This document shows positions 1 to 64,000 of a stretch of DNA of 64,000 nucleotides, piece after piece. Position 1 is the first letter of the stretch; each line of letters begins with the position of its first letter. Source of the stretch: Actinopolymorpha rutila (GTDB lineage Bacteria; Actinomycetota; Actinomycetes; Propionibacteriales; Actinopolymorphaceae); the NCBI RefSeq assembly GCF_013407855.1, contig NZ_JACBZH010000001.1, positions 992,001 through 1,056,000 on the forward strand, written 5' to 3'. The notes under the pieces were generated by a model, which did no database searches, was not told the DNA's origin, and saw only the letters and a program-made list of their open reading frames with translations. A program made the position numbers and the translations under genes.

Positions 1-595
1 TTGCCGCGACGCCGTGCGCCGCCTTACGCCGCTGTGGACAGCGAAAGCGAGTAGATACCGATGTACGCATCCTTACAAAGCCCGGGGGCGCCACCCTCGT
101 GCCCGTCGGCCGCGCCACTTAGGAGGTGGGGCGGGCAAGTGGGAAGGCACCTCGGGCGCTAGTCAGGATGAGCGCACGGTCCCCTGCGGGGGCCATGCGA
201 TACGGGGGTAACTTCACTTGTCAATGGTCCTGTCTATGAAACACTGCCGCCGGGGGACGGGGATGGCAGTACAGGCAGGTGAGAATCGGCCAAGTCGTGC
301 AAGACCGCGAGCCCGCCGACGCCATCACCGGGGCGAGGCCCGGCGACGACACAGATCCGTCTCACCGAACACGTCGCGGCGAGCGTGTGAGAGTCTGCAC
401 CTCAGAGATGCCGGTAGCCGTTCCTTCACAAGATCGACCCAGAACACGAAAGGTATTCGCGTCGAGACCTGCTCATCACACCCCCGCCTACCACTGAATC
501 CAGACTTGAAGTTGAGGAAGTGTGATATCTATTTCTTGTAATGCTAGCGTTAGATCGAGTAGCGAAGCAAAGGTGGAACGGGTTCAAGTAGGCGA
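1..595. other. Gene-poor stretch at the left edge
   Basis: No convincing coding region is seen. The short open frames here are arginine/proline-rich or frame shadows and lack ribosome binding sites. The stretch holds one copy of a diverged direct repeat (205-291) and becomes A+T-rich from about 480 to the start of the next gene, unlike the rest of the window, which suggests acquired or non-coding DNA. Confidence 0.5.
205..291. repeat. Diverged direct repeat, copy A (partner 3041-3120)
   Basis: The block GGGGTA, TGTCAATGGTCCTGTC, ATGAAAC, GCCGC, GATG, CAG and CAGGCA occurs in the same order and spacing at 3041-3120. The most conserved part is TGTCAATGG followed by CTGTC and ATGAAAC. Neither copy lies in a recognisable gene. 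The second copy sits about 100 bp from a tRNA-derived attachment-like site, so this may be an arm or border of an old integrative element. Confidence 0.6.
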
Positions 596-1099
596 ATGGT
601 GGTAACGCTAGGTGCGATATTATTGAATCCACCGCTTACCCGTGGGACGCGGACTGTCAACAGTCTATGCATAGCGGCAGATATCCTCGAGTGTGATACC
701 GTCGAAGTTGCAAATCTATTCTCTGTCCCTACGCGCGACGTGACAGTTATAAACAGCATCGGACGTTCAACTGCCGGTTGGGAAGCGGCTCGAACGCAGT
801 TGCTTCAGGTCGTCAGCGAGTCAGATCACCTCTTAGCTGGATGGGGGGTAAGCGGCCTGTCCGGCCTTGCCTCCACTCGTCGATTAATGCAGATCGAGTA
901 CGTTTACAGTTGCGCTAGAAAGACAGGAAAGAACGCTATCTGGACCCTCAACGGTGAAGCGCGGCATCCCTCGAGGTGGCACCAGTACGTGAGCGATCGA
1001 CACGGACGAGCAAGGGGGAATTCGCTGCGCGACCGGATCGGTAGCGTGCTCACGCAGATCCCAGTTCCGCCCGAATCTGTCCAGGACATCCATCCTTAG
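596..1099 (+). CDS. DUF1643-like protein
   Basis: The predicted 167-aa protein resembles the DUF1643 family. Near the N-terminus LLNPPLTRGTRTVNS takes the place of the family's LNPSTAD segment, followed by VEVANLFSVPTRD (family: NLFA.RATDP), a central LLAGWG motif and a late NGEARHPSRW (family: ...G.P.HPLY). The biochemical function of the family is not established. The ATG at 596 has no good ribosome binding site, and typical members carry extra N-terminal residues, so the start may be upstream or lost; an in-frame stop lies at 560. Codon use is A+T-richer than in most genes of the window, which fits horizontal acquisition. Confidence 0.55.
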   Translation: MVVTLGAILLNPPLTRGTRTVNSLCIAADILECDTVEVANLFSVPTRDVTVINSIGRSTAGWEAARTQLLQVVSESDHLLAGWGVSGLSGLASTRRLMQIEYVYSCARKTGKNAIWTLNGEARHPSRWHQYVSDRHGRARGNSLRDRIGSVLTQIPVPPESVQDIHP

Positions 1100-1684
1100 A
1101 TGCTCTCTTGCTACTAACGCGAAGCCGCCAGTTACACCATGTCCAGCGGCCAGGATGATCCGATCCAGGGTTGGGTGTACGGCTACTACCTGGGCGCCTG
1201 ACGGCTCGAACGGAAACCTGCGCGCTTGCAGCCGCCCTGAGATTCCGTAGAAGACGACGAAGCCGGCGTCGCCGGCTTCGCCATACGGGAGGGCTCCGCC
1301 GCTGCTCGTGCCAACGGAGGACGCCGCCCTCGGTAGCGCCCGGGAGAGGCCAGATGGTGCAGTCGAACGTCAGGGACACCTTGGCGGGCTGGTCGAAAGG
1401 GGTCGACTACCGTGGCACCCCGTCAGCGCTCTCGCCGGCAACCTCCATCCCTCGCGGCGACGAATCCCCCGTGTTGGCCCAGACGGCGTTCCGACCGATG
1501 GTCCCACCGGCGGCTGCCCATGGTCCTGCGCATGAAACGAAGCTCTGAGGTACCAACTCGCCCGCGGCGGCCGGCAGGAGGTGGCTGCCGAAGTACCCCG
1601 CCGCGGTAGTTGACGTGAAGAGAATCACCAACTTGCCTGAGTGCAAGCGAAAACTGAGACGGTCATCAGACCTATGAGCGTGAA
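1100..1684. other. Intergenic stretch with a terminator-like hairpin and a possible gene remnant
   Basis: Apart from the hairpin at 1258-1280, the only item seen is a short frame at 1118-1201 ending in GWVYGYYLGA. It reads like the C-terminal tail of a larger enzyme but has no preceding gene body. The other open frames in this stretch are low-complexity arginine/proline-rich shadows. Confidence 0.4.
1258..1280 (+). terminator. Perfect 10-bp hairpin
   Basis: CGAAGCCGGC, loop GTC, then GCCGGCTTCG form a perfect 10-bp stem with a 3-nt loop. There is no T-tract, which is usual for actinobacterial terminators. It lies about 160 nt downstream of the DUF1643-like gene and about 400 nt from the end of the convergent DUF6338-like gene. 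Confidence 0.55.
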
Positions 1685-2476
1685 TTACTTCCTCGCAGCT
1701 TCTCCAACCGCTGGCGGTGCTTCCACTTGCCTACCTGTCTTCGCCTTGGACCGGTGCGGTTTATCCGCACTCTGCGTATTTTTCTTTCGATACGTTATGT
1801 AGATCACGTCGATGGCGTCCGCTCGTATTACTATTCGCTGATAGTCCGATGAGAGCGGGCAATACTTCTTGTCCTTGGCTGACTTGACTTGAATTGGTTG
1901 CCGCAATACCAATTCTCGTCCCTCGGCTTTCATGTCTGCGGTATAGTAGGCGACTTTGCCGAAGTAGGTCGGACCGTCGGGTCGTAGACGTATGGTTACG
2001 TAAGGATCGTGTCCACTAGGGCATTCCTGACGAAATGCCCTGTACCAATTGCTTGTCGCACGTATAGATCCACCGCCCGTCAAAGCGCGGCTCAATGGCT
2101 CACGAATCTTCGCTTTGCGACTCATCTGAGCTAGGCCCATGTTCGCGAACCAAGCAAGAAGGAATGCGAGCGCTACCTCAAGTGTGAGCAATATTAATAG
2201 CTCCCGAGCATGATCTAGGTAGTAGCGCTTGTTGCCTTCCAGAAGTTTCCGTGTATCTGGAAGCCACCCCTTCTTTAGGCTTCCAATCCAAAGAACTGCT
2301 ACCACGGATACTCCGCTAAGGATCACGCTCGAAAGAACGACGCGACTCGCCTCACGGAAAGCCGACTCCGAGTACGCTGCCCGTCGACGTTCACTCAGTA
2401 GATCGAAAAGTAGGCCGGGTGCGACGAGTACTGCGAATAGCAGTATACTCAGCCGAGTGTCAGGAACCATGGGCAC
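1685..2476 (-). CDS. DUF6338-like membrane protein
   Basis: The 263-aa protein (261 aa from the internal ATG at 2470) has three predicted membrane segments at about residues 8-26, 44-66 and 93-115. A basic cytoplasmic domain of about 145 residues follows. The layout, the N-terminal APGLLFDLLSERRRA and the central VTIRLRPDGPTYFGKVAYYTAD resemble actinobacterial DUF6338 proteins, whose function is unknown. The GTG at 2476 overlaps the stop codon (TAG) of the upstream small gene by one base, and GGAG lies just before it, so the two are probably translated together. Base composition is A+T-richer than in core genes. Confidence 0.7.
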   Translation of the reverse strand: MPMVPDTRLSILLFAVLVAPGLLFDLLSERRRAAYSESAFREASRVVLSSVILSGVSVVAVLWIGSLKKGWLPDTRKLLEGNKRYYLDHARELLILLTLEVALAFLLAWFANMGLAQMSRKAKIREPLSRALTGGGSIRATSNWYRAFRQECPSGHDPYVTIRLRPDGPTYFGKVAYYTADMKAEGRELVLRQPIQVKSAKDKKYCPLSSDYQRIVIRADAIDVIYITYRKKNTQSADKPHRSKAKTGRQVEAPPAVGEAARK

Positions 2477-2685
2477 TACTCCGGCACTGGCGGTGGCTCA
2501 TCGTTTTCCAACTTGTCGCTCCCTTCCGGGGGAGCAAGATCTATTACGTCAATGCCTGCCGTACCCGGAGGTGGCAGCGCGTCTGCACGATCGGGCTCCC
2601 TGAGCGCCCACTCACGATCGGGCCCCCTGGGCGGCTCCACTTCTGGCACCTGCTGTTCGTCCTGGGGCTCAGGATCCGGACTCAT
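2476..2685 (-). CDS. Small acidic proline-rich protein coupled to the DUF6338-like gene
   Basis: The 69-aa protein starts at the ATG at 2685 behind a strong AAGGAGG (2691-2698, plus-strand ACCTCCTT). Longer in-frame extensions upstream look non-coding. Aspartate, glutamate and proline dominate (PDPEPQDEQQVPEVEPP near the start and DEPPPVPE at the end), and no membrane segment or known domain is seen, so it is probably disordered. Its stop overlaps the start of the DUF6338-like gene. I infer a two-gene unit in which this protein could be a partner or adaptor of the membrane protein. Confidence 0.65.
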   Translation of the reverse strand: MSPDPEPQDEQQVPEVEPPRGPDREWALREPDRADALPPPGTAGIDVIDLAPPEGSDKLENDEPPPVPE

Positions 2686-2732
2686 CGCCAACCTCCTTAG
2701 TCGCGCTGACGGCGTGCTGTCCCCGAGTCTCC

Positions 2733-2761
2733 ATAGTTTGACCAAGAGTGACCGGATGCAA
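2733..2761 (-). promoter_or_regulatory. Candidate promoter of the small acidic protein/DUF6338 unit
   Basis: On the minus strand, TTGCAT (2761-2756), a 17-bp spacer and AACTAT (2738-2733) match a sigma-70-like promoter and lie about 50 bp upstream of the start at 2685. This rests on pattern matching only. Confidence 0.35.
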
Positions 2762-3040
2762 GAGGCTCGTGGTGACTTTCTAGGGGTCTTCAAGAGCGGC
2801 CACCGGCCGCCGCGCGTGCCTAAACGGCGCCGGCTGGGAGCGACAAGAGGGCCTCCAGTAAGACTGGCGACCGCCCTCATCAACTCCCGCTCCGCGGGAG
2901 ACCTTGCGTGGCTGGTGGCGGGCCGGAGGCTTTAGCTCCCACCATGTGCCGGTAGGCACCCTCTGAGGTTGCTTGAGGCCTCGAGGTCGCAGTCGGGTCT
3001 ACGCTCAAGTCGTCCCTATCCGACGACGACATACGCGACA

Positions 3041-3120
3041 GGGGTACCTCGTTCTGTCAATGGTTCTGTCAATGAAACGGAGCCGCAGAAGGCCGGTGAT
3101 GACAGCCCAGGCAAGCGAAC
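3041..3120. repeat. Diverged direct repeat, copy B (partner 205-291)
   Basis: This is the second copy of the block described at 205-291. Read on the minus strand it contains two tandem near-identical 12-mers, ATTGACAGAACG and ATTGACAGAACC, i.e. short iterons. They lie about 100 bp from the tRNA-derived site at 3166-3232 and could be integrase arm-type sites. Confidence 0.55.
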
Positions 3121-3165
3121 GTGCAGGTCAGCAGGCATGAAACTGATCATGGTTGACGTGGCGTC

Positions 3166-3211
3166 GCTCTTGTAATCGGGCGGTTAGGGGTTCAAGTCCC
3201 CTCGCTGGCTC
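3166..3211 (+). tRNA. tRNA 3' half remnant (Thr-like, TGT), attachment-like site
   Basis: A 7-nt anticodon loop CTTGTAA is followed by the variable region, a perfect T arm (GGGG TTCAAGT CCCC) and a 3' acceptor strand CGCTGGC plus one base. No matching 5' half (GCCAGCG, D arm) exists upstream, and the anticodon stem does not pair properly. This is therefore a partial tRNA sequence, not a functional gene. Integrative elements of actinobacteria commonly leave such 3' fragments at their borders. Confidence 0.65.
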
Positions 3212-3232
3212 TCAACGTAAGCCCAGGTCAGA
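3174..3232. repeat. Putative attachment site, copy 1 (direct repeat with 10376-10434)
   Basis: These 59 bp match 10376-10434 at 55 positions in the same orientation. The repeat covers the tRNA-derived segment and about 20 bp beyond it, ending around CCCAGGTC. The truncated methyltransferase gene on the minus strand ends exactly where this repeat ends, as expected if recombination at this site cut it. Confidence 0.7.
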
Positions 3233-3252
3233 AGCCCCTTTCTGTGACCTGG
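3223..3252. terminator. Hairpin after the tRNA remnant
   Basis: CCAGGTCA (3223-3230) and TGACCTGG (3245-3252) form an 8-bp perfect inverted repeat with a 14-nt loop straddling the border of the attachment-like repeat. It may be the old terminator of the tRNA gene or a recombination-site feature. Confidence 0.4.
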
Positions 3253-3404
3253 TTCGCGGTCAGATACGGCAACGGCAGGTCCAGCAGCTTGTGTTGGGCG
3301 TACGGGTAAGGGGCCTTGTCGCCGAACCACAGGGCGCCGGCGACGACGGCACCGGCGGCGAGCGCCCAGCGGACGGCGGGCTTGGTCGGGACAGCGTGAG
3401 ACAT
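3228..3404 (-). pseudogene. Truncated N-terminus of a class I SAM-dependent methyltransferase
   Basis: The ATG at 3404 has a good GGAGGAG upstream. The 58-aa product has an N-terminal hydrophobic segment (WALAAGAVVAGALWFG) followed by APYPYAQHKLLDLPLPYLT. This resembles the membrane-proximal N-terminus (...CPYGQRFWVEAPHPFITR...) of actinobacterial methyltransferases whose SAM-binding fold begins just afterwards. Here the frame ends in TERGF and a stop inside the tRNA-derived direct repeat. The catalytic domain is missing, so I infer that the gene was cut by site-specific recombination. Confidence 0.55.
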
Positions 3405-3461
3405 GGATCTCCTCCGGTGGGACGGTGGCCTACGGGAAGTGAGCGGGGCCGGGAGCGAGGA

Positions 3462-3902
3462 TCAGGCCGTCGGGCGGGCAGCCCCTCGTACCGCCAGCAC
3501 GACGCACACCACCGCCAGTGGCAGTTCCGCGCCGAGCGCCATCGCTATCGCCGAGACCTGATCCGCGCCCGGTGCCGCGGTCATCGTGTCGAACCAGGCA
3601 TCGACCACCAGCAGCGTCGCGGTGGCGGTGGCTGTCAGGGCGTGCAGCTGGTGGCCGTGTACGGCCAGCAGCCCCGTGGCGATCAGCCCCAGCGCCTCCA
3701 AGGCGTCCAGGCCGATCCAGGCGGTGCACCAGTTCGAGGCGATGGCGGTCCCCGGCAGACCGTTGGCCAGCACGACCAGCCACGGCAGCAGGGCCAGCCC
3801 GCAGCCGACCAGGACGTGTTCCAGGCGGTACCGGCGGCCGATGCGCAGGCCGGCGGAGCCGCGGGCCTCGTCCTGAAGTCGGCGGACGCTCAGCGTGCTC
3901 AT
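3462..3902 (-). CDS. Four-helix integral membrane protein of unknown function
   Basis: The 146-aa protein is read from the ATG at 3902, with GGAG nine bases upstream; a longer frame to 4004 lacks a site. It has four membrane segments (LEHVLVGCGLALLPWLVVL, a helix around LDALEALGLIATGLLAV, a helix around TATLLVVDAWFD, and LPLAVVCVVLAVRG near the end). No enzymatic motif is seen. It lies between the truncated methyltransferase and the divergent histidine kinase at 4072, so it may belong to the local membrane-stress group. Confidence 0.65.
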   Translation of the reverse strand: MSTLSVRRLQDEARGSAGLRIGRRYRLEHVLVGCGLALLPWLVVLANGLPGTAIASNWCTAWIGLDALEALGLIATGLLAVHGHQLHALTATATATLLVVDAWFDTMTAAPGADQVSAIAMALGAELPLAVVCVVLAVRGAARPTA

Positions 3903-4071
3903 CGGATCGGTCTCCTCGCGTTCCCGGTGCTCCTTCACGGCCTCCAGCCTCGCCCGCCAGGCGCTCACGGTCAGTAACGCGAAGGTCCGTTGTGGGGGTG
4001 GCACTAGCTACACCCCGAGTCGGATGCTCTTGCCATGGCCCGCCCCCGGCCCAGACACCTACCGTTTCCCC

Positions 4072-5328
4072 ATGCGCACAACCGCCCGCCTGCGGCGCCT
4101 ACTTCTGTTCCCGTTCCAGGGAGCCGGACGACCGGTCTCGTTCCTCGTCACGGGCGTCCTCGTCCAGCTCGGCGTCCTCTTCGTCGTGTCCCTGCCGTGG
4201 CTGCTCTTCCTCCCGGTCCTCGACCCGGCGGGCCAACTGCTCCTCGCGGTGTTCATCCCGTTCACGGCCATCGTGCTCGCCGGGCCGCTGCTGACCGAGG
4301 TGCAGCGCGGCCGCTTCCGCACCCGGCTCGACGTGGCCATCCCCTCGCCTTACGCGGGACAGCGGCCCCGGCTGCCGGAGTGGCTCCGATCCCGGGCGGG
4401 GCACAGGCAGCTCAGGTACCACCTGCTGGACGGGCCGCTGCTCGCTCTCGCGGGGTCCTTCACCCTCCTGGCATGGGTCGTGGCCGTCACCGCCACCTCG
4501 ATCTACCTGTGGATCTGGCTGGTGCCGCTGGACTGGCGCGTCGACCATCCCGGCTACTACACCTGGGCGGCGTACGTCACCGCGGCGGGGCTCGCCCTGC
4601 TCCACATCGCGCGGTTGTCGACCGACGCCCTCTCCCGGCTCGACACCCGCACCGCCACCGTCCTGCTCGGGCCCAGCCGCGAGGAGCAGTTGGCCCGCCG
4701 GGTCGAGGACCTGGCCGAGAGCCGGGCCGGCCTGGTGGACGCGGCCGATGCCGAACGGCGGCGGATCGAACGGGACCTGCACGACGGCGCCCAGCAGCGG
4801 CTGGTCTCCCTGGCCGTCAACCTCGGCCTGGCCAAGGCCACGCTCGGGGACCTGCCCGAGGACGCCCGCCAGGTGATCGACGAGGCGCACCGGGGGGCGA
4901 AGGAGGCGATAGAGGAGCTGAGCAGCCTGGTGCGCGGGATGCACCCGGCCGTTCTGGAGGACCGTGGCCTGGACGCCGCACTGTCCGGCATCGCCGCCCG
5001 AGCACCCATCCCGGTACGGGTGAAGGTGGACCTGTCGTCGCGGCCGTCGCCCACGATCGAGGCGGTCGCCTACTTCGTCGTCTCCGAAGCACTGACGAAC
5101 GTGGTGAAGCACGCGGAGGCGTCCAGCGCCGAGGTCACCGTGGAGCGCTTCGGGAAGACGCTGCTGGTCGTCATCAGCGATGACGGGGTGGGCGGCGCGG
5201 AACCCACCGGTGGTACCGGGCTGGCGGGGCTGGCCAAGCGGGTCGCCTCGGTCGATGGCACGCTGTCGGTCGACAGCCCCGTCGGGGGGCCGACCGTCAT
5301 CACCGTGGAGCTGGCGTGCGTGCCGTGA
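4072..5328 (+). CDS. NarL-type sensor histidine kinase (HisKA_3)
   Basis: The 418-aa kinase is read from the ATG at 4072, the first methionine before the membrane region. It has several N-terminal membrane helices (about residues 22-75 and 120-185), then the HisKA_3 dimerisation motif RRRIERDLHDGAQQRL with the phosphorylated histidine. The HATPase domain follows, with an N box around EALTNVVKHAEAS, the G1 motif SDDGVGGA and the G2 motif GTGLAGLAKRV. The stop overlaps the start of the response regulator by 13 bp, so the pair forms one two-component unit. The signal is unknown. Confidence 0.9.
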   Translation: MRTTARLRRLLLFPFQGAGRPVSFLVTGVLVQLGVLFVVSLPWLLFLPVLDPAGQLLLAVFIPFTAIVLAGPLLTEVQRGRFRTRLDVAIPSPYAGQRPRLPEWLRSRAGHRQLRYHLLDGPLLALAGSFTLLAWVVAVTATSIYLWIWLVPLDWRVDHPGYYTWAAYVTAAGLALLHIARLSTDALSRLDTRTATVLLGPSREEQLARRVEDLAESRAGLVDAADAERRRIERDLHDGAQQRLVSLAVNLGLAKATLGDLPEDARQVIDEAHRGAKEAIEELSSLVRGMHPAVLEDRGLDAALSGIAARAPIPVRVKVDLSSRPSPTIEAVAYFVVSEALTNVVKHAEASSAEVTVERFGKTLLVVISDDGVGGAEPTGGTGLAGLAKRVASVDGTLSVDSPVGGPTVITVELACVP

Positions 5329-5960
5329 TCGCGGAGGATTCCGTACTGCTCAGGGTCGGGGTGGTCAAGGTCCTGGAGATGGCCGGCTTCGAGGTCGTCG
5401 CCGAAGTGGACGACGGGCAGGCGCTGTTGACCGCGGTGGAGGAGCACCGACCGGACATCGCCGTGGTGGACGTCCGCATGCCCCCCGGTTTCACGGACGA
5501 GGGCGTGCGTGCCGCGCTGGTCATCAGGCAACAGTGGCCAAAGACCGCAGTGTTGCTGCTCTCGCAGTATGTGGAGGAGCGGTACGCGGCCGATCTGCTG
5601 TCCGCCAACACCTCCAGCATCGGCTATCTGCTCAAGCAACGCGTCGCGGACGTGGAGGAGTTCGTGGACGCGCTGCGCCGGGTCGCGGCCGGCGGGACGG
5701 CGCTGGACCCGCAGGTCGTCTCGCAGCTTCTGGTGCGCCGCCACAGCGGCCCGCTGGACCGGCTCACCCCGCGGGAACGCGAGGTCCTGGAGCTGATGGC
5801 GGGCGGCCGGTCCAACGCCGGGATAGCGGGGCAACTCGTGGTCAGCGAGAGCGCGGTGGCCAAGCACATCAACAACATTTTCGCCAAGCTCGACCTGCCG
5901 AAGGCGGACGCCGACCACCGCCGGGTGCTCGCCGTACTGAGCTTCCTCGGCGTGGCCTGA
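5316..5960 (+). CDS. NarL/LuxR-family response regulator
   Basis: The 214-aa regulator has a receiver domain (AEDSVLLR acidic pocket, phosphoacceptor aspartate in VVDVRMPP, conserved Lys in LLKQRV). A LuxR-type helix-turn-helix at about residues 147-210 carries LTPREREVLELMAGGRSN and AVAKHINNIFAKL. The GTG start at 5316 lies within the kinase gene, so translation is coupled. It should be the cognate regulator of the kinase encoded at 4072. Targets are not visible from sequence. Confidence 0.9.
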   Translation: MRAVIAEDSVLLRVGVVKVLEMAGFEVVAEVDDGQALLTAVEEHRPDIAVVDVRMPPGFTDEGVRAALVIRQQWPKTAVLLLSQYVEERYAADLLSANTSSIGYLLKQRVADVEEFVDALRRVAAGGTALDPQVVSQLLVRRHSGPLDRLTPREREVLELMAGGRSNAGIAGQLVVSESAVAKHINNIFAKLDLPKADADHRRVLAVLSFLGVA

Positions 5961-6020
5961 TCCCGGCCGACCCTGCGGACCGCATCCCTTCCACTTGGGC
6001 CTTTCCGGCCTTTCTCCGGC

Positions 6021-6326
6021 ATGACATCCGGGCGTCGAGGCGGTGCCGGCCCGTCCCGGGACCCCGTGCCCAATATCGCCAACTTCTTCTTCGCGCGCCT
6101 GCTCAGACGGTCACCATCGGGCGCCGGCCGCGAACCGTTGTACGGGCCCGACCGTCCCGCGGTGCTGGTCGCCGGTGGCCCGGGCATGGGCAAGGGGCGA
6201 CTGCTGCGCGCGGTCTGGGACCGTCTCGCCGCCAGTGTGCCGGTGATCTATCTGGACTGCGGCTCGCCGGTGTACGCGGACCGGGCGGAGCCGGAGCCGG
6301 ACGCCCGCGAACGGTGCCAGCATTGA
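6021..6326 (+). pseudogene. Truncated N-terminus of a P-loop ATP-binding protein
   Basis: The frame encodes 101 aa from the ATG at 6021 (a GTG at 6066 is an alternative). It has a clear Walker A, GGPGMGKGRLL, about 20 residues after REPLYGPDRPAVLV. A Walker B-like strand VPVIYLDCGSPVY follows and then the frame ends abruptly. No ATPase of this type is complete at this size. The rest of the gene is absent downstream, so this is probably the stub of a larger ATP-binding protein cut by a rearrangement. Confidence 0.5.
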
Positions 6327-6450
6327 CAGGAGGTTGAGCAGTTCGCCGCGACGAGCACCGGTGAACGCAGCGAGGTGGAAGAAACGCGTGCAACCGTTGC
6401 CGCCTGGCGACGCCGAGAAAGGTCCGAAGTTGGGACGTGTCCCAGATAGT

Positions 6451-6600
6451 TCAACCCTGCCACTCCTTCACGGCACGCTCTGTCGTGGGCAATTGCGGGA
6501 TCAGCTCGCGGGTCTTTTGGCGTGCGTAAGTCCAGGCGGGATGCGTGTCGAGGGATCGGTCATCCCAGAGGCATCGCCTGGGGGGCCCGAGCGGGTTCAT
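6451..6600 (-). CDS. 49-aa protein coupled to the acyl-CoA synthetase
   Basis: The ATG at 6600 overlaps the stop of the acyl-CoA synthetase in an ATGA arrangement, typical of real operon partners. The product (N-terminus MNPLGPPRRCLWDDRS, then THPAWTYARQKTRELIPQL) matches no family I recognise. It may be a small protein or the 5' stub of a larger downstream gene lost during rearrangement. Confidence 0.4.
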   Translation of the reverse strand: MNPLGPPRRCLWDDRSLDTHPAWTYARQKTRELIPQLPTTERAVKEWQG

Positions 6601-8126
6601 CGGCTAGCCCGACGTGCGAGGTTCGCCTCGGCCATTCGCTTCAGGGACGTCCGGTCCAGCTTTCCCGTGGCTGTGCGGGGCATGTCGTCGAGGACGACTA
6701 TTTCCTCGGGCGCCTTGTAGCCGAGCCTCGCGCGCGCGAACTGGATCAGTTCCTGGCTGGTGGGTTGCTCGGTCCCTTCCGTGAGGGTGATGTAGGCGCG
6801 GACGTTCTCACCATGCACAAGGTCGTGGATCCCGATCACCCCGGCGCTCGTGACGCCCGGGTGCTGGAGCAGGGCACCTTCGACCTCCTGGGGGCAGATG
6901 TTCGAGCCGTCGTGGACGATGATTTGCCTCTTGCGCCCGCAGAAGAAGAAGTAGCCCTCCTCGTCGACTCGCATCATGTCGCCTGAGTCCAGCCACCCGT
7001 TGCTGAAGGCCGCCTCGGTCGCGCCCGGGTCGTCCCAGTAGCCGGCGGTAGCCGCGGGAGTCTTGATCCACAAGCGGCCTGCACTCCCGGCCGGCAGCTC
7101 CTCGCCGTCCTCGTTCTGGATTGACAGCGAGACCGCGGGAACCACCTGCCCGACCGAACCGAGCTTGATCCGACCTGACGGCGGGCTCACCGTCACCAGC
7201 CCGACTTCCGTCATGCCGTAGGCCTCGTCGATCACCAACCCGCTCAGCGCGGTGAACTCCCGCTCCAGCTCGGCGGAGACGGTGTCACCCGCCGCCCGGC
7301 ACAGCCGCAGCGAGGCGAAGTCGTCGTGCCGGGCGCCGTGGTCGCGGGTCAGGGCGAACAGCTTCGAAGGAAGCATCGACAGCGCCGTCGGGCGGTCTTC
7401 GCGCAGCAGCGGGAGCAACTCGTCTGCATCGAACGTGTGGGCCACAATCACGCCTGCGCCCACGCTCAGCGAGGCGAACGACAGGTAGAACGCACCAAGG
7501 TGCGACAGCGACGAACCAGCCAACAGCAGATCGTCCGGGCTGAACTCGAGCCCTGCCGCCCCGATGGCCAACATCCAGCCGAGAGTCTCGTGGGTATGCG
7601 TGACCCCCTTCGGGCGACCGGTACTCCCTGAGGTAAAGAAGATCACGGCCGGCGCCGCCGGAGGAGGAGGCGGCGGAGGGGAAGATAGAGCCTGCCCCTC
7701 AACCAGCTCGTCGAAAACCGGACCCGCTCCTCGCCCGCCGCCGTAGCTGATGGTGCCCAACGGCAGCTGCCGGGCGAGCTGGCTTGCGGCGAGATCCTCC
7801 TCCCGCTCGGCGTGCGCGAGCAGCGCGCGGGCTTTGCTGACCGCCAGGGCGTGATCGATCTCCGGCGCCATGTAACGGTAATTGAGGGGCGTTGCGACCA
7901 GGCCCGCCTTGAAACAGGCGAGGTAGTGAACGATGAGTGCAGGACGATTCGGCATGAGCGAAGCGACCCGATCACCCGGGTTCAGCCCCAGACCCAGCAA
8001 ACCCGCAGCCAAGCGATTACTAAGGTCATCGAGCCTGCGCCACGTCCAGCGCGTATCCGCCGAGATCAGCGCGAGCCCTTCAGGATTAGCATCCAGACCA
8101 GCGCGAAGCAGACCGCACGGGCTCAC
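6597..8126 (-). CDS. AMP-dependent acyl-CoA synthetase/ligase
   Basis: The 509-aa enzyme belongs to the adenylate-forming superfamily, which activates a carboxylic acid with ATP and transfers it to CoA or a carrier. It carries the phosphate-binding loop FFTSGSTGRPKG, the A5 motif DEAYGMTEVG, the A7 region WLDSGDMMRVDEEGYFFFCGRKRQIIV and the C-terminal catalytic lysine region RTATGKLDR. I chose the GTG at 8126 because GGAGGGG precedes it closely. The frame stays open to an ATG at 8270, but that extension is low-complexity and lacks a site. It is coupled to the small gene at 6451. The substrate cannot be told. Confidence 0.88.
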   Translation of the reverse strand: MSPCGLLRAGLDANPEGLALISADTRWTWRRLDDLSNRLAAGLLGLGLNPGDRVASLMPNRPALIVHYLACFKAGLVATPLNYRYMAPEIDHALAVSKARALLAHAEREEDLAASQLARQLPLGTISYGGGRGAGPVFDELVEGQALSSPPPPPPPAAPAVIFFTSGSTGRPKGVTHTHETLGWMLAIGAAGLEFSPDDLLLAGSSLSHLGAFYLSFASLSVGAGVIVAHTFDADELLPLLREDRPTALSMLPSKLFALTRDHGARHDDFASLRLCRAAGDTVSAELEREFTALSGLVIDEAYGMTEVGLVTVSPPSGRIKLGSVGQVVPAVSLSIQNEDGEELPAGSAGRLWIKTPAATAGYWDDPGATEAAFSNGWLDSGDMMRVDEEGYFFFCGRKRQIIVHDGSNICPQEVEGALLQHPGVTSAGVIGIHDLVHGENVRAYITLTEGTEQPTSQELIQFARARLGYKAPEEIVVLDDMPRTATGKLDRTSLKRMAEANLARRASR

Positions 8127-8270
8127 CGGCCCCTCCAACGCCCTTCCGGCAAACCCGGCCACGCTGCCACCCCCGTGAGCGAGATCAACATCGAACGCCG
8201 TAGAAGCGAATGAGGAGCCGCCTGCAGAGTGAGCTGAGGTTGGTTGCGAAGCCCGACCTGGAGCCGCCAT

Positions 8271-8762
8271 TCAACAGGCGCATCCCCATCTGCCTTGCTG
8301 GTGCCGCAAGATCCAGGAAGCCTTCAAGCGCTCTCGACACCCCACAGGAGCGTACTTCCTCAAGCCGGGCTTCGCTGCCTGCCAACTGACCCCAGCGTGA
8401 AAGCGGGCAGTTCGTGATCCAGGTGCCCGTTCCTACGGATAGCTGCCCACCGCGCCGGGCAAGGCTACGGGCCGCCGCTCTCCCGGACCAAGCCAGGACA
8501 CCGGCCAACCCCTCAGTCCCTCTGACCGCATCCGGCCCCGTGGGGGATCGCCCCGGCCACCTGCGCTGGCTCCGGATAGGTGCGCGCTCCGCGGCCGAAG
8601 CCCTAGCGAGAGCCGCCGGGGCGATCGACCGAGACGGTACAGGGCCTCGGAGACATTCGCAGCGGCTGTAGAGCGGCTTCTTCAGCATCAAATGCGGTGA
8701 CTGAAGAGCACGCGTAGAGTTGACGCTCGTCCCCTGCCACCGGTGAATACCGAACAGAGCGC
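8271..8762. other. Non-coding stretch with a long inverted repeat
   Basis: No gene is supported. A perfect 12-bp inverted repeat, GATCGCCCCGGC at 8546-8557 and GCCGGGGCGATC at 8615-8626, encloses 57 bp and could fold as RNA or mark an element end. The open frames here lack ribosome binding sites and look like shadows. Confidence 0.4.
8546..8626. repeat. Perfect 12-bp inverted repeat in non-coding DNA
   Basis: The two arms GATCGCCCCGGC (8546-8557) and GCCGGGGCGATC (8615-8626) are exact reverse complements 57 bp apart in a region without genes. The function is unknown. Confidence 0.5.
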
Positions 8763-9074
8763 CTAAAAATGGCACAAGAGAACCATGCCGCCAATGGCCG
8801 ACGTAGTGAACACGTCGCCGATGATGTCTGCCCGTCCGAGGTCGACCGAGCCGTGAAGGCACAAGCCCATCACCTCATCACGGATGCGCACCGCCAGCTC
8901 GAGGACCTGGGATACCTCGGCCCCGACCAGGGCGACCGTGGCGGCCAGGGCGCCGGCGCGCACTGCTGGTCGGCCGATGGCCACCACCCAGCCAATGCCG
9001 ACGAACCTGACGAGGCCGCCGGTCCGGACCGCTAACGGCCTGGCGAGTTCTCCGAGGAGCCAGCTTCTAATCAC
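8763..9074 (-). CDS. Small putative membrane protein, coupled to a winged-helix gene
   Basis: The 103-aa frame starts at the GTG at 9074, overlapping the stop of the winged-helix gene by 8 bp. The product has two hydrophobic stretches (LVRFVGIGWVVAIG and AGALAATVALVGAEV) and a hydrophobic C-terminus (TSAIGGMVLLCHF). No family is recognised. The overlap with a regulator-like gene is the main argument that it is real. Confidence 0.4.
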   Translation of the reverse strand: MIRSWLLGELARPLAVRTGGLVRFVGIGWVVAIGRPAVRAGALAATVALVGAEVSQVLELAVRIRDEVMGLCLHGSVDLGRADIIGDVFTTSAIGGMVLLCHF

Positions 9075-9384
9075 GGGGCCGGTCTGAGTCCTTCCGGTAG
9101 AGCGCAGTGGGCCGCCACATCTGTCGCCAGGACGAGCCTGGCACCAGCTCTGCGACGCCGAGCTCGCGCAAACGGTTGAGCGTGTTGCGTACGTTGCCGT
9201 CGTCGGTCCATCCGAGCATCTCGGCAATCGTGCGCGGCGACACGCCCTCCTCCCCGTTGACATCGAGGAGCGCTGCCACCTGCCGCTGCATCGAACCGAC
9301 GAGGCGGTCCCGGAAGTCCGGCTGTTCCGTCGGCCTGGCGGTGAACGCGGCAGCCAGCTCGGCCGCCGCGGTGGACAGCGTCAT
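9067..9384 (-). CDS. Winged-helix DNA-binding protein
   Basis: The 105-aa protein is read from the ATG at 9384; the frame stays open further up, but that part overlaps a stranded gene fragment on the other strand. Residues about 35-85 read as a winged helix (VSPRTIAEMLGWTDDGNVRNTLNRLRELGVAEL), with an N-terminal helix rich in alanine. The C-terminal stretch RQMWRPTALYRKDSD is typical of a wing plus tail. It is probably a transcription regulator with the adjacent small membrane protein as partner or target. No strong ribosome binding site is seen. Confidence 0.5.
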   Translation of the reverse strand: MTLSTAAAELAAAFTARPTEQPDFRDRLVGSMQRQVAALLDVNGEEGVSPRTIAEMLGWTDDGNVRNTLNRLRELGVAELVPGSSWRQMWRPTALYRKDSDRPRD

Positions 9385-9396
9385 AAGTAACTGAGC

Positions 9397-9540
9397 GATG
9401 GCACGGTTCACCTGCTCATCGGAGTTCCGGATGTCGCGACGACCGCCCTCTACGCCCTGGCCCTGGCCGCGGTCTTCGTGGTGTGGCGCCGTTGTGAGGG
9501 GACTCTGTCGATCCACAGCATCGTCACCTGCCGACGCGAG
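9397..9540 (+). pseudogene. Stranded internal fragment of the COG4705-like membrane protein gene
   Basis: Bases 9433-9540 match 14091-14198 inside the complete gene at about 90% (roughly 11 mismatches in 108). In frame, similarity extends upstream to 9397. The fragment encodes HLLIGVPDVATTALYALALA and then WRRCEGTLSIHSIVTCRRE, against VVVGVPYVATTAFYALALA and WRRCEGTLSIHSIVTRRRE in the full gene. There is no start codon and no continuation. It is a relic of a second copy of that gene or region. Confidence 0.8.
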
Positions 9541-9943
9541 CAGTCGACTCCGAAGTCGTGCATCCCCCGCACCTCTGAGCCTCCGCGACAGTCACGGGAG
9601 CAGGAATCAGCAGCCTCCCCACCGGAGCAGTAGCCGGCGGCTTCTGGTACCGGCCTGGGAAAGACGGCGAGGTCCCCGAGATTCTCGCGACCCACCCTGT
9701 CGTCTTCGTCGACGTGGAAGGACGGCATGGCGTACGCAGAGTGGGCCGGTAAGCAGCTCCCCGCAACTCGCTAATGACCCACGTGGGACGACATACCCAG
9801 TCCGGAGGGATCTTGGTCCCGGCCACACAGTTGGCGTTCGACGCAACCGTCCAACGCAGTCTGTGACCATGAGACGGCTGGCCGGCAGGCCGGTAGCGTT
9901 GTGATGTGACGCTGAGCGAGGTCTTGCGTGGGGGAGGTTTGCA
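9541..9943. other. Intergenic stretch before the cupin gene
   Basis: No gene or RNA is supported. Open frames on both strands lack ribosome binding sites and recognisable motifs. The stretch lies between the stranded membrane-protein fragment and the cupin gene and probably holds the cupin promoter. Confidence 0.4.
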
Positions 9944-10330
9944 ATGTCCAGCTTGGAATCGAAGAGTTTCAGCACACCGGACGAGACCCGGAGTTTTGCC
10001 GACAAAGGTGCCGCTGAGATGGTGGTGCTCGACGGTAACACCGTCTTCAAGGACCGGTTCGAGCCGGGATGGCGTTGGTCCGAGCACGTCCGCCCGCTCG
10101 CTGGAACCACCACCTGTCAGTCCCCGCACATGTTCTATGTCGTTTCGGGGCGAATGCACTTCCTGATGGACGATGGTGCCGAAGGCGACGTGGGCGCCAA
10201 CGAGGTCGCGCGGATCGAGCCGGGTCACGACGCCTGGGTGGTTGGGAGCGACCCGTGCATCATCGTCGACTTCGGCGCCACCGCTACGTTTGCGCTGCCG
10301 GCTCAGAGAACGGCAGGCACGAAAGCATAG
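9944..10330 (+). CDS. Cupin domain protein
   Basis: The 128-aa single-domain cupin starts at the ATG at 9944 behind GGGGGAGG. The first cupin motif region reads RWSEHVRPLAG...CQSPHMFYVVSGRMHFLMDDG, and the second is EVARIEPGHDAWVVGSDPCIIVDF. Small cupins of this kind bind a metal or act as sensors and isomerases; the two-histidine first motif is only partly present here. It is the last gene before the second attachment-like repeat. Confidence 0.8.
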   Translation: MSSLESKSFSTPDETRSFADKGAAEMVVLDGNTVFKDRFEPGWRWSEHVRPLAGTTTCQSPHMFYVVSGRMHFLMDDGAEGDVGANEVARIEPGHDAWVVGSDPCIIVDFGATATFALPAQRTAGTKA

Positions 10331-10375
10331 ACGCCGGCCTTACAGGCCCGCGGCGCTGACAATCCCCCGAGCCCA

Positions 10376-10434
10376 AATCGGGCGGTTAGGGGGTCAAGTC
10401 CCGTCGCTGGCTCTCGACGTAAGCCCAGGTCGGA
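10376..10434. repeat. Putative attachment site, copy 2 (direct repeat with 3174-3232)
   Basis: The copy matches 3174-3232 at 55 of 59 positions. The T-arm-like segment is degraded (GGGGGTCAAGTCCCG), so it can no longer fold as a tRNA end. With copy 1 it brackets a segment of about 7.2 kb. Confidence 0.7.
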
Positions 10435-10505
10435 GTTCACCTGGCCTGGACTTTGCTTGACCCCGGCGCGGCAGTTGTCACCTGCAGAAGGCCGTGGGTT
10501 GGTCG

Positions 10506-12587
10506 TCACTGCTTGACGATCTTCGCCAAGGTCGCCTTGGCGAACCTCCTGAGACGTGTCCGTACGGCGGATGGGGCGTGGCCCACCAGGGTACGAGCTA
10601 CCCGACGGGCGGGGGGATACGTGACGACCTCACCTGCCAGCCTGCGAGCGAGCAGCGTCGAACGCGAGATCCGATGGGCTCCTGCAAGGTTCGCCCGGCC
10701 GCGGGCGTCGACGTCGAGCTGACCGACAATCACCGCGGGTCGTTCGTCGCCGTCGAGAAGGGCGGACACGCGCCAACGGCTGTCCGGAGAGAGCGGTAGC
10801 CGGCGAAGGGTGGCGACCATGCGTGCCCTGCCGGACTGGTCGGCGACCAGTGCCGCGGGTACGACGTGACTCGGTGCCGCGTCCGGGTCGTCTTCGTTCA
10901 GCAGGACGAGCTTCGCGCTCACGGCCGGGCTACCCATCGGATGGACGATGGGAGCGGCCAGTTCGATCTCGCGGCCAGCGGCCGGCAGAGGCGTCCAGGC
11001 CCGTCCGCCGACTGCCTTCGCCAAGGTCTTGCCGCGGCGGTCGACGTCGAGACTCAGGTTGTCGTGCCCCTCGGTGAAGTACGGCACGACAAGCAGGTTC
11101 TGCTGACCTAGAAGGGCGGGCAGGCATCCGTCCTGCAGGGCGGCGACATCGGAGGTCCCGAGCCGGACGCGCTGATCGAATCCGACGAGGACGACGCGTG
11201 CCCAGAGGTCCCAGATTCCCTTGCCGAGTGGGCGTCCGCCGGCCGCGCGCTCGGGGTCGACCGTAACCGAGCCGCGGATGCGCACGCTCGTGCGATGGCC
11301 GTCGCCGGTGTCGGTCGCCGTCCGTTCGTCGTACGTGAGCTGGACCTTGGCAGGAATCAGCCATTCGGCGGCAGTCTCCCGGTCGCGGATGGAGACGTCG
11401 ACACGTGCGCTTCGGAGTTCGTTACCGAGGTAGCCGTCATGCCAGTCCAGAAGCTCCTCACTCAGCGCGGGATCCAGGTAGTACTTTCCGTCCTCCTGGT
11501 GGACTGCAAGCACTTCCTCGCCGGCTCCGGCTTCACGTTGGAGGTAGGCATCGAACCGCAGCTTGAGACGGCCGTCGCTCCAACTCACCGACTCCAGAGG
11601 CGTCCTCGCCTTGATCGCGCGACAGCGTTCGGCGAGGGTGACCAACTCGTCGAGGCGGCCTGCCATCAGCAGGGACGCCTTCATGCGAAGCAACGCGGGG
11701 AGCCCCGCAGTAACGCCGTCGGTCATCCGTTCCAGCGCGAGCTTGCGGATCTCGCGGAACAGTTCTTCGCGGTACGCGGGCAGGTACTTGAGGAGCGAGG
11801 CGTCGTTGATCCGGCCGAGCATCTCCGTTCGGTAGAAGCGCCGCAGAATCTTGTCCCGGAAGGCTCCTGGTTCGGTGTTGTCCTCGACGACCTGCAGCAC
11901 GTCGCGCAGGTTGTCGTAGTACCCGACGGGGTCGATCGGTGCCGAGCCGGCGTTGTTCTTGTCGGTGCGGCGCCAGTAGTAGTAGCAGGTGTAGTCGCCG
12001 AGGATCGAGACCGCTTTGGCGGGAAAGTAGGCCTGTATCATGTAGAGCTGGTCCTCGAGACGGCGCTTGCCCTCCGGGAACCGGATGTTCTGCTCCTCCA
12101 GGAAGGTCTTCCGGAACATCTTGTGCGGGGTCAGGCTGTCCCAGAGGGGGAAGTCGCGGATGGTGACCTTGTGCCTGGTGGTCTTCCACACGCTGATCGG
12201 AACGCCTCGCCAGTTGCTGACCACCTTGCCGATAACGATGTCCGCGCCGTTACGACTACCGAGCTCGTAGAGCCTCCGGAGTGCGTCGGGCGCCATGTAG
12301 TCGTCCTGGTCGACGTACTGGATGTACTCGCCGCGGGCGGTGTCGACGCCCACGTTGCGTGGCTTGCCCGGCCATCCGGAGTTGGGAATGTGAATGACCC
12401 TGACATTCGAGTGTTCCTCGGCGAGCTTGTCCAGCCGGGCCGGAGTCTCGTCGGTCGATCCGTCGTCGACGAAGACGACTTCGAACTCGTCCGGGCTCAA
12501 TGTCTGACCGAGCAGAGACTCGATGCATCTGTCGATGTCGGTCCCGGGGTTGTAAACCGGAACCACCACGCTCACCTTCAACGGCAC
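10506..12587 (-). CDS. Family 2 glycosyltransferase with large C-terminal domain
   Basis: The 693-aa protein starts at a GTG behind GGAGG seven bases away. Residues 1-230 form a GT-A fold: VVVPVYNPG at the N-terminus, VVFVDDGSTDET for nucleotide-sugar binding, VDQDDYM as the metal-binding DxD-like motif and an acidic catalytic region near RRLEDQLYM. Residues from about 350 to the end are beta-rich and unassigned. Such enzymes build cell-wall polymers or capsular glycans in the cytoplasm. No transport or polymerase gene is adjacent, so the product is unknown. The gene ends 72 bp from the attachment-like repeat. Confidence 0.88.
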   Translation of the reverse strand: MPLKVSVVVPVYNPGTDIDRCIESLLGQTLSPDEFEVVFVDDGSTDETPARLDKLAEEHSNVRVIHIPNSGWPGKPRNVGVDTARGEYIQYVDQDDYMAPDALRRLYELGSRNGADIVIGKVVSNWRGVPISVWKTTRHKVTIRDFPLWDSLTPHKMFRKTFLEEQNIRFPEGKRRLEDQLYMIQAYFPAKAVSILGDYTCYYYWRRTDKNNAGSAPIDPVGYYDNLRDVLQVVEDNTEPGAFRDKILRRFYRTEMLGRINDASLLKYLPAYREELFREIRKLALERMTDGVTAGLPALLRMKASLLMAGRLDELVTLAERCRAIKARTPLESVSWSDGRLKLRFDAYLQREAGAGEEVLAVHQEDGKYYLDPALSEELLDWHDGYLGNELRSARVDVSIRDRETAAEWLIPAKVQLTYDERTATDTGDGHRTSVRIRGSVTVDPERAAGGRPLGKGIWDLWARVVLVGFDQRVRLGTSDVAALQDGCLPALLGQQNLLVVPYFTEGHDNLSLDVDRRGKTLAKAVGGRAWTPLPAAGREIELAAPIVHPMGSPAVSAKLVLLNEDDPDAAPSHVVPAALVADQSGRARMVATLRRLPLSPDSRWRVSALLDGDERPAVIVGQLDVDARGRANLAGAHRISRSTLLARRLAGEVVTYPPARRVARTLVGHAPSAVRTRLRRFAKATLAKIVKQ

Positions 12588-12850
12588 GGTTCACCTCCAC
12601 GAGGACTGGAGAGGCCTGCCCAGTGGCCCCTCCACCGCACATCGCAACAGCACCGGGACGAGACTGGAGACGGTCACCTGTGACCTGCGCAGGCGCCGTC
12701 GTCCTTCCGTCCCAGCGTGAAGATCCGGCGAGGACGCTATATGTGGAGATCATCTTGCTCGGGCCGCTTTACGAAAGCTTTAGGACGCGACCGGACAGTC
12801 GGCGCGCCAGCTTGGCGGACCGAGGTCGTGTCAGCGGGTCGAGCGGTACG

Positions 12851-13576
12851 TCATGCGGTGGGGATGACCTGGAAGACCTCGGCCAGGCGGCCTGCGGGAA
12901 GCCCGGCGCCGAGTGCAGCCTTGGCAGCCGTCTCGCGGATTCGCTGGGCGAGGTCGTCGCGATGGCCTGTCTGGCTGCGGTGCGCGCGGAGTGCCTCGAC
13001 CTTGATGTCGACGGTGTCGGTGATGTCGACGTACGCATTCGGTTCGGCGGCACCCATCAGCCATGCCTGGGAGGCACGCCACGGTTGCCAACCCTCGTCG
13101 TCGTGAAGCTCGGGGTGGATGAAGCGGTTGGCTGCATCGGGATAGATCGCGCACAGCGTGGCTTCGCCGACCGCGCGGTGGTCGGGGTGGTTGCTGCGGA
13201 TGAAGTCCTGGGTCCGTTCCGGTGCCCAGGTGAGGACGAGGTCGGGCCGGACCCGCCTGATCTGACGTGCGACGTCGCGGCGAAGCGCGAGCGTGACCTC
13301 GACTCGGCTGTCGGAGTAGCCGAGGAACGTGACGTCGGCGACTCCGAGTTCGCGCGCGGCCGCGCGGGCTTCTGCCTGCCGGACGGCGGCCACCTGGTCT
13401 CGGGGAGTCTGACCCAGTTGGCCGGCGTCCCCATTGGTCACGATGCAGATGGCGACCTCGAGTCCGGCGCGTGCCCAACCGGCGATCGTTCCACCTGCGA
13501 GGAAATCCAGATCGTCCGGATGCGCTGCGACGGCCAGCACGCGGGCTACGTCGCGTACGTCAGTTCGGTTGTCCAC
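12851..13576 (-). CDS. PIG-L/LmbE-family deacetylase
   Basis: The 241-aa protein (GTG at 13576) has the zinc-binding motif AAHPDDLDF near the N-terminus and a second HPDH motif at about residue 120, diagnostic of the PIG-L family. These enzymes remove N-acetyl groups from sugars such as GlcNAc-inositol in mycothiol synthesis or from glycan precursors. The frame is open for another 100 codons upstream, but that part is low-complexity and lacks a start signal. It lies in the same direction as the glycosyltransferase, 263 bp away, and the two may act on one glycan. Confidence 0.85.
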   Translation of the reverse strand: MDNRTDVRDVARVLAVAAHPDDLDFLAGGTIAGWARAGLEVAICIVTNGDAGQLGQTPRDQVAAVRQAEARAAARELGVADVTFLGYSDSRVEVTLALRRDVARQIRRVRPDLVLTWAPERTQDFIRSNHPDHRAVGEATLCAIYPDAANRFIHPELHDDEGWQPWRASQAWLMGAAEPNAYVDITDTVDIKVEALRAHRSQTGHRDDLAQRIRETAAKAALGAGLPAGRLAEVFQVIPTA

Positions 13577-13763
13577 CCGCCCACCCTGGCATTCCTGATC
13601 GTCCGTTGTCGACGGGTCAGGTCCGGATGGTGACCGGCTGTCAGGACGGCTTTTGGCTTCCTTGTACGGCGCTTTGCCGGTTCCCCGGCTTTGGCACATC
13701 TGCGGTGCGTAGGCTCCCCGGGCCGCCTCGGTCCCGCCCTGTTGGACCCTCTTCTGCCTGGGA

Positions 13764-14555
13764 GTGATGAGCCTGATGTCCTCGCCTGTACGTGTGCTGG
13801 AGCGTGGCCCGCGTGCACCGGTCGCACCCAAGGTGCCGGAGATCACTGTTCTGTTCTGGGTGATCAAGGTCCTTACCACAGGAATGGGCGAGGCTGCCTC
13901 CGACTACCTGGCGAAGGTCAACCTGGTGCTTGCCGCGGCGGTCGGGTTGCTCGGGTTCACCGTGGCGATGTGGTTGCAGCTGCGAACGCGACGCTACGTC
14001 GCGTCGGTGTACTGGTTCGCGGTGGCGATGGTCGCCGTATTCGGCACGATGGCCGCCGACGGGGTGCACGTGGTCGTGGGCGTCCCGTACGTCGCGACGA
14101 CCGCGTTCTACGCCCTGGCCCTGGCCGCGATCTTCGCGGTGTGGCGCCGTTGCGAGGGCACCCTGTCGATCCACAGCATCGTCACCCGCCGCCGTGAATT
14201 GTTCTACTGGGCGACAGTGCTGGCGACGTTCGCGCTGGGCACCGCCGCGGGGGACCTGACCGCGTTCACGCTCCACCTCGGCTTCCTGGCGTCTGCGGTG
14301 CTGTTCGCGGTTGTGATCACGGTCCCGGCGTTGGCCCGGTGGTCGCGACTCATGGGTGGCGTAACCGCGTTCTGGTTCGCCTACGTCGTCACCCGGCCGT
14401 TGGGCGCGTCGATCGCGGACTGGTTGGGCAAGCCGAGGTCGCTGAGTGGCCTGGGTTACGGCGACGGAGTGGTGACCCTCGCCGCGGCGGCCGTGTTCGT
14501 CGGGCTCGTCGCCTACGTTGCCCGCACCGGCCACGGCATCCAACGACCGGCGTGA
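13764..14555 (+). CDS. COG4705-like polytopic membrane protein
   Basis: The 263-aa protein is almost entirely hydrophobic, with about seven membrane segments after an N-terminal tail (ITVLFWVIKVLTTGMGEAASDYL). The conserved stretch WRRCEGTLSIHSIVTRRRE lies in a loop. It resembles the uncharacterised membrane-anchored proteins of COG4705. Start codons GTG 13764 and ATG 13767 are both possible. A fragment of a near-identical gene lies at 9397-9540. It is transcribed toward the TetR gene, 68 bp downstream. Confidence 0.75.
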   Translation: MMSLMSSPVRVLERGPRAPVAPKVPEITVLFWVIKVLTTGMGEAASDYLAKVNLVLAAAVGLLGFTVAMWLQLRTRRYVASVYWFAVAMVAVFGTMAADGVHVVVGVPYVATTAFYALALAAIFAVWRRCEGTLSIHSIVTRRRELFYWATVLATFALGTAAGDLTAFTLHLGFLASAVLFAVVITVPALARWSRLMGGVTAFWFAYVVTRPLGASIADWLGKPRSLSGLGYGDGVVTLAAAAVFVGLVAYVARTGHGIQRPA

Positions 14556-14586
14556 AACCGGGCACCGACCTGGTCCGCCGACTGCG

Positions 14587-14609
14587 ACTCTAGAGTCCGA
14601 CTCTAGAGG
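14587..14609. promoter_or_regulatory. TetR operator, 9-3-9 palindrome
   Basis: CTCTAGAGT, three bases, ACTCTAGAG is a perfect inverted repeat ending 14 bp before the TetR start codon, consistent with autorepression. The same motif with the same spacing occurs at 16270-16292 upstream of the methyltransferase. Confidence 0.8.
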
Positions 14610-14623
14610 TCTAGGCTGGGTGC

Positions 14624-15253
14624 ATGAGCCCTGTCAGAACACCCGGCAAACGGGCGCAACAAGCCCAACGGACGCGGCAGAAGGTCGTCGCCGCAGCCCG
14701 GGAGCTGTTCATCAGCCAGGGATACGGAGCGACGACGCTCCAGGAGATCGCCGACCGAGCCGGCGTCTCGGTGCAGACGATCTACTTCTCGTTCGGCAAC
14801 AAGGGCTCGGTCCTCAAGGAGGTTGTCGACACTTCCGTCGCGGGCGACGACGAACCGGTCGCCACCATGGACAGGCCGTGGTTTCGTGAGGCGATCGATC
14901 AACCGAGCGCCGCCGAGCAACTAGAAGCCCACGTGCACGGGACTCGAAGGATCCTCGACCGTGTTGCTCCGATCACGGAGATGGTGCGCACCGCTGCACT
15001 CACCAACCCCGATCTTCTGGATCTCTGGGAGCGGGACGCAAACCCTCGACACGTTGTCCAGACGGCTGCGGCGCAGGCACTGGCAAGCAAACCCGACGCC
15101 GTTTCCGACCTGTCCGTAGCGGAAATTGCCGATCGGCTTTACGGCGTGCTTAGTCCCGAGCTCTATCTGCTGCTGGTCCGGGACCGAGGGTGGGAGCCCG
15201 GGGACTGGGAGAGCTGGGCGCTCGACACCCTTCGCCACCAGCTCTGCCGCTGA
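14624..15253 (+). CDS. TetR-family transcriptional regulator
   Basis: The 209-aa protein has the N-terminal TetR helix-turn-helix at residues about 15-62: RQKVVAAARELFISQGYGATTLQEIADRAGVSVQTIYFSFGNKGSVLKEV. A helical ligand-binding domain follows, with no recognisable ligand signature. The palindrome directly upstream and the identical one in front of the convergent methyltransferase gene mark both as its likely targets. Confidence 0.92.
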   Translation: MSPVRTPGKRAQQAQRTRQKVVAAARELFISQGYGATTLQEIADRAGVSVQTIYFSFGNKGSVLKEVVDTSVAGDDEPVATMDRPWFREAIDQPSAAEQLEAHVHGTRRILDRVAPITEMVRTAALTNPDLLDLWERDANPRHVVQTAAAQALASKPDAVSDLSVAEIADRLYGVLSPELYLLLVRDRGWEPGDWESWALDTLRHQLCR

Positions 15254-15364
15254 CCGTCCCACACACGGTCGGGCACAGGCCGGGCTCGGCGTGGTTGTCG
15301 ACCAACCCCGCCGCCCGGTACCTGCCTCGCCTGGTCTACGCCCTTCCGTGCTGAGTCTGTGCTG

Positions 15365-16213
15365 CTATCGCGTCGCTGGGGGCTGGGTGGCGTTCACCAA
15401 CCAGACCGCGCCGGGGATGAGAACGCCGTCTGAGGTCTCGTACGGCACGAGCCCCGCCCGGAGTTCTTCTCGCGTCTGCTCGATGACGGTCTGGTCGACG
15501 TCCTTCAGGTTGTGACGGACCGGCCCCAGGCTGAGGATGAACTCGGCCGCGTCCGCGGCGTCACGGCCGTAGTCCAGCGGTGCGCTGACGGGGGTGATGC
15601 GCACGTCGGCGTACCCGGCTGCGTCAAGCACTTCCTGGATGCGGTCCCGCTCGACCAGGGATCCCATTCCGCGTGAGGCGGGGGAGGCCTCTCGCATCAG
15701 GGGCTTCAGCGCCGCGGTCGCCCGGGCGTAGTCACCGTCGGGGGTGCCGGGCTGGGGGCCCATGAACACGAGCCGTCCACCTGGCCGCAGCGCGCGCCGG
15801 ATGTTGGCGAACGCGGCAACCAGGTCGGCGAAGAACATCACGCCGCCACGGCTGATCGCGAGGTCGAAGCCGTCCTCGGGAAAGGGGTGGACCTGCGCGT
15901 CTCCCTGCTCGAACCCGACGTTCGCGATGCCCTGTTCCGTCGCGTCCGCGCGGGCGCGCTCCAGCATCGGCATCGAGATGTCGATGCCGATGGCGTGTCC
16001 CTGCGAAGCCTGGCGGGCGGCGAGCAGGGTGATCTGGCCCGTACCGCAGCCGACGTCGAGGACGCGGTCGCCCTCACCGATCGCCGCGACGTCGAAGAGT
16101 TCGTCATTGAAGGCGTTGACCGTTGCGTTGTAGCGAGCGGCGTTCCGCGCCCAGTTGATGCCCTCCCAGCCGTTCCATGCTTCTGCCGGCTGGGTGTTGG
16201 CGATGCCCTGCAT
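15365..16213 (-). CDS. Class I SAM-dependent methyltransferase, TetR target
   Basis: The 282-aa enzyme starts at the ATG at 16213 behind AGGAGGA. Motif I is VLDVGCGTGQITL, the post-motif acidic residue sits in IGIDISMPML, and LRPGGRLVFMG is the motif III strand (residues about 145-155). The N-terminal WEGINWARNAARYNATVNAFNDEL caps the site. The substrate is unknown. Gene order and the shared operator place it under the TetR regulator encoded convergently at 14624, so it may detoxify or modify the inducer. Confidence 0.88.
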   Translation of the reverse strand: MQGIANTQPAEAWNGWEGINWARNAARYNATVNAFNDELFDVAAIGEGDRVLDVGCGTGQITLLAARQASQGHAIGIDISMPMLERARADATEQGIANVGFEQGDAQVHPFPEDGFDLAISRGGVMFFADLVAAFANIRRALRPGGRLVFMGPQPGTPDGDYARATAALKPLMREASPASRGMGSLVERDRIQEVLDAAGYADVRITPVSAPLDYGRDAADAAEFILSLGPVRHNLKDVDQTVIEQTREELRAGLVPYETSDGVLIPGAVWLVNATQPPATR

Positions 16214-16269
16214 GGCTTCCTCCTGTGTCGGTCTTCGCCGACGGCTCGAGCTGACGATGCTAAAGTCAT

Positions 16270-16292
16270 ACTCTAGAGTGTCACTCTAGCGA
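16270..16292. promoter_or_regulatory. TetR operator upstream of the methyltransferase
   Basis: ACTCTAGAGT, GTC, ACTCTAGCG lies 57-79 bp before the methyltransferase start. It repeats the TetR-gene operator (14587-14609) with the same 3-bp spacing and one changed position in the outer arm. Confidence 0.78.
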
Positions 16293-16479
16293 AAGTCCAT
16301 AGCCACGGCGTGGGTCAAGAGCGGAGGCAAGGGGACTCAGAAGTCCAAGCAGACAAGGGTGCGCATGCCTTGCGCCGCCGGACGGACGCGAGTGTTCGGC
16401 CCCAGGTGTCAAAGCTTCCGGAGGCGAGGGGGACCCCTTGGGTCGGTGAATGCCGTTCATTTCCGCGGGCAGCGCGGCG

Positions 16480-17280
16480 TCAATCGTCGCGGAGTGCGCG
16501 CTCGAGCTCCGCCCGATGCGCCTTCGTCCAGTCGTAGTTGGCGCGTCCAAACTCCACCGAGCCCAGTTCGCGCAGAAGTTGATAGCCGGGGTGGCCGGCG
16601 TCGGCGAGGTCCGCGATTCCGCGCCAGGTCTGGTCATGGCGCGTGAGTACGGTCGCGATCAGCTCGGAACGGTCGATGAGCCCGTAGGCGTCGCACATCA
16701 AGCGCATCAGTCTGCCCAGCGCCTTCGGGTCGGGGCGGTCTGGCGCGAAGCGTGCCGAAGGATAGGTCCAGCAGATGTCGGCCACATCGTGGATGCGGGG
16801 CCCGGGAGTCGAGTCGTCCCAGTCGATGAATGCCACCGGGTGGTACGTTCCGTCCCCGGTGTCACCGAAGACGGTGTTGTTCGGGGTCAGGTCGTTGTGG
16901 CAGAGGGTTTCCTGGTCCTCGGCGAGCGGGGTTCCGGCGGTGAGGTCGTGGAACTCCCGTACGAGCTTGGCGACCCCGACAAGGCTCTCGTTTGCGAACA
17001 CTCCGGGGGGAGCGACCTGGTTGTCAGCGGTCCGCAGGGTCAACGCGGGCAGGGGAACCCAACCCGGGACGTAGCTGAGGACCTGGCGGCCCTCCTTGTC
17101 GACGCCCAGGAACCGAGGGGCACCTGTCCAGCCATGTTCTTCGAAGTGGCCCAGCAGGGCGCGGGCGTCGTCTGGGCGACCGGGCGGCCGTCGTCTCACC
17201 GTGTCGCCGACGCGGACGACTTTGTTGATGCGGCCACCAGGCAACTCGCTCACGAGTCCAGCCCCTTCCACATGGGACAA
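16480..17280 (-). CDS. Aminoglycoside phosphotransferase-like kinase
   Basis: The 266-aa protein has the APH/choline-kinase fold signatures: catalytic loop LCHNDLTPNNTVFG and metal-binding IDWDDSTPGPRIHDVADI. The N-terminal lobe is shortened around RINKVVRVGDTVRRRP. The family phosphorylates small hydroxyl-bearing substrates, including some antibiotics, but most members in actinobacteria have unknown targets, so resistance should not be assumed. It diverges from the GNAT gene with only about 50 bp between starts. Confidence 0.85.
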   Translation of the reverse strand: MSHVEGAGLVSELPGGRINKVVRVGDTVRRRPPGRPDDARALLGHFEEHGWTGAPRFLGVDKEGRQVLSYVPGWVPLPALTLRTADNQVAPPGVFANESLVGVAKLVREFHDLTAGTPLAEDQETLCHNDLTPNNTVFGDTGDGTYHPVAFIDWDDSTPGPRIHDVADICWTYPSARFAPDRPDPKALGRLMRLMCDAYGLIDRSELIATVLTRHDQTWRGIADLADAGHPGYQLLRELGSVEFGRANYDWTKAHRAELERALRDD

Positions 17281-17329
17281 CGAGCCTTCCAGCGGAAGGA
17301 CACCCGCGCTACTCGTTTATGCTCGCGCC

Positions 17330-17833
17330 ATGGCCGAGTACCAGCCGATGTCGCTTCATCTGGAAACCGAGCGGCTGACCATGCGGCCATGGACTCTCGC
17401 TGATGCCGACGATGTTCGTGCGCTCCACGCCGAACGAGGTGGCGGGACGCCTACGATCGAGGACGTCCGCGAGATCATCGCGAGGCAACTCGCCGCGACG
17501 GAGCAGACCGGGCTCGCGCTGTTGCCTATCCGTCGCCACGATGTCGGAGACTTCATCGGTTACTGCGGACTCATCGTCGGCCGCTCCACCGTCGACGAGC
17601 CGGAGATCGCGTACGAGTTGTTCAAGCGCGTACATGGAAACGGCTACGCGACCGAAGCGGCCAGGGCGGTCTTGGACGCCGCGATCGAGACGGGGCGCAC
17701 CCGGCTCTGGTCGACGGTGGGCCCGTGGAATGCGCCGTCCTTGCGGGTCCTCGAGAAGCTCGGCTTCGAGCGCAGCCACGTCTCGACCGATGACCGCGGC
17801 GAGCACGTATGGCTCACGCGCGCACTGCCTTGA
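17330..17833 (+). CDS. GNAT acetyltransferase, RimJ/RimL type
   Basis: The 167-aa protein begins LETERLTMRPWTLADADDVRALH, the usual N-terminus of RimJ/RimL-like N-acetyltransferases. The acetyl-CoA loop is HGNGYATEAARAV (R/Q-x-x-G-x-G/A type), followed by NAPSLRVLEKLGFER. The ATG at 17330 was chosen because the frame upstream overlaps the divergent kinase gene. The acceptor is unknown. Confidence 0.85.
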   Translation: MAEYQPMSLHLETERLTMRPWTLADADDVRALHAERGGGTPTIEDVREIIARQLAATEQTGLALLPIRRHDVGDFIGYCGLIVGRSTVDEPEIAYELFKRVHGNGYATEAARAVLDAAIETGRTRLWSTVGPWNAPSLRVLEKLGFERSHVSTDDRGEHVWLTRALP

Positions 17834-17893
17834 TGCGTGCCGGGGATGAGCCCCGTAGCCAGGTGGGCCGGCCGAACCGCGCGGACGCTCTCC

Positions 17894-18540
17894 TCAGGCG
17901 TGCGACGGACGTTCACCCGCGACCGTGTAGCCGGAGAACAGCGGACCACCAGCATGGGCGAGTACGTCACGGACGAAGCCGGCGATGGCTGTCGGGTCAG
18001 AGTGGGAGCTCAACCACCGGTCGGCGAGTTCGGGTTCGTGCGCTCGTAGTTCCCTGAGCAGCCATTTGCCGGTGCCGGTCCATCGCCGGCCGAGCGCGAG
18101 GGCCGCCTCTGCGGCGCTGGTCCAAGCGGCGGTGGCGATCACCGTACGTTCACCGCGGTCCGTGACGTGGGCCAGGTCGTCGAGCAGGTCGGTGAGCTTG
18201 TAGCGGATGGCGTCTCGCTCGGCGCCGGTCAGCGGTGCAGGTCCGGCAGCGAGGACGTTCGCGCACTCAGCTTGGCCGGCGGCTCGGTAGCTCCTTCGCC
18301 AGATAGTGGACGAGGCTCTGTTCGTCGTACACGAACGTCTCCACCGGCCAGGCCCGGTAGCGGCGGGAGCCGGCAGGGGGCCTGCGGATCACCGTCCGGG
18401 AGAAGAACGATGATGTCGAGGTCGGAACCAGCCGTGCGGTGTGAGGTGAGAACGCTGCCGCAGAGCATTGCCCACCGGGCGTGTGGGAAGAGTTCGATGA
18501 CGACATCACGCGCGTCGACCAGCGGATCACGACGGTCCAT
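17894..18540 (-). pseudogene. Nucleotidyltransferase gene broken by two frameshifts
   Basis: Reading from the ATG at 18540, frame 1 gives an N-terminus with the nucleotidyltransferase motif CGSVLTSHRTAGSDLDIIVLLPDGDPQA (GS...DxD). Homology then continues in a second frame (SRRYRAWPVETFVYDEQSLVHYLAKELPS) and ends in a third (GAERDAIRYKLTDLLDDLAH through to SGYTVAGERPSHA). The breaks are near 18360-18390 and 18275-18290. The whole domain order of an aminoglycoside-nucleotidyltransferase-like protein is still readable, so inactivation (or two sequencing errors) looks recent. Confidence 0.75.
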
Positions 18541-18639
18541 ACGGCCAGCGTGGCGAGAGTCTGGCCTGAGCGGCAACCGGATTCTCGGCGGCCGACCGGG
18601 ATTGGCGTACGACCAGGCAAGGTCGGTCATGCGCCTCGA

Positions 18640-18876
18640 TCACGCAGGAGCATCGTCCAGGATCGCCAGACAGAGCAGTCGATCATTGGATCCTCGGTCG
18701 TTCAGTTCAGCGATGCTCTGCACCCGGAACCCAGCCAACCGAAGGCGTTCGTCCAGTTCCTCGCGCGTCCAGGGGCGCATCGTGAAGTCGTGGGAAGCCA
18801 GGCGCGGTGGTTCGTAGCCGACACGTAGTTCGTGTTCCTCGTGAGTGTGGATGAGATCCTTCGGAGACGGAACCAG
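18640..18876 (-). pseudogene. C-terminal fragment of a class I methyltransferase
   Basis: The frame, with no proper start and a stop just upstream, encodes HEEHELRVGYEPPRLASHD, FTMRPWTREELDERLRLAGF and RVQSIAELND, ending AILDDAPA. This is the usual end of a SAM-dependent methyltransferase, where a helix EELxxxLxxAGF precedes the last strands. The SAM-binding part is absent. The convergent serine hydrolase region begins directly beyond. Confidence 0.55.
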
Positions 18877-18897
18877 TCACGCGGTCATGGTGCCATC

Positions 18898-19782
18898 TCA
18901 GGTGCCGGCACCTGGCGTGGGCAGGTGGGCGAGTACGGCCGCGCGAGCCGGCATCCAGTCAACCGGAAGGAGGCTCGGCAGACCTGTGGTGACCACGACG
19001 AGCTCGTACGTCGGGAAGACGCTGGTGTGCTGTCCGGCCCAGCCGCCGAAGAAGAAGCCGTCAGCTGTCACCCAGGTCAGGTAGCCGTACGCCGTGTTCT
19101 CCGGCGGACCGCCCGGGGTCCAGGCTGTCGTGGTCGCACGCACCCAGGCAGGATCGAGGAGTCTCTGCGTGCTCGTCGTACCGCCGTCAAGAAGAAGTTG
19201 CCCCAGTTTGGCGAAGGAGTCTGCGGAGAGCCGAAGGTGTGCCGCCCCGAAGCAGTGACCCTCGGGGTCGCGCAGCCACTCCGCCTCGTCGATCCCCAGG
19301 GGACCGAAGAGACGCTCGGCGGCGTACTTCTCGAGGTCACCGACTCGCCTGCTCAACCAGATCGCCAGTAGGTGCGCGGCTTCGTTGTCGTAACAGAACC
19401 GCGTGCCCGGTGCCCAACGGCGCTCCCGGCCACGGATCGCCTGTTCCCACCCGGACGGAAGCTCCATCACCCGGTCGACGTCCTCGAGCTCGCTCGCGAC
19501 GCCTCGAGTCATGGTCAGAAAGTCCCGAACCGTGGCATCGTCCTCGACCTGCTCGTCGATTGTGACGGCGCCGCTGTCGACCGCGAGGCCGACCAACATC
19601 GCTAGTACGGACTTGGTCATCGAGAAGCAGTCCCGGAGTCGTCCGGCAGCGTACGAGGCGCGGTGGATCAGCTCGCCGCCCTGCAGCACCACGAGGTCGG
19701 CCGTCTGAGCCATCCGGGGATCGGCACGGATCGCCGCCTCGAGCGTGCGACTCCACCGGGTCCAAGCCGAATGGCTGTCCAA
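18898..19782 (-). CDS. Serine hydrolase, beta-lactamase (class C-like) family
   Basis: The 294-aa protein has the S-x-x-K catalytic motif SMTK at residues 54-57 and the Y-x-N motif in FCYDNEAAHL. A late GWAGQHTSVFP takes the place of the KTG box. No signal peptide is visible, so it is probably cytoplasmic. The family includes esterases, D-amino peptidases and carboxypeptidases; a true beta-lactamase is unlikely. Confidence 0.85.
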   Translation of the reverse strand: MDSHSAWTRWSRTLEAAIRADPRMAQTADLVVLQGGELIHRASYAAGRLRDCFSMTKSVLAMLVGLAVDSGAVTIDEQVEDDATVRDFLTMTRGVASELEDVDRVMELPSGWEQAIRGRERRWAPGTRFCYDNEAAHLLAIWLSRRVGDLEKYAAERLFGPLGIDEAEWLRDPEGHCFGAAHLRLSADSFAKLGQLLLDGGTTSTQRLLDPAWVRATTTAWTPGGPPENTAYGYLTWVTADGFFFGGWAGQHTSVFPTYELVVVTTGLPSLLPVDWMPARAAVLAHLPTPGAGT

Positions 19783-19910
19783 CGGGCCTCCTCGCGTGAC
19801 CGGCAGCGGCGGTCCGCATTATGGGCAGGAGCTGCCATTGGCCGCAACGGGATTGCGGTCGGAACGAAAGCGACCAGTGGTGGTCGAGCCGCTGTGGCTC
19901 ACGTACGGAC

Positions 19911-19944
19911 GGGTGGTCGGAACGCCTGCGCGTTCCGACCACCC
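19911..19944 (-). terminator. Strong 15-bp hairpin terminator of the sigma/anti-sigma unit
   Basis: GGGTGGTCGGAACGC (19911-19925) and its exact complement (19930-19944) enclose the loop CTGC. It lies 36 bp beyond the stop of the gene at 19980 in the direction of transcription. No T-tract follows. Confidence 0.8.
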
Positions 19945-19979
19945 GACATCCGCGTAGCTGGGCCTCGACCGACGCTGGA

Positions 19980-21227
19980 CTAGCGGGACTGCTCTGCCGC
20001 CTCGATCGCTGCCATGTCGATCAGCTGGTAACCCGTCTTGGTCTGGACGTAGTAGAGCTGATCGTCGTACATCAGGCGGAAGCCGCCGTCGTCGGAGGCC
20101 GCGGTCCGGCCGGCCTTCCCGCTCTCGAGGTCGTAGATGACGGACTTCGCGCCGGGGAGGAGGACGAAACGGTCCCGCGCCGGCTGGATGCCGAACCCGA
20201 GAGAGGTCCTCACCGCGTCGAGCTCACGACGGCCGGTTCCGTCGCGGCGCTGCGCGGCGCCGCCCTCCTTGGAGTAGCCGACGCACCACTGCACCCGGCA
20301 GGTCCAGACGCCGGACCGCTTGGCGGCGGTGCGTACTTCACCCGTCTTGACGTTTCGCAACGTCTCGTACGCAACCTCGTCGGGTACGTCCGTCCCGGAC
20401 GGGAGCATGGTCTTCTGCAGCGGACTTCCCACCCACGGCCACTGCACCAGGGCGGACTTCTCGGTTCCCTTGAGGAGTTCGGCGTCTCCGCCGGACAGCG
20501 GCGCCTGGTAGACCCCGCCCTTCTTCAGGGACCAGTAGACCTCTCCGTTGTCGATCGTGACCGACATGGGCTGCACGCCATCCTCGGCATACACCTGGGC
20601 GACGCGATAGGTGTCGCCACCGGCCAGTGGGGCCGCCCAGAGTTCGATGCTCGTCTGGCCGTTGTCGTCACTGGCCGTCCACCACGCCACGTGGCCCTCG
20701 CCGACGGTGAAGTCCGACGCGAAGATCCTGGCGTTCTTCGGCGTGGGCACGGTGGTGACCTTGCGGGAGGTCCTGTTCGTGAGGTCGTACAACCGGAGTT
20801 CGCCGGCCTGCTCGAAGCCGGCGTCGACCGAGATCAACACAGTGTGCGAGTCGACCATGGTCTGCGGACGGAACTTCCGTCCGTCGGGAAGGCGGTTGGG
20901 AATGCTGTGTACGGCGCCGGGCCACAACTGCTCGATCGGCTTGGCCGCGGGGTTGTTCGGTGCGGGGTCCGGCTTCTTGGTCGCCGCGGCGGGTACGCCG
21001 GCCGGCGCGAGGTTCGTGTTTCCGGGCTCCTCGCGTACGTTGAGGGCGACCGCCGATCCGGCGATCACGGCGAGCGCGGCCCCGCCCGCGAGGGCGACCT
21101 GCGCGCGCTGCTGCCTGCGCCGCCCCTTGCGTTCGAGGTGATTGAGCAGGCCGGGTTCGGGTGCGGGCGCACGGCCGGCCGCGGCCTCGAGGGAGCGTAC
21201 AAGTTGGTTTTCCACCTGCCGGGTCAT
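19980..21227 (-). CDS. Membrane-anchored anti-sigma-like protein with propeller-like domain
   Basis: The 415-aa protein has a short cytoplasmic N-terminus (about 42 residues, VENQLVRSLEAAAGRAPAPEPGLL). One membrane helix follows (VALAGGAALAVIAGSAVAL), then a proline-rich stalk and an extracytoplasmic domain of about 320 residues with repeated beta-strand units such as LRLYDLTNRTSRKVTT and VIYDLESGKAG. It overlaps the sigma factor gene by 4 bp. By position and topology it is probably the regulator of that sigma factor, although no zinc-binding ZAS motif is seen. Confidence 0.7.
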   Translation of the reverse strand: MTRQVENQLVRSLEAAAGRAPAPEPGLLNHLERKGRRRQQRAQVALAGGAALAVIAGSAVALNVREEPGNTNLAPAGVPAAATKKPDPAPNNPAAKPIEQLWPGAVHSIPNRLPDGRKFRPQTMVDSHTVLISVDAGFEQAGELRLYDLTNRTSRKVTTVPTPKNARIFASDFTVGEGHVAWWTASDDNGQTSIELWAAPLAGGDTYRVAQVYAEDGVQPMSVTIDNGEVYWSLKKGGVYQAPLSGGDAELLKGTEKSALVQWPWVGSPLQKTMLPSGTDVPDEVAYETLRNVKTGEVRTAAKRSGVWTCRVQWCVGYSKEGGAAQRRDGTGRRELDAVRTSLGFGIQPARDRFVLLPGAKSVIYDLESGKAGRTAASDDGGFRLMYDDQLYYVQTKTGYQLIDMAAIEAAEQSR

Positions 21228-21751
21228 CGCAGCTTTCCTTCCTTCGTACCGACGTCGACCAGATCAGCGGACTCGCCGACGCGGGACCGCAGCTTCTCCA
21301 GCGCCCTGGCCGCCTGGCTGCGTACCGTTCCGCGGGAGATGTTCAGCACCTCCGCGATCTCCTGGTCGGTAAGGCATTCGTAGTAGCGCAGCACGACCAC
21401 GGCACGTTGTCGTCGCGGCAGCGTGCTCAGCGCCTCCCACATGGCGTCGCGAAGCTCGGTCGACTCGTGGGAGTTGTCGACGTACGCCTGTTCGGGCGTG
21501 GCGGCGACGAGCTTCTCGCGCCGCATCCGTCGCCAGATGCTGACGTGCAGGCGAGCCATCGTCGTACGTACGAACGACTCGGGCTCGCGTTTGTTGTGGA
21601 CCCGGGGCCATGCCGTACGCAGTCGTACGAGCGCCTCCTGCATCAGGTCGGCGGCGTCGTGCGGGTTCCCCGTGAGCACGTATCCGTAGCGGAGCAACGC
21701 CTGGGCGCGGTTCGCCACGAACAGCTCGTAGCTCCCGATCTCCTCATCCAC
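21224..21751 (-). CDS. SigE-family ECF sigma factor
   Basis: The 175-aa protein carries region 2 (LLRYGYVLTGNPHDAADLMQEALVRLRTAW) and region 4 (LPRRQRAVVVLRYYECLTDQEIAEVLNISRGTVRSQAARALEKLR) of the actinobacterial SigE-type ECF group. GGAGGAG precedes the ATG at 21751. The 4-bp overlap with the downstream membrane protein shows co-translation. It probably directs a small envelope-stress regulon. Confidence 0.93.
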   Translation of the reverse strand: MDEEIGSYELFVANRAQALLRYGYVLTGNPHDAADLMQEALVRLRTAWPRVHNKREPESFVRTTMARLHVSIWRRMRREKLVAATPEQAYVDNSHESTELRDAMWEALSTLPRRQRAVVVLRYYECLTDQEIAEVLNISRGTVRSQAARALEKLRSRVGESADLVDVGTKEGKLR

Positions 21752-21829
21752 CGTCTCTCCTCCCGTCTCTACGCCCGAGACGCCGGAGTCCGCCGAACTG
21801 TTGCACGTCCGATCCCCGGCGCTGGGGAC

Positions 21830-22554
21830 CTACCGCAGGGAGTGCCGGTGCAGGCTGAGGCCCGGGGGAGCGAGACGGATGAGGTCGTCCACCGTGAGCA
21901 CCTGGCGCGGACTGAGCCATTCCTGCCCTGGCTTGTGCAGCGCCCAGCCACCGCCGAGGGTGACGGCCGCGTGCGTGGCGGCCCCGTCGGCGTCGCGCCA
22001 CACCAGCACCGTGCCCGGCAGGTCGTCGCCGCCTCCCGCCGTGCAGCGGGACGTCAGCCAGGCTTCGAAGGGCTCGTCGGCGGCGTTCCGGACGCCTGCC
22101 GCGGCCATGACGGTGGCGGAGTAGTACGTCGCGCCGGTGTCGGCGGAGTTTCCCCTGCTCCCGCCGGCGAAGGTTCCGCTGAGCGCGCGGGCATGGGGGA
22201 GTACGGTCGCGGCCGCGCGCCACACCTCCTCCGGGACCGAACGACGATTGCAGGGAAGCTGGTCCTCGCTGACGTAGCGGGGGAGTACGGCGTCCAGATG
22301 TGGCCGTCGCGCGGGAGGGCGTGAAAGGCCTCCTCGTCGAGCCACACTTCCTCCAGCCCCTTGGCGACATTCCAGACCTCGTACGTGTCTCGAAGCTCAG
22401 GCGACAACTCACGCGCGGGGTCCGGCGTGAGCCCGAGCTCGGCCGCTTCGGTTGCGGTCAGGAAGAACGGCTGGCAGACCGGCGCCAGCCAACCGGCCCA
22501 CCGCCGAAGCAAGGTGCGGTTGACATCGATCCCCAGCACCTCGGTGTCAGTCAT
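21830..22554 (-). pseudogene. Frameshifted protein of unknown family, coupled to a methyltransferase
   Basis: The ATG at 22554 overlaps the stop of the methyltransferase gene (ATGA). The first frame encodes about 80 residues (EVLGIDVNRTLLRRWAGWLA, then LRDTYEVWNVAKGLEEVWLD). After a shift near 22290-22310 a second frame continues with VLPRYVSEDQLPCNRRSVPEEVWRA, GATYYSATVMAAAG and a C-terminus GTVLVWRDADGAATHAAVTL, GWALHKPGQEW. The end has the look of an NlpC/P60-like fold, but without a confident catalytic set. The two halves clearly belong together, so the gene is broken or the assembly has an indel. Confidence 0.65.
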
Positions 22555-23249
22555 CGCTTGACACAGGTGTAGGCGCCGTAGATCGAGCCGGCGTACTTCA
22601 CGTCGACGATCTCGAAGCCGCAGGCCGCCAGCATCGGCTCGAACAGCCAGCGATAGGTGCTGTGCTCGGTCTGGATGTGCTCGATGTAGTCGTCGCGCGT
22701 GTAGCCGGCCGCGGGGTCGTCCACGGCGCCGGCCAGCCACGTGTCGAAGAACTCGCCCGCCTGGTCCGGACGGAAGTCGTAGATCAGGTCACGTACCCGC
22801 AGCACCCCGCCCGGGCGCAGCGCGGCGGCGATCCGGTTGAGTGCCTGCGTCTTCCAGAAGTCCGGAAGTTGGTGCAGCGCATGCCGGGTGTGGACGGCGT
22901 CGGCGGGTGGACCGGTGTGGTCGTACGACAGGAATCCCGCCCGCACGCACTCCACGTTCGACAGGCCCCGCTCCTCGGCGCGTTCGCGCAGGCTGGAGAC
23001 CATTGCCGGCGAGATGTCCACGGCGACCACCCGGGCGAACCGCCCGGCCGCGGCCAGCGCGAACTGGCCGGTGCCGGCGCCGAGATCCACCACGGTCGCG
23101 CCGGCGTCGACGCCGTGGGCGGCCAGCGCGTCCAGGTCCTCCGACGGGTCAGGGTGGCCCTGCTTGCGGTCGAACCCGGCGACGAAGTCGCGGTCGAGGT
23201 GCTCGGGCCCGGCGTGGGCGAGTTCGTCGATGAACCATGGGTTGCGCAT
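22551..23249 (-). CDS. Class I SAM-dependent methyltransferase
   Basis: The 232-aa enzyme has motif I VVDLGAGTGQFAL, motif II around VVAVDISPAMV and the later strand LRPGGVLRVRDLIYD. The N-terminus MRNPWFIDELAHAGPEHLDRDFVAGFDRKQG is typical of UbiE/COQ5-like enzymes of actinobacteria. Its stop overlaps the start of the frameshifted downstream gene, so the two were one operon. The substrate is unknown. Confidence 0.88.
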   Translation of the reverse strand: MRNPWFIDELAHAGPEHLDRDFVAGFDRKQGHPDPSEDLDALAAHGVDAGATVVDLGAGTGQFALAAAGRFARVVAVDISPAMVSSLRERAEERGLSNVECVRAGFLSYDHTGPPADAVHTRHALHQLPDFWKTQALNRIAAALRPGGVLRVRDLIYDFRPDQAGEFFDTWLAGAVDDPAAGYTRDDYIEHIQTEHSTYRWLFEPMLAACGFEIVDVKYAGSIYGAYTCVKR

Positions 23250-23328
23250 CGAACGATCGTCGGCCGTACCCCGGCAGGTCGCAATCCAATTAGCGGCTCA
23301 GGTCTCGACGGCTCATACCCCAGCCGGC

Positions 23329-24468
23329 TCAGGCCGGGATGACGACGAGCTTGCCCTTCGTGTCGTCGACCCAGGGGTGGGTGAGGTACTTCCGCCCGTG
23401 CAGGCTCTTCCACAGGTGCAGCTCGCATCGTCCGGTGACGCCGGAACGGCAGCGGACGCCGGTGCCGATGGCGTTGGCCGCGGCGCCGTCCAGGACCAGA
23501 CCGGTGATGCTGTGGCCGCCACCGGTCACCAGTTCGACCACGGTGTCGGCGGACTGCGCGAACGGCGAGGTGATCGCCCAGCCCCAGCCGCGGACGGAGA
23601 CGCCGATGGCGAAGTCCTCGAAGAACGGCGCGGTGACCACGACGTTGAAGGTGGACGTGGAGTTGGCCCGGATGCCGATGGAGTTGGCGACCGGTCCCTT
23701 GACGCTGGAGTTCTTGAACCGCGGGTTGCGGATCTCCACGGCGTGGATGACCGTGCTCTTGCCGGTCTCCTCGAGGTCGTGCAGGTCGATGCCCGCCTGC
23801 ACTCGCTCGAACGCGCAGTCGGAGATGGCGACGTTGTTGATCGGGCCGTTGCCGGTCGGCAGCGACTGCGGCTTGACGACGATGGCGGCGCGCTCGGCCC
23901 GGACACCCTCGACGCCGAACCGGTAGAAGCTGCAGTCGCGGATCGAGCCCACCCAACTCGACCAGACCCGGATGCCCGTACGGTCGCCGAACGCGGCGTC
24001 GAAATTGACCCGGTCGACGATCCACTTCCGGCCGTACTGCCGGATGTCGACCATCGGCTCGCGGGAGGTCGACGAGGACCGGACGGTGAAGTCACGCAGG
24101 ACCATGCCACTCGGCTGGCCGTGGGACAGCGTGCCGACCGAGATGGCCGGCGAGTGGGGTGGAGCGAGGAGCACGGTCCGCTCCGGGCCGTCGCCGCGGA
24201 TCTCCAGCGGGCCGGTCGCCTGTAGTGGCTTGCTGAGCTGGTAGGTGCCCGCCGGGATGAGCAGCGGCCGTGGACTCGGGCCCGCGACGGCGCGGTCGAG
24301 CGCCGCCTGCAGTGCGGGGTGCTCGTCCTTGCGGGCGTCACCGACGGAGCCGAAATCCCGTGAGTCGAGCAGGGCAGCGGTCGCGCCGGCGCCGAGGCCG
24401 ATGAACCCTCGACGGGACAGCGCCATGCGCCCCCACTCGAGGAGCCGGTCGACCAGGTCGTCGTTCAT
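23329..24468 (-). CDS. Secreted right-handed beta-helix protein (pectate-lyase-like), Tat substrate
   Basis: The 379-aa protein begins with a twin-arginine signal (SRRGFIGLGAGATAALL, residues about 18-34). The N-terminal cap RDFGSVGDARKDEHPALQAALDRA is typical of pectate-lyase-3/GH28-type helices. The body has repeated short strands such as VNFDAAFGDRTGI, CSFYRFGVEGV and CAFERVQAGIDL. The family includes polysaccharide lyases, epimerases and adhesins. The active-site residues cannot be assigned. Confidence 0.75.
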   Translation of the reverse strand: MNDDLVDRLLEWGRMALSRRGFIGLGAGATAALLDSRDFGSVGDARKDEHPALQAALDRAVAGPSPRPLLIPAGTYQLSKPLQATGPLEIRGDGPERTVLLAPPHSPAISVGTLSHGQPSGMVLRDFTVRSSSTSREPMVDIRQYGRKWIVDRVNFDAAFGDRTGIRVWSSWVGSIRDCSFYRFGVEGVRAERAAIVVKPQSLPTGNGPINNVAISDCAFERVQAGIDLHDLEETGKSTVIHAVEIRNPRFKNSSVKGPVANSIGIRANSTSTFNVVVTAPFFEDFAIGVSVRGWGWAITSPFAQSADTVVELVTGGGHSITGLVLDGAAANAIGTGVRCRSGVTGRCELHLWKSLHGRKYLTHPWVDDTKGKLVVIPA

Positions 24469-24575
24469 CCGGAAGCCAACCGCCGATCTCGTGCTCGTGG
24501 AACCGTCATGGGCGCGGGATGCCGCGCCTCAATTGTGCCTCCGCCGCGGCGCTTGGGAAACCTGGACCGGAACCG

Positions 24576-25331
24576 TTACCGCACGAACAGGCCCGCCCAC
24601 AGGAAGCTCTCGCCGAACATCGCCGAGTCGGCGTCCTGCGCCTGCATGCGGCGCACCTCCACCGGCCGCAGCCAGCCGAAGATCCGGCGCAGATCCTCCT
24701 CGCGGTACGCAAGACCTCCGCCGAGGTATCCCTTGCGGTAGAAGTTCGCGTCCGGCTCCTCCGATCCCATCGCACCCCACGCGAAGCTCACCAGCCCGAA
24801 CGCGGCGGCGGGGGCGAGGGCGCGTTCGAGCAGCCGGTGGTAGCTGATCCGGCGGTGCGGCGGCAGGTGGTGGAAGCAGCCCGAGTCGTACACCAGGTCG
24901 TAGCCGGTGAACGCCTCGGCGAGCTCGAAGATGCTGGCCTGGACGAAGTTGACGTCGACGTTCGCTGCCGCCGCTCGCTCCCGCCCCCACTCCAGCGCGG
25001 TCGGGGAGAGGTCGACGGCGTCGACGTGGAAGCCCTGGCGGGCGAGCCAGACGGCGTTGCGGCCGGGGCCGCAGCCGAGGTCGAGGGCGCGACCCTCGTG
25101 GGGTACGAGACCGGCCGAGTGCCAGGCGACCAGCGACTCGTCCGGCGCGTCCCGGAAGAAGGGGACGCCGCGCTCGCGGTCGCCGTAGAAACCGTCCCAC
25201 CAACCGGCACCCCGCGCGGTCCAGCGGTCCGCGTCCGCCTCGAACAGCGCGTCCATCAGGGCGAACACGTCCTCCTCGCTCGCCACGTTGCGCTCCACCG
25301 GCCGGCGCCTCCGTTCCTGCTGATCCGACAT
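24576..25331 (-). CDS. Class I SAM-dependent methyltransferase
   Basis: The 251-aa enzyme starts at the ATG at 25331, since the frame above it is unlike protein. Motif I is ALDLGCGPGRNAVWLA, motif II VDAVDLSPTAL, and YDSGCFHHLPPHRR lies after the fourth strand, as in thiopurine/tellurite-type methyltransferases. The N-terminal helix region EEDVFALMDALFEADADRWTAR, GWWDGFYGDRERGVPFF fits that group. The substrate is unknown. Confidence 0.87.
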   Translation of the reverse strand: MSDQQERRRRPVERNVASEEDVFALMDALFEADADRWTARGAGWWDGFYGDRERGVPFFRDAPDESLVAWHSAGLVPHEGRALDLGCGPGRNAVWLARQGFHVDAVDLSPTALEWGRERAAAANVDVNFVQASIFELAEAFTGYDLVYDSGCFHHLPPHRRISYHRLLERALAPAAAFGLVSFAWGAMGSEEPDANFYRKGYLGGGLAYREEDLRRIFGWLRPVEVRRMQAQDADSAMFGESFLWAGLFVR

Positions 25332-25562
25332 TGCTCCGGTGAGGGTAGCCGCGCCGTCCCGCGTCCACTCGGCGTGGCCGACCCGTACCCTGGCCGGCAA
25401 CCGTCGGGTTCTGTGCTCGTGTCCTCCGGAGCGTAACTGTGCGACAGGCGGCGGCGGAGTTGGCGCGGGAGATCGGGGAGAGCTCGGGGATCGTCGCTCT
25501 GGTGGCCGAGCGAATGGCCGGGGCGGTTCGCACGCGGCAGACGGCGGACACGCTGTACATCG

Positions 25563-25673
25563 GTGCTGGCGTTCTACCTGCGGCTCGGATATGCCCCGGC
25601 CGACGGTCCGACGATCGACGCCGACCAGGAGCTCGTCGGGCTCGCGAAGGAGCTGCCCGCTCGCGGCGCGTAG
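25563..25673 (+). pseudogene. C-terminal remnant of a GNAT acetyltransferase
   Basis: The 36-codon frame (AFYLRLGYAPADGPTIDADQELVGLAKELPARGA) resembles the final strand and helix of GNAT proteins, where FYxRLGF/Y is conserved. No acetyl-CoA loop precedes it in frame, so only the tail remains. It lies just before the promoter region of the next operon. Confidence 0.4.
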
Positions 25674-25692
25674 ACGAAGTGGATCTTGACTC

Positions 25693-25722
25693 TTGACGCC
25701 GAATGTTTCGAAACACTACTTT
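25693..25722 (+). promoter_or_regulatory. Candidate promoter of the regulator/ABC operon
   Basis: TTGACG at 25693 and TACTTT at 25717 are 18 bp apart, a sigma-70-like pair. The predicted start would leave almost no leader before the ATG at 25729. The operator palindromes overlap it. Confidence 0.4.
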
Positions 25723-25728
25723 CGAAAC
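25704..25728. promoter_or_regulatory. Twin TTTCGAAA operators overlapping the promoter
   Basis: TGTTTCGAAACA (25704-25715) is a perfect palindrome. A second TTTCGAAA core follows at 25720-25727, exactly 14 bp later and directly before the start codon. This is the expected position for autorepression by the winged-helix regulator. Confidence 0.75.
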
Positions 25729-26334
25729 ATGTCTTCCGATGAAGCCGGCCCGGAGATGCGCGTACTGCGTGATCCCAAGGTGATGCGAGCGATGGCCCAT
25801 CCGGTTCGGCTTCAGGTGCTGGAGATCCTCCGCGAGGAGGGGCCGTTGACCGCCACCGAGCTCGGCGAGCGGATCGGCGAGAGCCCCGCGAACACCTCGT
25901 TCCATCTTCGTACGTTGGCGAAGTACGGCTTCGTCGTGGAGGCCGAACGAGGCAAGGGACGCAGCCGCCCATGGCGCGACGCGACCGGAGCGCTGATGAT
26001 CCCCGACGCGGAGCTGGAGGGCGAGGCGCGGCGCGCGGCGGTGGCGATGGTTCAGGGCATGCGCATGATGTTGGTGCGCCAGATCGAACGCTGGGTGAAC
26101 GAACGCTCCGGCTACCCGAAGAAGTGGCAGGCGACGGGTTTCGAGATGGAGTTCCGGACCCGGATGACCGCGGAGGAGCTGAAGAAGGTCGGCCAGCAGA
26201 TCCAGGAGTTGCTCGAGCCGTTCAAGCACCGGCCGAGCGGCGTGCCCAAGGGTGCGAAGGCCGTGGCCGTCGCGGCGTGGGGCTTCCCGACCGAACCGCC
26301 GACCGGTGAGTCCTCGCGCAGGACTGCACGGTGA
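25729..26334 (+). CDS. ArsR-like winged-helix regulator of the ABC transporter
   Basis: The 201-aa protein has an ArsR/HTH_20-type winged helix at residues about 12-75 (MAHPVRLQVLEILREEGPLTATELGERIGESPANTSFHLRTLAKYGFVVEAE). A helical C-terminal domain of about 120 residues is probably for dimerisation or sensing. The ATG at 25729 directly follows twin operators. Its stop overlaps the GTG of the ABC gene (GTGA), so it and the transporter form one regulated operon. The inducer is unknown. Confidence 0.88.
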   Translation: MSSDEAGPEMRVLRDPKVMRAMAHPVRLQVLEILREEGPLTATELGERIGESPANTSFHLRTLAKYGFVVEAERGKGRSRPWRDATGALMIPDAELEGEARRAAVAMVQGMRMMLVRQIERWVNERSGYPKKWQATGFEMEFRTRMTAEELKKVGQQIQELLEPFKHRPSGVPKGAKAVAVAAWGFPTEPPTGESSRRTAR

Positions 26335-28163
26335 GTGCGCCGAAGGTGGAGCCGGCCACCGAGGGCCGCGCACGCGGAATCGCCCTCGTACGAGCTGTGT
26401 CGATCGTGTCGGCGGCCGACCGGGGTGCCTTCGCGGCGGTCGTCTGCCTGTTCGCGGTGTCGGGCCTGGGTGTGGCCGGGCTGGTGCTGATCGGCAACCA
26501 GTTGCTGCACGAGCTGATCGCCCAGGGCGGTGCCGCGGATGTGTCCGGCCGGACGTGGTGGCTGGTCGCCGCCGCGATCGGAGTCGCCGGAGCCGTGTCG
26601 TTCGCGGGAGCGGCGGGTGCGGGCATGCACCGCCTGCTCGCCGAACGCACAGTGCGGTACTGCGCCGAGGTCATCCTCCGGCTGGCCGGCCAGGTGCCGC
26701 TGCGGGAGTTCGACTCGCCGGCGTTCCACGACAAGCTGCAGCGAGCGACGCGTACCGGCGTCCAGAGTGCGATCCCGATCGCGATGGCGGTGCCGCAGTT
26801 GCTCGGCGCCCTCGTGGGCAGTGCCGGCCTCGCCGTCGGGCTGGCGGTCGTGAGCCCATGGCTGGTGCCGATCACCTTGCTGGCAAGCGTTCCGCTGTGG
26901 CTGGCCGGAAAGTCCAACAGTCAGGAGATGTACTCGTTCAGCTTCGGCAACACCCCCGGCGACCGCGCGCGCTTCCATATCGAACACCTCACCAACGAGC
27001 GGAAGTCTGCACCGGAGGTACGGGCCTACCGGCTGGCGCCGTACCTCCTGCGGCGGTGGTCGACGCTGTACGACGAGCGGATCGAGGGCATCTCCGCGCT
27101 CGTCCGCAGGTTCGTCCGCCGCTCCGCCGTGGGCAGCCTGGTCGGTTCGGTCGTACTCGGCGGTGTCATCCTGCTCGTGTTGCACTTCGTACGTCGCGGC
27201 GACCTCACGCTCGGATCCGCCGCCACCGCCTGCGTCGCCGTACTCCTGCTCGCCAACCGGTCCCAGCAGGCCGCGACCAGCCTGGCGCAGACCATGGAAC
27301 ACGGGCTGCACCTCCAGGATTTCGTCGAGCTCCGAGACCGGGTCGAGCACTTCGAGCGTGCCGGCCGCATCAGGCGGGCCTCGCACCCGGCCGAGGTGGA
27401 ACCACTGGCCAGGCTGGTGGTCGGAGACGTCTCGTTCAGCTATCCGTCCGCGGCCAGGCCGGCACTTGACCAGGTGAGCTTCGACATCGCCGCCGGTGAG
27501 GTGATCGCGATCGTCGGCCACAACGGCTCGGGCAAGACCACGCTCGCCAAGCTGTTGTGCGGTCTGTACGAGCCGACCGACGGTGCCGTCCACTGGAACG
27601 ACCGTCCGATGTCCGAGCTCGCCGGCGACGGTGGTTTGTCCGAGGTGGGCGTGGTGTTCCAGGACTTCGGCCGCTACTGGTTCTCCGCGGCGGACAACAT
27701 CGCCGTGGGCGACATCGAACGCAACCTGGACCGGGCAGCGATCGAGGACAGCGCCGAGCAGGCGGGCGCGGACGACTTCCTCCGGCGGCTGCCCGACGGC
27801 TTCGACACGCCACTCGGCATGGAGGTCGAGGGCGGGGCCGACCTGTCCGTCGGGCAGTGGCAACGGGTGGCGATCGCCAGAGTGCTGTTCAGGAACGCGT
27901 CCTTCATCGTGCTCGACGAGCCGACCGCCTCCCTCGACGCCGAGGCCGAGGCCGCGCTGTTCGAGACGATCGAGGGCCTGCGCGCCGGTCGTACCGTCGT
28001 CCTCATCTCCCACCGCTTCTCGACGGTGCGTTCGGCCGACCGGATTCTCGTCCTGCACGACGGCAGGCTGGTGGAGAACGGCAGCCACGACGAGCTGATG
28101 GCGCTCGACGGCCGCTACCGCCGGATGTACCAACTACAGTCCAGCGCCTACGTCGACTCCTGA
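26331..28163 (+). CDS. ABC transporter, fused permease-ATPase (exporter type)
   Basis: The 610-aa half-transporter has about six membrane helices in residues 30-310 and an ATPase domain from about 365. The motifs are Walker A GHNGSGKTT, signature LSVGQWQR, Walker B FIVLDEPTASLD and the H-loop histidine in LISHRFS. It probably works as a homodimer exporting a small molecule or peptide. The gene overlaps its regulator by 4 bp and overlaps the convergent cydB gene by 16 bp at the 3' end. Confidence 0.92.
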   Translation: MSAPKVEPATEGRARGIALVRAVSIVSAADRGAFAAVVCLFAVSGLGVAGLVLIGNQLLHELIAQGGAADVSGRTWWLVAAAIGVAGAVSFAGAAGAGMHRLLAERTVRYCAEVILRLAGQVPLREFDSPAFHDKLQRATRTGVQSAIPIAMAVPQLLGALVGSAGLAVGLAVVSPWLVPITLLASVPLWLAGKSNSQEMYSFSFGNTPGDRARFHIEHLTNERKSAPEVRAYRLAPYLLRRWSTLYDERIEGISALVRRFVRRSAVGSLVGSVVLGGVILLVLHFVRRGDLTLGSAATACVAVLLLANRSQQAATSLAQTMEHGLHLQDFVELRDRVEHFERAGRIRRASHPAEVEPLARLVVGDVSFSYPSAARPALDQVSFDIAAGEVIAIVGHNGSGKTTLAKLLCGLYEPTDGAVHWNDRPMSELAGDGGLSEVGVVFQDFGRYWFSAADNIAVGDIERNLDRAAIEDSAEQAGADDFLRRLPDGFDTPLGMEVEGGADLSVGQWQRVAIARVLFRNASFIVLDEPTASLDAEAEAALFETIEGLRAGRTVVLISHRFSTVRSADRILVLHDGRLVENGSHDELMALDGRYRRMYQLQSSAYVDS

Positions 28164-29179
28164 TCCGAGGCGGAGGCCGGTTCCTGACGCGAGCCGCGCT
28201 GGAACGTCGCGTACAGCCACCACAGCGACGGAACGAGCAGGAGGGCGCCGACGGCGACCGCGCCGATCGTGGCGGCGAGTACGGCGTCGGTCGCCGCCGC
28301 CTGCCGGGCCGTCACCCCCGGCAGTAGCCGTGGAAACTGCCCGACACCCCAACCCCACAACAGGCCGACGACCGCGGCCGCGGCGGTGATCCGTACGGCT
28401 ACGAACACCCGCAGCCAGAGCAGTACGAGCGAGGCCAACCCGGCGGCGACCGACAGGACGAGCAAAGGCAGCGCCCGGCCGGAGGTGAGCTCGGTGAACA
28501 GGCTCGGTGCGTCGGCATGCAGCACGACCAGCCCCACCGCCGCTACCACTCCGACGACGACTCCCGTGACCAGCCCACGACGACGGAACGACTCGGCCAG
28601 TGCGGGGGAGTGGGCACGCTCCGCGTCCCGGGTGAGGTAGACGGCAGCGAGGTAGGCGCCGGTGCCCACGGCGAGGGCTCCCGTCACGATCGACGTCGGG
28701 TTGAGCCAGCTGGTGACCAGGTTGCCGGCGGCGATGCCGGGCGGCACCCGGCCGGACGCGATCGCCCCGGCGACGGTGCCGAGGAAGAACGGCGTCACCA
28801 CCGACGAGAACGCGAACGTCGCGCCGAACAGCCGTCGCTGCCACAGCCGGGTGCTCACCTTGCGGAACGCGAACGCCGACCCGCGGGCGATGATCCCCAG
28901 CGCCGCAAGGGTGAGCGGGATGTACAGGGTGGAGAACACGGCGGCGAACACCTGCGGAACACCCGTCCACAGCAGCACGATGACGAAGATCAGCCATACG
29001 TGGTTGGCTTCCCACACCGGCCCGATGGAGTGCTCGATCAGGCCGCGTTGCCTCCGGCCGCGTTCGGCGCCACCGGCGAGCAGGTCCCACCCGCCGGCAC
29101 CGAAGTCCGCCCCGGCGAACAACACGTACGCCGTGAGGCCGATCCAGACCAGCGCGAGGATGACGTCGACGAGGGGCAT
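28148..29179 (-). CDS. cydB: Cytochrome bd ubiquinol oxidase subunit II
   Basis: The 343-aa membrane protein has the canonical N-terminus VWIGLTAYVLFAGADFGAGGWDLLAGG and about eight helices. The conserved GPVWEANHVWLIF lies at about residue 53. It partners CydA in the quinol oxidase of the cytoplasmic membrane. The gene follows cydA by about 9 bp. The 3' end overlaps the ABC transporter gene, which is transcribed toward it. No cydDC exporter genes are adjacent. Confidence 0.95.
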   Translation of the reverse strand: MPLVDVILALVWIGLTAYVLFAGADFGAGGWDLLAGGAERGRRQRGLIEHSIGPVWEANHVWLIFVIVLLWTGVPQVFAAVFSTLYIPLTLAALGIIARGSAFAFRKVSTRLWQRRLFGATFAFSSVVTPFFLGTVAGAIASGRVPPGIAAGNLVTSWLNPTSIVTGALAVGTGAYLAAVYLTRDAERAHSPALAESFRRRGLVTGVVVGVVAAVGLVVLHADAPSLFTELTSGRALPLLVLSVAAGLASLVLLWLRVFVAVRITAAAAVVGLLWGWGVGQFPRLLPGVTARQAAATDAVLAATIGAVAVGALLLVPSLWWLYATFQRGSRQEPASASDQEST

Positions 29180-29188
29180 CGGCAGGCC

Positions 29189-30550
29189 TCAGGCGACCGG
29201 GTACCCGGCGACGTCGTGTTCCTGCGGCGCGGTCGGCGCGGGCGAGTCCCGGGACAGCCGGCGCAGTACGTACACCGTCGCCACTGTGAGCACGACGTAG
29301 ACCGCGAACACCAGCACGAAGCCCCACACCAGTCCCGGAGCGGGGTTGACCGCATCGGCGGTACGCATGACGCCGTAGACGATCCACGGTTGCCGGCCGA
29401 CCTCGGTGACCGTCCAGCCGGCCTCCAGTGCCACCACGGCGGCGACCCCGCCGAGCGATGCCGCGCGCAGGAACCACCGCGTGCGTGGCAGGTCTCGCCG
29501 CCGCCACCACGTCCACCCGAGCCACGCCGACAGCAACAGCAACGCCATGCCCATCCCGACCATCAGGTCGAACGCCGGGTGCACGATGTTGACCGGCGGC
29601 CAGTCGCTCGGTGGGACCTGGTCGAGGCCGATGACCTCGGCGTTCGTTCTCCCGTGCGCGAGGAGGGAAAGTCCGTACGGAATCTCGATGGCGCCTCGCA
29701 ACTCACCGTTGACAGCAAAGCCGCCCACACTCAGCGGCACGCCGCGTCCGGTCCGGAACAGTCCTTCCATCGCGGCGAGCTTGATCGGCTGGTTGTCGGC
29801 GACGAAGCGGGCAGCCCAGTCACCGACGACGAGCTGGGCCGGCGTGACGACGGCGGCCACCGTGAACGGCAGCAGGAACCCCAGTCGGTGGTAGCGGTCG
29901 TGGCGACCACGAAGCATCCCGACCGCGTGGACACCGGCGATGCCGAACCCCGCGACCATGAACGCCGCCAGGATCATGTGCGTCGTCTGCGGAGGTGTCG
30001 ACAGGTTGAACATCGCCGCCCACGGATCGACCGCGACGACCCTGCCGTGCGCCACGTCGAACCCGGTCGGCTGCTGCATCCAGGCGTTCGCCGAGACGAC
30101 GAAGAACGCGCTGGCGACCCCGGCGACGATGATCGGTATTCCCGTCAACAGGTGCTTGACGGGGCTCAGCCGATCCCAGGCGTACAGGTAGATGCCCAGG
30201 AAGATCGCCTCGATGAAGAACGCCACGCCCTCCATGGCGAACGGCAGACCGATGACCTGTCCGTAGACGCCCATCAGGCCCGGCCACAACAGACCCATTT
30301 CGAACGACAGAATGGTGCCGGACACCGCGCCGACCGCGAAGAGCACGCCCATGGCACGCGCCCAGCGCCGCGCCAGCATCCGGTAGGCAGGATCACCGGT
30401 GCGATGTCCGCGCCACTCCGCGATCAACGTGATCGCCGGCATTCCGACGCCCAGGCAGGCGAGGATGATGTGCCAGCCCAGGGACAGAGCCATCTGGGTC
30501 CGGGCCGCCACCAGGTCGGCGTACGTCGCGGGCGCGGTCAGCAACACCAC
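29189..30550 (-). CDS. cydA: Cytochrome bd ubiquinol oxidase subunit I
   Basis: The 453-aa subunit has the haem-ligand histidine in SLGWHIILACLGVGMP (His27), the quinol-loop motif KLAAMEGLFRTGRG and the GRQPWIVYGVMRT segment. The internal histidine region TPPQTTHMILAAF is also present. The length fits the short Q-loop subtype. It reduces oxygen with quinol at high affinity without pumping protons. The GTG start lacks a clear ribosome binding site, so an alternative start cannot be excluded. Confidence 0.95.
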   Translation of the reverse strand: MVLLTAPATYADLVAARTQMALSLGWHIILACLGVGMPAITLIAEWRGHRTGDPAYRMLARRWARAMGVLFAVGAVSGTILSFEMGLLWPGLMGVYGQVIGLPFAMEGVAFFIEAIFLGIYLYAWDRLSPVKHLLTGIPIIVAGVASAFFVVSANAWMQQPTGFDVAHGRVVAVDPWAAMFNLSTPPQTTHMILAAFMVAGFGIAGVHAVGMLRGRHDRYHRLGFLLPFTVAAVVTPAQLVVGDWAARFVADNQPIKLAAMEGLFRTGRGVPLSVGGFAVNGELRGAIEIPYGLSLLAHGRTNAEVIGLDQVPPSDWPPVNIVHPAFDLMVGMGMALLLLSAWLGWTWWRRRDLPRTRWFLRAASLGGVAAVVALEAGWTVTEVGRQPWIVYGVMRTADAVNPAPGLVWGFVLVFAVYVVLTVATVYVLRRLSRDSPAPTAPQEHDVAGYPVA

Positions 30551-30580
30551 GAACGCCGCTTACCCAGGCACACCGGACGC

Positions 30581-30685
30581 TCAACCGGGCAGGACGGGAT
30601 CGACCTTCAGCCAGCGCACCAGCAGGCGCTGCGCGCGTACGGCGACGCGGCGAGCCTCCGTGCGGGACAGCCGGTGCACGGTCAT
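30581..30685 (-). pseudogene. Stub of a winged-helix (YcaQ/HTH_42-like) gene
   Basis: The ATG at 30685 overlaps the GNAT stop (ATGA). It opens a 34-aa frame, MTVHRLSRTEARRVAVRAQRL, which is the characteristic N-terminus of the winged-helix DNA-binding proteins related to DNA glycosylase YcaQ. The frame stops after VDPVLPG and the rest of the gene is missing. The next sequence is the start region of cydA, so a deletion probably joined the two. Confidence 0.55.
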
Positions 30686-31557
30686 GACGCCTGCGGAGTC
30701 CAGACGTACGGCGTGGTGGTGGCGACCTTGAACATGCCCAGGCGTTCGAGGATCGGCCGGCTGTCCTCGGACGCGTCCACCTGAAGGAACTCCAGTCCCT
30801 TGGCCTGCGCGATCCGCGCGCGCTCGGCGACCAGCGCCCGGTAGATGCCCCGCCCGCGCCACCGGGCAAGCGTCGAACCGCCCCACAGGCCGCCGAACCT
30901 GGTGCCCGGCATCACCACCAGCCAGGCCGCGGCCACCACCGTGGGAGCAGCGCGGTCGGCGGCGTCGTCGGCCTCGGCGACCAGGACGGCGATGTCGTCC
31001 GGGCTGCCGGCGACGCGGTCCGCCAGGTCGTCGGCCAGCCAGGCCCAGTCCTGGGACCAGACCTCCGACTCCATCGCTGCGATCCGGTCCAGGTCACGTC
31101 GTTCGCTGACGGGCCGGATCGTGACGCCCTCCGGCACCTGCCCGGCGTCCAGCACGTCGGGCACCCGGCCGACGACCACGGACTCCTCGTCCTCGGGCCG
31201 GAAGCCGGCTGCCCCCAGGAAGCCGCGCAGCCGTGGGTGGTCGTTGCTGTAGTACTTCCACTCCACCGCTTCGTTCCGCTCGGCGAAGAAGTCCCGCGCC
31301 CGCTCGACGTAGCCCTCCACCTCCTCCGCCGACGCGCCGGCCAGCCCGTCGGAGAACACGAAGGCGCGGTGCGGGGTGGTCACCCGCAGCACCCGGCCGT
31401 CCGGGTGCGAGGCCCACGTGAGCGGCATGCGGGCGGCCACGGTGGCCCGGACCTGGGCGTCGTGGGCGGTGAGGAGTTCGGCGGCGGTCGACCCGTGCGC
31501 ACCGGCGGTCGACCCGTGCGCGGCGGAGGTCGTGGACGGGTTGTCGGTGAAGGTCAC
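30682..31557 (-). CDS. GNAT family N-acetyltransferase
   Basis: The 291-aa protein has two GNAT-like halves. The N-terminal half (ELLTAHDAQVRATVAARMP... up to RPEDEESVVVG) is the degenerate companion domain. The C-terminal half carries the acetyl-CoA loop RWRGRGIYRALVAERARIAQAKG and the closing PILERLGMFKVATTTPYVW. The GTG at 31557 is chosen since residues just after it, AHGSTAGAHGSTAAELL, lead into the family's usual start. It diverges from the ArsR-like regulator with the large palindrome between them. Confidence 0.8.
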   Translation of the reverse strand: MTFTDNPSTTSAAHGSTAGAHGSTAAELLTAHDAQVRATVAARMPLTWASHPDGRVLRVTTPHRAFVFSDGLAGASAEEVEGYVERARDFFAERNEAVEWKYYSNDHPRLRGFLGAAGFRPEDEESVVVGRVPDVLDAGQVPEGVTIRPVSERRDLDRIAAMESEVWSQDWAWLADDLADRVAGSPDDIAVLVAEADDAADRAAPTVVAAAWLVVMPGTRFGGLWGGSTLARWRGRGIYRALVAERARIAQAKGLEFLQVDASEDSRPILERLGMFKVATTTPYVWTPQAS

Positions 31558-31640
31558 CGCGGGATTATCGCAGGGCCCGCCGGGTGGCCGGTGGCCTTCT
31601 TCCCGGTTTGCCCGTCTCCTGGCCGCGCGGCCAGAAAAAG

Positions 31641-31684
31641 CACAAGAATATTCGTACAAGAGAAGTTGTACGAATCCTCTTGTG
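31641..31684. promoter_or_regulatory. 44-bp nested palindrome (operator)
   Basis: ATTCGTACAA, six bases, TTGTACGAAT (31650-31675) is a perfect 10-6-10 inverted repeat. It is flanked at equal distance by CACAAGA (31641-31647) and TCTTGTG (31678-31684), a second perfect arm. It ends 17 bp before the start codon of the regulator and lies between divergent genes, so it may control both. Confidence 0.85.
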
Positions 31685-31701
31685 CGTCTAGGCTCGCCCC
31701 C

Positions 31702-32274
31702 ATGTCCGAACCCAAGCCGTCCATCGTCGACTCCCGCGTCCTCGCCGCCATGGCTCATCCGGTGCGCCGCCGGCTCCTCGACCTGTTGAAGGTGGACGGC
31801 CCGGCCACCGCCAGCACCCTCGCCCAGAAGACCGGTGAGGCCGTCGGCAACGTCAGTCACCACGTTCGCGCCCTGGCCGCGGCCGGGCTGATCGAGGAGG
31901 CGCCGGAGCTGGCGAAGGACCGGAGGGAACGGTGGTGGCGCCGGGCCACGCCGTCGCTGTGCTGGTCCTCGGCCGACTTCGCCGAGGACGCGGCCGGTGA
32001 CGCGGTTGCCCGAGCCGTCGAGTCGCTCAACCTCGAACGCCAGACCGGACACGTCCGCCGCTGGGCCGACCAGCCGCAGTCGGAGCAGGAACGCTGGCCG
32101 CTGGGTCCGTTCTCGACCGAGGGGTGGCTGCGGGTCACCGACGCCGAGCTGGCGGAGTTCGGCCGGGAGGTCATGGCACTGGTCGAGAAGTGGGCCGAAC
32201 GCGAGATCCCCGACGACGGGCAGGAACGCGAGACGGTCTTCACGTTCGCGCGGGCGGTACCGGCCCGCCCATGA
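31702..32274 (+). CDS. ArsR-like winged-helix regulator of the MFS transporter
   Basis: The 190-aa protein starts at the ATG at 31702. Its helix-turn-helix (MAHPVRRRLLDLLKVDGPATASTLAQKTGEAVGNVSHHVRALAAAGLIEEA) is paralogous to the regulator at 25729. The C-terminal helical part (ERQTGHVRRWADQPQSEQERWPLGPFSTEGWLRVTDAEL) resembles other helix_turn_helix regulators coupled to MFS genes. Its stop overlaps the MFS start (ATGA). The nested palindrome upstream is the probable operator. Confidence 0.88.
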   Translation: MSEPKPSIVDSRVLAAMAHPVRRRLLDLLKVDGPATASTLAQKTGEAVGNVSHHVRALAAAGLIEEAPELAKDRRERWWRRATPSLCWSSADFAEDAAGDAVARAVESLNLERQTGHVRRWADQPQSEQERWPLGPFSTEGWLRVTDAELAEFGREVMALVEKWAEREIPDDGQERETVFTFARAVPARP

Positions 32275-33584
32275 CTACCACCCAATCCTCTGCGTCCACC
32301 CAATCCTCTGCGTCCACAGAATCGCCTGCGTCCACGACGGCCCCGGCAGGCCGCCTGGGGTTGCTGCGCGACCGGGAGTTCCGGCTGCTGTGGATCGGCG
32401 AGAGCATCAGCAGCCTGGGCAGCTCCGTCACCACCGTGGCGCTGCCGCTGGTCGCCGTCACCGCTCTGCACGCACCACCGTTCGCCGTCAGCGTTCTGGC
32501 CGCCGCGGCCTGGCTGCCGTGGCTGGTCATCGGTCTGCCGGCGGGCGCCTGGGTGGACCGAGGCTCGCGACGGCGCATCATGCTCGTCGCGGACTGGGTG
32601 TCGATGGCCGCATTCCTGAGCGTTCCGCTGGTGGCGGCGCTGGGCCGGCTCACCATCGTCCAGCTGGCTCTGGTCGCGCTCGTCGCCGGCACCGCGAAGG
32701 TCTTCTTCGCCACCGCCTACCGCGCGTACCTGCCCGCTGTCGTCCGGCCCGTCCATCTGCTGGAGGCCAACGCCAAGCTGCAGGGCAGCGAGCAGGTGGC
32801 CAACCTCGCCGGCCCGGGCGTGGCCGGTCTGTTCGCCCAGGTCGCCTCGGCGCTCGGTGGGTTGCTGCTCGACGCCGCGACGTTCGCCGTGTCGGCCGTG
32901 TGCCTGACCCGGATGAGAACCACCGAGGAGGTCCGCCCCCGCACCCGGCGCCGGCTGCGTACGGAGATTCGCGAGGGCCTGGGCCTGGTGGCCCGCGACT
33001 CGTTGCTGCGTGGCAACACGCTCTACGGATGCGTCGCCAACCTGGCATTGACGGGATACCAGTCACTGCTGGTGCTGTTCCTCGTCCGGGACGTCGGACT
33101 CAGTGCCGGTGCGACCGGTGTGCTCCTCGCGATCACCAGTGTGGGCGGCGTTCTCGGCGCCGCGGTGGCCCGCCGGATGTCGACTCGGCTCGGCAGCGCA
33201 CGCGTCGTCCTGCTGGGCAAGGTCGGGTTGGCGCCGCTCGGGCTGTTGATCCCATGCGCGAACCGGGGATTCGGGCTGGTGCTGTTCGCCATTGCCAGTG
33301 TGGCGATCGTGGCAGGAGTCGTGGCCGGCAATGTCGTCTTCTCCGGTTTCGTGCAGAGCTACGTGCCGGCCGAGCTGATGGGCCGGGTCTCCACCAGCGT
33401 GCAGGTCGTCAACTTCGGTGCCATTCCGCTGGGTGCACTTTTCGCGGGGGCGCTGGGCAACGCGTTCGGCGTACGGACGGCGTTGTGGGTGATGCTCACT
33501 GTGTTCGCGCTGAGCGGGGTGCTCCTCGTGGCCACGCCGCTGCGCCGACTGCGCGACCTGCCTGCCGGGCGGCTGGGTGGGTGA
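32271..33584 (+). CDS. MFS transporter (EntS/MFS_3-like)
   Basis: The 437-aa protein is read from the ATG at 32271. A short serine/threonine-rich N-terminal tail made of an 18-bp repeat precedes RLGLLRDREFRLLWIGESISSLGSSVTTVALPLVAV, the typical first segment of MFS_3 exporters. Twelve helices follow, with the loop motif GAWVDRGSRRRIMLVAD (motif A) after helix 2. It forms one unit with the regulator and probably exports a drug-like compound or siderophore. Confidence 0.9.
   Translation: MTTTQSSASTQSSASTESPASTTAPAGRLGLLRDREFRLLWIGESISSLGSSVTTVALPLVAVTALHAPPFAVSVLAAAAWLPWLVIGLPAGAWVDRGSRRRIMLVADWVSMAAFLSVPLVAALGRLTIVQLALVALVAGTAKVFFATAYRAYLPAVVRPVHLLEANAKLQGSEQVANLAGPGVAGLFAQVASALGGLLLDAATFAVSAVCLTRMRTTEEVRPRTRRRLRTEIREGLGLVARDSLLRGNTLYGCVANLALTGYQSLLVLFLVRDVGLSAGATGVLLAITSVGGVLGAAVARRMSTRLGSARVVLLGKVGLAPLGLLIPCANRGFGLVLFAIASVAIVAGVVAGNVVFSGFVQSYVPAELMGRVSTSVQVVNFGAIPLGALFAGALGNAFGVRTALWVMLTVFALSGVLLVATPLRRLRDLPAGRLGG
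32283..32336 (+). repeat. Three tandem 18-bp repeats in the 5' end of the MFS gene
   Basis: The 18-bp unit CAATCCTCTGCGTCCACC occurs three times in a row, the third copy diverged. It encodes repeats of the kind QSSAST. Repeat number could vary between strains without changing the frame. Confidence 0.85.
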
Positions 33585-33647
33585 CACCGGAGACCGAACA
33601 CCACGTCCGTTATCCGCCGGCCCTTCTGCGGAACCCGTAATGCTTCT

Positions 33648-33808
33648 GGAGGGCGGCACCGGCGCGGACCTTCTTCGCCGCTCTGGACGGCCTACTCCCG
33701 GACGACGCGTCGCGGCAGGCCAGGCTTTTGCACCGGATGGGCCGGCGGCTCGGTGGCCAGGGAAAATCGAGTCGCCTCAACTTCGGCGACTGTGCGAAGG
33801 TCGGCCGC
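33648..33808 (+). pseudogene. Possible C-terminal gene remnant before the methyltransferase
   Basis: In frame with the methyltransferase but after a stop at about 33640, the sequence reads FFAALDGLLPDDASRQARLLHRMGRRLG. This resembles the last helices of MarR-type regulators or similar small proteins. There is no upstream start, so if real it is only a tail. Confidence 0.25.
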
Positions 33809-34606
33809 ATGGACCAGCACACGACCGTCAACCAGGCCATGTGGAACGAGCTCGCTCCGCTGCACGCCGCGTCGGACTACTACGACGTGGACTCTTTCCT
33901 GCGCGGGACCGGGACGCTCGGCGAACTCGAGCTCGCCGAGGTCGGCGACGTCACCGGCAAGAGCCTGCTGCACCTGATGTGCCACTTCGGTCTGGACACG
34001 CTGTCCTGGGTACGCGAGGGCGCCCGGGTGACCGGCGTCGACTTCTCCGACCAGGCGATCGGCATCGCCCGTGACCTCGCGAACCGTACGAGCACCGAGG
34101 CAGAGTTCGTGATCTGTGACGTGCTGGCCGCCGCCGACCACCTGGACGACACCTACGACGTGGTGTTCTTGTCCAAGGGCGTACTGATGTGGATCGCCGA
34201 CCTGGACGCCTGGGCGGCCACGTGTGCGCGACTTCTCCGACCGGGCGGGGTGCTCTATGTGCTCGACTACCACCCGCTGGCACTCGCGCTATCGGAGTCC
34301 GGCAGCGCGGAGGACGGTCTGACGTTGCACGGCAGCTACTTCGGCCGCCCGGAGCCGACCGTCGTCGTCGCGGACGGCTCGTACGCGGTCTCCGACGCCG
34401 GACTGGCACACCAGGAGTCGCGGGAGTGGACCCACACCCTCGGCGAGGTGGTGACCGCACTCGTCCGCGCCGGAATCGCGATCGAGTTCCTGCACGAGTT
34501 CCCTGCCCGGGCCGGTGGCATGCCGTTGCCGAACGTCGACCGGGACGGCCTGCGCGACGAACTGCCCGCGATGTACTCGGTCCGAGGCGTACGCACAGGA
34601 GCGTAA
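33809..34606 (+). CDS. Class I SAM-dependent methyltransferase
   Basis: The 265-aa enzyme starts at the ATG at 33809 (TTVNQAMWNELAPLHAAS, YYDVDSFL). Motif I is divergent, LLHLMCHFGLDTL, as usual in this subgroup. It is followed by VTGVDFSDQAI, the acidic ICDVLAAAD and LLRPGGVLYVLDYHPLAL. The remaining C-terminal half reads as the substrate-binding part (REWTHTLGEVVTALVRAGI). The target is unknown. Confidence 0.85.
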   Translation: MDQHTTVNQAMWNELAPLHAASDYYDVDSFLRGTGTLGELELAEVGDVTGKSLLHLMCHFGLDTLSWVREGARVTGVDFSDQAIGIARDLANRTSTEAEFVICDVLAAADHLDDTYDVVFLSKGVLMWIADLDAWAATCARLLRPGGVLYVLDYHPLALALSESGSAEDGLTLHGSYFGRPEPTVVVADGSYAVSDAGLAHQESREWTHTLGEVVTALVRAGIAIEFLHEFPARAGGMPLPNVDRDGLRDELPAMYSVRGVRTGA

Positions 34607-34616
34607 TTGGTGGTGA

Positions 34617-34647
34617 AAGAGGGCGCGTCCCGAGAGTGGACGCCCTT
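34617..34647 (+). terminator. Terminator-like hairpin after the methyltransferase
   Basis: GGGCG..TCC and GGACGCCC pair around a CGAGAGT loop, with a 2-nt bulge in the left arm. It starts about 12 bp after the stop codon. Confidence 0.5.
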
Positions 34648-34683
34648 CCTGCTGCCGATGGTTCACGCGTAGGGTGACCTGTC

Positions 34684-35763
34684 ATGGAGCGCTTCCCCAG
34701 GCTCCGACGGGTTGTGATCGTTGGGCTGCAGATCCTCGCTGTTGCGGCCGCCTTCTACGGATCGGCGCAACTGGGGCTCATGGTCGGTCTGGTCAAAGGA
34801 CAGATCAGCCCATTCTGGCCGCCGACCGGGATCGCACTGGTCGCCCTGCTACTGCTCGGCCCGCAGGTGTGGCCCGGAATCCTTCTCGGTGCCCTCCTCG
34901 TCGAGTCGACCCAAGGCCCTCCGGCCGTCGCTCTGCTCACCGCGGCCGGAACCACACTCGCCTGCGTGGTGGCGTACCGCGCACTGCGTAAGGTCGGTTT
35001 CCGGATCGAACTGGATCGGCTGCGGGACGCGCTCGCGCTGGTGTTCCTCGCCGCGTTCGGCGGCATGTTGATCAGCTCGACCATCGGAACCGTCATCCGG
35101 GTCGCTGTCGGCGCGACCGAGCCGAGCTACTTCCTGCCGACCTGGCTGACCTGGTGGACCGGCGACGCGATGGGCATCCTGACCGTCGGGCCGCTGCTGC
35201 TGACCGCCGTGAAGGTTCCGTGGCGGCGCACCATCTCCACGGGGATGCTGCTGGAAGTCATCGCGCTGTTCGCCGCCGCGTTCGTGGTCGTGCTGGTCAG
35301 TGCGCGTATGTTCGGCATCCTTTTCCTCGCCTTTCCGCTGCTGGTCTGGGCTGCCTGGAGGTTCCAGCTGCCAGGTGCCGCACCGGTCGCCTTGCTCGCC
35401 TCGGCCGCCGCGATCTACACGGCGGTCCACGGCATCGGGCCGTTCGCCGGACGTGGGTTGTTCGACACGATGATGATCCTGCAGATGTTCGACGGGGCGG
35501 TCGCTCTGACCGGACTGCTGCTGTCCGTCGCGATCATCGAACGTGACCGGGCGAGAAGGGAGATCGAACGCACCTGTGAGCGGCTGGGCGAGGTGCTCGA
35601 CCACTTCGACCGCAGCGCCGGCGCCGTGCGGGTGACGCCGCCGCAGGCTCCGGCGGAGCAGCGAACGGTGCTGCAGGAGTCGCAGCGACCGAAAAGAGTC
35701 CAAGGTCCTCCGTACGGCGGCCCGGGTGGCACTTCCCCGCCCGTCAACGGTTGGTTGCGGTGA
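34684..35763 (+). CDS. Stand-alone MASE1-domain membrane protein
   Basis: The 359-aa protein has eight or so membrane helices with MASE1 signatures: ISPFWPPTGIALVALLLLG near the start and LPTWLTWWTGDAMGILTVGPLLL in the middle. MASE1 usually precedes a kinase or diguanylate cyclase module. Here only a short coiled-coil stretch (RDRARREIERTCERLGEVLDHFDRS) and a proline-rich tail follow, so it has no output domain of its own. The partner is unknown. Confidence 0.82.
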   Translation: MERFPRLRRVVIVGLQILAVAAAFYGSAQLGLMVGLVKGQISPFWPPTGIALVALLLLGPQVWPGILLGALLVESTQGPPAVALLTAAGTTLACVVAYRALRKVGFRIELDRLRDALALVFLAAFGGMLISSTIGTVIRVAVGATEPSYFLPTWLTWWTGDAMGILTVGPLLLTAVKVPWRRTISTGMLLEVIALFAAAFVVVLVSARMFGILFLAFPLLVWAAWRFQLPGAAPVALLASAAAIYTAVHGIGPFAGRGLFDTMMILQMFDGAVALTGLLLSVAIIERDRARREIERTCERLGEVLDHFDRSAGAVRVTPPQAPAEQRTVLQESQRPKRVQGPPYGGPGGTSPPVNGWLR

Positions 35764-35807
35764 AAGGAACAGTCAACCACGACGCAGTCCGAAGGGAGCG
35801 GGAGTCG

Positions 35808-36386
35808 ATGACGACGACAACCGCCGAGAAGGTCGTCAACGGGGTGGACGCGGGCAGGTTGTTCCAGACCATCACCGCGATCGAACAGGATCCGGCGATC
35901 GCGAAGTTCAACTTCCGGCTCAGCAACTTCTGGGTCCACGGTGCACACAACCGGGCGGTCGTCGCCGACTTCGACGGCGCCCGTACGACACACCGCCGGG
36001 ACAAGACGTACTTCGTCTACGACAAGGACGAACACCCGGCACTGCTCGGTGAGGACCGGGGCGCCAACCCGGTGGAGTACCTCCTCGCCGGACTCGCAGG
36101 ATGTGTCACCACCACGCTCGTCTACCACGCTGCGGCCCGGGGGATCACCCTCACTCGGGTGGATGCCGAACTCGACGGCGACATCGACCTGCGGGGACTG
36201 CTCGGCATGTCGGAGGAGGTTCGCCCCGGCTACCAGAGCATCCGGATGATGCTGCATGTCGAGGGGGACGCCAGCAGGGAGGAACTCGCCGATCTGGTAC
36301 GCCTCGCCGAACGCCGCTCGCCGGTGGCCGACGCCGTGATGCACGGCACGCCCCTGCAGCTCGACCTCGCCGACGAGGGGACGTAA
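35808..36386 (+). CDS. OsmC-family protein
   Basis: The 192-aa protein is read from the ATG at 35808 behind GGGAG; the longer frame to 35751 overlaps the MASE1 gene. It has the OsmC fold with the reactive cysteine in EYLLAGLAGCVTTTLVYHAAARGI, the usual YhfA-type position. The N-terminal half is beta-rich (ADFDGARTTHRRDKTYFVYDKDEHPALLGEDRG). The family reduces organic hydroperoxides or binds thiols; the second typical cysteine is not visible, so peroxidase activity is uncertain. Confidence 0.85.
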   Translation: MTTTTAEKVVNGVDAGRLFQTITAIEQDPAIAKFNFRLSNFWVHGAHNRAVVADFDGARTTHRRDKTYFVYDKDEHPALLGEDRGANPVEYLLAGLAGCVTTTLVYHAAARGITLTRVDAELDGDIDLRGLLGMSEEVRPGYQSIRMMLHVEGDASREELADLVRLAERRSPVADAVMHGTPLQLDLADEGT

Positions 36387-36461
36387 CTCCTCAGAACGGC
36401 GGTAGGTCGTCCTCGGCCGTCCTCGTGCCCTGTTGGTCGTGACCGGAGGCTGAATCGCGGG

Positions 36462-36959
36462 TCACACGATGTGGCGCAGCCGCCCGGTGTCGACGTCGTA
36501 CAGGAAACCGCCGACGGCGACCGACTCCGGAATCAGCGGGTGGGTGCGTACGCGGGTCACGTCGTCTCGCAGTTGGCTCTCCTGGTCGGCAATCGCGCCG
36601 AACGTCTCCCACGACGCGTCCTGCCCGCTCGCCTCGCCGACCCGGGCACGCAACTCGGCTTCGGTGGCCGAGGCCATCGCGCAGCGGGTGTGCGGTATCA
36701 CGAGAATCCGCTCGACCTTCAGTAGGTTGACACCCAGGATGAGCGCCAACAGCGCCTGGTGGGTGACTCGCCCGCCGGGGTTGCGCACCATCTTGGCGTC
36801 GCCGGGCCGCAGTCCCAGCATGCCGAGGGGGTCGAGGCGGGAGTCCATGCAGGTGACGAGGCCCACGCCCGCGTGGGCGAACCCGTCGAATCCCGCGAAC
36901 TGGAAGTCGTCGGCGTAACGTTCGTTCGCGGCGAGAAGGTCGTCGAAAGCAGCGGTCAT
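36462..36959 (-). CDS. Beta-class carbonic anhydrase
   Basis: The 165-aa enzyme starts at the ATG at 36959. Zinc ligands are Cys37 in TCMDSRLD together with the H..C pair in IPHTRCAM. Asp39 and Arg41 form the catalytic dyad. It interconverts carbon dioxide and bicarbonate in the cytoplasm. The length is that of the short actinobacterial type. The upstream part of the frame (to 37226) is a shadow. Confidence 0.92.
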   Translation of the reverse strand: MTAAFDDLLAANERYADDFQFAGFDGFAHAGVGLVTCMDSRLDPLGMLGLRPGDAKMVRNPGGRVTHQALLALILGVNLLKVERILVIPHTRCAMASATEAELRARVGEASGQDASWETFGAIADQESQLRDDVTRVRTHPLIPESVAVGGFLYDVDTGRLRHIV

Positions 36960-37080
36960 ACCTGCGACGTTAGGCCGTGCCCCGACGGCCCGGACAGGCA
37001 GGCCCGCTCGGCGCGCGCAAAACCCGCCGTCCCAGCCGGGCCGACTCCGCAGGCCTGGGCGATCCCCGCGGTCCCGCCGA

Positions 37081-37779
37081 TCAGGAGGAGCGGTTGCGCA
37101 GCCGGGCGCGGTACCACCACATCGCACCCACGCCCACCGCGAGCACGGCCAGCCCGACCGGGCGGGACAACGCGAGGAACGTTCCCGTCGGCACGCTGAG
37201 GGCCAGGACCAGCAGGACGCCGGCATGGGCTGTCAGCGTGGAGCCGAGCAGGACGGTGAAGATCGCCGACGTACGCCGCCGGGCCGGGTCCGACAGTGCC
37301 CCGCGCATCCGCGGGTCGCGGGCGGCGAGGATCCGCAGGAGCACCAGGTGGAGCGGCCTGCCCACGGCGGCCGAGCCGAGCAACAACAGCCCGAGTGGAC
37401 CGGTCACCAGGGAGTCCTGGAGTTCGAGCACGATCCGGTTGCCGCCGGACAGGGCGGAGATCGCCAGGGCCAGGCCGAAGCCCGCCAGCGCGACCGCGCC
37501 GACCACGTCGAGACGTCGTCGCAGCACGAACGTGACGAGGGTGCCGAGAAGTGGTACGCCACCGGCGACGGCGAGCGCGAGTACGTCACTGCCGACGTGG
37601 GGGCGTACCACCGCGAAGACCACCAGAGGCAAGCCGGCGTTGACGGCGATGCGTGGGAGCAACCGGCGCAGGGACGGGCGGGAGGCGGACCGGGGAAGCT
37701 CGGTCGGTTGGTCAGTTCGGTTCGGCATGCCTGGTTGGTTCGAGGCTGCCTGCCGGGCCGAAGTGGGGGAGGTGTTCAT
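37081..37779 (-). CDS. VC0807-like integral membrane protein
   Basis: The 232-aa protein has about six membrane helices. The pattern LPRIAVNAGLPLVVFAVVRPHVG near the N-terminus followed by LLGTLVTFVLRRRLDVVGAVALAGFGLAL and LQDSLVTGPLGLLLLGSAAVGRPLHLVLLR matches the VC0807/DUF3159-like group of unknown function. The ATG at 37779 overlaps the stop of the upstream small gene (ATGA); an internal ATG at 37728 is an alternative. Confidence 0.75.
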   Translation of the reverse strand: MNTSPTSARQAASNQPGMPNRTDQPTELPRSASRPSLRRLLPRIAVNAGLPLVVFAVVRPHVGSDVLALAVAGGVPLLGTLVTFVLRRRLDVVGAVALAGFGLALAISALSGGNRIVLELQDSLVTGPLGLLLLGSAAVGRPLHLVLLRILAARDPRMRGALSDPARRRTSAIFTVLLGSTLTAHAGVLLVLALSVPTGTFLALSRPVGLAVLAVGVGAMWWYRARLRNRSS

Positions 37780-37958
37780 CGGCGGCCACCGCCCAACCGG
37801 GTGAGGGGAAGGCCCCGCCGGTACCGGACGACGCCGAGACCGCCGGCGACGGCGAGCAGAGCACCGCCCAGGACCGCGGTCCAGGTGGATCTGCCGAAGA
37901 GATGGGTCAGCCCGGTGACGAGCAGGCCGGCGCCGATGACGACGAGCCGCGCGATCAT
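37776..37958 (-). CDS. Small two-helix membrane protein
   Basis: The 60-aa protein starts at the ATG at 37958 behind GGAG. It has two hydrophobic segments (LVVIGAGLLVTGLTHLFG and AVLGGALLAVAGGLGVV) and a basic tail RYRRGLPLTRLGGGRR. It is coupled by an ATGA overlap to the VC0807-like gene. No family is assigned. Confidence 0.6.
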   Translation of the reverse strand: MIARLVVIGAGLLVTGLTHLFGRSTWTAVLGGALLAVAGGLGVVRYRRGLPLTRLGGGRR

Positions 37959-38145
37959 CGCGTTCTCCGTTCGGTGAATGGGTTTGCTGCATGGCTGGAT
38001 CGGACGAGACCCAGCGTGCGGCGCGGGCGCCCTCTCCGGCGTCGGCGTACGGGTGGATGTCCGGGTGGAACCTTCTCGGTGGCCGCCCGCGGGCTCCACC
38101 CGTGGGTGGAGGACCTGCCGCGAACGGCGTACTACCGTGGTCGCC

Positions 38146-39447
38146 GTGCCCGCTGACCCGCTCTCGGCCACCGCCTTCGCGTCCCGATCTCGTGCGCAAG
38201 GTGCCGATCCGCAAGGCGCCGACACAGACAGCGCCGACACGGACCGCCGGCGACCCGTGCCTCGGTGGTTGCGGCCGACCGGGATCGCGCTCCTCGTCGT
38301 CGTGATGGGCCTGACCCTGCGCGACCGGCCGGGCCTGGACGCAGCCGGTCTCGGCGTACTCGCCCTCGCGGCGACGGCGGCGGTGGCCGTCGGTGGCGCC
38401 GGTCTGCTCATCGAACTGCCCCGTGGCCGGCCGGCCTGGCTGACCATCGCCCTCTTCACCCTGCTGATCGGCGGCTCGGTGGTGGTCGTGGCGATCGAGC
38501 CGGACGGGCCGGGTTTCGTAGGCGGGTTCGTCGCCACCAGCGTGGCCGCCTCGAGCCTGTCCCGGCGGCCCGGTCAGGTGGTGGTGGCGTTCACCCTGGT
38601 CGGCATCGCCGTCGCCGGGCACTTCGGCGGGCACCGGCCGTGGACGACGATCCTGGTCGCGGAGGCCGGCGCGCTGGCGTTCTTCCGGCTCGGGCAGTAC
38701 GCCCGCCGGCTGCGCGCGCGGACCGAACAGGCCGAACGCCTGCTGGCCGAGGTCCAGCGCACCCGGTCCGCACACGTGCGCGCGGCCACCCTGGCCGAAC
38801 GCCAGCGGCTCGCCCGGGAGATGCACGACGTGCTGGCCCACTCGCTGTCCGGGCTGCTGCTGCACCTGGAAGGTGCCCGGCTGCTCGCTGTGCGCGAGGG
38901 TGCCAACCCGCGGTTGACGGATTCCCTGGAACGCGCGCGCGGCCTGGCCCAGGCCGGACTCGGCGAGGCGCGGCAGGCGATCGGCGTACTCCGGGACGAG
39001 GACCTGCCAGGGCCGGACGGCCTGCCGGTGCTGGCGAAGGAGCTCGAGCGCGACCTGGGGATCGACTGCCGGGTCGAGGTGTGCGGAACGCCGTACGAGC
39101 TGGGTCCGCAGACCAGGCTGACGTTGTACCGCGTGGCGCAGGAGGCGCTGACGAACGTACGCCGGCATGCCCGCCCGGAGCGCGTGGACGTACGCCTGAG
39201 CTACCAGGCCGACGGCTCCCGGCTCGTCGTCGAGGACGTCGCCGCCTCCGCCACGTCCGCTCCACCTGACGAAACCGACCCGGCTCCCGGCTACGGCGTG
39301 AGCGGCATGCGCGAACGTGCCGAACTGCTCGGCGGCGAGCTGACGGCCGAGCCGACCTCGACCGGCTTCCGCGTCACCCTCTGGCTGCCCGCGCGCGACG
39401 GCGACGGTGACGTGCCGGCGCGCGGCCACGGCGAGGTGCCGGCGTGA
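38146..39447 (+). CDS. NarL-type sensor histidine kinase with degenerate G1 box
   Basis: The 433-aa kinase (GTG 38146; GTG 38137 also possible) has four or more membrane helices (residues about 48-175) and HisKA_3 with LAREMHDVLAHSLSGLLLHLEGARLL. The HATPase domain has the N box QEALTNVRRHARPE and the G2 box GYGVSGMRERAELLGG. The G1 motif, normally DDGxG, is replaced by VEDVAASATSAPPDETD, so ATP binding may be altered. The stop overlaps the regulator start (GTGA). Confidence 0.88.
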   Translation: MPADPLSATAFASRSRAQGADPQGADTDSADTDRRRPVPRWLRPTGIALLVVVMGLTLRDRPGLDAAGLGVLALAATAAVAVGGAGLLIELPRGRPAWLTIALFTLLIGGSVVVVAIEPDGPGFVGGFVATSVAASSLSRRPGQVVVAFTLVGIAVAGHFGGHRPWTTILVAEAGALAFFRLGQYARRLRARTEQAERLLAEVQRTRSAHVRAATLAERQRLAREMHDVLAHSLSGLLLHLEGARLLAVREGANPRLTDSLERARGLAQAGLGEARQAIGVLRDEDLPGPDGLPVLAKELERDLGIDCRVEVCGTPYELGPQTRLTLYRVAQEALTNVRRHARPERVDVRLSYQADGSRLVVEDVAASATSAPPDETDPAPGYGVSGMRERAELLGGELTAEPTSTGFRVTLWLPARDGDGDVPARGHGEVPA

Positions 39448-40160
39448 CCGGCGAGGTGCGCGGCAGGACCGAACCGATCCGGGTGCTGCTCGCCGACGAC
39501 CAGCGCGTCGTACGCGAGGGCCTGGCCATGCTGCTCGGCCTGCTGCCCGGCGTCGAGGTGGTCGGCACCGCCGCGGACGGCGAGGAGGCGGTCGACCTGG
39601 CCGCGCGGCTGCACCCGGACGTGATCCTGATGGACCTGCGGATGCCGCGCTGCGACGGAATCGAGGCCACCCGCCGGCTGCGCGCGGAGCCCGGGGCGGG
39701 TCAGGTGATCGCGCTGACGACGTACGCCGACGACCGGTCCGTCCTCGACGCGCTCCGCGCAGGTGCGCGCGGCTACCTCACCAAGGACGCCGGCGCGGAG
39801 GAGATCCGGGCCGCGCTGGTCCAGGTCGCCGACGGCCACGCGGTGATCGACCGGGCCGTCCACCACCATCTCGTCGACGCGCTCGGTGCCGGGCCGTCAG
39901 GCAACGAAACGGGTTCGGCGGCGAGCCCGCCGCTCGCGCGCCCGGACGGGTTGACGCCGCGCGAGGCCGAGGTGCTGTCGCTGATGGCCGAGGGACTGTC
40001 GAACGCCGAGATCGCGGGCCGGCTGGTGGTGGGTGAGGCCACCGTGAAGAGCCACATCAACCATCTGTTCGCCAAGCTGGGGGTGCGCGACCGGGCCCAG
40101 GCCGTGGCGTACGCCTACCGGCGAGGTGTCGTACCGCCGCCCGGCACCTCAGCTACCTGA
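39444..40160 (+). CDS. NarL/LuxR-family response regulator
   Basis: The 238-aa protein has a receiver domain (LLADDQRVV, phosphoacceptor in LMDLRMPRCDG, switch threonine in ALTTYAD, lysine in LTKDAG). After a glycine/serine-rich linker a LuxR helix-turn-helix follows (LTPREAEVLSLMAEGLSN... ATVKSHINHLFAKLGV). It is the cognate partner of the kinase at 38146. Its 3' end overlaps the convergent folD-like gene by 12 bp. Confidence 0.92.
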   Translation: MTGEVRGRTEPIRVLLADDQRVVREGLAMLLGLLPGVEVVGTAADGEEAVDLAARLHPDVILMDLRMPRCDGIEATRRLRAEPGAGQVIALTTYADDRSVLDALRAGARGYLTKDAGAEEIRAALVQVADGHAVIDRAVHHHLVDALGAGPSGNETGSAASPPLARPDGLTPREAEVLSLMAEGLSNAEIAGRLVVGEATVKSHINHLFAKLGVRDRAQAVAYAYRRGVVPPPGTSAT

Positions 40161-41048
40161 GGTCCGGGCCGCGGCGAGGGCGGTGTGCCGGTGCAGCAGC
40201 GCCGTGGTCACCGGGCCGACACCTCCGGGCACGGGTGTGAGCGCTCCCGCCACCGCCGCGACGGCCGGGTCGACGTCGCCGACCAGGCCGCCGTCCGGCG
40301 TCGGGTTGGTGCCGACGTCCACGACGACCGCGCCGGGGCGTACGTGGTCCACGCCGATCAGCCCCGGACGCCCGACGGCCGCCACCAGCACGTCTGCCTC
40401 CCGGCACAGTGCGGGCAGGTCGGCCGATCGGGAGTGGCAGACCGTCACGGTGGCGTGCTCGGCGAGCAACAGCAGCGCGGCGGGCTTGCCCACCACCGTC
40501 GAACGACCGACCACCACGGCGCGCCGGCCCGCGAGCGGCACCTGCTCGTGGCGCAGGATCTCCACCACCGCCTGTGCGGTCGCCGGTGCGAACGCCTCCA
40601 CCGAGCCGGCCGCGAGCAGCCCCAGCGAGGTCGGGTTTGCCCCGTCGACGTCCTTGTCCGGTGCGATCGCCGCACCGAGATCGGCCAGGGTGACCCCGGC
40701 CGGCAGCGGGGTCTGGCAGATCACCCCGTGCACCGCGGGGTCGGCAGACCTCGCGGCGAGGTGGCCGGCGAGGGTCGCCGCGTCGGCGCCGTGCAGGGTG
40801 TCGACCAGGCAGGTGATGCCGAGCCGCTTGGCCGCCCGGGCGATGGAACGGACGTACCAGGCCGTTCCCTCGTCGTCGGTCGGGACCACGACGGCGAGGG
40901 TGGGAACGATTCCAGCCGCCGTCAGCCGGGCCACGTCGGCGGCGGTTCGCTCGTCGAGTTCCGCGGCGACCGCGCGTCCGTCGATCCGGTCGGCCGTCCG
41001 GCCAGTACGGGCCGCACCCCCGTCGCCGCTACCGGCGTTCGCGGTCAT
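40149..41048 (-). CDS. folD: FolD-like methylenetetrahydrofolate dehydrogenase, catalytic Lys missing
   Basis: The 299-aa protein matches FolD in VICQTPLP (Gln), PDKDVDGANPTSLG (Asp), VVVGRSTVVGKP (NADP loop), CHSRS and PGGVGPVTTALL. In the substrate segment, however, the usual Y-x-x-x-K becomes WYVRSIARAAK: Tyr65 is kept and the lysine position is Ile69. In characterised FolD enzymes this lysine is needed for the cyclohydrolase step, so this protein probably keeps at most the dehydrogenase. It is coupled by ATGA to the FchA-like gene upstream. A standard FolD may exist elsewhere in the genome. Confidence 0.88.
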   Translation of the reverse strand: MTANAGSGDGGAARTGRTADRIDGRAVAAELDERTAADVARLTAAGIVPTLAVVVPTDDEGTAWYVRSIARAAKRLGITCLVDTLHGADAATLAGHLAARSADPAVHGVICQTPLPAGVTLADLGAAIAPDKDVDGANPTSLGLLAAGSVEAFAPATAQAVVEILRHEQVPLAGRRAVVVGRSTVVGKPAALLLLAEHATVTVCHSRSADLPALCREADVLVAAVGRPGLIGVDHVRPGAVVVDVGTNPTPDGGLVGDVDPAVAAVAGALTPVPGGVGPVTTALLHRHTALAAARTSGS

Positions 41049-41713
41049 CGGCCGAGTTCCCGGCGGATGTCGGCGACCAGGGCGCGGCCCCGCTCGGTGA
41101 CGGCGAGGTGTTCCTCCAGATCGGCTGTCAACTCGGACTTGACATCGCTGTCGGGCAACGAGGACAGGTTGACCTCGACGTTGACCGCGGCGGAGTCAGC
41201 GGCGCCGGCGGCCGCCGCGGCGGCGACCGCGAGGTCGGAGACCACCTGCGGGTTGGACCGTCCCCGCAGCGACTCGGCCAGCGCCACCACGTCGGCCGCG
41301 GCGGCCGCGATCGCCAGCGGCGGCAGGGCCGCGGCGTGGGTCGCGGACCGCGCCGCGTCGCGGCGGGCCGTGCGCTCCTCCTCGGTCGTACGGGGAAGGC
41401 GGTAGGCCGTCATCAACGCCGTGAACGCCGCCTCGTCCTCCCTGCCCAGCCGCAACGCCTCCGCGCGCAGCGCGTCGGCCCGCTCGCGCACCTGGATCGC
41501 GTGCTCCTCATGCGCGGCGTGGACCGGCTTGCCGATCGTCAGGTTGGTCACCATCGACACCAGCGCCGCGCCGATCGCGACCTGCATGGCCGCAGCAGCG
41601 CCACCACCGGGTGCCGGGTCCGCGGATGCCAGGCGTTCCAGCCAGCCGGCGATCGTGTCGGCGTTCGTGTCGGCTTTCGTACTCGAGCCGTCCATGCCGT
41701 CCATGCCGTCCAT
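41045..41713 (-). CDS. Cyclodeaminase/cyclohydrolase (FchA-like)
   Basis: The 222-aa protein belongs to the FTCD C-terminal/FchA family. The hallmark is PAPGGGAAAAMQVAIGAALVSMVTNLTIG near the N-terminus, and the remainder is helical. Members hydrolyse 5,10-methenyl-THF or deaminate formimino-THF. The ATG at 41713 is first of three in a tandem MDGMDGMDG repeat, with GGAGG six bases before it. It overlaps the FolD-like gene, whose cyclohydrolase residue is missing. Confidence 0.88.
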   Translation of the reverse strand: MDGMDGMDGSSTKADTNADTIAGWLERLASADPAPGGGAAAAMQVAIGAALVSMVTNLTIGKPVHAAHEEHAIQVRERADALRAEALRLGREDEAAFTALMTAYRLPRTTEEERTARRDAARSATHAAALPPLAIAAAAADVVALAESLRGRSNPQVVSDLAVAAAAAAGAADSAAVNVEVNLSSLPDSDVKSELTADLEEHLAVTERGRALVADIRRELGR

Positions 41714-41767
41714 GCGGTCCTCCCGTCCTGGCGCGACGCCGCGCGCGAGCAGGATAGTGCCCGTAGC

Positions 41768-43306
41768 TCAGGACGCCGGAAGCCGGACGAGGAACGTCGT
41801 GTCACCCGGCCGGCTGCTCACCCGTACCGTCCCGTGGTGAGCGTCAACCACGGCTTGCACGATGGCGAGGCCCAGCCCGGTGCCTCCGCTGGCGCGGGTG
41901 CGCGAGGTGTCGGCACGGTAGAAGCGGTCGAAGACGTGATCGACCGCGACCGGGGGCACACCGGGCCCGTCGTCGTGCACCTCGACCAGCGCGCCACCCG
42001 TGCCGTCACCGTCACCGTCACTGTCGCCGACGCCGGGTCCATGGCCGTCGCCGTCACGCACCCGCAGGTCGACGACGGTGCCCTTCGGTGTGTGGGCATG
42101 GACGTTCGCGAGCAGGTTGGCCAGCACCTGGCGCAGCCGGCCCTCGTCCCCGTTCACCACGAGCGGGTCGGCGGGCAGGTCCAGCCTGATCGGGCGGTCC
42201 TCGTCGCGGACCCGGAAGTCGCTGGCGGCGTCCACCGCCAGCCGGCACAGGTCGACCGGCCGGTGGTCGAGCGGGCGGCCCTGGTCCAGCCGGGCGAGCA
42301 GCAGCAGGTCGTCGACCAGCAGGCTCATCCGGTTCGACTCCTCCGCGATCCGGCGCATCGCCGTGCCGAGTTCGGCGAGGTCGAGGTCGTGGGCGGGTTC
42401 GAGGGTGCCGTCGCGGTCCCGGGTGGAACGGTCGAAGAGTTCGGCGTACCCACGTACGGTCGAAAGCGGTGTCCGCAACTCGTGCGAGGCGTCGGCGATG
42501 AACTGCCGCAGTTGGCGTTCGGCCTTGTTGCGTGCCTGGAACGACGCGTCGATCGCCTCCAGCATGTGGTTCATGCCCGAGCCGAGCTGACCCACCTCCG
42601 TCTGCGGCGGCAGCACCGGCGCCCGCAACCGCACCGCGGCCTCCGGGCCGGTGAGGTCGGTCTCGGCGATCCGCCGGGTGGTGGTGGTCATCCGGCCCAG
42701 TGGAGCCAGGCCGACCCGGATCAGTATGGAGCCGAGGATCGCGGTGACCACCAGCCCGGCAAGGCCGACCGCGACCTCGATGAGCACCAGTCTGCGCACG
42801 GTGTCCTTCAGCCACCGCAACGGCACGCCGACGACCAGCCGGGCGCCGTTCTTGAAGTCCGTGGCCACCAGGCGGTACGGACCTGGCAGCACGGAGTCCT
42901 CGAACGTACGCGGAGCAGAGACGGGCACTTCCTTGGCAAGCCTGACCTGCTCGGCATGCGACAGGTCCCGCACGTGCTCGGTCGTGCCGCGGGTCGTGGG
43001 CAGCATCGCCGACCGGCTGCCGTCGGCACTCACCACGAACCGGACCGCGTCCTGGGGCGGGATCTGCACGTGGTCGGCGTCGTCGTCCCCGTGCAGGAGC
43101 GCGTCCCTGGTCTGCCCGGCGACCTGGCGCAGTTGACCGTCGGTTCGATTGAGCAGGTACGTCTCCAGCGCGTGGGTCGTCGCCACCCCGCCGGCCGCCA
43201 GCACTCCCGCGGTGAGCAGCAGCACGAGGGCGAGGACACGACGCCGCAACGGCTGACGGGCGAAGAATCCTCGCGTCGCCGAGTAGAGCGAACGTCGACG
43301 TCTCAC
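41768..43306 (-). CDS. PhoR/OmpR-type sensor histidine kinase
   Basis: The 512-aa kinase has two membrane helices (about residues 24-45 and 175-198) around a periplasm-like sensor region, then a HAMP linker (LAPLGRMTTTTRRIAETD). The HisKA box is FIADASHELRTPLSTVRGYAELF. The HATPase motifs are LANLLANVHAHTPKG, VHDDGPGVP and GTGLGLAIVQAVV. An acidic glycine-rich insert with a DGDGDG run lies in the ATPase domain. Its GTG start overlaps the regulator stop, so the two are co-transcribed. Confidence 0.92.
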   Translation of the reverse strand: MRRRRSLYSATRGFFARQPLRRRVLALVLLLTAGVLAAGGVATTHALETYLLNRTDGQLRQVAGQTRDALLHGDDDADHVQIPPQDAVRFVVSADGSRSAMLPTTRGTTEHVRDLSHAEQVRLAKEVPVSAPRTFEDSVLPGPYRLVATDFKNGARLVVGVPLRWLKDTVRRLVLIEVAVGLAGLVVTAILGSILIRVGLAPLGRMTTTTRRIAETDLTGPEAAVRLRAPVLPPQTEVGQLGSGMNHMLEAIDASFQARNKAERQLRQFIADASHELRTPLSTVRGYAELFDRSTRDRDGTLEPAHDLDLAELGTAMRRIAEESNRMSLLVDDLLLLARLDQGRPLDHRPVDLCRLAVDAASDFRVRDEDRPIRLDLPADPLVVNGDEGRLRQVLANLLANVHAHTPKGTVVDLRVRDGDGHGPGVGDSDGDGDGTGGALVEVHDDGPGVPPVAVDHVFDRFYRADTSRTRASGGTGLGLAIVQAVVDAHHGTVRVSSRPGDTTFLVRLPAS

Positions 43307-43998
43307 GAAAGCGGTGGGCGGAGGACGTAGCCGACACCGCGAACCGTGTGGATCAGCGGCTCGGCGTCGACGTCGATCTTGCGGCGGAGGTAGGAGATGT
43401 AGAGCTCGACCACGTTGGCGTTACCGCCGAAGTCGTAGTTCCACACCCGGTCCAGGATCTGCGCCTTGGACAACACCGTGCGGGCGTTGCGCATCAGGAA
43501 CCGCAGCAGTTCGAACTCCGTCGGGGTCAGCTCGATCAGCCGGTCACCGCGGCGTACTTCGCGGGAGTCCTCGTCGAGCATCAGGTCGGCGACCCGCAGG
43601 CCGGTGCCGCGGGGCATCGTGACGGTCGCGCGGCGCATGACCGTGCGCAGCCGGGCGATCAGCTCCTCCAGGCTGAACGGCTTGGTGACGTAGTCGTCGC
43701 CACCGATGGTGAGCCCGCGAACACGGTCCTCGGTGGCGTCGCGGGCGGTGAGGAAGATGACCGGCGCGTCCACCCCTTTGGCGCGAAGTGCCGCGAACAA
43801 CGCGAAACCGTCGGTGTCGGGCAGCATCACGTCCAGCACGATCGCGGACGGCTCGAAGTCGCGGGCCTGGGTCAGCGCCTGGTCGGCGGTGCCGGCGACC
43901 ATGGTGTGCCAGCCTTCGTACCGCAGCGCGGAGGCGATCATCTCGGCGAGGTAGCGCTCGTCGTCGATCACCAGCACCCGCACCGGCGGCTCGGCCAT
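43303..43998 (-). CDS. OmpR/PhoB-family response regulator
   Basis: The 231-aa protein is read from the ATG at 43998; a GTG at 44076 would add 26 residues without clear homology. It has the receiver domain (VLVIDDERYL, VLDVMLPDTDG, FLTARDA, VTKPFSLEEL) and a C-terminal winged helix (LIELTPTEFELLRFLMRN, VVELYISYLRRKID, TVRGVGYVLRPPL). It forms an operon with the kinase at 41768 and faces the divergent ferric-reductase-like operon, a plausible target. Confidence 0.93.
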   Translation of the reverse strand: MAEPPVRVLVIDDERYLAEMIASALRYEGWHTMVAGTADQALTQARDFEPSAIVLDVMLPDTDGFALFAALRAKGVDAPVIFLTARDATEDRVRGLTIGGDDYVTKPFSLEELIARLRTVMRRATVTMPRGTGLRVADLMLDEDSREVRRGDRLIELTPTEFELLRFLMRNARTVLSKAQILDRVWNYDFGGNANVVELYISYLRRKIDVDAEPLIHTVRGVGYVLRPPLS

Positions 43999-44161
43999 GG
44001 TGGCCCGTCCGGCCTGTGCGGGTTCGGTTCGTGCCGTACCGGCCGAATCCACAGAATCTCCTCGTCGGGCTGCCACGCCGGCAGGCGCCGGCGCGGGTCC
44101 CCCGCGTCTCTACTACACACCTTCGCCGTCAGGGCTGAGAGTCTGGTGTGGGTTTCCTGTG

Positions 44162-44199
44162 CGTTCACTGTGAACGTGGAGCCGGTCGGCGAGGTTCAC
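44162..44199. promoter_or_regulatory. GTTCAC palindrome and repeat in the divergent intergenic region
   Basis: CGTTCAC, T, GTGAACG (44162-44176) is a 7-1-7 palindrome. A further GTTCAC lies at 44194-44199, 31 bp (about three helical turns) from the first. CCTGTG (44156-44161) and CACAGG (44197-44202) also flank it as an inverted pair. It lies between the two-component genes and the ferric-reductase-like operon and is a plausible regulator-binding region. Confidence 0.6.
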
Positions 44200-44257
44200 A
44201 GGGGGCGGACAGGATCGTCACCGGGTTCCCACAGGTCGGTCGGCCACGGTGGTGTCC

Positions 44258-45586
44258 ATGCGAGCTCTGATCGTGCGGCACTCGCCGTGGCTGGTGTGGG
44301 CCGGGGTCGCCGCGGGCGCCGCGGCCCTGACCCTGCTGTGGTGGACCAGCACCCTTCCACCCACCTCCTTCGGCGGGCAGCTGACCGAGGCGGGCCGGCT
44401 GACCGGGCTGTTCGCCGGCTTCCTGGTGGTGATCCTGCTGGTGCTGATGGCCCGCCTGCCGGTGCTGGAACGCCAGGTCGGCACCGACCGGCTGGCCCGG
44501 ATCCACAGCATGGTCGGACGGTACGTCGTGTGCATGACGGTCGCGCACATGGTGCTGATCTGGCTCGGGTACGCGATGACCGCGCACGCCGGTCTCGGCG
44601 CGGAGGTGACCGACCTGCTGACGGGGTACCCGTACGTCCTGTGGGCGGTGATCGGCGCGGGACTCTTCGTGCTGGTCGGGGTGGTCTCGGCCACCGCGAT
44701 CCGCACCCGGGTGAGCTACGAGACGTGGTACCTCGTGCACCTGCTGACCTACGCCGGCATCGCGCTCGCGTTCTGGCACCAGATCCTCACCGGTGCTCAG
44801 TTCGTGTCGAACGGCGTGGCGCGATGGGGCTGGATCGGCGCGTACGCCTGTGCGACGGCGTTGCTGCTCTGGTACCGCCTCGTCGTCCCGGTCCGCAACG
44901 TCTGGCGGCACCGGCTGGAGGTGGCCGCTGTCCGCACCGAGGTGCCCGGCGTGGTGTCGGTCTACCTCTCCGGTGCCCGGCTGGACGACCTCGGCGCGGA
45001 GGCCGGGCAGTTCCTGCGGCTGCGCTTCCTCACCCGGAACGAGTGGTGGCAGTCCCATCCGTACTCGCTGTCCGCGGCGCCCAACCCGAGCTGGCTGCGG
45101 GTGACCATCAAGGCACTCGGTGACCACACCGAGCAGCTGCAGCGGATCCGGCCGGGCACGAGGGTGCTCGCCGAGGGTCCGTACGGCGCGCTCACCGCGC
45201 GGCGGCGCAGCCGGCACGGCGTGGTGCTGATCGCCGGCGGGGTCGGGGTGACCCCGCTGCGCGCGTTGTTCGAGTCGCTGCCGGCGGAGGAGGGCAGGCT
45301 CACCCTGATCTACCGCGCCAGCAAACACGAGGACGTGGTGTTCCGGCACGAGCTGGACGAGATCGCCGCGGACCGGCGGGCGGTCGTGCACTATCTGGTC
45401 GGCCCGCCCGGCCCCGGCCAGGAACCCGCGCTGCACCCGAACTGGCTGCGCCGCCTGGTGCCCGATGTCGCCGAGCGCGATGCCTACCTCTGCGGGCCCG
45501 GCGGGATGATGACCACCGCGATCGAGTCGCTGCGGGAGTGTGGGGTTCCCGCGCGGCGAATCCACCACGAGGACTTCAGCTTCTGA
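44258..45586 (+). CDS. Ferric-reductase-like transmembrane flavoprotein
   Basis: The 442-aa protein is read from the ATG at 44258 (the GTG at 44249 is alternative). Residues about 8-215 hold six helices with the haem-binding histidines of the ferric reductase domain (RIHSMVGRYVVCMTVAHMVLIWLG, WYLVHLLTYAGIALAFWHQIL). A FAD domain (HPYSLSAAPNPSWLRVTIK) and an NAD domain (GGVGVTPLRALFESL, ERDAYLCGPGGMMT) follow. It moves electrons from NAD(P)H across the membrane. It is the first gene of the operon with the FMN-binding protein and ApbE. Confidence 0.9.
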   Translation: MRALIVRHSPWLVWAGVAAGAAALTLLWWTSTLPPTSFGGQLTEAGRLTGLFAGFLVVILLVLMARLPVLERQVGTDRLARIHSMVGRYVVCMTVAHMVLIWLGYAMTAHAGLGAEVTDLLTGYPYVLWAVIGAGLFVLVGVVSATAIRTRVSYETWYLVHLLTYAGIALAFWHQILTGAQFVSNGVARWGWIGAYACATALLLWYRLVVPVRNVWRHRLEVAAVRTEVPGVVSVYLSGARLDDLGAEAGQFLRLRFLTRNEWWQSHPYSLSAAPNPSWLRVTIKALGDHTEQLQRIRPGTRVLAEGPYGALTARRRSRHGVVLIAGGVGVTPLRALFESLPAEEGRLTLIYRASKHEDVVFRHELDEIAADRRAVVHYLVGPPGPGQEPALHPNWLRRLVPDVAERDAYLCGPGGMMTTAIESLRECGVPARRIHHEDFSF

Positions 45587-46188
45587 TGAAACGCATCGTG
45601 CTCACCGCGCTGACCACCATCACCGGAATCGTGCTGTTGCTGGGGGTGAAGTCACAGACCGGCGCGCCGGGCCTGGCCACGGCCGCCGCGCCGGGCGCCG
45701 GTTCGGGGGCGACCGCCACCAAACGTACGCCCACACCCGAGGCGACGCCGACCCCGACGGCCACCGGTAAGCCCACCCCGAAGGGCGAACCGACCCCGCG
45801 CAAGAAGAAGTTGACGGCGACGAAGAAGCCGTCGACCAAGGCGAAGACGACACCCAAGGCGAAGCCGAAGGCCGCGCCGAAGAAGGTTGCCCCGAAGCCC
45901 AAGCCCGTCACGAAGATGAAGGTGGCGGGAAAGACCGCGGACACGCAGTACGGACCCGTGCAAGTGCAGGTCACGATGACCGGGCACACGATCACCAACG
46001 TCACGGCGCTGCAACTGCCGGGCGGCAACCAGCGAAGCTCCGAGATCGCCGGGTTCGCGGCTCCCCAACTGCGCCGGGAGGCCCTGTCCGCGCAGAGCGC
46101 CCACATCGACAGCGTGTCCGGTGCGACCTACACGAGCCAGGGCTACATCACCTCGCTGCAGTCCGCGCTCGACAGGGCCGGCGCGTGA
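45586..46188 (+). CDS. Extracytoplasmic FMN-binding protein with SGAT flavinylation motif
   Basis: The 200-aa protein starts one base into the upstream stop (TGATG). It has a signal or anchor (ALTTITGIVLLLGV), a long lysine/proline/threonine-rich spacer (residues about 38-110, rich in TPTP and KPK), and an FMN_bind domain from about 118 to the end. Within it SGAT at 178-181 is the ApbE-modified motif, with Thr181 as the covalent FMN site. I infer that it accepts electrons from the upstream flavoprotein outside the membrane. Confidence 0.85.
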   Translation: MKRIVLTALTTITGIVLLLGVKSQTGAPGLATAAAPGAGSGATATKRTPTPEATPTPTATGKPTPKGEPTPRKKKLTATKKPSTKAKTTPKAKPKAAPKKVAPKPKPVTKMKVAGKTADTQYGPVQVQVTMTGHTITNVTALQLPGGNQRSSEIAGFAAPQLRREALSAQSAHIDSVSGATYTSQGYITSLQSALDRAGA

Positions 46189-46940
46189 GCGCGGCGACGA
46201 CCCGTGGCCCGATCCGTCATGTGGAGTACGTGATGGGTACGGCTGTCACCATCGACGTCCGCGATCCGCGGGTGGGAGCCGGCGCGGTGGACGCGGTCGT
46301 CAGCTGGCTGCACACCGTCGACGCGACGTTCAGCACCTACCGTCCCGACAGCGCGATCAGCCGGCTCGACCGCGGCGAGGTCGGGCTGGCCGACTGCCCG
46401 GACACGGTCCGGTCGGTGCTGGCGCGGTGTGAGGAACTGCGGGTGGAGACCGTCGGCTACTTCGACCCGAGGTACGCGGGGCGGCTCGACCCGTCCGGGC
46501 TGGTGAAGGGGTGGTCGATCGAGCAGGCCGACCAGATCCTGCGGGCGGCCGGCTCGCAGGCTCACTGCCTGAACGCAGGTGGCGACGTCCTCGCCCGCGG
46601 CCGGCCCGAGCCCGGCCGGTGGTGGCGTGTCGGCATCGCCGACCCGCTCGACCGCAGCCGGCTGGCGACGGTGGTCGAGGGCGCGGACATCGCGGTCGCG
46701 ACGTCGGGCACGGCCGAGCGCGGCGCCCACGTCGTCGACCCGCGCACCAGTGAACCCGCCACCGGCTGGGCGAGCGTCACCGTCGTCGGCCCGGACCTGC
46801 CCACCGCCGACGCCTACGCCACCGCCGCGCTGGCGATGGGCGACCAGGCCCGTGAGTGGCTTGCCGGGCGCACCGGTTTCGAGGCGTACGCGATCGCCCC
46901 GGACGGCACCACCTGGGCCACGCCCGGCTTTCCCCGATGA
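46185..46940 (+). CDS. apbE: FAD:protein FMN transferase (ApbE)
   Basis: The 251-aa enzyme has the ApbE hallmarks: MGTAVTIDV, TYRPDSAISRLDRG, FDPRYAGRLDPSGLVKGWSIEQADQIL, the magnesium-site NAGGDVLARG, ATSGTAERGAHVVDP and DAYATAALAMG. It covalently attaches FMN to threonine or serine in SGAT-type motifs, here most likely to the neighbouring protein. The GTG start overlaps the preceding stop. No signal peptide is seen, so modification may occur inside. Confidence 0.92.
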   Translation: MSAATTRGPIRHVEYVMGTAVTIDVRDPRVGAGAVDAVVSWLHTVDATFSTYRPDSAISRLDRGEVGLADCPDTVRSVLARCEELRVETVGYFDPRYAGRLDPSGLVKGWSIEQADQILRAAGSQAHCLNAGGDVLARGRPEPGRWWRVGIADPLDRSRLATVVEGADIAVATSGTAERGAHVVDPRTSEPATGWASVTVVGPDLPTADAYATAALAMGDQAREWLAGRTGFEAYAIAPDGTTWATPGFPR

Positions 46941-47051
46941 CCCTGGCCCGCTAGCCGCCGGAACGCGGCGGGACTACCTTCTTCGTACGACGTCGAGCAC
47001 GGCATGCGAGCCCGCCGGGGGTGAAGCCCGACCGTGCGAAGGGGGACGCTC

Positions 47052-49940
47052 GTGTCGGACGAACGTACACGCGTCGAAGTTCGGCTGGGTGGGCACTGGC
47101 GGCAGGTGCGGGCGGCGATGCTCCTCACCGTCTTGTTGTTGCTGGTGCAGTGGCCGATGCGGCACGCGGTGCAGGCCGGCGATCCGACGTGCGCCACTCC
47201 CGCGCGGTTGTCGCTGCTGGTGGACACCGGACTGATCTGCGCCTACGTCCTCGCCGCGTGGCGTGCACACGGCTTCGTCGCGCTCGTACGCCCGGCGGGG
47301 ACTGCGATACGCCGCCGCGCGTTCGCCGGTGCGGCGCTGGCGAGTGTGGCCGCCTGCCTGGACGCGGTGGAGAACGTTGTGCTGTGGCAGCGGTTCGACG
47401 CCCGGCCGACGGCCGCCACGTGTCCCTCGCTGTCGGTCGGCTGGCTGACCGGGGCGTGGTGGGTGCTGTGGATCGGCGCGTTACTGCTGGCCGGCACGGC
47501 GTTGGTGACGACACGGTACGGGTCACTACGCCGACCGCAGCCAACCGGCACCCAGCCGACCGGCACGCAGCGAGCCGGCGGGCAGCCAACCGCCGTGCAA
47601 CCAACCGACGGGAAGGTCGACGCGGACCTCACCCGGCACGACCGCGGCCGGCAGATCATCTGCTGCTCCGGCGGCGGCATCCGGTCGGCGGCGTTCTCGC
47701 TGGGAGCCCTGCAGGCGTTGACCGACCAGGGTGAGTACCAACGGTCCTCGACGGTGATCGGCGTCAGTGGCGGCGGCTACATCGCCGCGGCGTTCCACTT
47801 CCTGCGGCGATCCCTGGTCGACGAGGGACGCGCGTCGCCGGGCGAGACTCCGCCGTACGCCTTGGGCAGTCCCGAGCTCGCCCGGCTGCGCCGGCACACC
47901 CACTACCTGATGCCGTCGCTGGCGGTAGGCGCCCGCGCCATCATGTCGCTGCTGTACGGCGTCGTTGTCAACCTGGTGTTGATAGGGATCCTGATCCGGG
48001 CGGTCGCCTGGGTGCTCGGCTGGGCGATCGCGGAGACCTCCGTCGTCCGCGGCCTCGGCAGCGCGGGTGCGTCGACGGACTTCGGCCGCCTGCCGACGTG
48101 GTACTGGCTGGGCGCCCTCGGCCCGCTGGCGATCGTGGTGGTGTTGTTCCTGGCGGAGGTGCTGGTCGACCGGTTCCGCGTCCCGCCGACCTGGCTGCGC
48201 AGGGAGGGCCGGGCACTGGCCCGGCTGCTGCTCGTTCCCGGCATCGTCAGCCCGCTGTTGCTGCTGGGTGTTCCGCTGGTCCTGGTGTGGGCGAACAACC
48301 TCGGTCCTGGTGCGGCCGGCGGCCACTCCGGCATCCTCGGCGGGCTGACCGACGGAGTGGTCGGCACCGCGAGCGGTGTCGCCGGACCGCAGGCGGCGAA
48401 CGCGAACGCCGCGGTCGACTCGCAGTTCGGGTTCGTCACGCTGGCCGCTCTCGGCGCGGCGTTCATCGCGTTGGCCCGGTCGGCGTGGAAGGGGATCCAG
48501 ACCATCTCCGCGGGCGTCGGTCCCAGCCTGCGCAGGCGGATCCTCACCTGGCTTCGTACCCACCTGGTTCCCTGGCTCGGCTCGGCGCTGCTGGTCGTGG
48601 GCGTCCTCGTGGTGCTGCTGCGGTGGACCGCGGGGTACGCCGCCAGTGAGGAGTGGCGTTCGCGCTGGTGGGTCGCGGGCGTGTGCGCGGCGATGCTGGT
48701 CGCGACGCGGATCTTCACCGACGCCACCCGCACGTCCCTGCATCCGTACTACCGCGAGCGGCTGTCGGTGGCCTACCTGGTCGGGCGGGGACACTCGGAG
48801 CAGGAGGCCGAACGCGCCTACCCCACGCCGTTGCCGTACTCGCGGTACGCAGTGTCGCCGGACGGCGGCCCGCAACTGGTGATCGTCGGGTCCGCCAACG
48901 CCGCCGACGCCGACTTCATCCCACCGGACCGGGGCTGTGTGCCGTTCGTCTTCGACCCGGAGCTGACCGGTGTCGCCGGCGACGTCACCCTGCCGGCGGA
49001 GGGGCTGGAACCCACCGCGGAGTACGAGGTCCGCGCGGACTACCACCTCCGGGACGTGACCCTGCCCGGTGCGGTGGCGATCAGCGGAGCGGCGTTCGCG
49101 CCGCTGACCGGACGCAACAACGCCGGCACCCGGCCGATGCGGCTGCTGTTCGCGGTGGTCAACGCGCGGCTCGGCGTGTGGCTGCCCAACCCCTACTGGG
49201 GTACGACGTCACCGGCGGCCGCGCTCGCCCACCGCTGCGGCGAACTGGCCGGACGCCGGCGCGACGAGGGCCGCACCGGGATGCTCACCCGGCTGGTCTC
49301 GGCCACCGCGTACGCCGCGTCGATCGCGGACAAGCCGGGCGCACACCAGCTGTTCCGGGAGGCGTTCGGCCGGGCGTCGATGTACGACCGCAGGCTCTAC
49401 GTCACCGACGGCGGCCACTACGACAACCTCGGCCTGGTGGAGGCGCTGCGCCGCCGCCCCGCGCGGGTCGTGGTGATCGACGCGTCCAACGACGTCGAGG
49501 ACTCCTTCGCGGCGGTGGGTTCGGCGATCGCGTCGGCCCGGATGGATCTCGGCGTCGACGTCAACCTCGACCTGCGCACCCTCCAGCGCCACGGCGGGCA
49601 GCGGATCGGCCGTGGTTGGGCACGAGGCCACGCGACCTACCCCGAGGGCGGAACGGCCGACATCCTGCTCGTCAAGGCGGTGTTGGCAGGCGACCTGTGC
49701 TGGGACCTGGAGACCTACGCCCTCGAACACCCCGACTTCCCTCGGCACACCACCGGCGACCAGCTGTACGGCGAGTTCGACTTCGAGGCCTACCGCGCGC
49801 TCGGTGAGACGCTGACCCGCGACCTGCTGCACCAGGTGGAGCGGGAGCACCCTCGCGGCGTACCGGCCGGGAACGGCCCGGCGGCCGTACCCACTCCGAA
49901 CTGGCCCACCGACGACGTGCCGGCCGTCAGACCGGGGTGA
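47052..49940 (+). CDS. Membrane-anchored patatin-like phospholipase
   Basis: The 962-aa protein (GTG at 47052 behind AAGGGGG; GTG 47034 is alternative) has N-terminal membrane helices in residues about 20-155. A proline/threonine repeat spacer (QPTGTQPTGT) leads into the patatin domain. The oxyanion loop is CCSGGGIRSAAFSLGALQAL, the nucleophile Ser239 is in VIGVSGGGY and the catalytic Asp786 in VTDGGHYDNLG. Another multi-helix part sits between the two catalytic motifs (about 300-570). It probably hydrolyses lipids at the membrane. Confidence 0.88.
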   Translation: MSDERTRVEVRLGGHWRQVRAAMLLTVLLLLVQWPMRHAVQAGDPTCATPARLSLLVDTGLICAYVLAAWRAHGFVALVRPAGTAIRRRAFAGAALASVAACLDAVENVVLWQRFDARPTAATCPSLSVGWLTGAWWVLWIGALLLAGTALVTTRYGSLRRPQPTGTQPTGTQRAGGQPTAVQPTDGKVDADLTRHDRGRQIICCSGGGIRSAAFSLGALQALTDQGEYQRSSTVIGVSGGGYIAAAFHFLRRSLVDEGRASPGETPPYALGSPELARLRRHTHYLMPSLAVGARAIMSLLYGVVVNLVLIGILIRAVAWVLGWAIAETSVVRGLGSAGASTDFGRLPTWYWLGALGPLAIVVVLFLAEVLVDRFRVPPTWLRREGRALARLLLVPGIVSPLLLLGVPLVLVWANNLGPGAAGGHSGILGGLTDGVVGTASGVAGPQAANANAAVDSQFGFVTLAALGAAFIALARSAWKGIQTISAGVGPSLRRRILTWLRTHLVPWLGSALLVVGVLVVLLRWTAGYAASEEWRSRWWVAGVCAAMLVATRIFTDATRTSLHPYYRERLSVAYLVGRGHSEQEAERAYPTPLPYSRYAVSPDGGPQLVIVGSANAADADFIPPDRGCVPFVFDPELTGVAGDVTLPAEGLEPTAEYEVRADYHLRDVTLPGAVAISGAAFAPLTGRNNAGTRPMRLLFAVVNARLGVWLPNPYWGTTSPAAALAHRCGELAGRRRDEGRTGMLTRLVSATAYAASIADKPGAHQLFREAFGRASMYDRRLYVTDGGHYDNLGLVEALRRRPARVVVIDASNDVEDSFAAVGSAIASARMDLGVDVNLDLRTLQRHGGQRIGRGWARGHATYPEGGTADILLVKAVLAGDLCWDLETYALEHPDFPRHTTGDQLYGEFDFEAYRALGETLTRDLLHQVEREHPRGVPAGNGPAAVPTPNWPTDDVPAVRPG

Positions 49941-50235
49941 TGTCGGTCGGCACCGCCTCGAACACCCGGATGTCGGCCGGGCCCTCGGCGGTGTCGGCGA
50001 GCACCGCGTCCAGAGCCGCCAGGTGCGGGGTGGCCAGGTGCTCGCGCAGGGCGTCCAGGTCTGTCCACTCCTCCACGCAGGTGAACAGGCAGTCGTCCTC
50101 GAGGTCGGCGACGAACGCGTAGTGCAGGCAGCCGTCGTCCTTGGCGCGGACCGCGTGCTCCATGGCGATCAGCGCGGCCACGGTCTCCATGCGGCGTTCG
50201 GGTCGGGAGCGGAGTACGGCGTGTACCACGATCAT
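49927..50235 (-). CDS. Antibiotic biosynthesis monooxygenase (ABM) domain protein
   Basis: The 102-aa ferredoxin-like single-domain protein begins IVVHAVLRSRPERRMETVAAL and carries FTCVEEWTDLDALREHLATPHL. These are the usual strand and helix pattern of ABM/YgiN-type quinol monooxygenases. The 3' end overlaps the convergent patatin gene by 14 bp. No metal or flavin motif is expected in this family. Confidence 0.85.
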   Translation of the reverse strand: MIVVHAVLRSRPERRMETVAALIAMEHAVRAKDDGCLHYAFVADLEDDCLFTCVEEWTDLDALREHLATPHLAALDAVLADTAEGPADIRVFEAVPTDITPV

Positions 50236-50256
50236 GGGCCAACCCTACGGGTCCGC

Positions 50257-52317
50257 TCAGCGCGGTGGCCGGGCTTCGGCGAACGCGTCGAACACCAACC
50301 GCCGGGTGGTCCCGTCCCAGCCGAGCATGCCCATGGTGGACAGTCCGTTGTAGTCCTGGTTGTAGCCGGCCCGCTCCTTGTAGTCCTTGAGCACCCAGAA
50401 CGTGTAGCCGGCCATCCACGGCCGAGAGGGCGCGGTCACCTGGTCCCAGTGGGAGACGAAGTTGGCGGCCTGCCACTCCTCGGTGCCCGCCTCGGTCGGC
50501 GAACCGTGCTTGCCGAGGTAGGACCAGGTGCCGTTCTCGGTGATCAGGATCGGCTTGTCCGGGTGGTTGCGGTGCACGGCGTCCAGCGTGGTCCCGAGGT
50601 CTTCGTTCTTGCCGTAGAAGTAGCCGAAGTACTCGTTGAAGCCCACTACGTCGGCGAGGTCGAACGCCGGGTCCCAGGAGGTGTTCGACGCCCAGGTGAC
50701 CGGCCGGTCGGACAGGTCGACGGCCTTCACCGCCGCCTTCATGTCGGCCAGCCAGGCACGGTAGACCGGTGCGCCGTTCCCGTCGATCGACGACTCGTTC
50801 TGCAGGCCCCACAGGATCACCGACGGGTGGTTGTGGTTGTTCCACGCGGTGGCCAGGGCGAGCGCGCGGGACAGGCCGTAGCTTTCGGTCTGCAGTTTCT
50901 GCTGGTCGGTGTTCACCCACATCGTGTCCCACTCGTCCATCAGCAGCAGGCCGTTGCGGTCGGCCCAGTCGTAGACGTACGGGTGGCGGTTGTAGACGCA
51001 GTTGCGCAGGAAGTTCGCGCCGAGCGCCTTGACCTGGCCGAGCTCGTGGTCGTACTCCGCGCGCGTCATCGACCGGCCCGAGCGGTCGGTTTCCTCGTGC
51101 CAGTTGGTTCCCTTGAGGAACAGCTGCCGGCCGTCAAGCTGGAGTTGCGTGCCGTCCACCCTGATCTCGCGTACGCCGTAGGTGGCGGCGAGGGTGTCCA
51201 CCGGCCGTCCGTCCGGGGTGGTTGTGACCGACGCCCGGGCGGTGAGGACGTTCGGATGCTCGACGCTCCAGTGCGGTGCGCCCGGAACGCCGATCCGCGC
51301 CGAGGGAACCGCCACCCCGCCCGCCTGCACGTCGACGCGCACCTGGGCGGGCCGTCCGGTCGAGCCGCGCCCGGGATCGATGCGTACGTACCCGTGGAAG
51401 TCGGTGTCACCGGAGTTCTGCACCACGACCCGCGCGTCGAGGGTCCTTGACCTCGCGTCCAGCAGCACCTTCGCCACGTTGACCTCGGGCACCGACTCCA
51501 GCCACGCCGAACGCGTGAGACCGGCGTAGGGCCAGTAGTCGACGACACCGGGCGGCAGCGCGCGGTCGTCGCTGACCTTCTCGCCGGTGCCGTCGTAGGT
51601 GGTGTAGCTCGCGCGGCGGTAGACGCGTACCGCGATGGTGGCCGGTTGGCCGGGCCGCAGCGCGTCGCCGACCGGCAGGGCGAACGCGGTGTGGCCGCCC
51701 TCGTGCTTGCCGACGAAGGTGCCGTTCACCCAGACGTCCGCGCTGTAGGAGGCGGCGAGGAACGCCAGCCGGACGTGCGTTCCGCGCCACGACGCGGGGA
51801 CGGCGACCTTGGTGCGGTACCACGCGTACCCGTCCTTCAGCGCTCCGCCCTTGCCGAAGTCGGCGCCGTCGTAGCCGGCCCACCCGTCGTTGTCCTTGAG
51901 GTCCCACGACGACGGGACCGCGATCGAGTCCCATGTCGAGTCGTCGGTGCCGGGTTGCTGCCAGCCGGCCGTCAGGCCCTGGTTGTCCGGGTCGTAGCGG
52001 AACCGCCAGGTCCGGTCCAGGGACAGGTAGCGCCGGGTGGGTTCGTGGCGGGCGTAGCCGTCGAAGGACGGCATCACCTCGCCGTAGGAGAAGACCACGT
52101 TGGTGCCGTCGACCGCGCGGACCTCGGTTCCCGAGGGTTCCCGGGCCCCGTGCGGATCGCGGACCACGCTCGGCTGCCCGGCGCCGGCATCGGCGCCGGT
52201 CGGCGCGGCAAGTGCCGAACCCCCGAAAGCCGAGGCACCGAACGCCGCCACCGCCAGTGCGAACCCCGCAGCGACCGCGGCGAAACGTGTCCTTCGACCG
52301 ACCCCCGGACCTGTCAT
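50257..52317 (-). CDS. Secreted family 2 glycoside hydrolase
   Basis: The 686-aa enzyme starts at the ATG at 52317 behind GGAAGGGG. It has a signal peptide (FAAVAAGFALAVAAFGASAFG to about residue 38), a jelly-roll domain (about 80-240), a beta-sandwich domain (about 245-340) and a TIM barrel. The barrel carries acid/base Glu508 in LQNESS and nucleophile Glu594 in ITENGTW. The KEN...HP and CVYNRHP segments fit beta-galactosidase/glucuronidase relatives. The substrate is not decided by sequence. It lacks the extra C-terminal domain of large beta-galactosidases. Confidence 0.9.
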   Translation of the reverse strand: MTGPGVGRRTRFAAVAAGFALAVAAFGASAFGGSALAAPTGADAGAGQPSVVRDPHGAREPSGTEVRAVDGTNVVFSYGEVMPSFDGYARHEPTRRYLSLDRTWRFRYDPDNQGLTAGWQQPGTDDSTWDSIAVPSSWDLKDNDGWAGYDGADFGKGGALKDGYAWYRTKVAVPASWRGTHVRLAFLAASYSADVWVNGTFVGKHEGGHTAFALPVGDALRPGQPATIAVRVYRRASYTTYDGTGEKVSDDRALPPGVVDYWPYAGLTRSAWLESVPEVNVAKVLLDARSRTLDARVVVQNSGDTDFHGYVRIDPGRGSTGRPAQVRVDVQAGGVAVPSARIGVPGAPHWSVEHPNVLTARASVTTTPDGRPVDTLAATYGVREIRVDGTQLQLDGRQLFLKGTNWHEETDRSGRSMTRAEYDHELGQVKALGANFLRNCVYNRHPYVYDWADRNGLLLMDEWDTMWVNTDQQKLQTESYGLSRALALATAWNNHNHPSVILWGLQNESSIDGNGAPVYRAWLADMKAAVKAVDLSDRPVTWASNTSWDPAFDLADVVGFNEYFGYFYGKNEDLGTTLDAVHRNHPDKPILITENGTWSYLGKHGSPTEAGTEEWQAANFVSHWDQVTAPSRPWMAGYTFWVLKDYKERAGYNQDYNGLSTMGMLGWDGTTRRLVFDAFAEARPPR

Positions 52318-52476
52318 GGCGGTCCCCTTCCGTGGGCGACGGATGACCATAGGTCGACCGCTGGTCACGCTAGGTGGGGCACGGTCGCGGGTCCAGCATC
52401 CGACCGGACCCGGCCGACCGGCCGCGGCCGCCCGCTGGGCGCTCGGCTCCCGGGCTCTGCCCTAGGGTCTGGTCGC

Positions 52477-52980
52477 ATGCGGGTTCCGCTGGTGCTCACC
52501 GGACCACCGGCCGTGGGCAAGACGAGTGCCGGCCGGCGGCTGGCGGGTTCGTGCCCGCGGGGCGCGTACGTCGACGTGGACGACGTACGCCAGCTCGTCG
52601 TCGCAGGGCACGCCGCGCCGTGGGACGGCGACGAGGGCGCCCGCCAGCAGGTCCTCGGCGTACGCAACGCCTGTCTGCTGGCGAGCCGGTTCACGGCGGA
52701 GGGGTTCGCCACGGTGGTGACGGACGTGGTGACGCCGCGCACGCTCGCGATCTACCGGGCCGAGCTTCCCGGCTGCCTGGTCGTCCGGTTGCGGGTGGAC
52801 GTCGCGGAGGCCCGGCGGCGGGCCGCGACCCGGCCGGTGTACCTCACCGCGGAGGAGTTCGCCGCGCTGCACGCCGAGGACGCCGCTGCCGAACTCGCCG
52901 TGGACGCCGAGCTGGACGTGACCGCCAGCTCGCTGGACGACCTGGTGGCCGAGGTCTTCCGGTGGTGGTCGGGCCCGTAG
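52477..52980 (+). CDS. Small P-loop kinase-like ATPase
   Basis: The 167-aa protein has Walker A (TGPPAVGKTSAGRRLA) at the N-terminus and a Walker B-like YVDVDDVRQLV. VVVRLRVDVAEARRRAATRP acts as the lid region. This is the layout of AAA_33/shikimate-kinase-like small phosphotransferases. The substrate is unknown. It sits between divergent and parallel neighbours without an operon link. Confidence 0.82.
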   Translation: MRVPLVLTGPPAVGKTSAGRRLAGSCPRGAYVDVDDVRQLVVAGHAAPWDGDEGARQQVLGVRNACLLASRFTAEGFATVVTDVVTPRTLAIYRAELPGCLVVRLRVDVAEARRRAATRPVYLTAEEFAALHAEDAAAELAVDAELDVTASSLDDLVAEVFRWWSGP

Positions 52981-53060
52981 GCCGAGAACACGGGTCGTTC
53001 GCCGATCTCCCTGAGTTACAGTGTCCGAGGCTAAAGTCTTGACATCGAGAGGAATCGCAG

Positions 53061-54533
53061 GTGTCACATCCCGCCGGCCGAGGCGAGCCCGGCACCAGCA
53101 GCAACGTCCACTCCGAATCCACTTCCGAATCCACCTCCGACTCGCACTCCCGCTCAGGCTCCTCCGACGAACCCCTCGACTCCCGGCAGCCGTCACCGCC
53201 TGCCCAGGAGGCGCTGGCCGCCGAGGACCTCCAGGATGAGAGCGACACCCACGACGGGCAGGTCACCGGCCCGGGGCGGCGCCGCTCCCGGTGGGACATC
53301 CGGCGGCTCGTCGTCGACACCCGGCCGCTGTCCATCCCGGCGTACCGCAGGCTGTGGACGTCGACCATCGTCACCTCGGTCGGCAGCCAGCTCACCGCGG
53401 TCGCGGTGCCCAAGCAGATCTACGACATCACCGGCTCCTCGGCCTACGTCGGGCTGGCCGGCCTGGTGGCGCTGGTGCCGCTGGTCGTGTTCGCCCTGTG
53501 GGGCGGCGCGATCGCGGACGCGGTGGACCGGCGCAAGCTGCTGCTCGTCACGAACACCGGCATCGCCGTCACCTCGCTGCTGTTCTGGGCACAGGCGTTC
53601 GCGGGTGCGCACTCGGTGTGGGTGCTGTTCGGGCTGCTCGGCCTGCAGCAGGCATGTGCCGGCGTCAACCAGCCCGCCCGCAGCGCCTCCATCCCGCGGC
53701 TGGTCCCGGCCCGGTTGCTGCCCGCGGCGAACGCGCTCGGCTCGACGGTGTTCCAGATCGGCTCGATCATCGGTCCGCTGCTGGCCGGCGTACTGATCCC
53801 GATTCTCGGCCTGTCCACGCTCTACCTCATCGACTCGGTCGCGCTCACGGTGACGATCTGGGCGGTGTGGCGGCTGCCGGCCCTGCCCCCGCTGGCCGGT
53901 GCACCGCGCCGGGCCGGGCTGAGGCACGTGATCGAGGGCTTCGGCTACCTCGCCACCCGCAAGGTGCTGCTGGTCTCGTTCCTGGCCGACGTGATCGCGA
54001 TGGTGTTCGGCATGCCCCGGGCGCTGTTCCCGCAGATGGCGCAGCAGACGTTCGGCGACCCGCCCGGCGGCGGCTTCGCCCTCGGCATCCTGTTCGCCGC
54101 GATCCCGGCCGGTGCGGTGCTCGGCGGCCTGTTCTCCGGCGCGTTCTCCCGGATCCGCCGGCACGGCGTCGCGGTCGTCGGGGCGGTGTGCGCCTGGGGG
54201 CTGGCGATTGTCGGCTTCGGCCTGTCGCCGTGGCTGTGGCTGGCGGCGTTCTTCCTCGCCGTTGCCGGCATGGCCGACCTGGTGAGCATGGTCTTTCGGG
54301 GAACGATCATGCAGTCGGCGGCCACCGACGAGATGCGCGGCCGGATGCAGGGCGTCTTCACCGTCGTGGTCGCGGGCGGCCCGCGGCTGGCCGACCTGCT
54401 GCACGGCACGGCCGGCGCGGCGGTCGGCACCTCGCTGGCGGTGAGCGGCGGGGGCGCCCTGGTGCTGGTCGCGATGCTTGCGGCGGTGGTGGCGTTCCCG
54501 ATCTTCTGGCGCTACCGCGCCCAGGACAGCTGA
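53061..54533 (+). CDS. MFS transporter with long serine-rich N-terminal tail
   Basis: The 490-aa protein begins at a GTG behind GAGAGGAA. Residues 1-85 are hydrophilic and disordered, rich in Ser/Glu (NVHSESTSESTSDSHSRSGSS). Then RPLSIPAYRRLWTSTIVTSVGSQLTAVAVPKQIYDITGSS starts twelve helices of the EntS/MFS_3 type, with motif A WGGAIADAVDRRKLLLVTN. It probably exports a siderophore or drug. It runs in the same direction as the epimerase gene, 29 bp downstream. Confidence 0.9.
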   Translation: MSHPAGRGEPGTSSNVHSESTSESTSDSHSRSGSSDEPLDSRQPSPPAQEALAAEDLQDESDTHDGQVTGPGRRRSRWDIRRLVVDTRPLSIPAYRRLWTSTIVTSVGSQLTAVAVPKQIYDITGSSAYVGLAGLVALVPLVVFALWGGAIADAVDRRKLLLVTNTGIAVTSLLFWAQAFAGAHSVWVLFGLLGLQQACAGVNQPARSASIPRLVPARLLPAANALGSTVFQIGSIIGPLLAGVLIPILGLSTLYLIDSVALTVTIWAVWRLPALPPLAGAPRRAGLRHVIEGFGYLATRKVLLVSFLADVIAMVFGMPRALFPQMAQQTFGDPPGGGFALGILFAAIPAGAVLGGLFSGAFSRIRRHGVAVVGAVCAWGLAIVGFGLSPWLWLAAFFLAVAGMADLVSMVFRGTIMQSAATDEMRGRMQGVFTVVVAGGPRLADLLHGTAGAAVGTSLAVSGGGALVLVAMLAAVVAFPIFWRYRAQDS

Positions 54534-54562
54534 ACCCCAGGAATCGCACGGACGGAGCCACG

Positions 54563-55354
54563 ATGACCAGAAGGCTGCTGCTCACCGGCGCGGCGGGCGG
54601 GGTGGCCGCGATGCTGTCACCCGGGCTCGCCGCCCTCGCGGAGCACGACGGCTGGGACCTGGTGCGCACCGACCGGTCCGAGGGCCGGGGGACGACTCCG
54701 GTGGACGTCGTGGGCGACCTGGCCGATCCCGCCTTCCTAGCCCGGGTCACCGACGGTGTGGACGCCGTGGTCCACCTGGCGGCGAACGCCAATCCCAACG
54801 CGACCTGGGACGAGCTGCGGGTCCCCAACGTGGACGTCGTGGCCGCACTCCTCGCCACCGGCGTACCCCGGATCGTGCTGGCCAGCTCCGCCCACGTGAT
54901 GGGTCAGTACGCCCGGCCGGGTGCGCCGTTGATCGACCCGTCCTGGCCGGTCGCGCCCTGCTGTGCGTACGGTGCGACGAAGGCGTTCGGCGAGGCCCTC
55001 GGCCGCGCGCACGCCTACCGCACCGGCGCGTCCGTCGTCGCGTTGCGGCTCGGGGCGACCACCGAGCGCCCCCTCGCCTCCAGCGCCCTGGCCGCCTGGC
55101 TGGGCACGGACGACCTGCGCCGGCTCGTCGCCCGCGCGCTGGACGCCGACGTGTCGTACGCCGTCTGTCCCGGAATCTCGGCCAACACCCGGAGCCGCTG
55201 GCTCACCCACAACGCCATCGGCTACCACCCGGTGCAGGACTCCGAGGCGTACGCCGGTGACGTGCCCGAGGACGACAGCTGGGGACCGTGCGTCGGCAAA
55301 GCCGGCCCGAAGGACACGACGCTGCCCGGCGCCCTGGCCACCGGCAAGGGATAG
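54563..55354 (+). CDS. NAD-dependent epimerase/dehydratase family protein
   Basis: The 263-aa protein has an N-terminal Rossmann motif LLLTGAAGGVAAML, VVHLAANANPNATWDEL and the catalytic pair in YGATKAFGEALGR, typical of extended/atypical SDRs. The family acts on nucleotide sugars or related sugars. It follows the MFS gene in the same direction, so they may share a transcript. The exact substrate is unknown. Confidence 0.88.
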   Translation: MTRRLLLTGAAGGVAAMLSPGLAALAEHDGWDLVRTDRSEGRGTTPVDVVGDLADPAFLARVTDGVDAVVHLAANANPNATWDELRVPNVDVVAALLATGVPRIVLASSAHVMGQYARPGAPLIDPSWPVAPCCAYGATKAFGEALGRAHAYRTGASVVALRLGATTERPLASSALAAWLGTDDLRRLVARALDADVSYAVCPGISANTRSRWLTHNAIGYHPVQDSEAYAGDVPEDDSWGPCVGKAGPKDTTLPGALATGKG

Positions 55355-55439
55355 TCTTCATGCCTTCGTACCAGCAGAACCGCAGGTCAGCGCCCGGTAG
55401 CCGGCGCCAACCGCGGCTTTCCCGAGAACGGAGGTCGTC

Positions 55440-56339
55440 GTGGCCGCCACCCATCAGGTGATCCTCGACACCGACATCGGCTCCGACGTCGACGACGCGC
55501 TCGCGCTGGCGATGATCTTCGGCGCACCCGAGATCGAGCTCCTCGGCGTCACCACGGTCTACGGCGACGTCCGGCTCCGCGCCCTCGTCACCCGGCGGCT
55601 GGCCCGCCTCGCCGGCCACGACGGCCTGGCCGTGGTACCCGGCGCCGAGCGCCCGCTCACCGGAGAGGACGCGTGGTGGGCGGGCTTCGAGGGCCGGCTG
55701 TACGACGACCTCGGCGCCGAGGCCTACCTCGAGGACGTCAGCGCGGTGGAGTTCCTGACCCGGACGGTGGCCGATCGGCCCGGCGAGGTCGACGTCGTGG
55801 CCATCGGCCCCCTGACCAACATCGCCGAGGCGATCCGCTCGGACGAGACCTTCGTCCGCAACGTGCGCCGGCTCCACGTCATGGGCGGAAGGTTCGACCG
55901 GCCCGAGCCCGAGCACAACTTCCGCAGCGACGCCGTGGCCGCCGCCGAGGTGTTCGCCTCCGGCATCCCGGTGACCGTGGTCGGCCTGGAGATCACCACC
56001 CAGGCCCGGATCGGCCCCGACCACCTCGGCGAGATCGCCGCCGCCGGCGCGCTCGGCCGGCAGCTGGAGGCGGAGGTCCGGCAGTGGTGGAACTTCACCG
56101 GCGAGGAGTCCAACGTCCCGCACGACCCGCTCGCGGTGCTGGCCATGCTGCGGCCGGACCTGCTCGGCTCAAGTCCCGTCACGATCTCGGTGGAGCCGGA
56201 AGGTGAGCGGGCCGGAGTGAGTACGTCCACCGACGATCCGCGGAGCCCGGCCCGGGTGATCACCTCGGTCGCCCTGCCCGGCGCCGTCGACCACCTCGTC
56301 AAGCTGATCGCCACCGCCGGGCACTGCGGCCCGTCCTGA
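55440..56339 (+). CDS. Inosine-uridine-preferring nucleoside hydrolase
   Basis: The 299-aa enzyme carries the calcium-binding N-terminal cluster DTDIGSDVDDALAL, the central VVAIGPLTNIAEAI and HVMGGRF segments and a late EESNVPHDPLAVLAML. These are the usual conserved blocks of the nucleoside hydrolase family. It cleaves the N-glycosidic bond of ribonucleosides for salvage. The spacing of the first cluster (DVDDA) is the variant form. GTG start at 55440. Confidence 0.92.
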   Translation: MAATHQVILDTDIGSDVDDALALAMIFGAPEIELLGVTTVYGDVRLRALVTRRLARLAGHDGLAVVPGAERPLTGEDAWWAGFEGRLYDDLGAEAYLEDVSAVEFLTRTVADRPGEVDVVAIGPLTNIAEAIRSDETFVRNVRRLHVMGGRFDRPEPEHNFRSDAVAAAEVFASGIPVTVVGLEITTQARIGPDHLGEIAAAGALGRQLEAEVRQWWNFTGEESNVPHDPLAVLAMLRPDLLGSSPVTISVEPEGERAGVSTSTDDPRSPARVITSVALPGAVDHLVKLIATAGHCGPS

Positions 56340-56357
56340 CCGGGTCGTCGGCCCGGG

Positions 56358-58682
56358 TCAGTCGGAGCGGGTGAACGTCGCGGACGCACCGGCCGGCAGG
56401 CGGTACCGATAGGTCGTGCCGGCCCAGCTGACGTCGAACGTCGCCGCCTGGTCGCCGGCGTTGTAGTAGACCTCGAGTGCGGTGCCGTCGGGTGTCGTCG
56501 CCGTACGCCGCAGCAGGTCGGCGTTCGCCGCCGGCGGCTGCTCGTCGCCGGCCGAGCCGGAGCCGGAGCCGGAGCCGGAGGGAGCGAGCACGTCCAGCTC
56601 GTGGATCGACCACCAGCTGCCGGAGCTTCCGGTGTTGACGACCCGGACGTACCTCCCGGTCACCGGCGGGAACAGCACCCGCAACTGGGTGGCGCCGCCA
56701 CCGCGCGCGACCGGCTCGCCCCAGGTCTTCCCGTCCTCGGACACGTAGACCTCGTAGCCGCGGGCGAAGTCGCCGGGGCTCGCGGAGGTGTCCAGGCGGA
56801 GTTCGTCGAACGTCCTCGACGCGCCGAGGTCGACCTGGAACCAGTCGCCCGGCGTCATCCCGTGCCCGGTGCTCCACCTGGTGGCCGGGTTGCCGTCGAT
56901 CGCCTGTCCAGGCGGGTCGTCCGGGCTGCTCGCGCTCGCGGTCGCCGTCCAGTTCGTACGCGGCAGGGGAGCGGACTCCACCGGGGCCTGCAGCGACGCG
57001 CCGGTGGGCAGGGAGTAGCCGACCCAGGACCCGTCCACCCTTACCTGGTTGAGCCGGCTCAGCAGGTCGGCGTCCCAGGAGACTGTCAACGGAGCCTTGC
57101 CCGGCTCGGTGAAGTGCACGTCGGTGGTGCCGAGCGCGGCGTCGCCGGCGGCGGCGTCCTGGGTTCCGCCCCAGGTGTAGGTCGCCGCGGAGCCGGCGGG
57201 CAAGGTGGCGTCGAACCAGCGGTGTCCCCACCGCACCTGGAACGTCGCGGCGGACTTGCCCGGGTTGAACGCGATCAGCGCCTTGGAGCCGTCGGGGTTG
57301 ACGAACGCGACGTTCTGCACCGCGCCGTCGGATCCCGCGGCCGGCGCGCTGGAGGCGATCCGCCGCGCGCCCGGCCGGACGAACTTGCTGGCGTGGCCGA
57401 GCGCGTAGTAGTCGACGGTCCTCGACCAGCTCCAGCGCCCGTCCGCGTCCTTGGTGACCTTCAGAACTCCGCGGCAGGTGAGGCAGCCGCCGTTGGTCGG
57501 GCCGTTGTCGCCGTCCAGCGCCATGTTCCACCGCACGACCGTCTTCGCCCACTCGCGAGGAGCGTTGACCAAGAGCGTCATCGCGCCGGCGAAGCCCGCG
57601 GCGTCGTCGCCCTCCCACGTTCCCCCGGAGCACTCGGTGTGGAACGCCGGCTTGCCCGGATAGTTGTTGTGGGACAGGGACTGTGCGCGCACGTCACCGG
57701 CGTAGCAGTGCCAGGCCGTTCCCGCGACGTAGCGGGAGGTGGACGGGTCGGCGTACAGGCTCTCGGGATAACTCACCACGTCCCAGTTGTGGTCGTAGCC
57801 GAGAATCCTCGTCGGCAGGCCGGTCTTGCGCAGGGTGGGACCGAGGTGGTCACGGATGAACGTGGCCTCCTTGTCCGCGCCGAGGTCGAGGCCGGGATAG
57901 CCGCCGGGTACGTAGAGCGGCTCGTTGTTCGGAGTGACGTAGGAGATCGGCACACCCGCGTCCGCGTACGCCCTGACGAACTTCGCGAAGTAGTCGGCGA
58001 GCGGCTGGTAGGCCTCCGGCCTCAGCGTGCCGCCCACCATCGAGTCGCTGGTCTTCATCCAGCCCGGGGGGCTCCACGGCGAGGCCATCAGCGTGAGCTT
58101 CGGGTTGATGCGCAACGCGTCGCGCAGGACCGGAATGACGTACGCCCGGTCGTGGTCGACGGAGAAGTGCGCGAGGGTGGGATCGGTCTGCCCGGCGGGC
58201 ATGTCGTCGTAGGAGTAGTTGCCGTTCACGGCGAAGTCGCTGGCGCCCATCGGCTGGCGGACGAAGCTCAGCCCGATGCCGTCGCGCTGACCGAACAACG
58301 CCTGCATGGCCGCCGCCCGGCGACCGCGGTCGAGCCTGGTGCCCACCAGCCAGGCGGAAGAGTCGGTGAACGACGCACCGAAACCCTCCATCGACTGGTA
58401 CTTCCGGCTCTCGTCCACGGTGATGGCCGTGCCCGCGGGAGGAGTTCCGCGTCGCCAGTGCAGGTTCGGTTGCTGTGTCAAGTACACCTTGCGCGCAGGG
58501 TCGGTGAGCCAGCTGCCCACCACGGCGGGCGCCCCGCCCGGTGGGCGGGCGGCGTCGACCCCGGCGCCGGTGTCGTTGCCGGCGCCGGTGGTCACCGCGG
58601 CGCGAGCCGGGCTCAGCGACGCGGTCAGCAGCAACGCGCCGAGGACGACGGCACCCAGGCGCCGCGGAAGTCGTGCAGACAT
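56358..58682 (-). CDS. Secreted family 30 glycoside hydrolase with discoidin domain
   Basis: The 774-aa enzyme has a signal peptide (residues 1-29, ALLLTASLSPARA), a GH30 barrel from about 75 to 430 and a beta-sandwich completing GH30 to about 540. A discoidin (F5/8 C) domain at about 565-700 (WTATASASSPDDPPGQAIDGNPATRWSTG) follows, then a GSGSGSGS linker and a small C-terminal beta domain. The catalytic glutamates are Glu254 in TPNNEP and Glu350 in HTECSGG. Its targets are probably beta-glucans or glucosylceramides. It is convergent with the nucleoside hydrolase gene. Confidence 0.93.
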   Translation of the reverse strand: MSARLPRRLGAVVLGALLLTASLSPARAAVTTGAGNDTGAGVDAARPPGGAPAVVGSWLTDPARKVYLTQQPNLHWRRGTPPAGTAITVDESRKYQSMEGFGASFTDSSAWLVGTRLDRGRRAAAMQALFGQRDGIGLSFVRQPMGASDFAVNGNYSYDDMPAGQTDPTLAHFSVDHDRAYVIPVLRDALRINPKLTLMASPWSPPGWMKTSDSMVGGTLRPEAYQPLADYFAKFVRAYADAGVPISYVTPNNEPLYVPGGYPGLDLGADKEATFIRDHLGPTLRKTGLPTRILGYDHNWDVVSYPESLYADPSTSRYVAGTAWHCYAGDVRAQSLSHNNYPGKPAFHTECSGGTWEGDDAAGFAGAMTLLVNAPREWAKTVVRWNMALDGDNGPTNGGCLTCRGVLKVTKDADGRWSWSRTVDYYALGHASKFVRPGARRIASSAPAAGSDGAVQNVAFVNPDGSKALIAFNPGKSAATFQVRWGHRWFDATLPAGSAATYTWGGTQDAAAGDAALGTTDVHFTEPGKAPLTVSWDADLLSRLNQVRVDGSWVGYSLPTGASLQAPVESAPLPRTNWTATASASSPDDPPGQAIDGNPATRWSTGHGMTPGDWFQVDLGASRTFDELRLDTSASPGDFARGYEVYVSEDGKTWGEPVARGGGATQLRVLFPPVTGRYVRVVNTGSSGSWWSIHELDVLAPSGSGSGSGSAGDEQPPAANADLLRRTATTPDGTALEVYYNAGDQAATFDVSWAGTTYRYRLPAGASATFTRSD
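56550..56583 (-). repeat. GGAGCC hexamer repeats in the GH30 linker
   Basis: The unit GGAGCC (plus strand) is repeated four times in succession. On the coding strand it gives alternating Gly-Ser codons (GSGSGSGS) between the discoidin and C-terminal domains. Confidence 0.75.
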
Positions 58683-58795
58683 CGGCCCACCTTCCTTTCC
58701 GGCGGAAGCTAGGCGGTCGCAGCGCGTGCGGTCAATGCCCGGCGGACGGCACGGCCAGATCGGCCAGGCCCGGTCGAGGTTGGGGAGGGGTTCGG

Positions 58796-58964
58796 TCAGC
58801 GATCGCGGTGAACGTTCAGGACGGCTCGCCCAGATCGGACTTTCCGCGCGAGGATCGTCGCCCGCACGCGCGAGCGCAGGTCCAGTTTGGCCAGTACGCG
58901 GGACACGTGGGCCTTCACGGTGGTTTCGCCGATGTGGAGGCGACGGCCGACGGCGGGCCGACCG
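58796..58964 (-). pseudogene. C-terminal LuxR helix-turn-helix remnant of a response regulator
   Basis: The frame encodes GRRLHIGETTVKAHVSRVLAKLDLRSRVRATILARKVRSG and ends VHRDR. This is the second half of a NarL-type DNA-binding domain (ETTVKAHVSRVLAKL). The receiver domain and the first HTH helix are missing. The fragment starts directly at the stop of the phosphodiester glycosidase gene, so a deletion or insertion removed the regulator's front part. Confidence 0.8.
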
Positions 58965-58966
58965 GG

Positions 58967-61900
58967 TCAGCCGCCGGAACGAGGTTCGACGGTGACGGTC
59001 GCCTCCGCGGTGGTGTCGTCGACGGTGAGACGCAAGGTGACCTTGCCCTGCCGGTACGCCGTGAGCGTGCCGGTGCGCGGGTCGAGCACCGCGATGTGGC
59101 CGGGCTGCCGGTCGGCGGGGTCACCGATCCAGACGTTGTCCGACCCGCTCCAGCGCGAACTCATCGGGTACGCCACCGGCATCGCCTTGCCGTGCTGCGT
59201 CAAGGATGCCTTGACAGCGGTCGACGAGCCCGCGGCCAGGCGATCCGGAGCGGTCACGGTGAGAGCGTCGACGTGCGGGCGCACCTGTGCGCTCACCCAG
59301 TCCGGAGCGTCGCGGACCGGGTCGCGGCGCGCGGCGGCGGCCTCGTTCGGCGTCACCGGGTCCACACCCCACAACGACCAACCGGTGAAGCCGCCGTCCT
59401 CGGGCCGGGTGGAGGGAGTCTTGGCGGAGTTGCCGTTGACGAAGTACGGCACACCGTCCACCCGGTCGGCGTGGAAGGTGCCCACGTGCCCGCCGATGAA
59501 CGCCGTACCTTTGCCGGTCGTGCGCTGGAAGTCCGACAGCCACCGCTCGATGGTGGCGGCCTCCTTGCGGTCGGCGAGCTCGCTGGCCTTGCTCGGCGTC
59601 GGGTCGCGCGGCGGGACGTGCTGCACCAGCACCACCGACCCGACGTCCGGGTCGCCGGCGGCCGCGTCGAGCTGGCGGCGCAGCGTGCGCAGCTGCGTCC
59701 AGTCGCTGCCGCGGATCGACAGCCGGGAGGTGTCGAAGGTGAGGAACCGCGTGCCGTGGTGGTCGAATACCCGGCTGGTGGCGCCGAACTCCGCCTCGAA
59801 GTTGGCGATGTCGCCGCCCATCACCTCGTGGTTGCCGGGCACGTAGTAGTACGGCACCGTGCCGCCGAGCTCCTCGTCCAGGACCTTCTTGGCGAACGCC
59901 AGGTCTTCCGGTGATCCCTCGTCCACGAGGTCGCCGGCGATGACCAGGAAGTCCGGCCGGGCGGCCCGGATCTCCCGCAGCGTGCGCCGGGCGAACTTCA
60001 CCAGGTCGCTGTCGGGATCGCGGGCGACGAACTGCGCGTCCGACATCACCGCGAACCGCCAGGGCTGCCCGCTGACGTCGGCGTTCTGCGCGATCAACGG
60101 GTCCTTGCGGATCGGCTGCGCCGGTACGTCGACCGACGGCGGCACCAGGGCGGTGAGCTGGTCGATCACGATGCTGCCCTGGTACTGCTGGTCCGGCCGG
60201 GTCTCGGCGGAGTAGTAGCGGCGAAGCCGCAGCGGATACTGCGTGCCCGCGGGTACGGGGAACTCCAGCTGCTGCCAGCCGGATCCGGTGAGGTAGCCGG
60301 CGCGCATCGCGGGGAGCAGTGTCCCGGCGCCGTCGTACACCTGCAGGCTCGCCCACTCGCCCTTGCCGGTGGAGTTGACCCACAGCCGCAACGCCCGCGG
60401 CCGGCCGGGGATCTCCACCGTGCCGGTGGGTACGGCACCGCCGGTGCGGGTCGCGGTCGAGGTGGAGAAGTCGTAGTCCAGCCGGAGTCCCTTGCCCACC
60501 TTGCCCTCGGCGGAGCTGACCGAGCCGGTGGCGCGTTCGCCGAAGAAGCTCCACGCCGACGCGTCCTCGAAGTCGGCGACGACCTTCTCCTCCAGGCCGA
60601 CGGTGACCGGGAAGACCGTGCCGACCTTCCCGCCAGCGACGTTCACGGTGGCGGTGACCAGTGCGGAACCCCTTGCCTGCTTGGCGGTCACGACGTACTG
60701 GCCGGTGCCGTCGGCGGAGATGTCGAGCAGGTCGTGGTCGTAGTCGAGGGTGATGTCGGCGGGTTCGATCGGCGCTGCGTACCCCTCACGGTCGTAGCCG
60801 AGGATGCCGAGCCTCGCGTGGTCGCCGGCCTCGGGCAACGCCACCTGGTCGACGGTCGGGCCGAGCCGGTTGAGCGGGCGCAGCACCTGCAGGGTGGTCG
60901 ATCCGGTGACGTCCCGGTCGTACGCGGTGACCGTGGCGGTGCCGGTGTTGCGGGCGCGGAAGACGCCGTCCCGGTCGACGGTGCCCGCGCCGCTGGTGCG
61001 CCAGCGCGGGGTGCTCTTTGCCGGGCCGTAGGTCTCGTCGTACCCCGTGGCGGTCAGCCGACGGGTCAGGCCGGGAAACACCCGGTCGGGACGGGCCGGT
61101 GCGACCGTGGACGAGCCGGCCGCGCGCTCGGGATCCAGGGCGGGCTCGACCCACAACCCGCGCAGGTGACCCGAACCCTTCGGCGCGAACAGGCCGAGGC
61201 CGTTCGGGTCAAGGCGTTCGCTGCCGTCGGAGGGGTGGTTCTCCACCCGCACAGTCTGCTCTCCCGGCTTGCGGGCGACCATCGTGGTCGATCCGCCACC
61301 GTCGAGGTTGACCGCGTTGTAGGCGCCGAGCTCGACCATCAGGTCGGCGAGCTCGTCCAGCCCGAGCCCGTCGGAGAAGGCCGGTTGGCGCCCGTCCGCG
61401 GCGAGCAGGAACATCTTCGTGCCGTCGCGGGAGAAGCCGACCGCGGTCCGCGGCGCGGGCGGAACGTTGTTGCCCGCACTGGCCTTCTGCGCGACGCCGT
61501 TGACGACCAGGAGTTGACGGCCGTTCAGTGCGGTCCGGATCTCCTTGTCGTCGGCGGTCCTGGCGCGGTAGTCGATGCTCACCGGCGCGCCGACGGTGAG
61601 CGCGGCCAGCGTGTCCGCCCCGGCCTCACGGCCCACCAGGACGAACCCGTCGGCGGGAACCTCACCCGAGCCCGCGCTGTCGCGCACCGCGGTGACCTTG
61701 CCGCCGACCACTTCCACCTCGGCCACCTTCGTCGCGCCGGTGGTGGCCCGGCAGCGGCAGTAGCTGCCCCACAGCGGGGTGAACGCCTCGATGCCGTCGG
61801 TGGGCAGGGTCGGCTTGTTGACCCCGGCCAGCGGGGCCGTCCGGTCGCCCGGCAGCGCGATGGTGCCGGTGAAGAACACCGAACCGATGCTGCCCAGTCC

Positions 61901-62551
61901 CTCGGGGGTGATGATGGCCGCGGACTTCTGCCAGGTGGGGGCGGCGTCCGGCGACTGGAGCAGGGTGCCGTCCTTGATGCCGACACCGAGCGGCGCGTTG
62001 GAGTTGTTGATGTCGAAGAAGTCGCCGTTCACCGCGGCGACCGCGCCGGCCTGCTGCGCCTGCTCCGAGATCGGCGCGCCCGAGGCGACCCGGCCCGGGA
62101 AGAGGTAGCCGACCGAGGTCCCCTTGGTGAGGTCGACGGTGAGCGAGTCCGACTGCAGCCAGTTCGCCGTGCCGGTGTAGGTGTCCGGGCCGTACCGGTC
62201 GAACGACCGCAGCGTCACTCCGGGCGCGACCGGCCGGGAGGTGCTGTCCGTCTCCAGCCGGGGAGCGACGTCGGCCGCCCGCGGCGCCTGGGCGGCACGT
62301 CGGTCGGCGGTACCAGCCGGATGGTCGGCGGCGTCGGAGGTGGCCGAGTGCAGGTCGTACCGCGGGTCCGGCCGTACGCCCTGTGTCCGTGCGTCCTGTG
62401 CCCGTGCGTCCTGCGCTGGTGTGCCCTGCGCCGAGACCGTCGGCGGCGATCCGGTGGCGGTGCCTCCGGCCGCCAGCCCGACCAGGACCGTGCAGCCGGC
62501 CAGGAGCGAGGCGAAGGTACGCAGGCGCACGCGGGTCTTGGTCGAAGCCAC
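58967..62551 (-). CDS. Secreted phosphodiester glycosidase and metallophosphoesterase fusion
   Basis: The 1194-aa protein starts at a GTG behind GGGGAGG at 62551 and has a signal region (FASLLAGCTVLVGLAAGG). Residues about 85-430 match the phosphodiester glycosidase (NAGPA) domain (VAAVNGDFFDINNSNAPLGVGI, GLDELADLMVELGAYNAVNLDGGGSTTMV). Beta-sandwich and carbohydrate-binding-like parts follow. A calcineurin-like metallophosphoesterase sits at about 835-1065 with VMSDAQF, VIAGDLVDEG, VPGNHEVMGG and FIGGHVGTFH. A Big-like C-terminal domain ends it. The first metal motif has Gln where His is usual. It probably releases sugar phosphates from extracellular phosphodiesters. Confidence 0.88.
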   Translation of the reverse strand: MASTKTRVRLRTFASLLAGCTVLVGLAAGGTATGSPPTVSAQGTPAQDARAQDARTQGVRPDPRYDLHSATSDAADHPAGTADRRAAQAPRAADVAPRLETDSTSRPVAPGVTLRSFDRYGPDTYTGTANWLQSDSLTVDLTKGTSVGYLFPGRVASGAPISEQAQQAGAVAAVNGDFFDINNSNAPLGVGIKDGTLLQSPDAAPTWQKSAAIITPEGLGSIGSVFFTGTIALPGDRTAPLAGVNKPTLPTDGIEAFTPLWGSYCRCRATTGATKVAEVEVVGGKVTAVRDSAGSGEVPADGFVLVGREAGADTLAALTVGAPVSIDYRARTADDKEIRTALNGRQLLVVNGVAQKASAGNNVPPAPRTAVGFSRDGTKMFLLAADGRQPAFSDGLGLDELADLMVELGAYNAVNLDGGGSTTMVARKPGEQTVRVENHPSDGSERLDPNGLGLFAPKGSGHLRGLWVEPALDPERAAGSSTVAPARPDRVFPGLTRRLTATGYDETYGPAKSTPRWRTSGAGTVDRDGVFRARNTGTATVTAYDRDVTGSTTLQVLRPLNRLGPTVDQVALPEAGDHARLGILGYDREGYAAPIEPADITLDYDHDLLDISADGTGQYVVTAKQARGSALVTATVNVAGGKVGTVFPVTVGLEEKVVADFEDASAWSFFGERATGSVSSAEGKVGKGLRLDYDFSTSTATRTGGAVPTGTVEIPGRPRALRLWVNSTGKGEWASLQVYDGAGTLLPAMRAGYLTGSGWQQLEFPVPAGTQYPLRLRRYYSAETRPDQQYQGSIVIDQLTALVPPSVDVPAQPIRKDPLIAQNADVSGQPWRFAVMSDAQFVARDPDSDLVKFARRTLREIRAARPDFLVIAGDLVDEGSPEDLAFAKKVLDEELGGTVPYYYVPGNHEVMGGDIANFEAEFGATSRVFDHHGTRFLTFDTSRLSIRGSDWTQLRTLRRQLDAAAGDPDVGSVVLVQHVPPRDPTPSKASELADRKEAATIERWLSDFQRTTGKGTAFIGGHVGTFHADRVDGVPYFVNGNSAKTPSTRPEDGGFTGWSLWGVDPVTPNEAAAARRDPVRDAPDWVSAQVRPHVDALTVTAPDRLAAGSSTAVKASLTQHGKAMPVAYPMSSRWSGSDNVWIGDPADRQPGHIAVLDPRTGTLTAYRQGKVTLRLTVDDTTAEATVTVEPRSGG

Positions 62552-62677
62552 GGGTTCCTCCCCAGGGATGCCGGACGGCACCTCGCAGTGAACTAGACCC
62601 GGAAGCGACTTTCCAGACTTCGGCCTGAAGCGGAAGAAAACTCCGCGTGGCGAGCAGGGGGAGGAAGACGCCGGGCG

Positions 62678-63637
62678 TCAGCGTGCCGGCGTCAGAACCT
62701 GAACGGGACGGCCGTCGAGATACGCCGCGATCGCGTCGACCGCCGCGGTGTACCACTCCTCGTACGTCCGCCGGGTCACGAACCCGATGTGCGGCGTCAG
62801 GATCGTGCGCGGTGCCTTCAGCAGCGGGTGGCCGGCGGGCAGTGGCTCCTGGTCGTAGACGTCGAGGCCGGCGCCGGCGAGCCGGCCCTCCTCCAGCGCC
62901 GCGACCAGTGCTTGCTCGTCGACGATCGGACCGCGGGAGGTGTTGACCAGGTAGGCCGTCGGCCGCATCAGCGCGAGCTCGTCCGCGCCGACCAGGCCGT
63001 GGGTGCGGTCGCTGAGCTTCAGGTGCACGCTGAGCACGTCGGACCGGGCGAACAACTCGTCCTTCTCCACGCGTTCGGCACCCGCGTCGCCCGCGGCCTC
63101 GGGGGTGAGGTTGGCACTCCACGCCAGCACCCGCATGCCGAACGCCTGGGCCACCGGAACCATCGCCCGGCCCAACTGGCCGAGGCCGAGCAGTCCGAGC
63201 GTCGAACCCGCGAGGTCGGTGCCGACCGTGCGCTGCCAGCCGCCGGCGCGCACGGCCGCGTCCTCCTCGGGCACGTGGCGGACCAGCCCGAGGATCAGCG
63301 CCCAGGCGAGCTCGGTGGTCGCGCCACCGCTGCCCGGTGTGCCGCTCACCACGACGCCGTTCTCGTCCGCCGCCTCGAGGTCGATGGCGGCGTTGCGCAT
63401 GCCGGTGGTGACCAGAAGACGCAACCGGGGCAGGCGTTCCAGCACCGAACGCGTGAACGCCGTGCGCTCGCGCATGGCCACGATGACCTCGTAGTGGGCC
63501 AGTCGTTCGACGACGGTGTCCTCGTCGGGCAGGTGGTCGTGGAAGAACGCCACGCTGGTGCGGTCGGGCAGGCTTCGCCAGTCCGCCATCCGCTCCGCGA
63601 CCGCCTGGTAGTCGTCCAGAACCGCCACCAGTGTCAT
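62678..63637 (-). CDS. D-2-hydroxyacid dehydrogenase
   Basis: The 319-aa enzyme has the NAD Rossmann motif LGLLGLGQLGRAMV and the catalytic Arg (VNTSRGPIVDEQAL). Also visible are the Asp/Glu region AGLDVYDQEPLP and the catalytic His (TPHIGFVTRR), all conserved in the family of D-lactate, phosphoglycerate and formate-type dehydrogenases. It reduces a 2-oxoacid with NADH in the cytoplasm. The substrate is not decided. Confidence 0.92.
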   Translation of the reverse strand: MTLVAVLDDYQAVAERMADWRSLPDRTSVAFFHDHLPDEDTVVERLAHYEVIVAMRERTAFTRSVLERLPRLRLLVTTGMRNAAIDLEAADENGVVVSGTPGSGGATTELAWALILGLVRHVPEEDAAVRAGGWQRTVGTDLAGSTLGLLGLGQLGRAMVPVAQAFGMRVLAWSANLTPEAAGDAGAERVEKDELFARSDVLSVHLKLSDRTHGLVGADELALMRPTAYLVNTSRGPIVDEQALVAALEEGRLAGAGLDVYDQEPLPAGHPLLKAPRTILTPHIGFVTRRTYEEWYTAAVDAIAAYLDGRPVQVLTPAR

Positions 63638-63733
63638 CGGCGTACGCTCCTTCCTCCGCTGTGGCCAGGGCAGACCACAGTGACCACCAGGTCGCTGGGC
63701 GTACGTACCTTAGACGCCGGGCCCCGCGCGCCC

Positions 63734-64000
63734 CTAACCGGCGTAGGGGAGTACCGGCAGGCCGCGCACACCGGGGCGTACGGAGAACACCGCGCCGGCG
63801 GTCGGCTGCTCGTCGTCGGACAGCCCCTCCCGGGAAGTGGTGATGAACAGTTCGTCGAGGTCCGCCCCGCCGAACGTGCACGCGGTGACCTGCTTGACCC
63901 CGGGCACCTCGACCACGCCGTCCAGCGTCCCGTCCGGAGCGACCCGGCGTACCGCCGAGCCGCCGTACATGGCCACCCACAGGTAGCCCTCGGCGTCCAC
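63734..64000 (-). CDS. SMP-30/gluconolactonase-like protein, C-terminal part at the window edge
   Basis: The last 88 residues are in the window. They include DAEGYLWVAMYGGSAVRRVAPDG, VPGVKQVTACTFGGADLDELFITTSREGL and GAVFSVRPGVRGLPV, the usual end of SMP-30/regucalcin-like lactonases. The metal-binding residues lie partly beyond the window. The enzyme typically opens sugar lactones and would fit sugar use beside the hydroxyacid dehydrogenase. Confidence 0.88.
   Translation of the reverse strand: MDAEGYLWVAMYGGSAVRRVAPDGTLDGVVEVPGVKQVTACTFGGADLDELFITTSREGLSDDEQPTAGAVFSVRPGVRGLPVLPYAG

Follow-up and report, generated by a model that had tools for sequence, protein, structure and literature searches.

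The window, a stretch of 64,000 nucleotides from one contig of Actinopolymorpha rutila, carries on its minus strand two overlapping genes whose products belong to families of folate-dependent one-carbon metabolism, flanked on both sides by two-component regulatory genes. The features discussed below are as follows.

40149-41048, minus strand: folD', coding for a FolD-family protein of 299 aa (P0001, hereafter FolD') with both Pfam FolD domains
41045-41713, minus strand: gene for a predicted FchA-like methenyl-THF cyclohydrolase of 222 aa (P0002; PF04961)
41045-41048, minus strand: ATGA, the 4-bp overlap of the FolD' start and the FchA stop, read from the sequence
41718-41724, minus strand: GGGAGGA, a Shine-Dalgarno-like motif ahead of the FchA start ATG at 41713, read from the sequence
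40842-40844, minus strand: ATC codon of Ile69, aligned to Lys54 of E. coli FolD, the catalytic lysine
40713-40715, minus strand: codon of the retained Gln112, in ordinary FolDs the partner of that lysine, placed by alignment
41768-43306, minus strand: HAMP/HisKA sensor kinase gene, 54 nt upstream of the FchA gene, from domain search
43303-44076, minus strand: OmpR-type response regulator gene overlapping the HAMP/HisKA kinase gene, from domain search
39444-40160, plus strand: convergent NarL-type response regulator gene overlapping the end of folD' by 12 bp, from domain search
37978-39447, plus strand: gene for the kinase of the NarL-type regulator, preceding the regulator gene

The initial annotation had recognised an overlapping upstream gene of the FchA family and spoken of a fusion. 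The overlap and the family assignment (PF04961, 174 bits) were both recovered, but the two proteins are encoded by separate overlapping genes. The ATGA overlap, which recurs in the form NTGA between the two genes in 65 of 71 named relatives, suggests that translation of FchA and FolD' is coupled. Comparison of the neighbourhoods of 30 loci (the window and 29 from different genera or lineages) revealed that the only families common to all were FchA, FolD' and ORFs antisense to both. Two-component systems were ruled out as general partners of the pair, their homologues being rare among 80 named loci: relatives of the upstream kinase and regulator (32-43% identity; 32-34% for the HAMP/HisKA kinase) occur in four (L062, L065, L066 and L106), away from the pair, and the NarL-type regulator and its kinase lie close by again only in another Actinopolymorpha locus (L034). 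Co-transcription of the upstream HAMP/HisKA kinase gene with the pair in the window is possible.

FolD' has the domains (PF00763, 81 bits; PF02882, 182 bits) and the fold of a FolD, the best Foldseek match of its AlphaFold2 model (mean pLDDT 91.5) being the FolD 4b4u with a TM score of 0.88. Of 30 NCBIfam FolD models matched, 25 were listed, and the score reached the model's cut-off in 0 of these 25, the best among the matches listed being 254.5 bits against a cut-off of 411. What it lacks is the YxxxK lysine of bifunctional FolDs. The replacement of this residue by Ile69, as initially proposed, was confirmed in every alignment, and no shift restored a lysine. The protein contains three lysines, of which Lys132 is a lysine in FolDs of both kinds and position 188 a lysine or arginine in both, while Lys74 is shared by just 4 of 121 distinct relatives with Ile or Leu at the lysine column (duplicates removed).

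The substitution is a property of the clade. Isoleucine or leucine was found in all 55 FolD' proteins of the class sample, which were chosen by score, whereas lysine was found in E. coli FolD and in 40 of 40 ordinary FolDs sampled from the class. In a tree built without the lysine column, Ile/Leu stands in 30 of 30 rows of the supported branch to which the window protein belongs; a second such tree gives 17 of 17. Judged from these alignments, Ile/Leu at this column is not a chance occurrence, the column having played no part in defining the clade. Among the 121 Ile/Leu proteins, Tyr65 (117), Gln112 (120), Asp133 (121), Asp135 (121) and Arg182 (120) are retained, and the cofactor residues are kept in FolD' as well; from the Arg and Ser of the GRS...CHS motif, the enzyme probably uses NADP. 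The statement that all other FolD signatures are kept was too broad, since the Ile/Leu proteins depart from Lys/Gln FolDs at 13 further columns, with changes such as QLPLP to QTPLP, CTP-G to ATA-A, GPMT to GPVT and DG-HP to DG-NP.

The partner protein is closest, among solved structures, to the methenyltetrahydrofolate cyclohydrolase 7vg4 (115 bits), ahead of FTCD (60 bits) and 1o5h (44 bits). Its sole NCBIfam match is the FchA model NF045657, at 174 bits and thus under the equivalog cut-off of 275, for which reason we refer to it as FchA-like. In an alignment of 72 sequences (the window protein and 71 partners), the motif PxPGGGA (33-39) and the residues Asp93, Tyr104, Asn154, Asp160 and Asn178 are conserved in at least 95%.

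Loss of the lysine co-occurs with an adjacent FchA gene. Among the 80 nearest named loci, 71, all actinobacterial, have FchA directly upstream, and their FolDs carry Ile or Leu at the lysine column, with lysine in 0 of 71 (one of the loci counted, L110, is a frame-broken draft scored lysine-less on the broken read alone). The remaining nine, from Bacillota, retain the lysine, and their stretches contain no FchA; the genome of one such locus (L100) has two PF04961 matches elsewhere. The comparison was extended to 261 distinct FolDs from Actinomycetota and Bacillota samples, in which identical proteins were merged and a fragment that could not be scored (L246) was left out; the loci behind these counts are related to one another. 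None of 157 scorable FolDs with FchA alongside on the same strand retains both Lys and Gln: 100 are Ile/Leu with Gln, 43 have lost both and 14 combine Lys with Glu. Conversely, for none of the 82 FolDs with both Lys and Gln did the retrieved stretch contain FchA. Flanks were short for L253-L305 (about 1 kb for 40 loci and 300 bases for 12), and whole-genome PF04961 positions placed none beside these FolDs. Among the Bacillota FchA loci, no FolD lay within the stretch in 20 of an initial 30 and in 20 of another 40; the phylum loci L012 and L031 likewise yielded none.

A strict rule that FchA entails loss of the lysine is ruled out by the 14 Lys/Glu FolDs, all from Bacillota. Beside FchA, FolDs of this phylum have Ala with Phe, Met or Leu at the glutamine column, Lys with Glu, or once Leu with Leu; Ile/Leu with Gln and Val with Leu are other combinations next to FchA. 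A broken Lys/Gln pair would be the defining mark of an FchA-paired monofunctional FolD, and FolD' shows both the adjacent FchA and the broken pair, as Ile/Gln. The FchA-partnered FolDs fall into four supported clades on an unresolved backbone, the Leu/Leu protein (L337) lying inside the Lys/Glu clade. Neither a single FchA-partnered clade (p-AU 0.391) nor one Lys-less clade (p-AU 0.316) is rejected by the trees, which do not demand repeated independent losses.

The genome of A. rutila also encodes an intact ordinary Lys/Gln FolD (G000:C1:2255820); the split is therefore not forced here, and the pair represents an extra module. Elsewhere the Lys-less type stands alone. It is the only FolD in 11 genomes, nine from the class sample (G050, G235, G410, G442, G508, G532, G607, G618 and G642) together with Glycomyces arizonensis and Amycolatopsis decaplanina. 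Each of the 11 encodes FchA, which in G050 and G235 lies on another contig and does not adjoin folD', and Fhs exceeds its cut-off in 0 of 11, although several of these assemblies are incomplete drafts (down to 87%) that may have failed to capture another FolD or an Fhs. Over a set of 15 genomes tried, Fhs was over the cut-off in one. In the class sample the association of an only FolD of this type with FchA has a Fisher p of 0.023, kinship being ignored. PF04961 is without a match in 18 of the 55 class-sample genomes with FolD'. These 18 belong to a single family, and each has another FolD match; of those read, one per genome, 17 of 17 carry the lysine.

In 12 of 71 loci, genes for a serine dehydratase and a PurU-like protein follow the pair, which lies between them and oxidase genes in a cluster of the dimethylglycine/sarcosine type: SoxA and SoxG are encoded in 10 of the 12, a dimethylglycine-oxidase-like protein in 11 and FolP in 11. 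The oxidases are expected to form methylene-THF and the PurU-like protein to use 10-formyl-THF, and the position between them suggests that the oxidation of one-carbon units is among the jobs of the pair. Sarcosine clusters of the kind glyA-soxBDAG-sdaA-purU are described for Corynebacterium and Arthrobacter (PMC3534580, PMC3691474), sharing soxA, soxG, serine dehydratase and purU with the loci found here; they differ in that the descriptions consulted name no fchA or folD inside the cluster. In the loci found here, the two reactions linking methylene-THF to PurU would fall to fchA-folD'. In the genome of A. rutila itself there was no sign of sarcosine or dimethylglycine oxidases, a GCV_T search giving one strong and one weak match.

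Taken together, the pair very probably consists of a predicted monofunctional NADP-type methylene-THF dehydrogenase and an FchA cyclohydrolase, which divide between them the work of a bifunctional FolD. FolD' would oxidise 5,10-methylene-THF to 5,10-methenyl-THF with NADP+ and, lacking the lysine, would leave the methenyl ring unopened; FchA, which is probably translated from a common mRNA by way of the gene overlap, would then hydrolyse methenyl-THF to 10-formyl-THF. Ile69 and its conservation in the clade, the overlap, the conserved adjacency and FchA in the 11 only-FolD genomes are direct observations, and from the sequences we infer the cyclohydrolase loss in FolD', its use of NADP and its co-translation with FchA. 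That the two genes have split the bifunctional activity had been suggested from the window alone, and the suggestion gains support from the co-occurrence described above and from the presence of FchA in all 11 examined genomes with the Lys-less type only. More tentatively, and as a possibility that we rate somewhat short of even, FolDs beside FchA may always have given up the Lys/Gln pair, in several ways, the actinomycete Ile/Leu way being a translationally coupled one-carbon oxidation module that in some genera carries dimethylglycine/sarcosine methyls to formate via FchA and PurU and elsewhere replaces the ordinary FolD.

Whether the lysine is catalytic in the cyclohydrolase step is itself debated, and for MTHFD2 disputed, according to PMC9173628, which has the lysine of human MTHFD1 contributing also to dehydrogenase substrate binding. 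FolD' might still be bifunctional, with water or another residue in place of the lysine and FchA adding rate. Column 75, on the same helix, would be a candidate, being Lys in 86 of the 121 distinct Ile/Leu proteins and Arg in 20, among them the window protein. We nevertheless regard this as improbable: no clade-invariant lysine absent from ordinary FolDs was found, and such an enzyme would not need FchA, yet FchA is present in all 11 genomes examined where a Lys-less FolD is the only one.

A different assignment of P0002, as a formimino-THF cyclodeaminase of the FTCD C-domain type, would have it make methenyl-THF for reduction by FolD' to methylene-THF in formimino salvage. PF04961 is named for that activity and the FchA equivalog cut-off was missed, but the ranking of solved structures favours FchA, formiminotransferase (PF07837) is absent from 22 of 22 genomes tried, that of A. 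rutila included, which makes a cyclodeaminase role unlikely, and no recognised cyclohydrolase would remain in the 11 genomes with this FolD alone; we consider it very improbable. Slighter still is the chance that FolD', as a paralogue in decay or with a moonlighting function, has no catalytic role here and is tolerated since the ordinary FolD works. An ordinary FolD does exist in the same genome, and the FchA-less family retains Lys-less FolDs, among which Tyr has become Phe in L128 and L130 and both Tyr and Gln are changed in L179. Decay is hard to reconcile with the near-complete retention of Tyr65, Gln112 and Asp135, with a pair kept together with an NTGA overlap in 65 of 71 loci, and with genomes that have no other FolD.

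The division of labour proposed for FolD' and FchA has precedents. A split of the FolD reactions between two proteins is known from clostridia, and Clostridium perfringens is an anaerobe with Fhs. According to work by Aluri and co-workers in 2016, its FolD reportedly has dehydrogenase activity only, FchA supplies the cyclohydrolase, and both are needed to replace E. coli FolD. The likeness lies in a dehydrogenase-type FolD with a separate FchA. The actinomycete clade differs from the FchA-adjacent Bacillota FolDs read here in having Ile/Leu with Gln retained, and from C. perfringens in the rarity of Fhs among the genomes tried. Bifunctional FolD and MTHFD1 share with FolD' the fold, the domains, Tyr, Gln, Asp and the NADP-site Arg and Ser, and differ in the catalytic lysine and the 13 other changed columns. 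Yeast MTD1 (1edz/1ee9), which Barlowe and Appling reportedly described in 1990 as a FolD-related methylene-THF dehydrogenase without cyclohydrolase, is a distant relative of FolD' (E 6e-21); it is eukaryotic, NAD-dependent and not known to have an FchA partner. MtdA is not known to be a close relative of FolD. With Fch it forms in Methylobacterium extorquens a pair of separate dehydrogenase and FchA-type cyclohydrolase, so named in PMC9618320, comparable to the pair described here but in a methylotrophic context; 7vg4 is the nearest solved FchA. Among the literature matches listed (titles and abstract starts, with most subscription journals outside the scope), no description of a Lys-less FolD with FchA in actinomycetes was found.

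All 25 NCBIfam FolD models listed of the 30 matched are named dehydrogenase/cyclohydrolase, so that similarity-based annotation would call FolD' bifunctional. If the proposed division is true, pathway models of genomes with a Lys-less FolD are wrong, and species like Glycomyces arizonensis would have fchA as their only recognised cyclohydrolase gene. Clades with variant Lys/Gln pairs would moreover serve as naturally occurring mutants for probing the disputed roles of the lysine and glutamine of FolD.

The pair consists of two overlapping genes on the same strand:

41045-41713, minus strand, FchA-like gene (PF04961 match, 222 aa)
40149-41048, minus strand, FolD-like gene (FolD'; both FolD domains found, 299 aa)

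The FchA stop and the FolD' start overlap in the sequence ATGA. A GGGAGGA stretch precedes the FchA ATG and only a weak GGGA precedes the FolD' start, which suggests that translation of FolD' is probably coupled to that of FchA. The AlphaFold2 model of FolD' (mean pLDDT 91.5) has FolD 4b4u as its best structural match (TM 0.88). Upstream of the pair lies a sensor-kinase gene, after a gap of 54 nt, and a convergent NarL-type regulator abuts its FolD' end. This regulator and its kinase (37978-40160) recur in Actinopolymorpha pittospori (L034:7871-10062) with 78% and 61% identity, again downstream of FolD' and facing it, one gene separating them there from FolD'. Also in the window, an OmpR-type regulator and kinase diverge from genes for a ferric-reductase-like protein, an FMN-binding protein and ApbE (43303-46940), the latter three perhaps forming a flavin electron-transfer unit, and 58967-62581 encodes a 1204-aa protein combining NAGPA phosphodiester-glycosidase and calcineurin-like phosphoesterase domains.

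As the initial annotation had proposed, Ile69 of FolD' replaces the catalytic lysine, aligning with Lys54 of E. coli FolD. This column holds Ile or Leu in 55/55 FolD' of the class sample, a clade set by score with the residue itself unused, and in 30/30 and 17/17 rows of the window's branch in two trees built without it; Lys is present in 40/40 sampled ordinary FolDs of the class and in E. coli FolD. No replacement lysine is visible in the alignment columns of the Ile/Leu FolDs compared with ordinary FolDs. Of 121 distinct Ile/Leu FolDs, 117 keep Tyr65, 120 keep Gln112 and all 121 keep Asp135; the NADP-site residues Arg182 and Ser206 persist in 120 and 113. The claim that all other FolD signatures are kept was nevertheless wrong: 13 more columns separate Ile/Leu from Lys/Gln FolDs. 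For MTHFD1-type enzymes, the lysine is described as the partner of a Gln in the dehydrogenase reaction and may transfer a proton in the cyclohydrolase step (PMC3368264). A computational study of MTHFD2 assigns it to binding during the dehydrogenase reaction, and a catalytic role in the cyclohydrolase step could not be excluded (PMC9173628).

A FolD' scan of genome contigs matched 324 stretches, 183 of them encoding relatives. Among the best 80 of these 183, FchA lies immediately upstream on the same strand in 71 loci, all actinobacterial by title (Actinopolymorpha, Glycomyces, Amycolatopsis, Micromonospora, Streptomyces, Geodermatophilus, Jiangella and others). Lys was seen in none of their FolDs, one of which (L110) is a frame-broken draft; the other nine loci, Bacillota by title, have Lys and no FchA in the stretch. 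An NTGA stop-start overlap occurs in 65/71 loci. Across 30 loci (the window and 29 from different genera or lineages), the only families common to all are FchA and FolD', plus ORFs antisense to them.

FolDs beside other FchAs are of other types, described here by the residues at the Lys and Gln columns. In a phylum sample (396 genomes, 133 with PF04961), 28 of the 30 best-scoring loci read contain a FolD, 23 being Val/Leu and 5 Ala/Phe. In a Bacillota-centred sample (249 genomes, 146 with PF04961), 30 of the 70 FchA loci read (30 + 40) do, and the 29 scorable proteins comprise 14 Lys/Glu, 8 Ala/Phe, 5 Ala/Met, 1 Ala/Leu and 1 Leu/Leu. The Lys/Glu proteins (L241, L242, L249, L307, L308, L318, L321, L329, L332, L335, L336, L339, L343, L344) read VELPLP or IELPLP, with Glu replacing the catalytic Gln, and have the gene order folD-fchA. 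The predicted co-occurrence of lysine loss and FchA stands for the best 80 loci (71 vs 9), but these proteins contradict it as a pure lysine rule. The change from Gln to Glu may also stop the cyclohydrolase step. Over all samples 261 distinct FolDs were read: 158 have a same-strand FchA within the stretch, and Lys and Gln are both kept in 0 of the 157 scorable; of 103 without FchA in the stretch, 82 keep both. The remaining 21 are 18 proteins of family f92, those of two genomes with FchA elsewhere (G050 and G235), and one protein from Nocardia aurea, an additional copy in a genome where another FolD' adjoins FchA. In a tree without both columns, the Ile/Leu, Ala, Val and Lys/Glu clades are well supported and the backbone is without support; neither a single clade of all FchA-partnered FolDs (p-AU 0.391) nor, in a separate test, a single Lys-less clade (p-AU 0.316) is rejected, so these counts are not independent events.

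FolD' (at least 247 bits; next group at most 209 bits) occurs in 55 of 296 class-sample genomes, 37 of which have a PF04961 gene, adjacent by coordinates in 35. G235 (L161) and G050 (L167) encode a Lys-less (Leu) protein as their sole FolD, with FchA on a different contig; the pair can therefore be unlinked. The 18 genomes without PF04961 all belong to family f92 (L165, L168, L172-L184, L128, L130, L139) and have a second FolD match, with Lys in 17/17 (one read per genome, G478 left out); in L179, Tyr and Gln are lost as well as Lys. The window's genome has an ordinary FolD (L001, G000:C1:2255820-2256665; YVRGK and Gln) with no FchA in its stretch, the sole PF04961 match of the genome being the window's own. 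Nine of the 55 genomes have no other FolD (G050 is counted here, its single additional match scoring far below cut-off); 9/9 carry FchA, compared with 28/46 of the others (Fisher's test, p 0.023, kinship uncorrected). Glycomyces arizonensis and Amycolatopsis decaplanina likewise have FolD' as only FolD, with FchA present. Fhs, the formate-THF ligase, exceeds the cut-off in 0/11 of these genomes, some of them drafts, with one sub-threshold match (G532). Since they have no Lys-bearing FolD and no Fhs over cut-off, without FchA they would have none of these routes to 10-formyl-THF, and they provide the strongest argument that FchA supplies the cyclohydrolase step. The FchA-like protein could instead be a formimino-THF cyclodeaminase, and it does fall short of the NCBIfam FchA cut-off; against this, its nearest solved relative is FchA 7vg4, and formiminotransferase is missing in 22/22 genomes.

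A place for the pair in metabolism is suggested by 12 of the 71 loci (Geodermatophilus, Modestobacter, Amycolatopsis, Saccharopolyspora), in which a serine dehydratase and a PurU-like gene follow it. folP is found in 11, a dimethylglycine-oxidase-like gene in 11 and upstream soxA and soxG in 10, within flanks of at most 6 kb, beyond which clusters would escape. The cluster (L064, L073-L076, L078, L080, L081, L083, L092) combines sarcosine oxidase subunits, the dimethylglycine-oxidase-like gene, fchA, folD', folP, serine dehydratase and purU-like gene; it is partial in L069, cut upstream, and in L097, without folP and full soxA. Pfam scans covered single representatives, and the GntR regulator in L064 only. 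Published work describes Corynebacterium/Arthrobacter sarcosine clusters with glyA, soxBDAG, sdaA and purU (PMC3534580, PMC3691474), and the latter states that sarcosine oxidase yields methylene-THF if THF is present and names PurU as formyl-THF deformylase. With such oxidases expected to deliver methylene-THF and PurU to act on formyl-THF, the two intervening reactions would be carried out by FolD' and FchA. The window's genome shows no sign of dimethylglycine/sarcosine oxidases, a GCV_T search giving one strong and one weak match.

A separate FchA is named as an alternative in PMC7219735. Among the matches listed in a literature search, no title or abstract opening concerned the actinomycete FolD' subfamily or the Lys/Gln pattern. 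From clostridia, however, a FolD limited to the dehydrogenase step and paired with FchA is already known, as reportedly described by Aluri et al. in 2016. We therefore file the actinomycete FolD'/FchA subfamily as a new variation on this known clostridial split.
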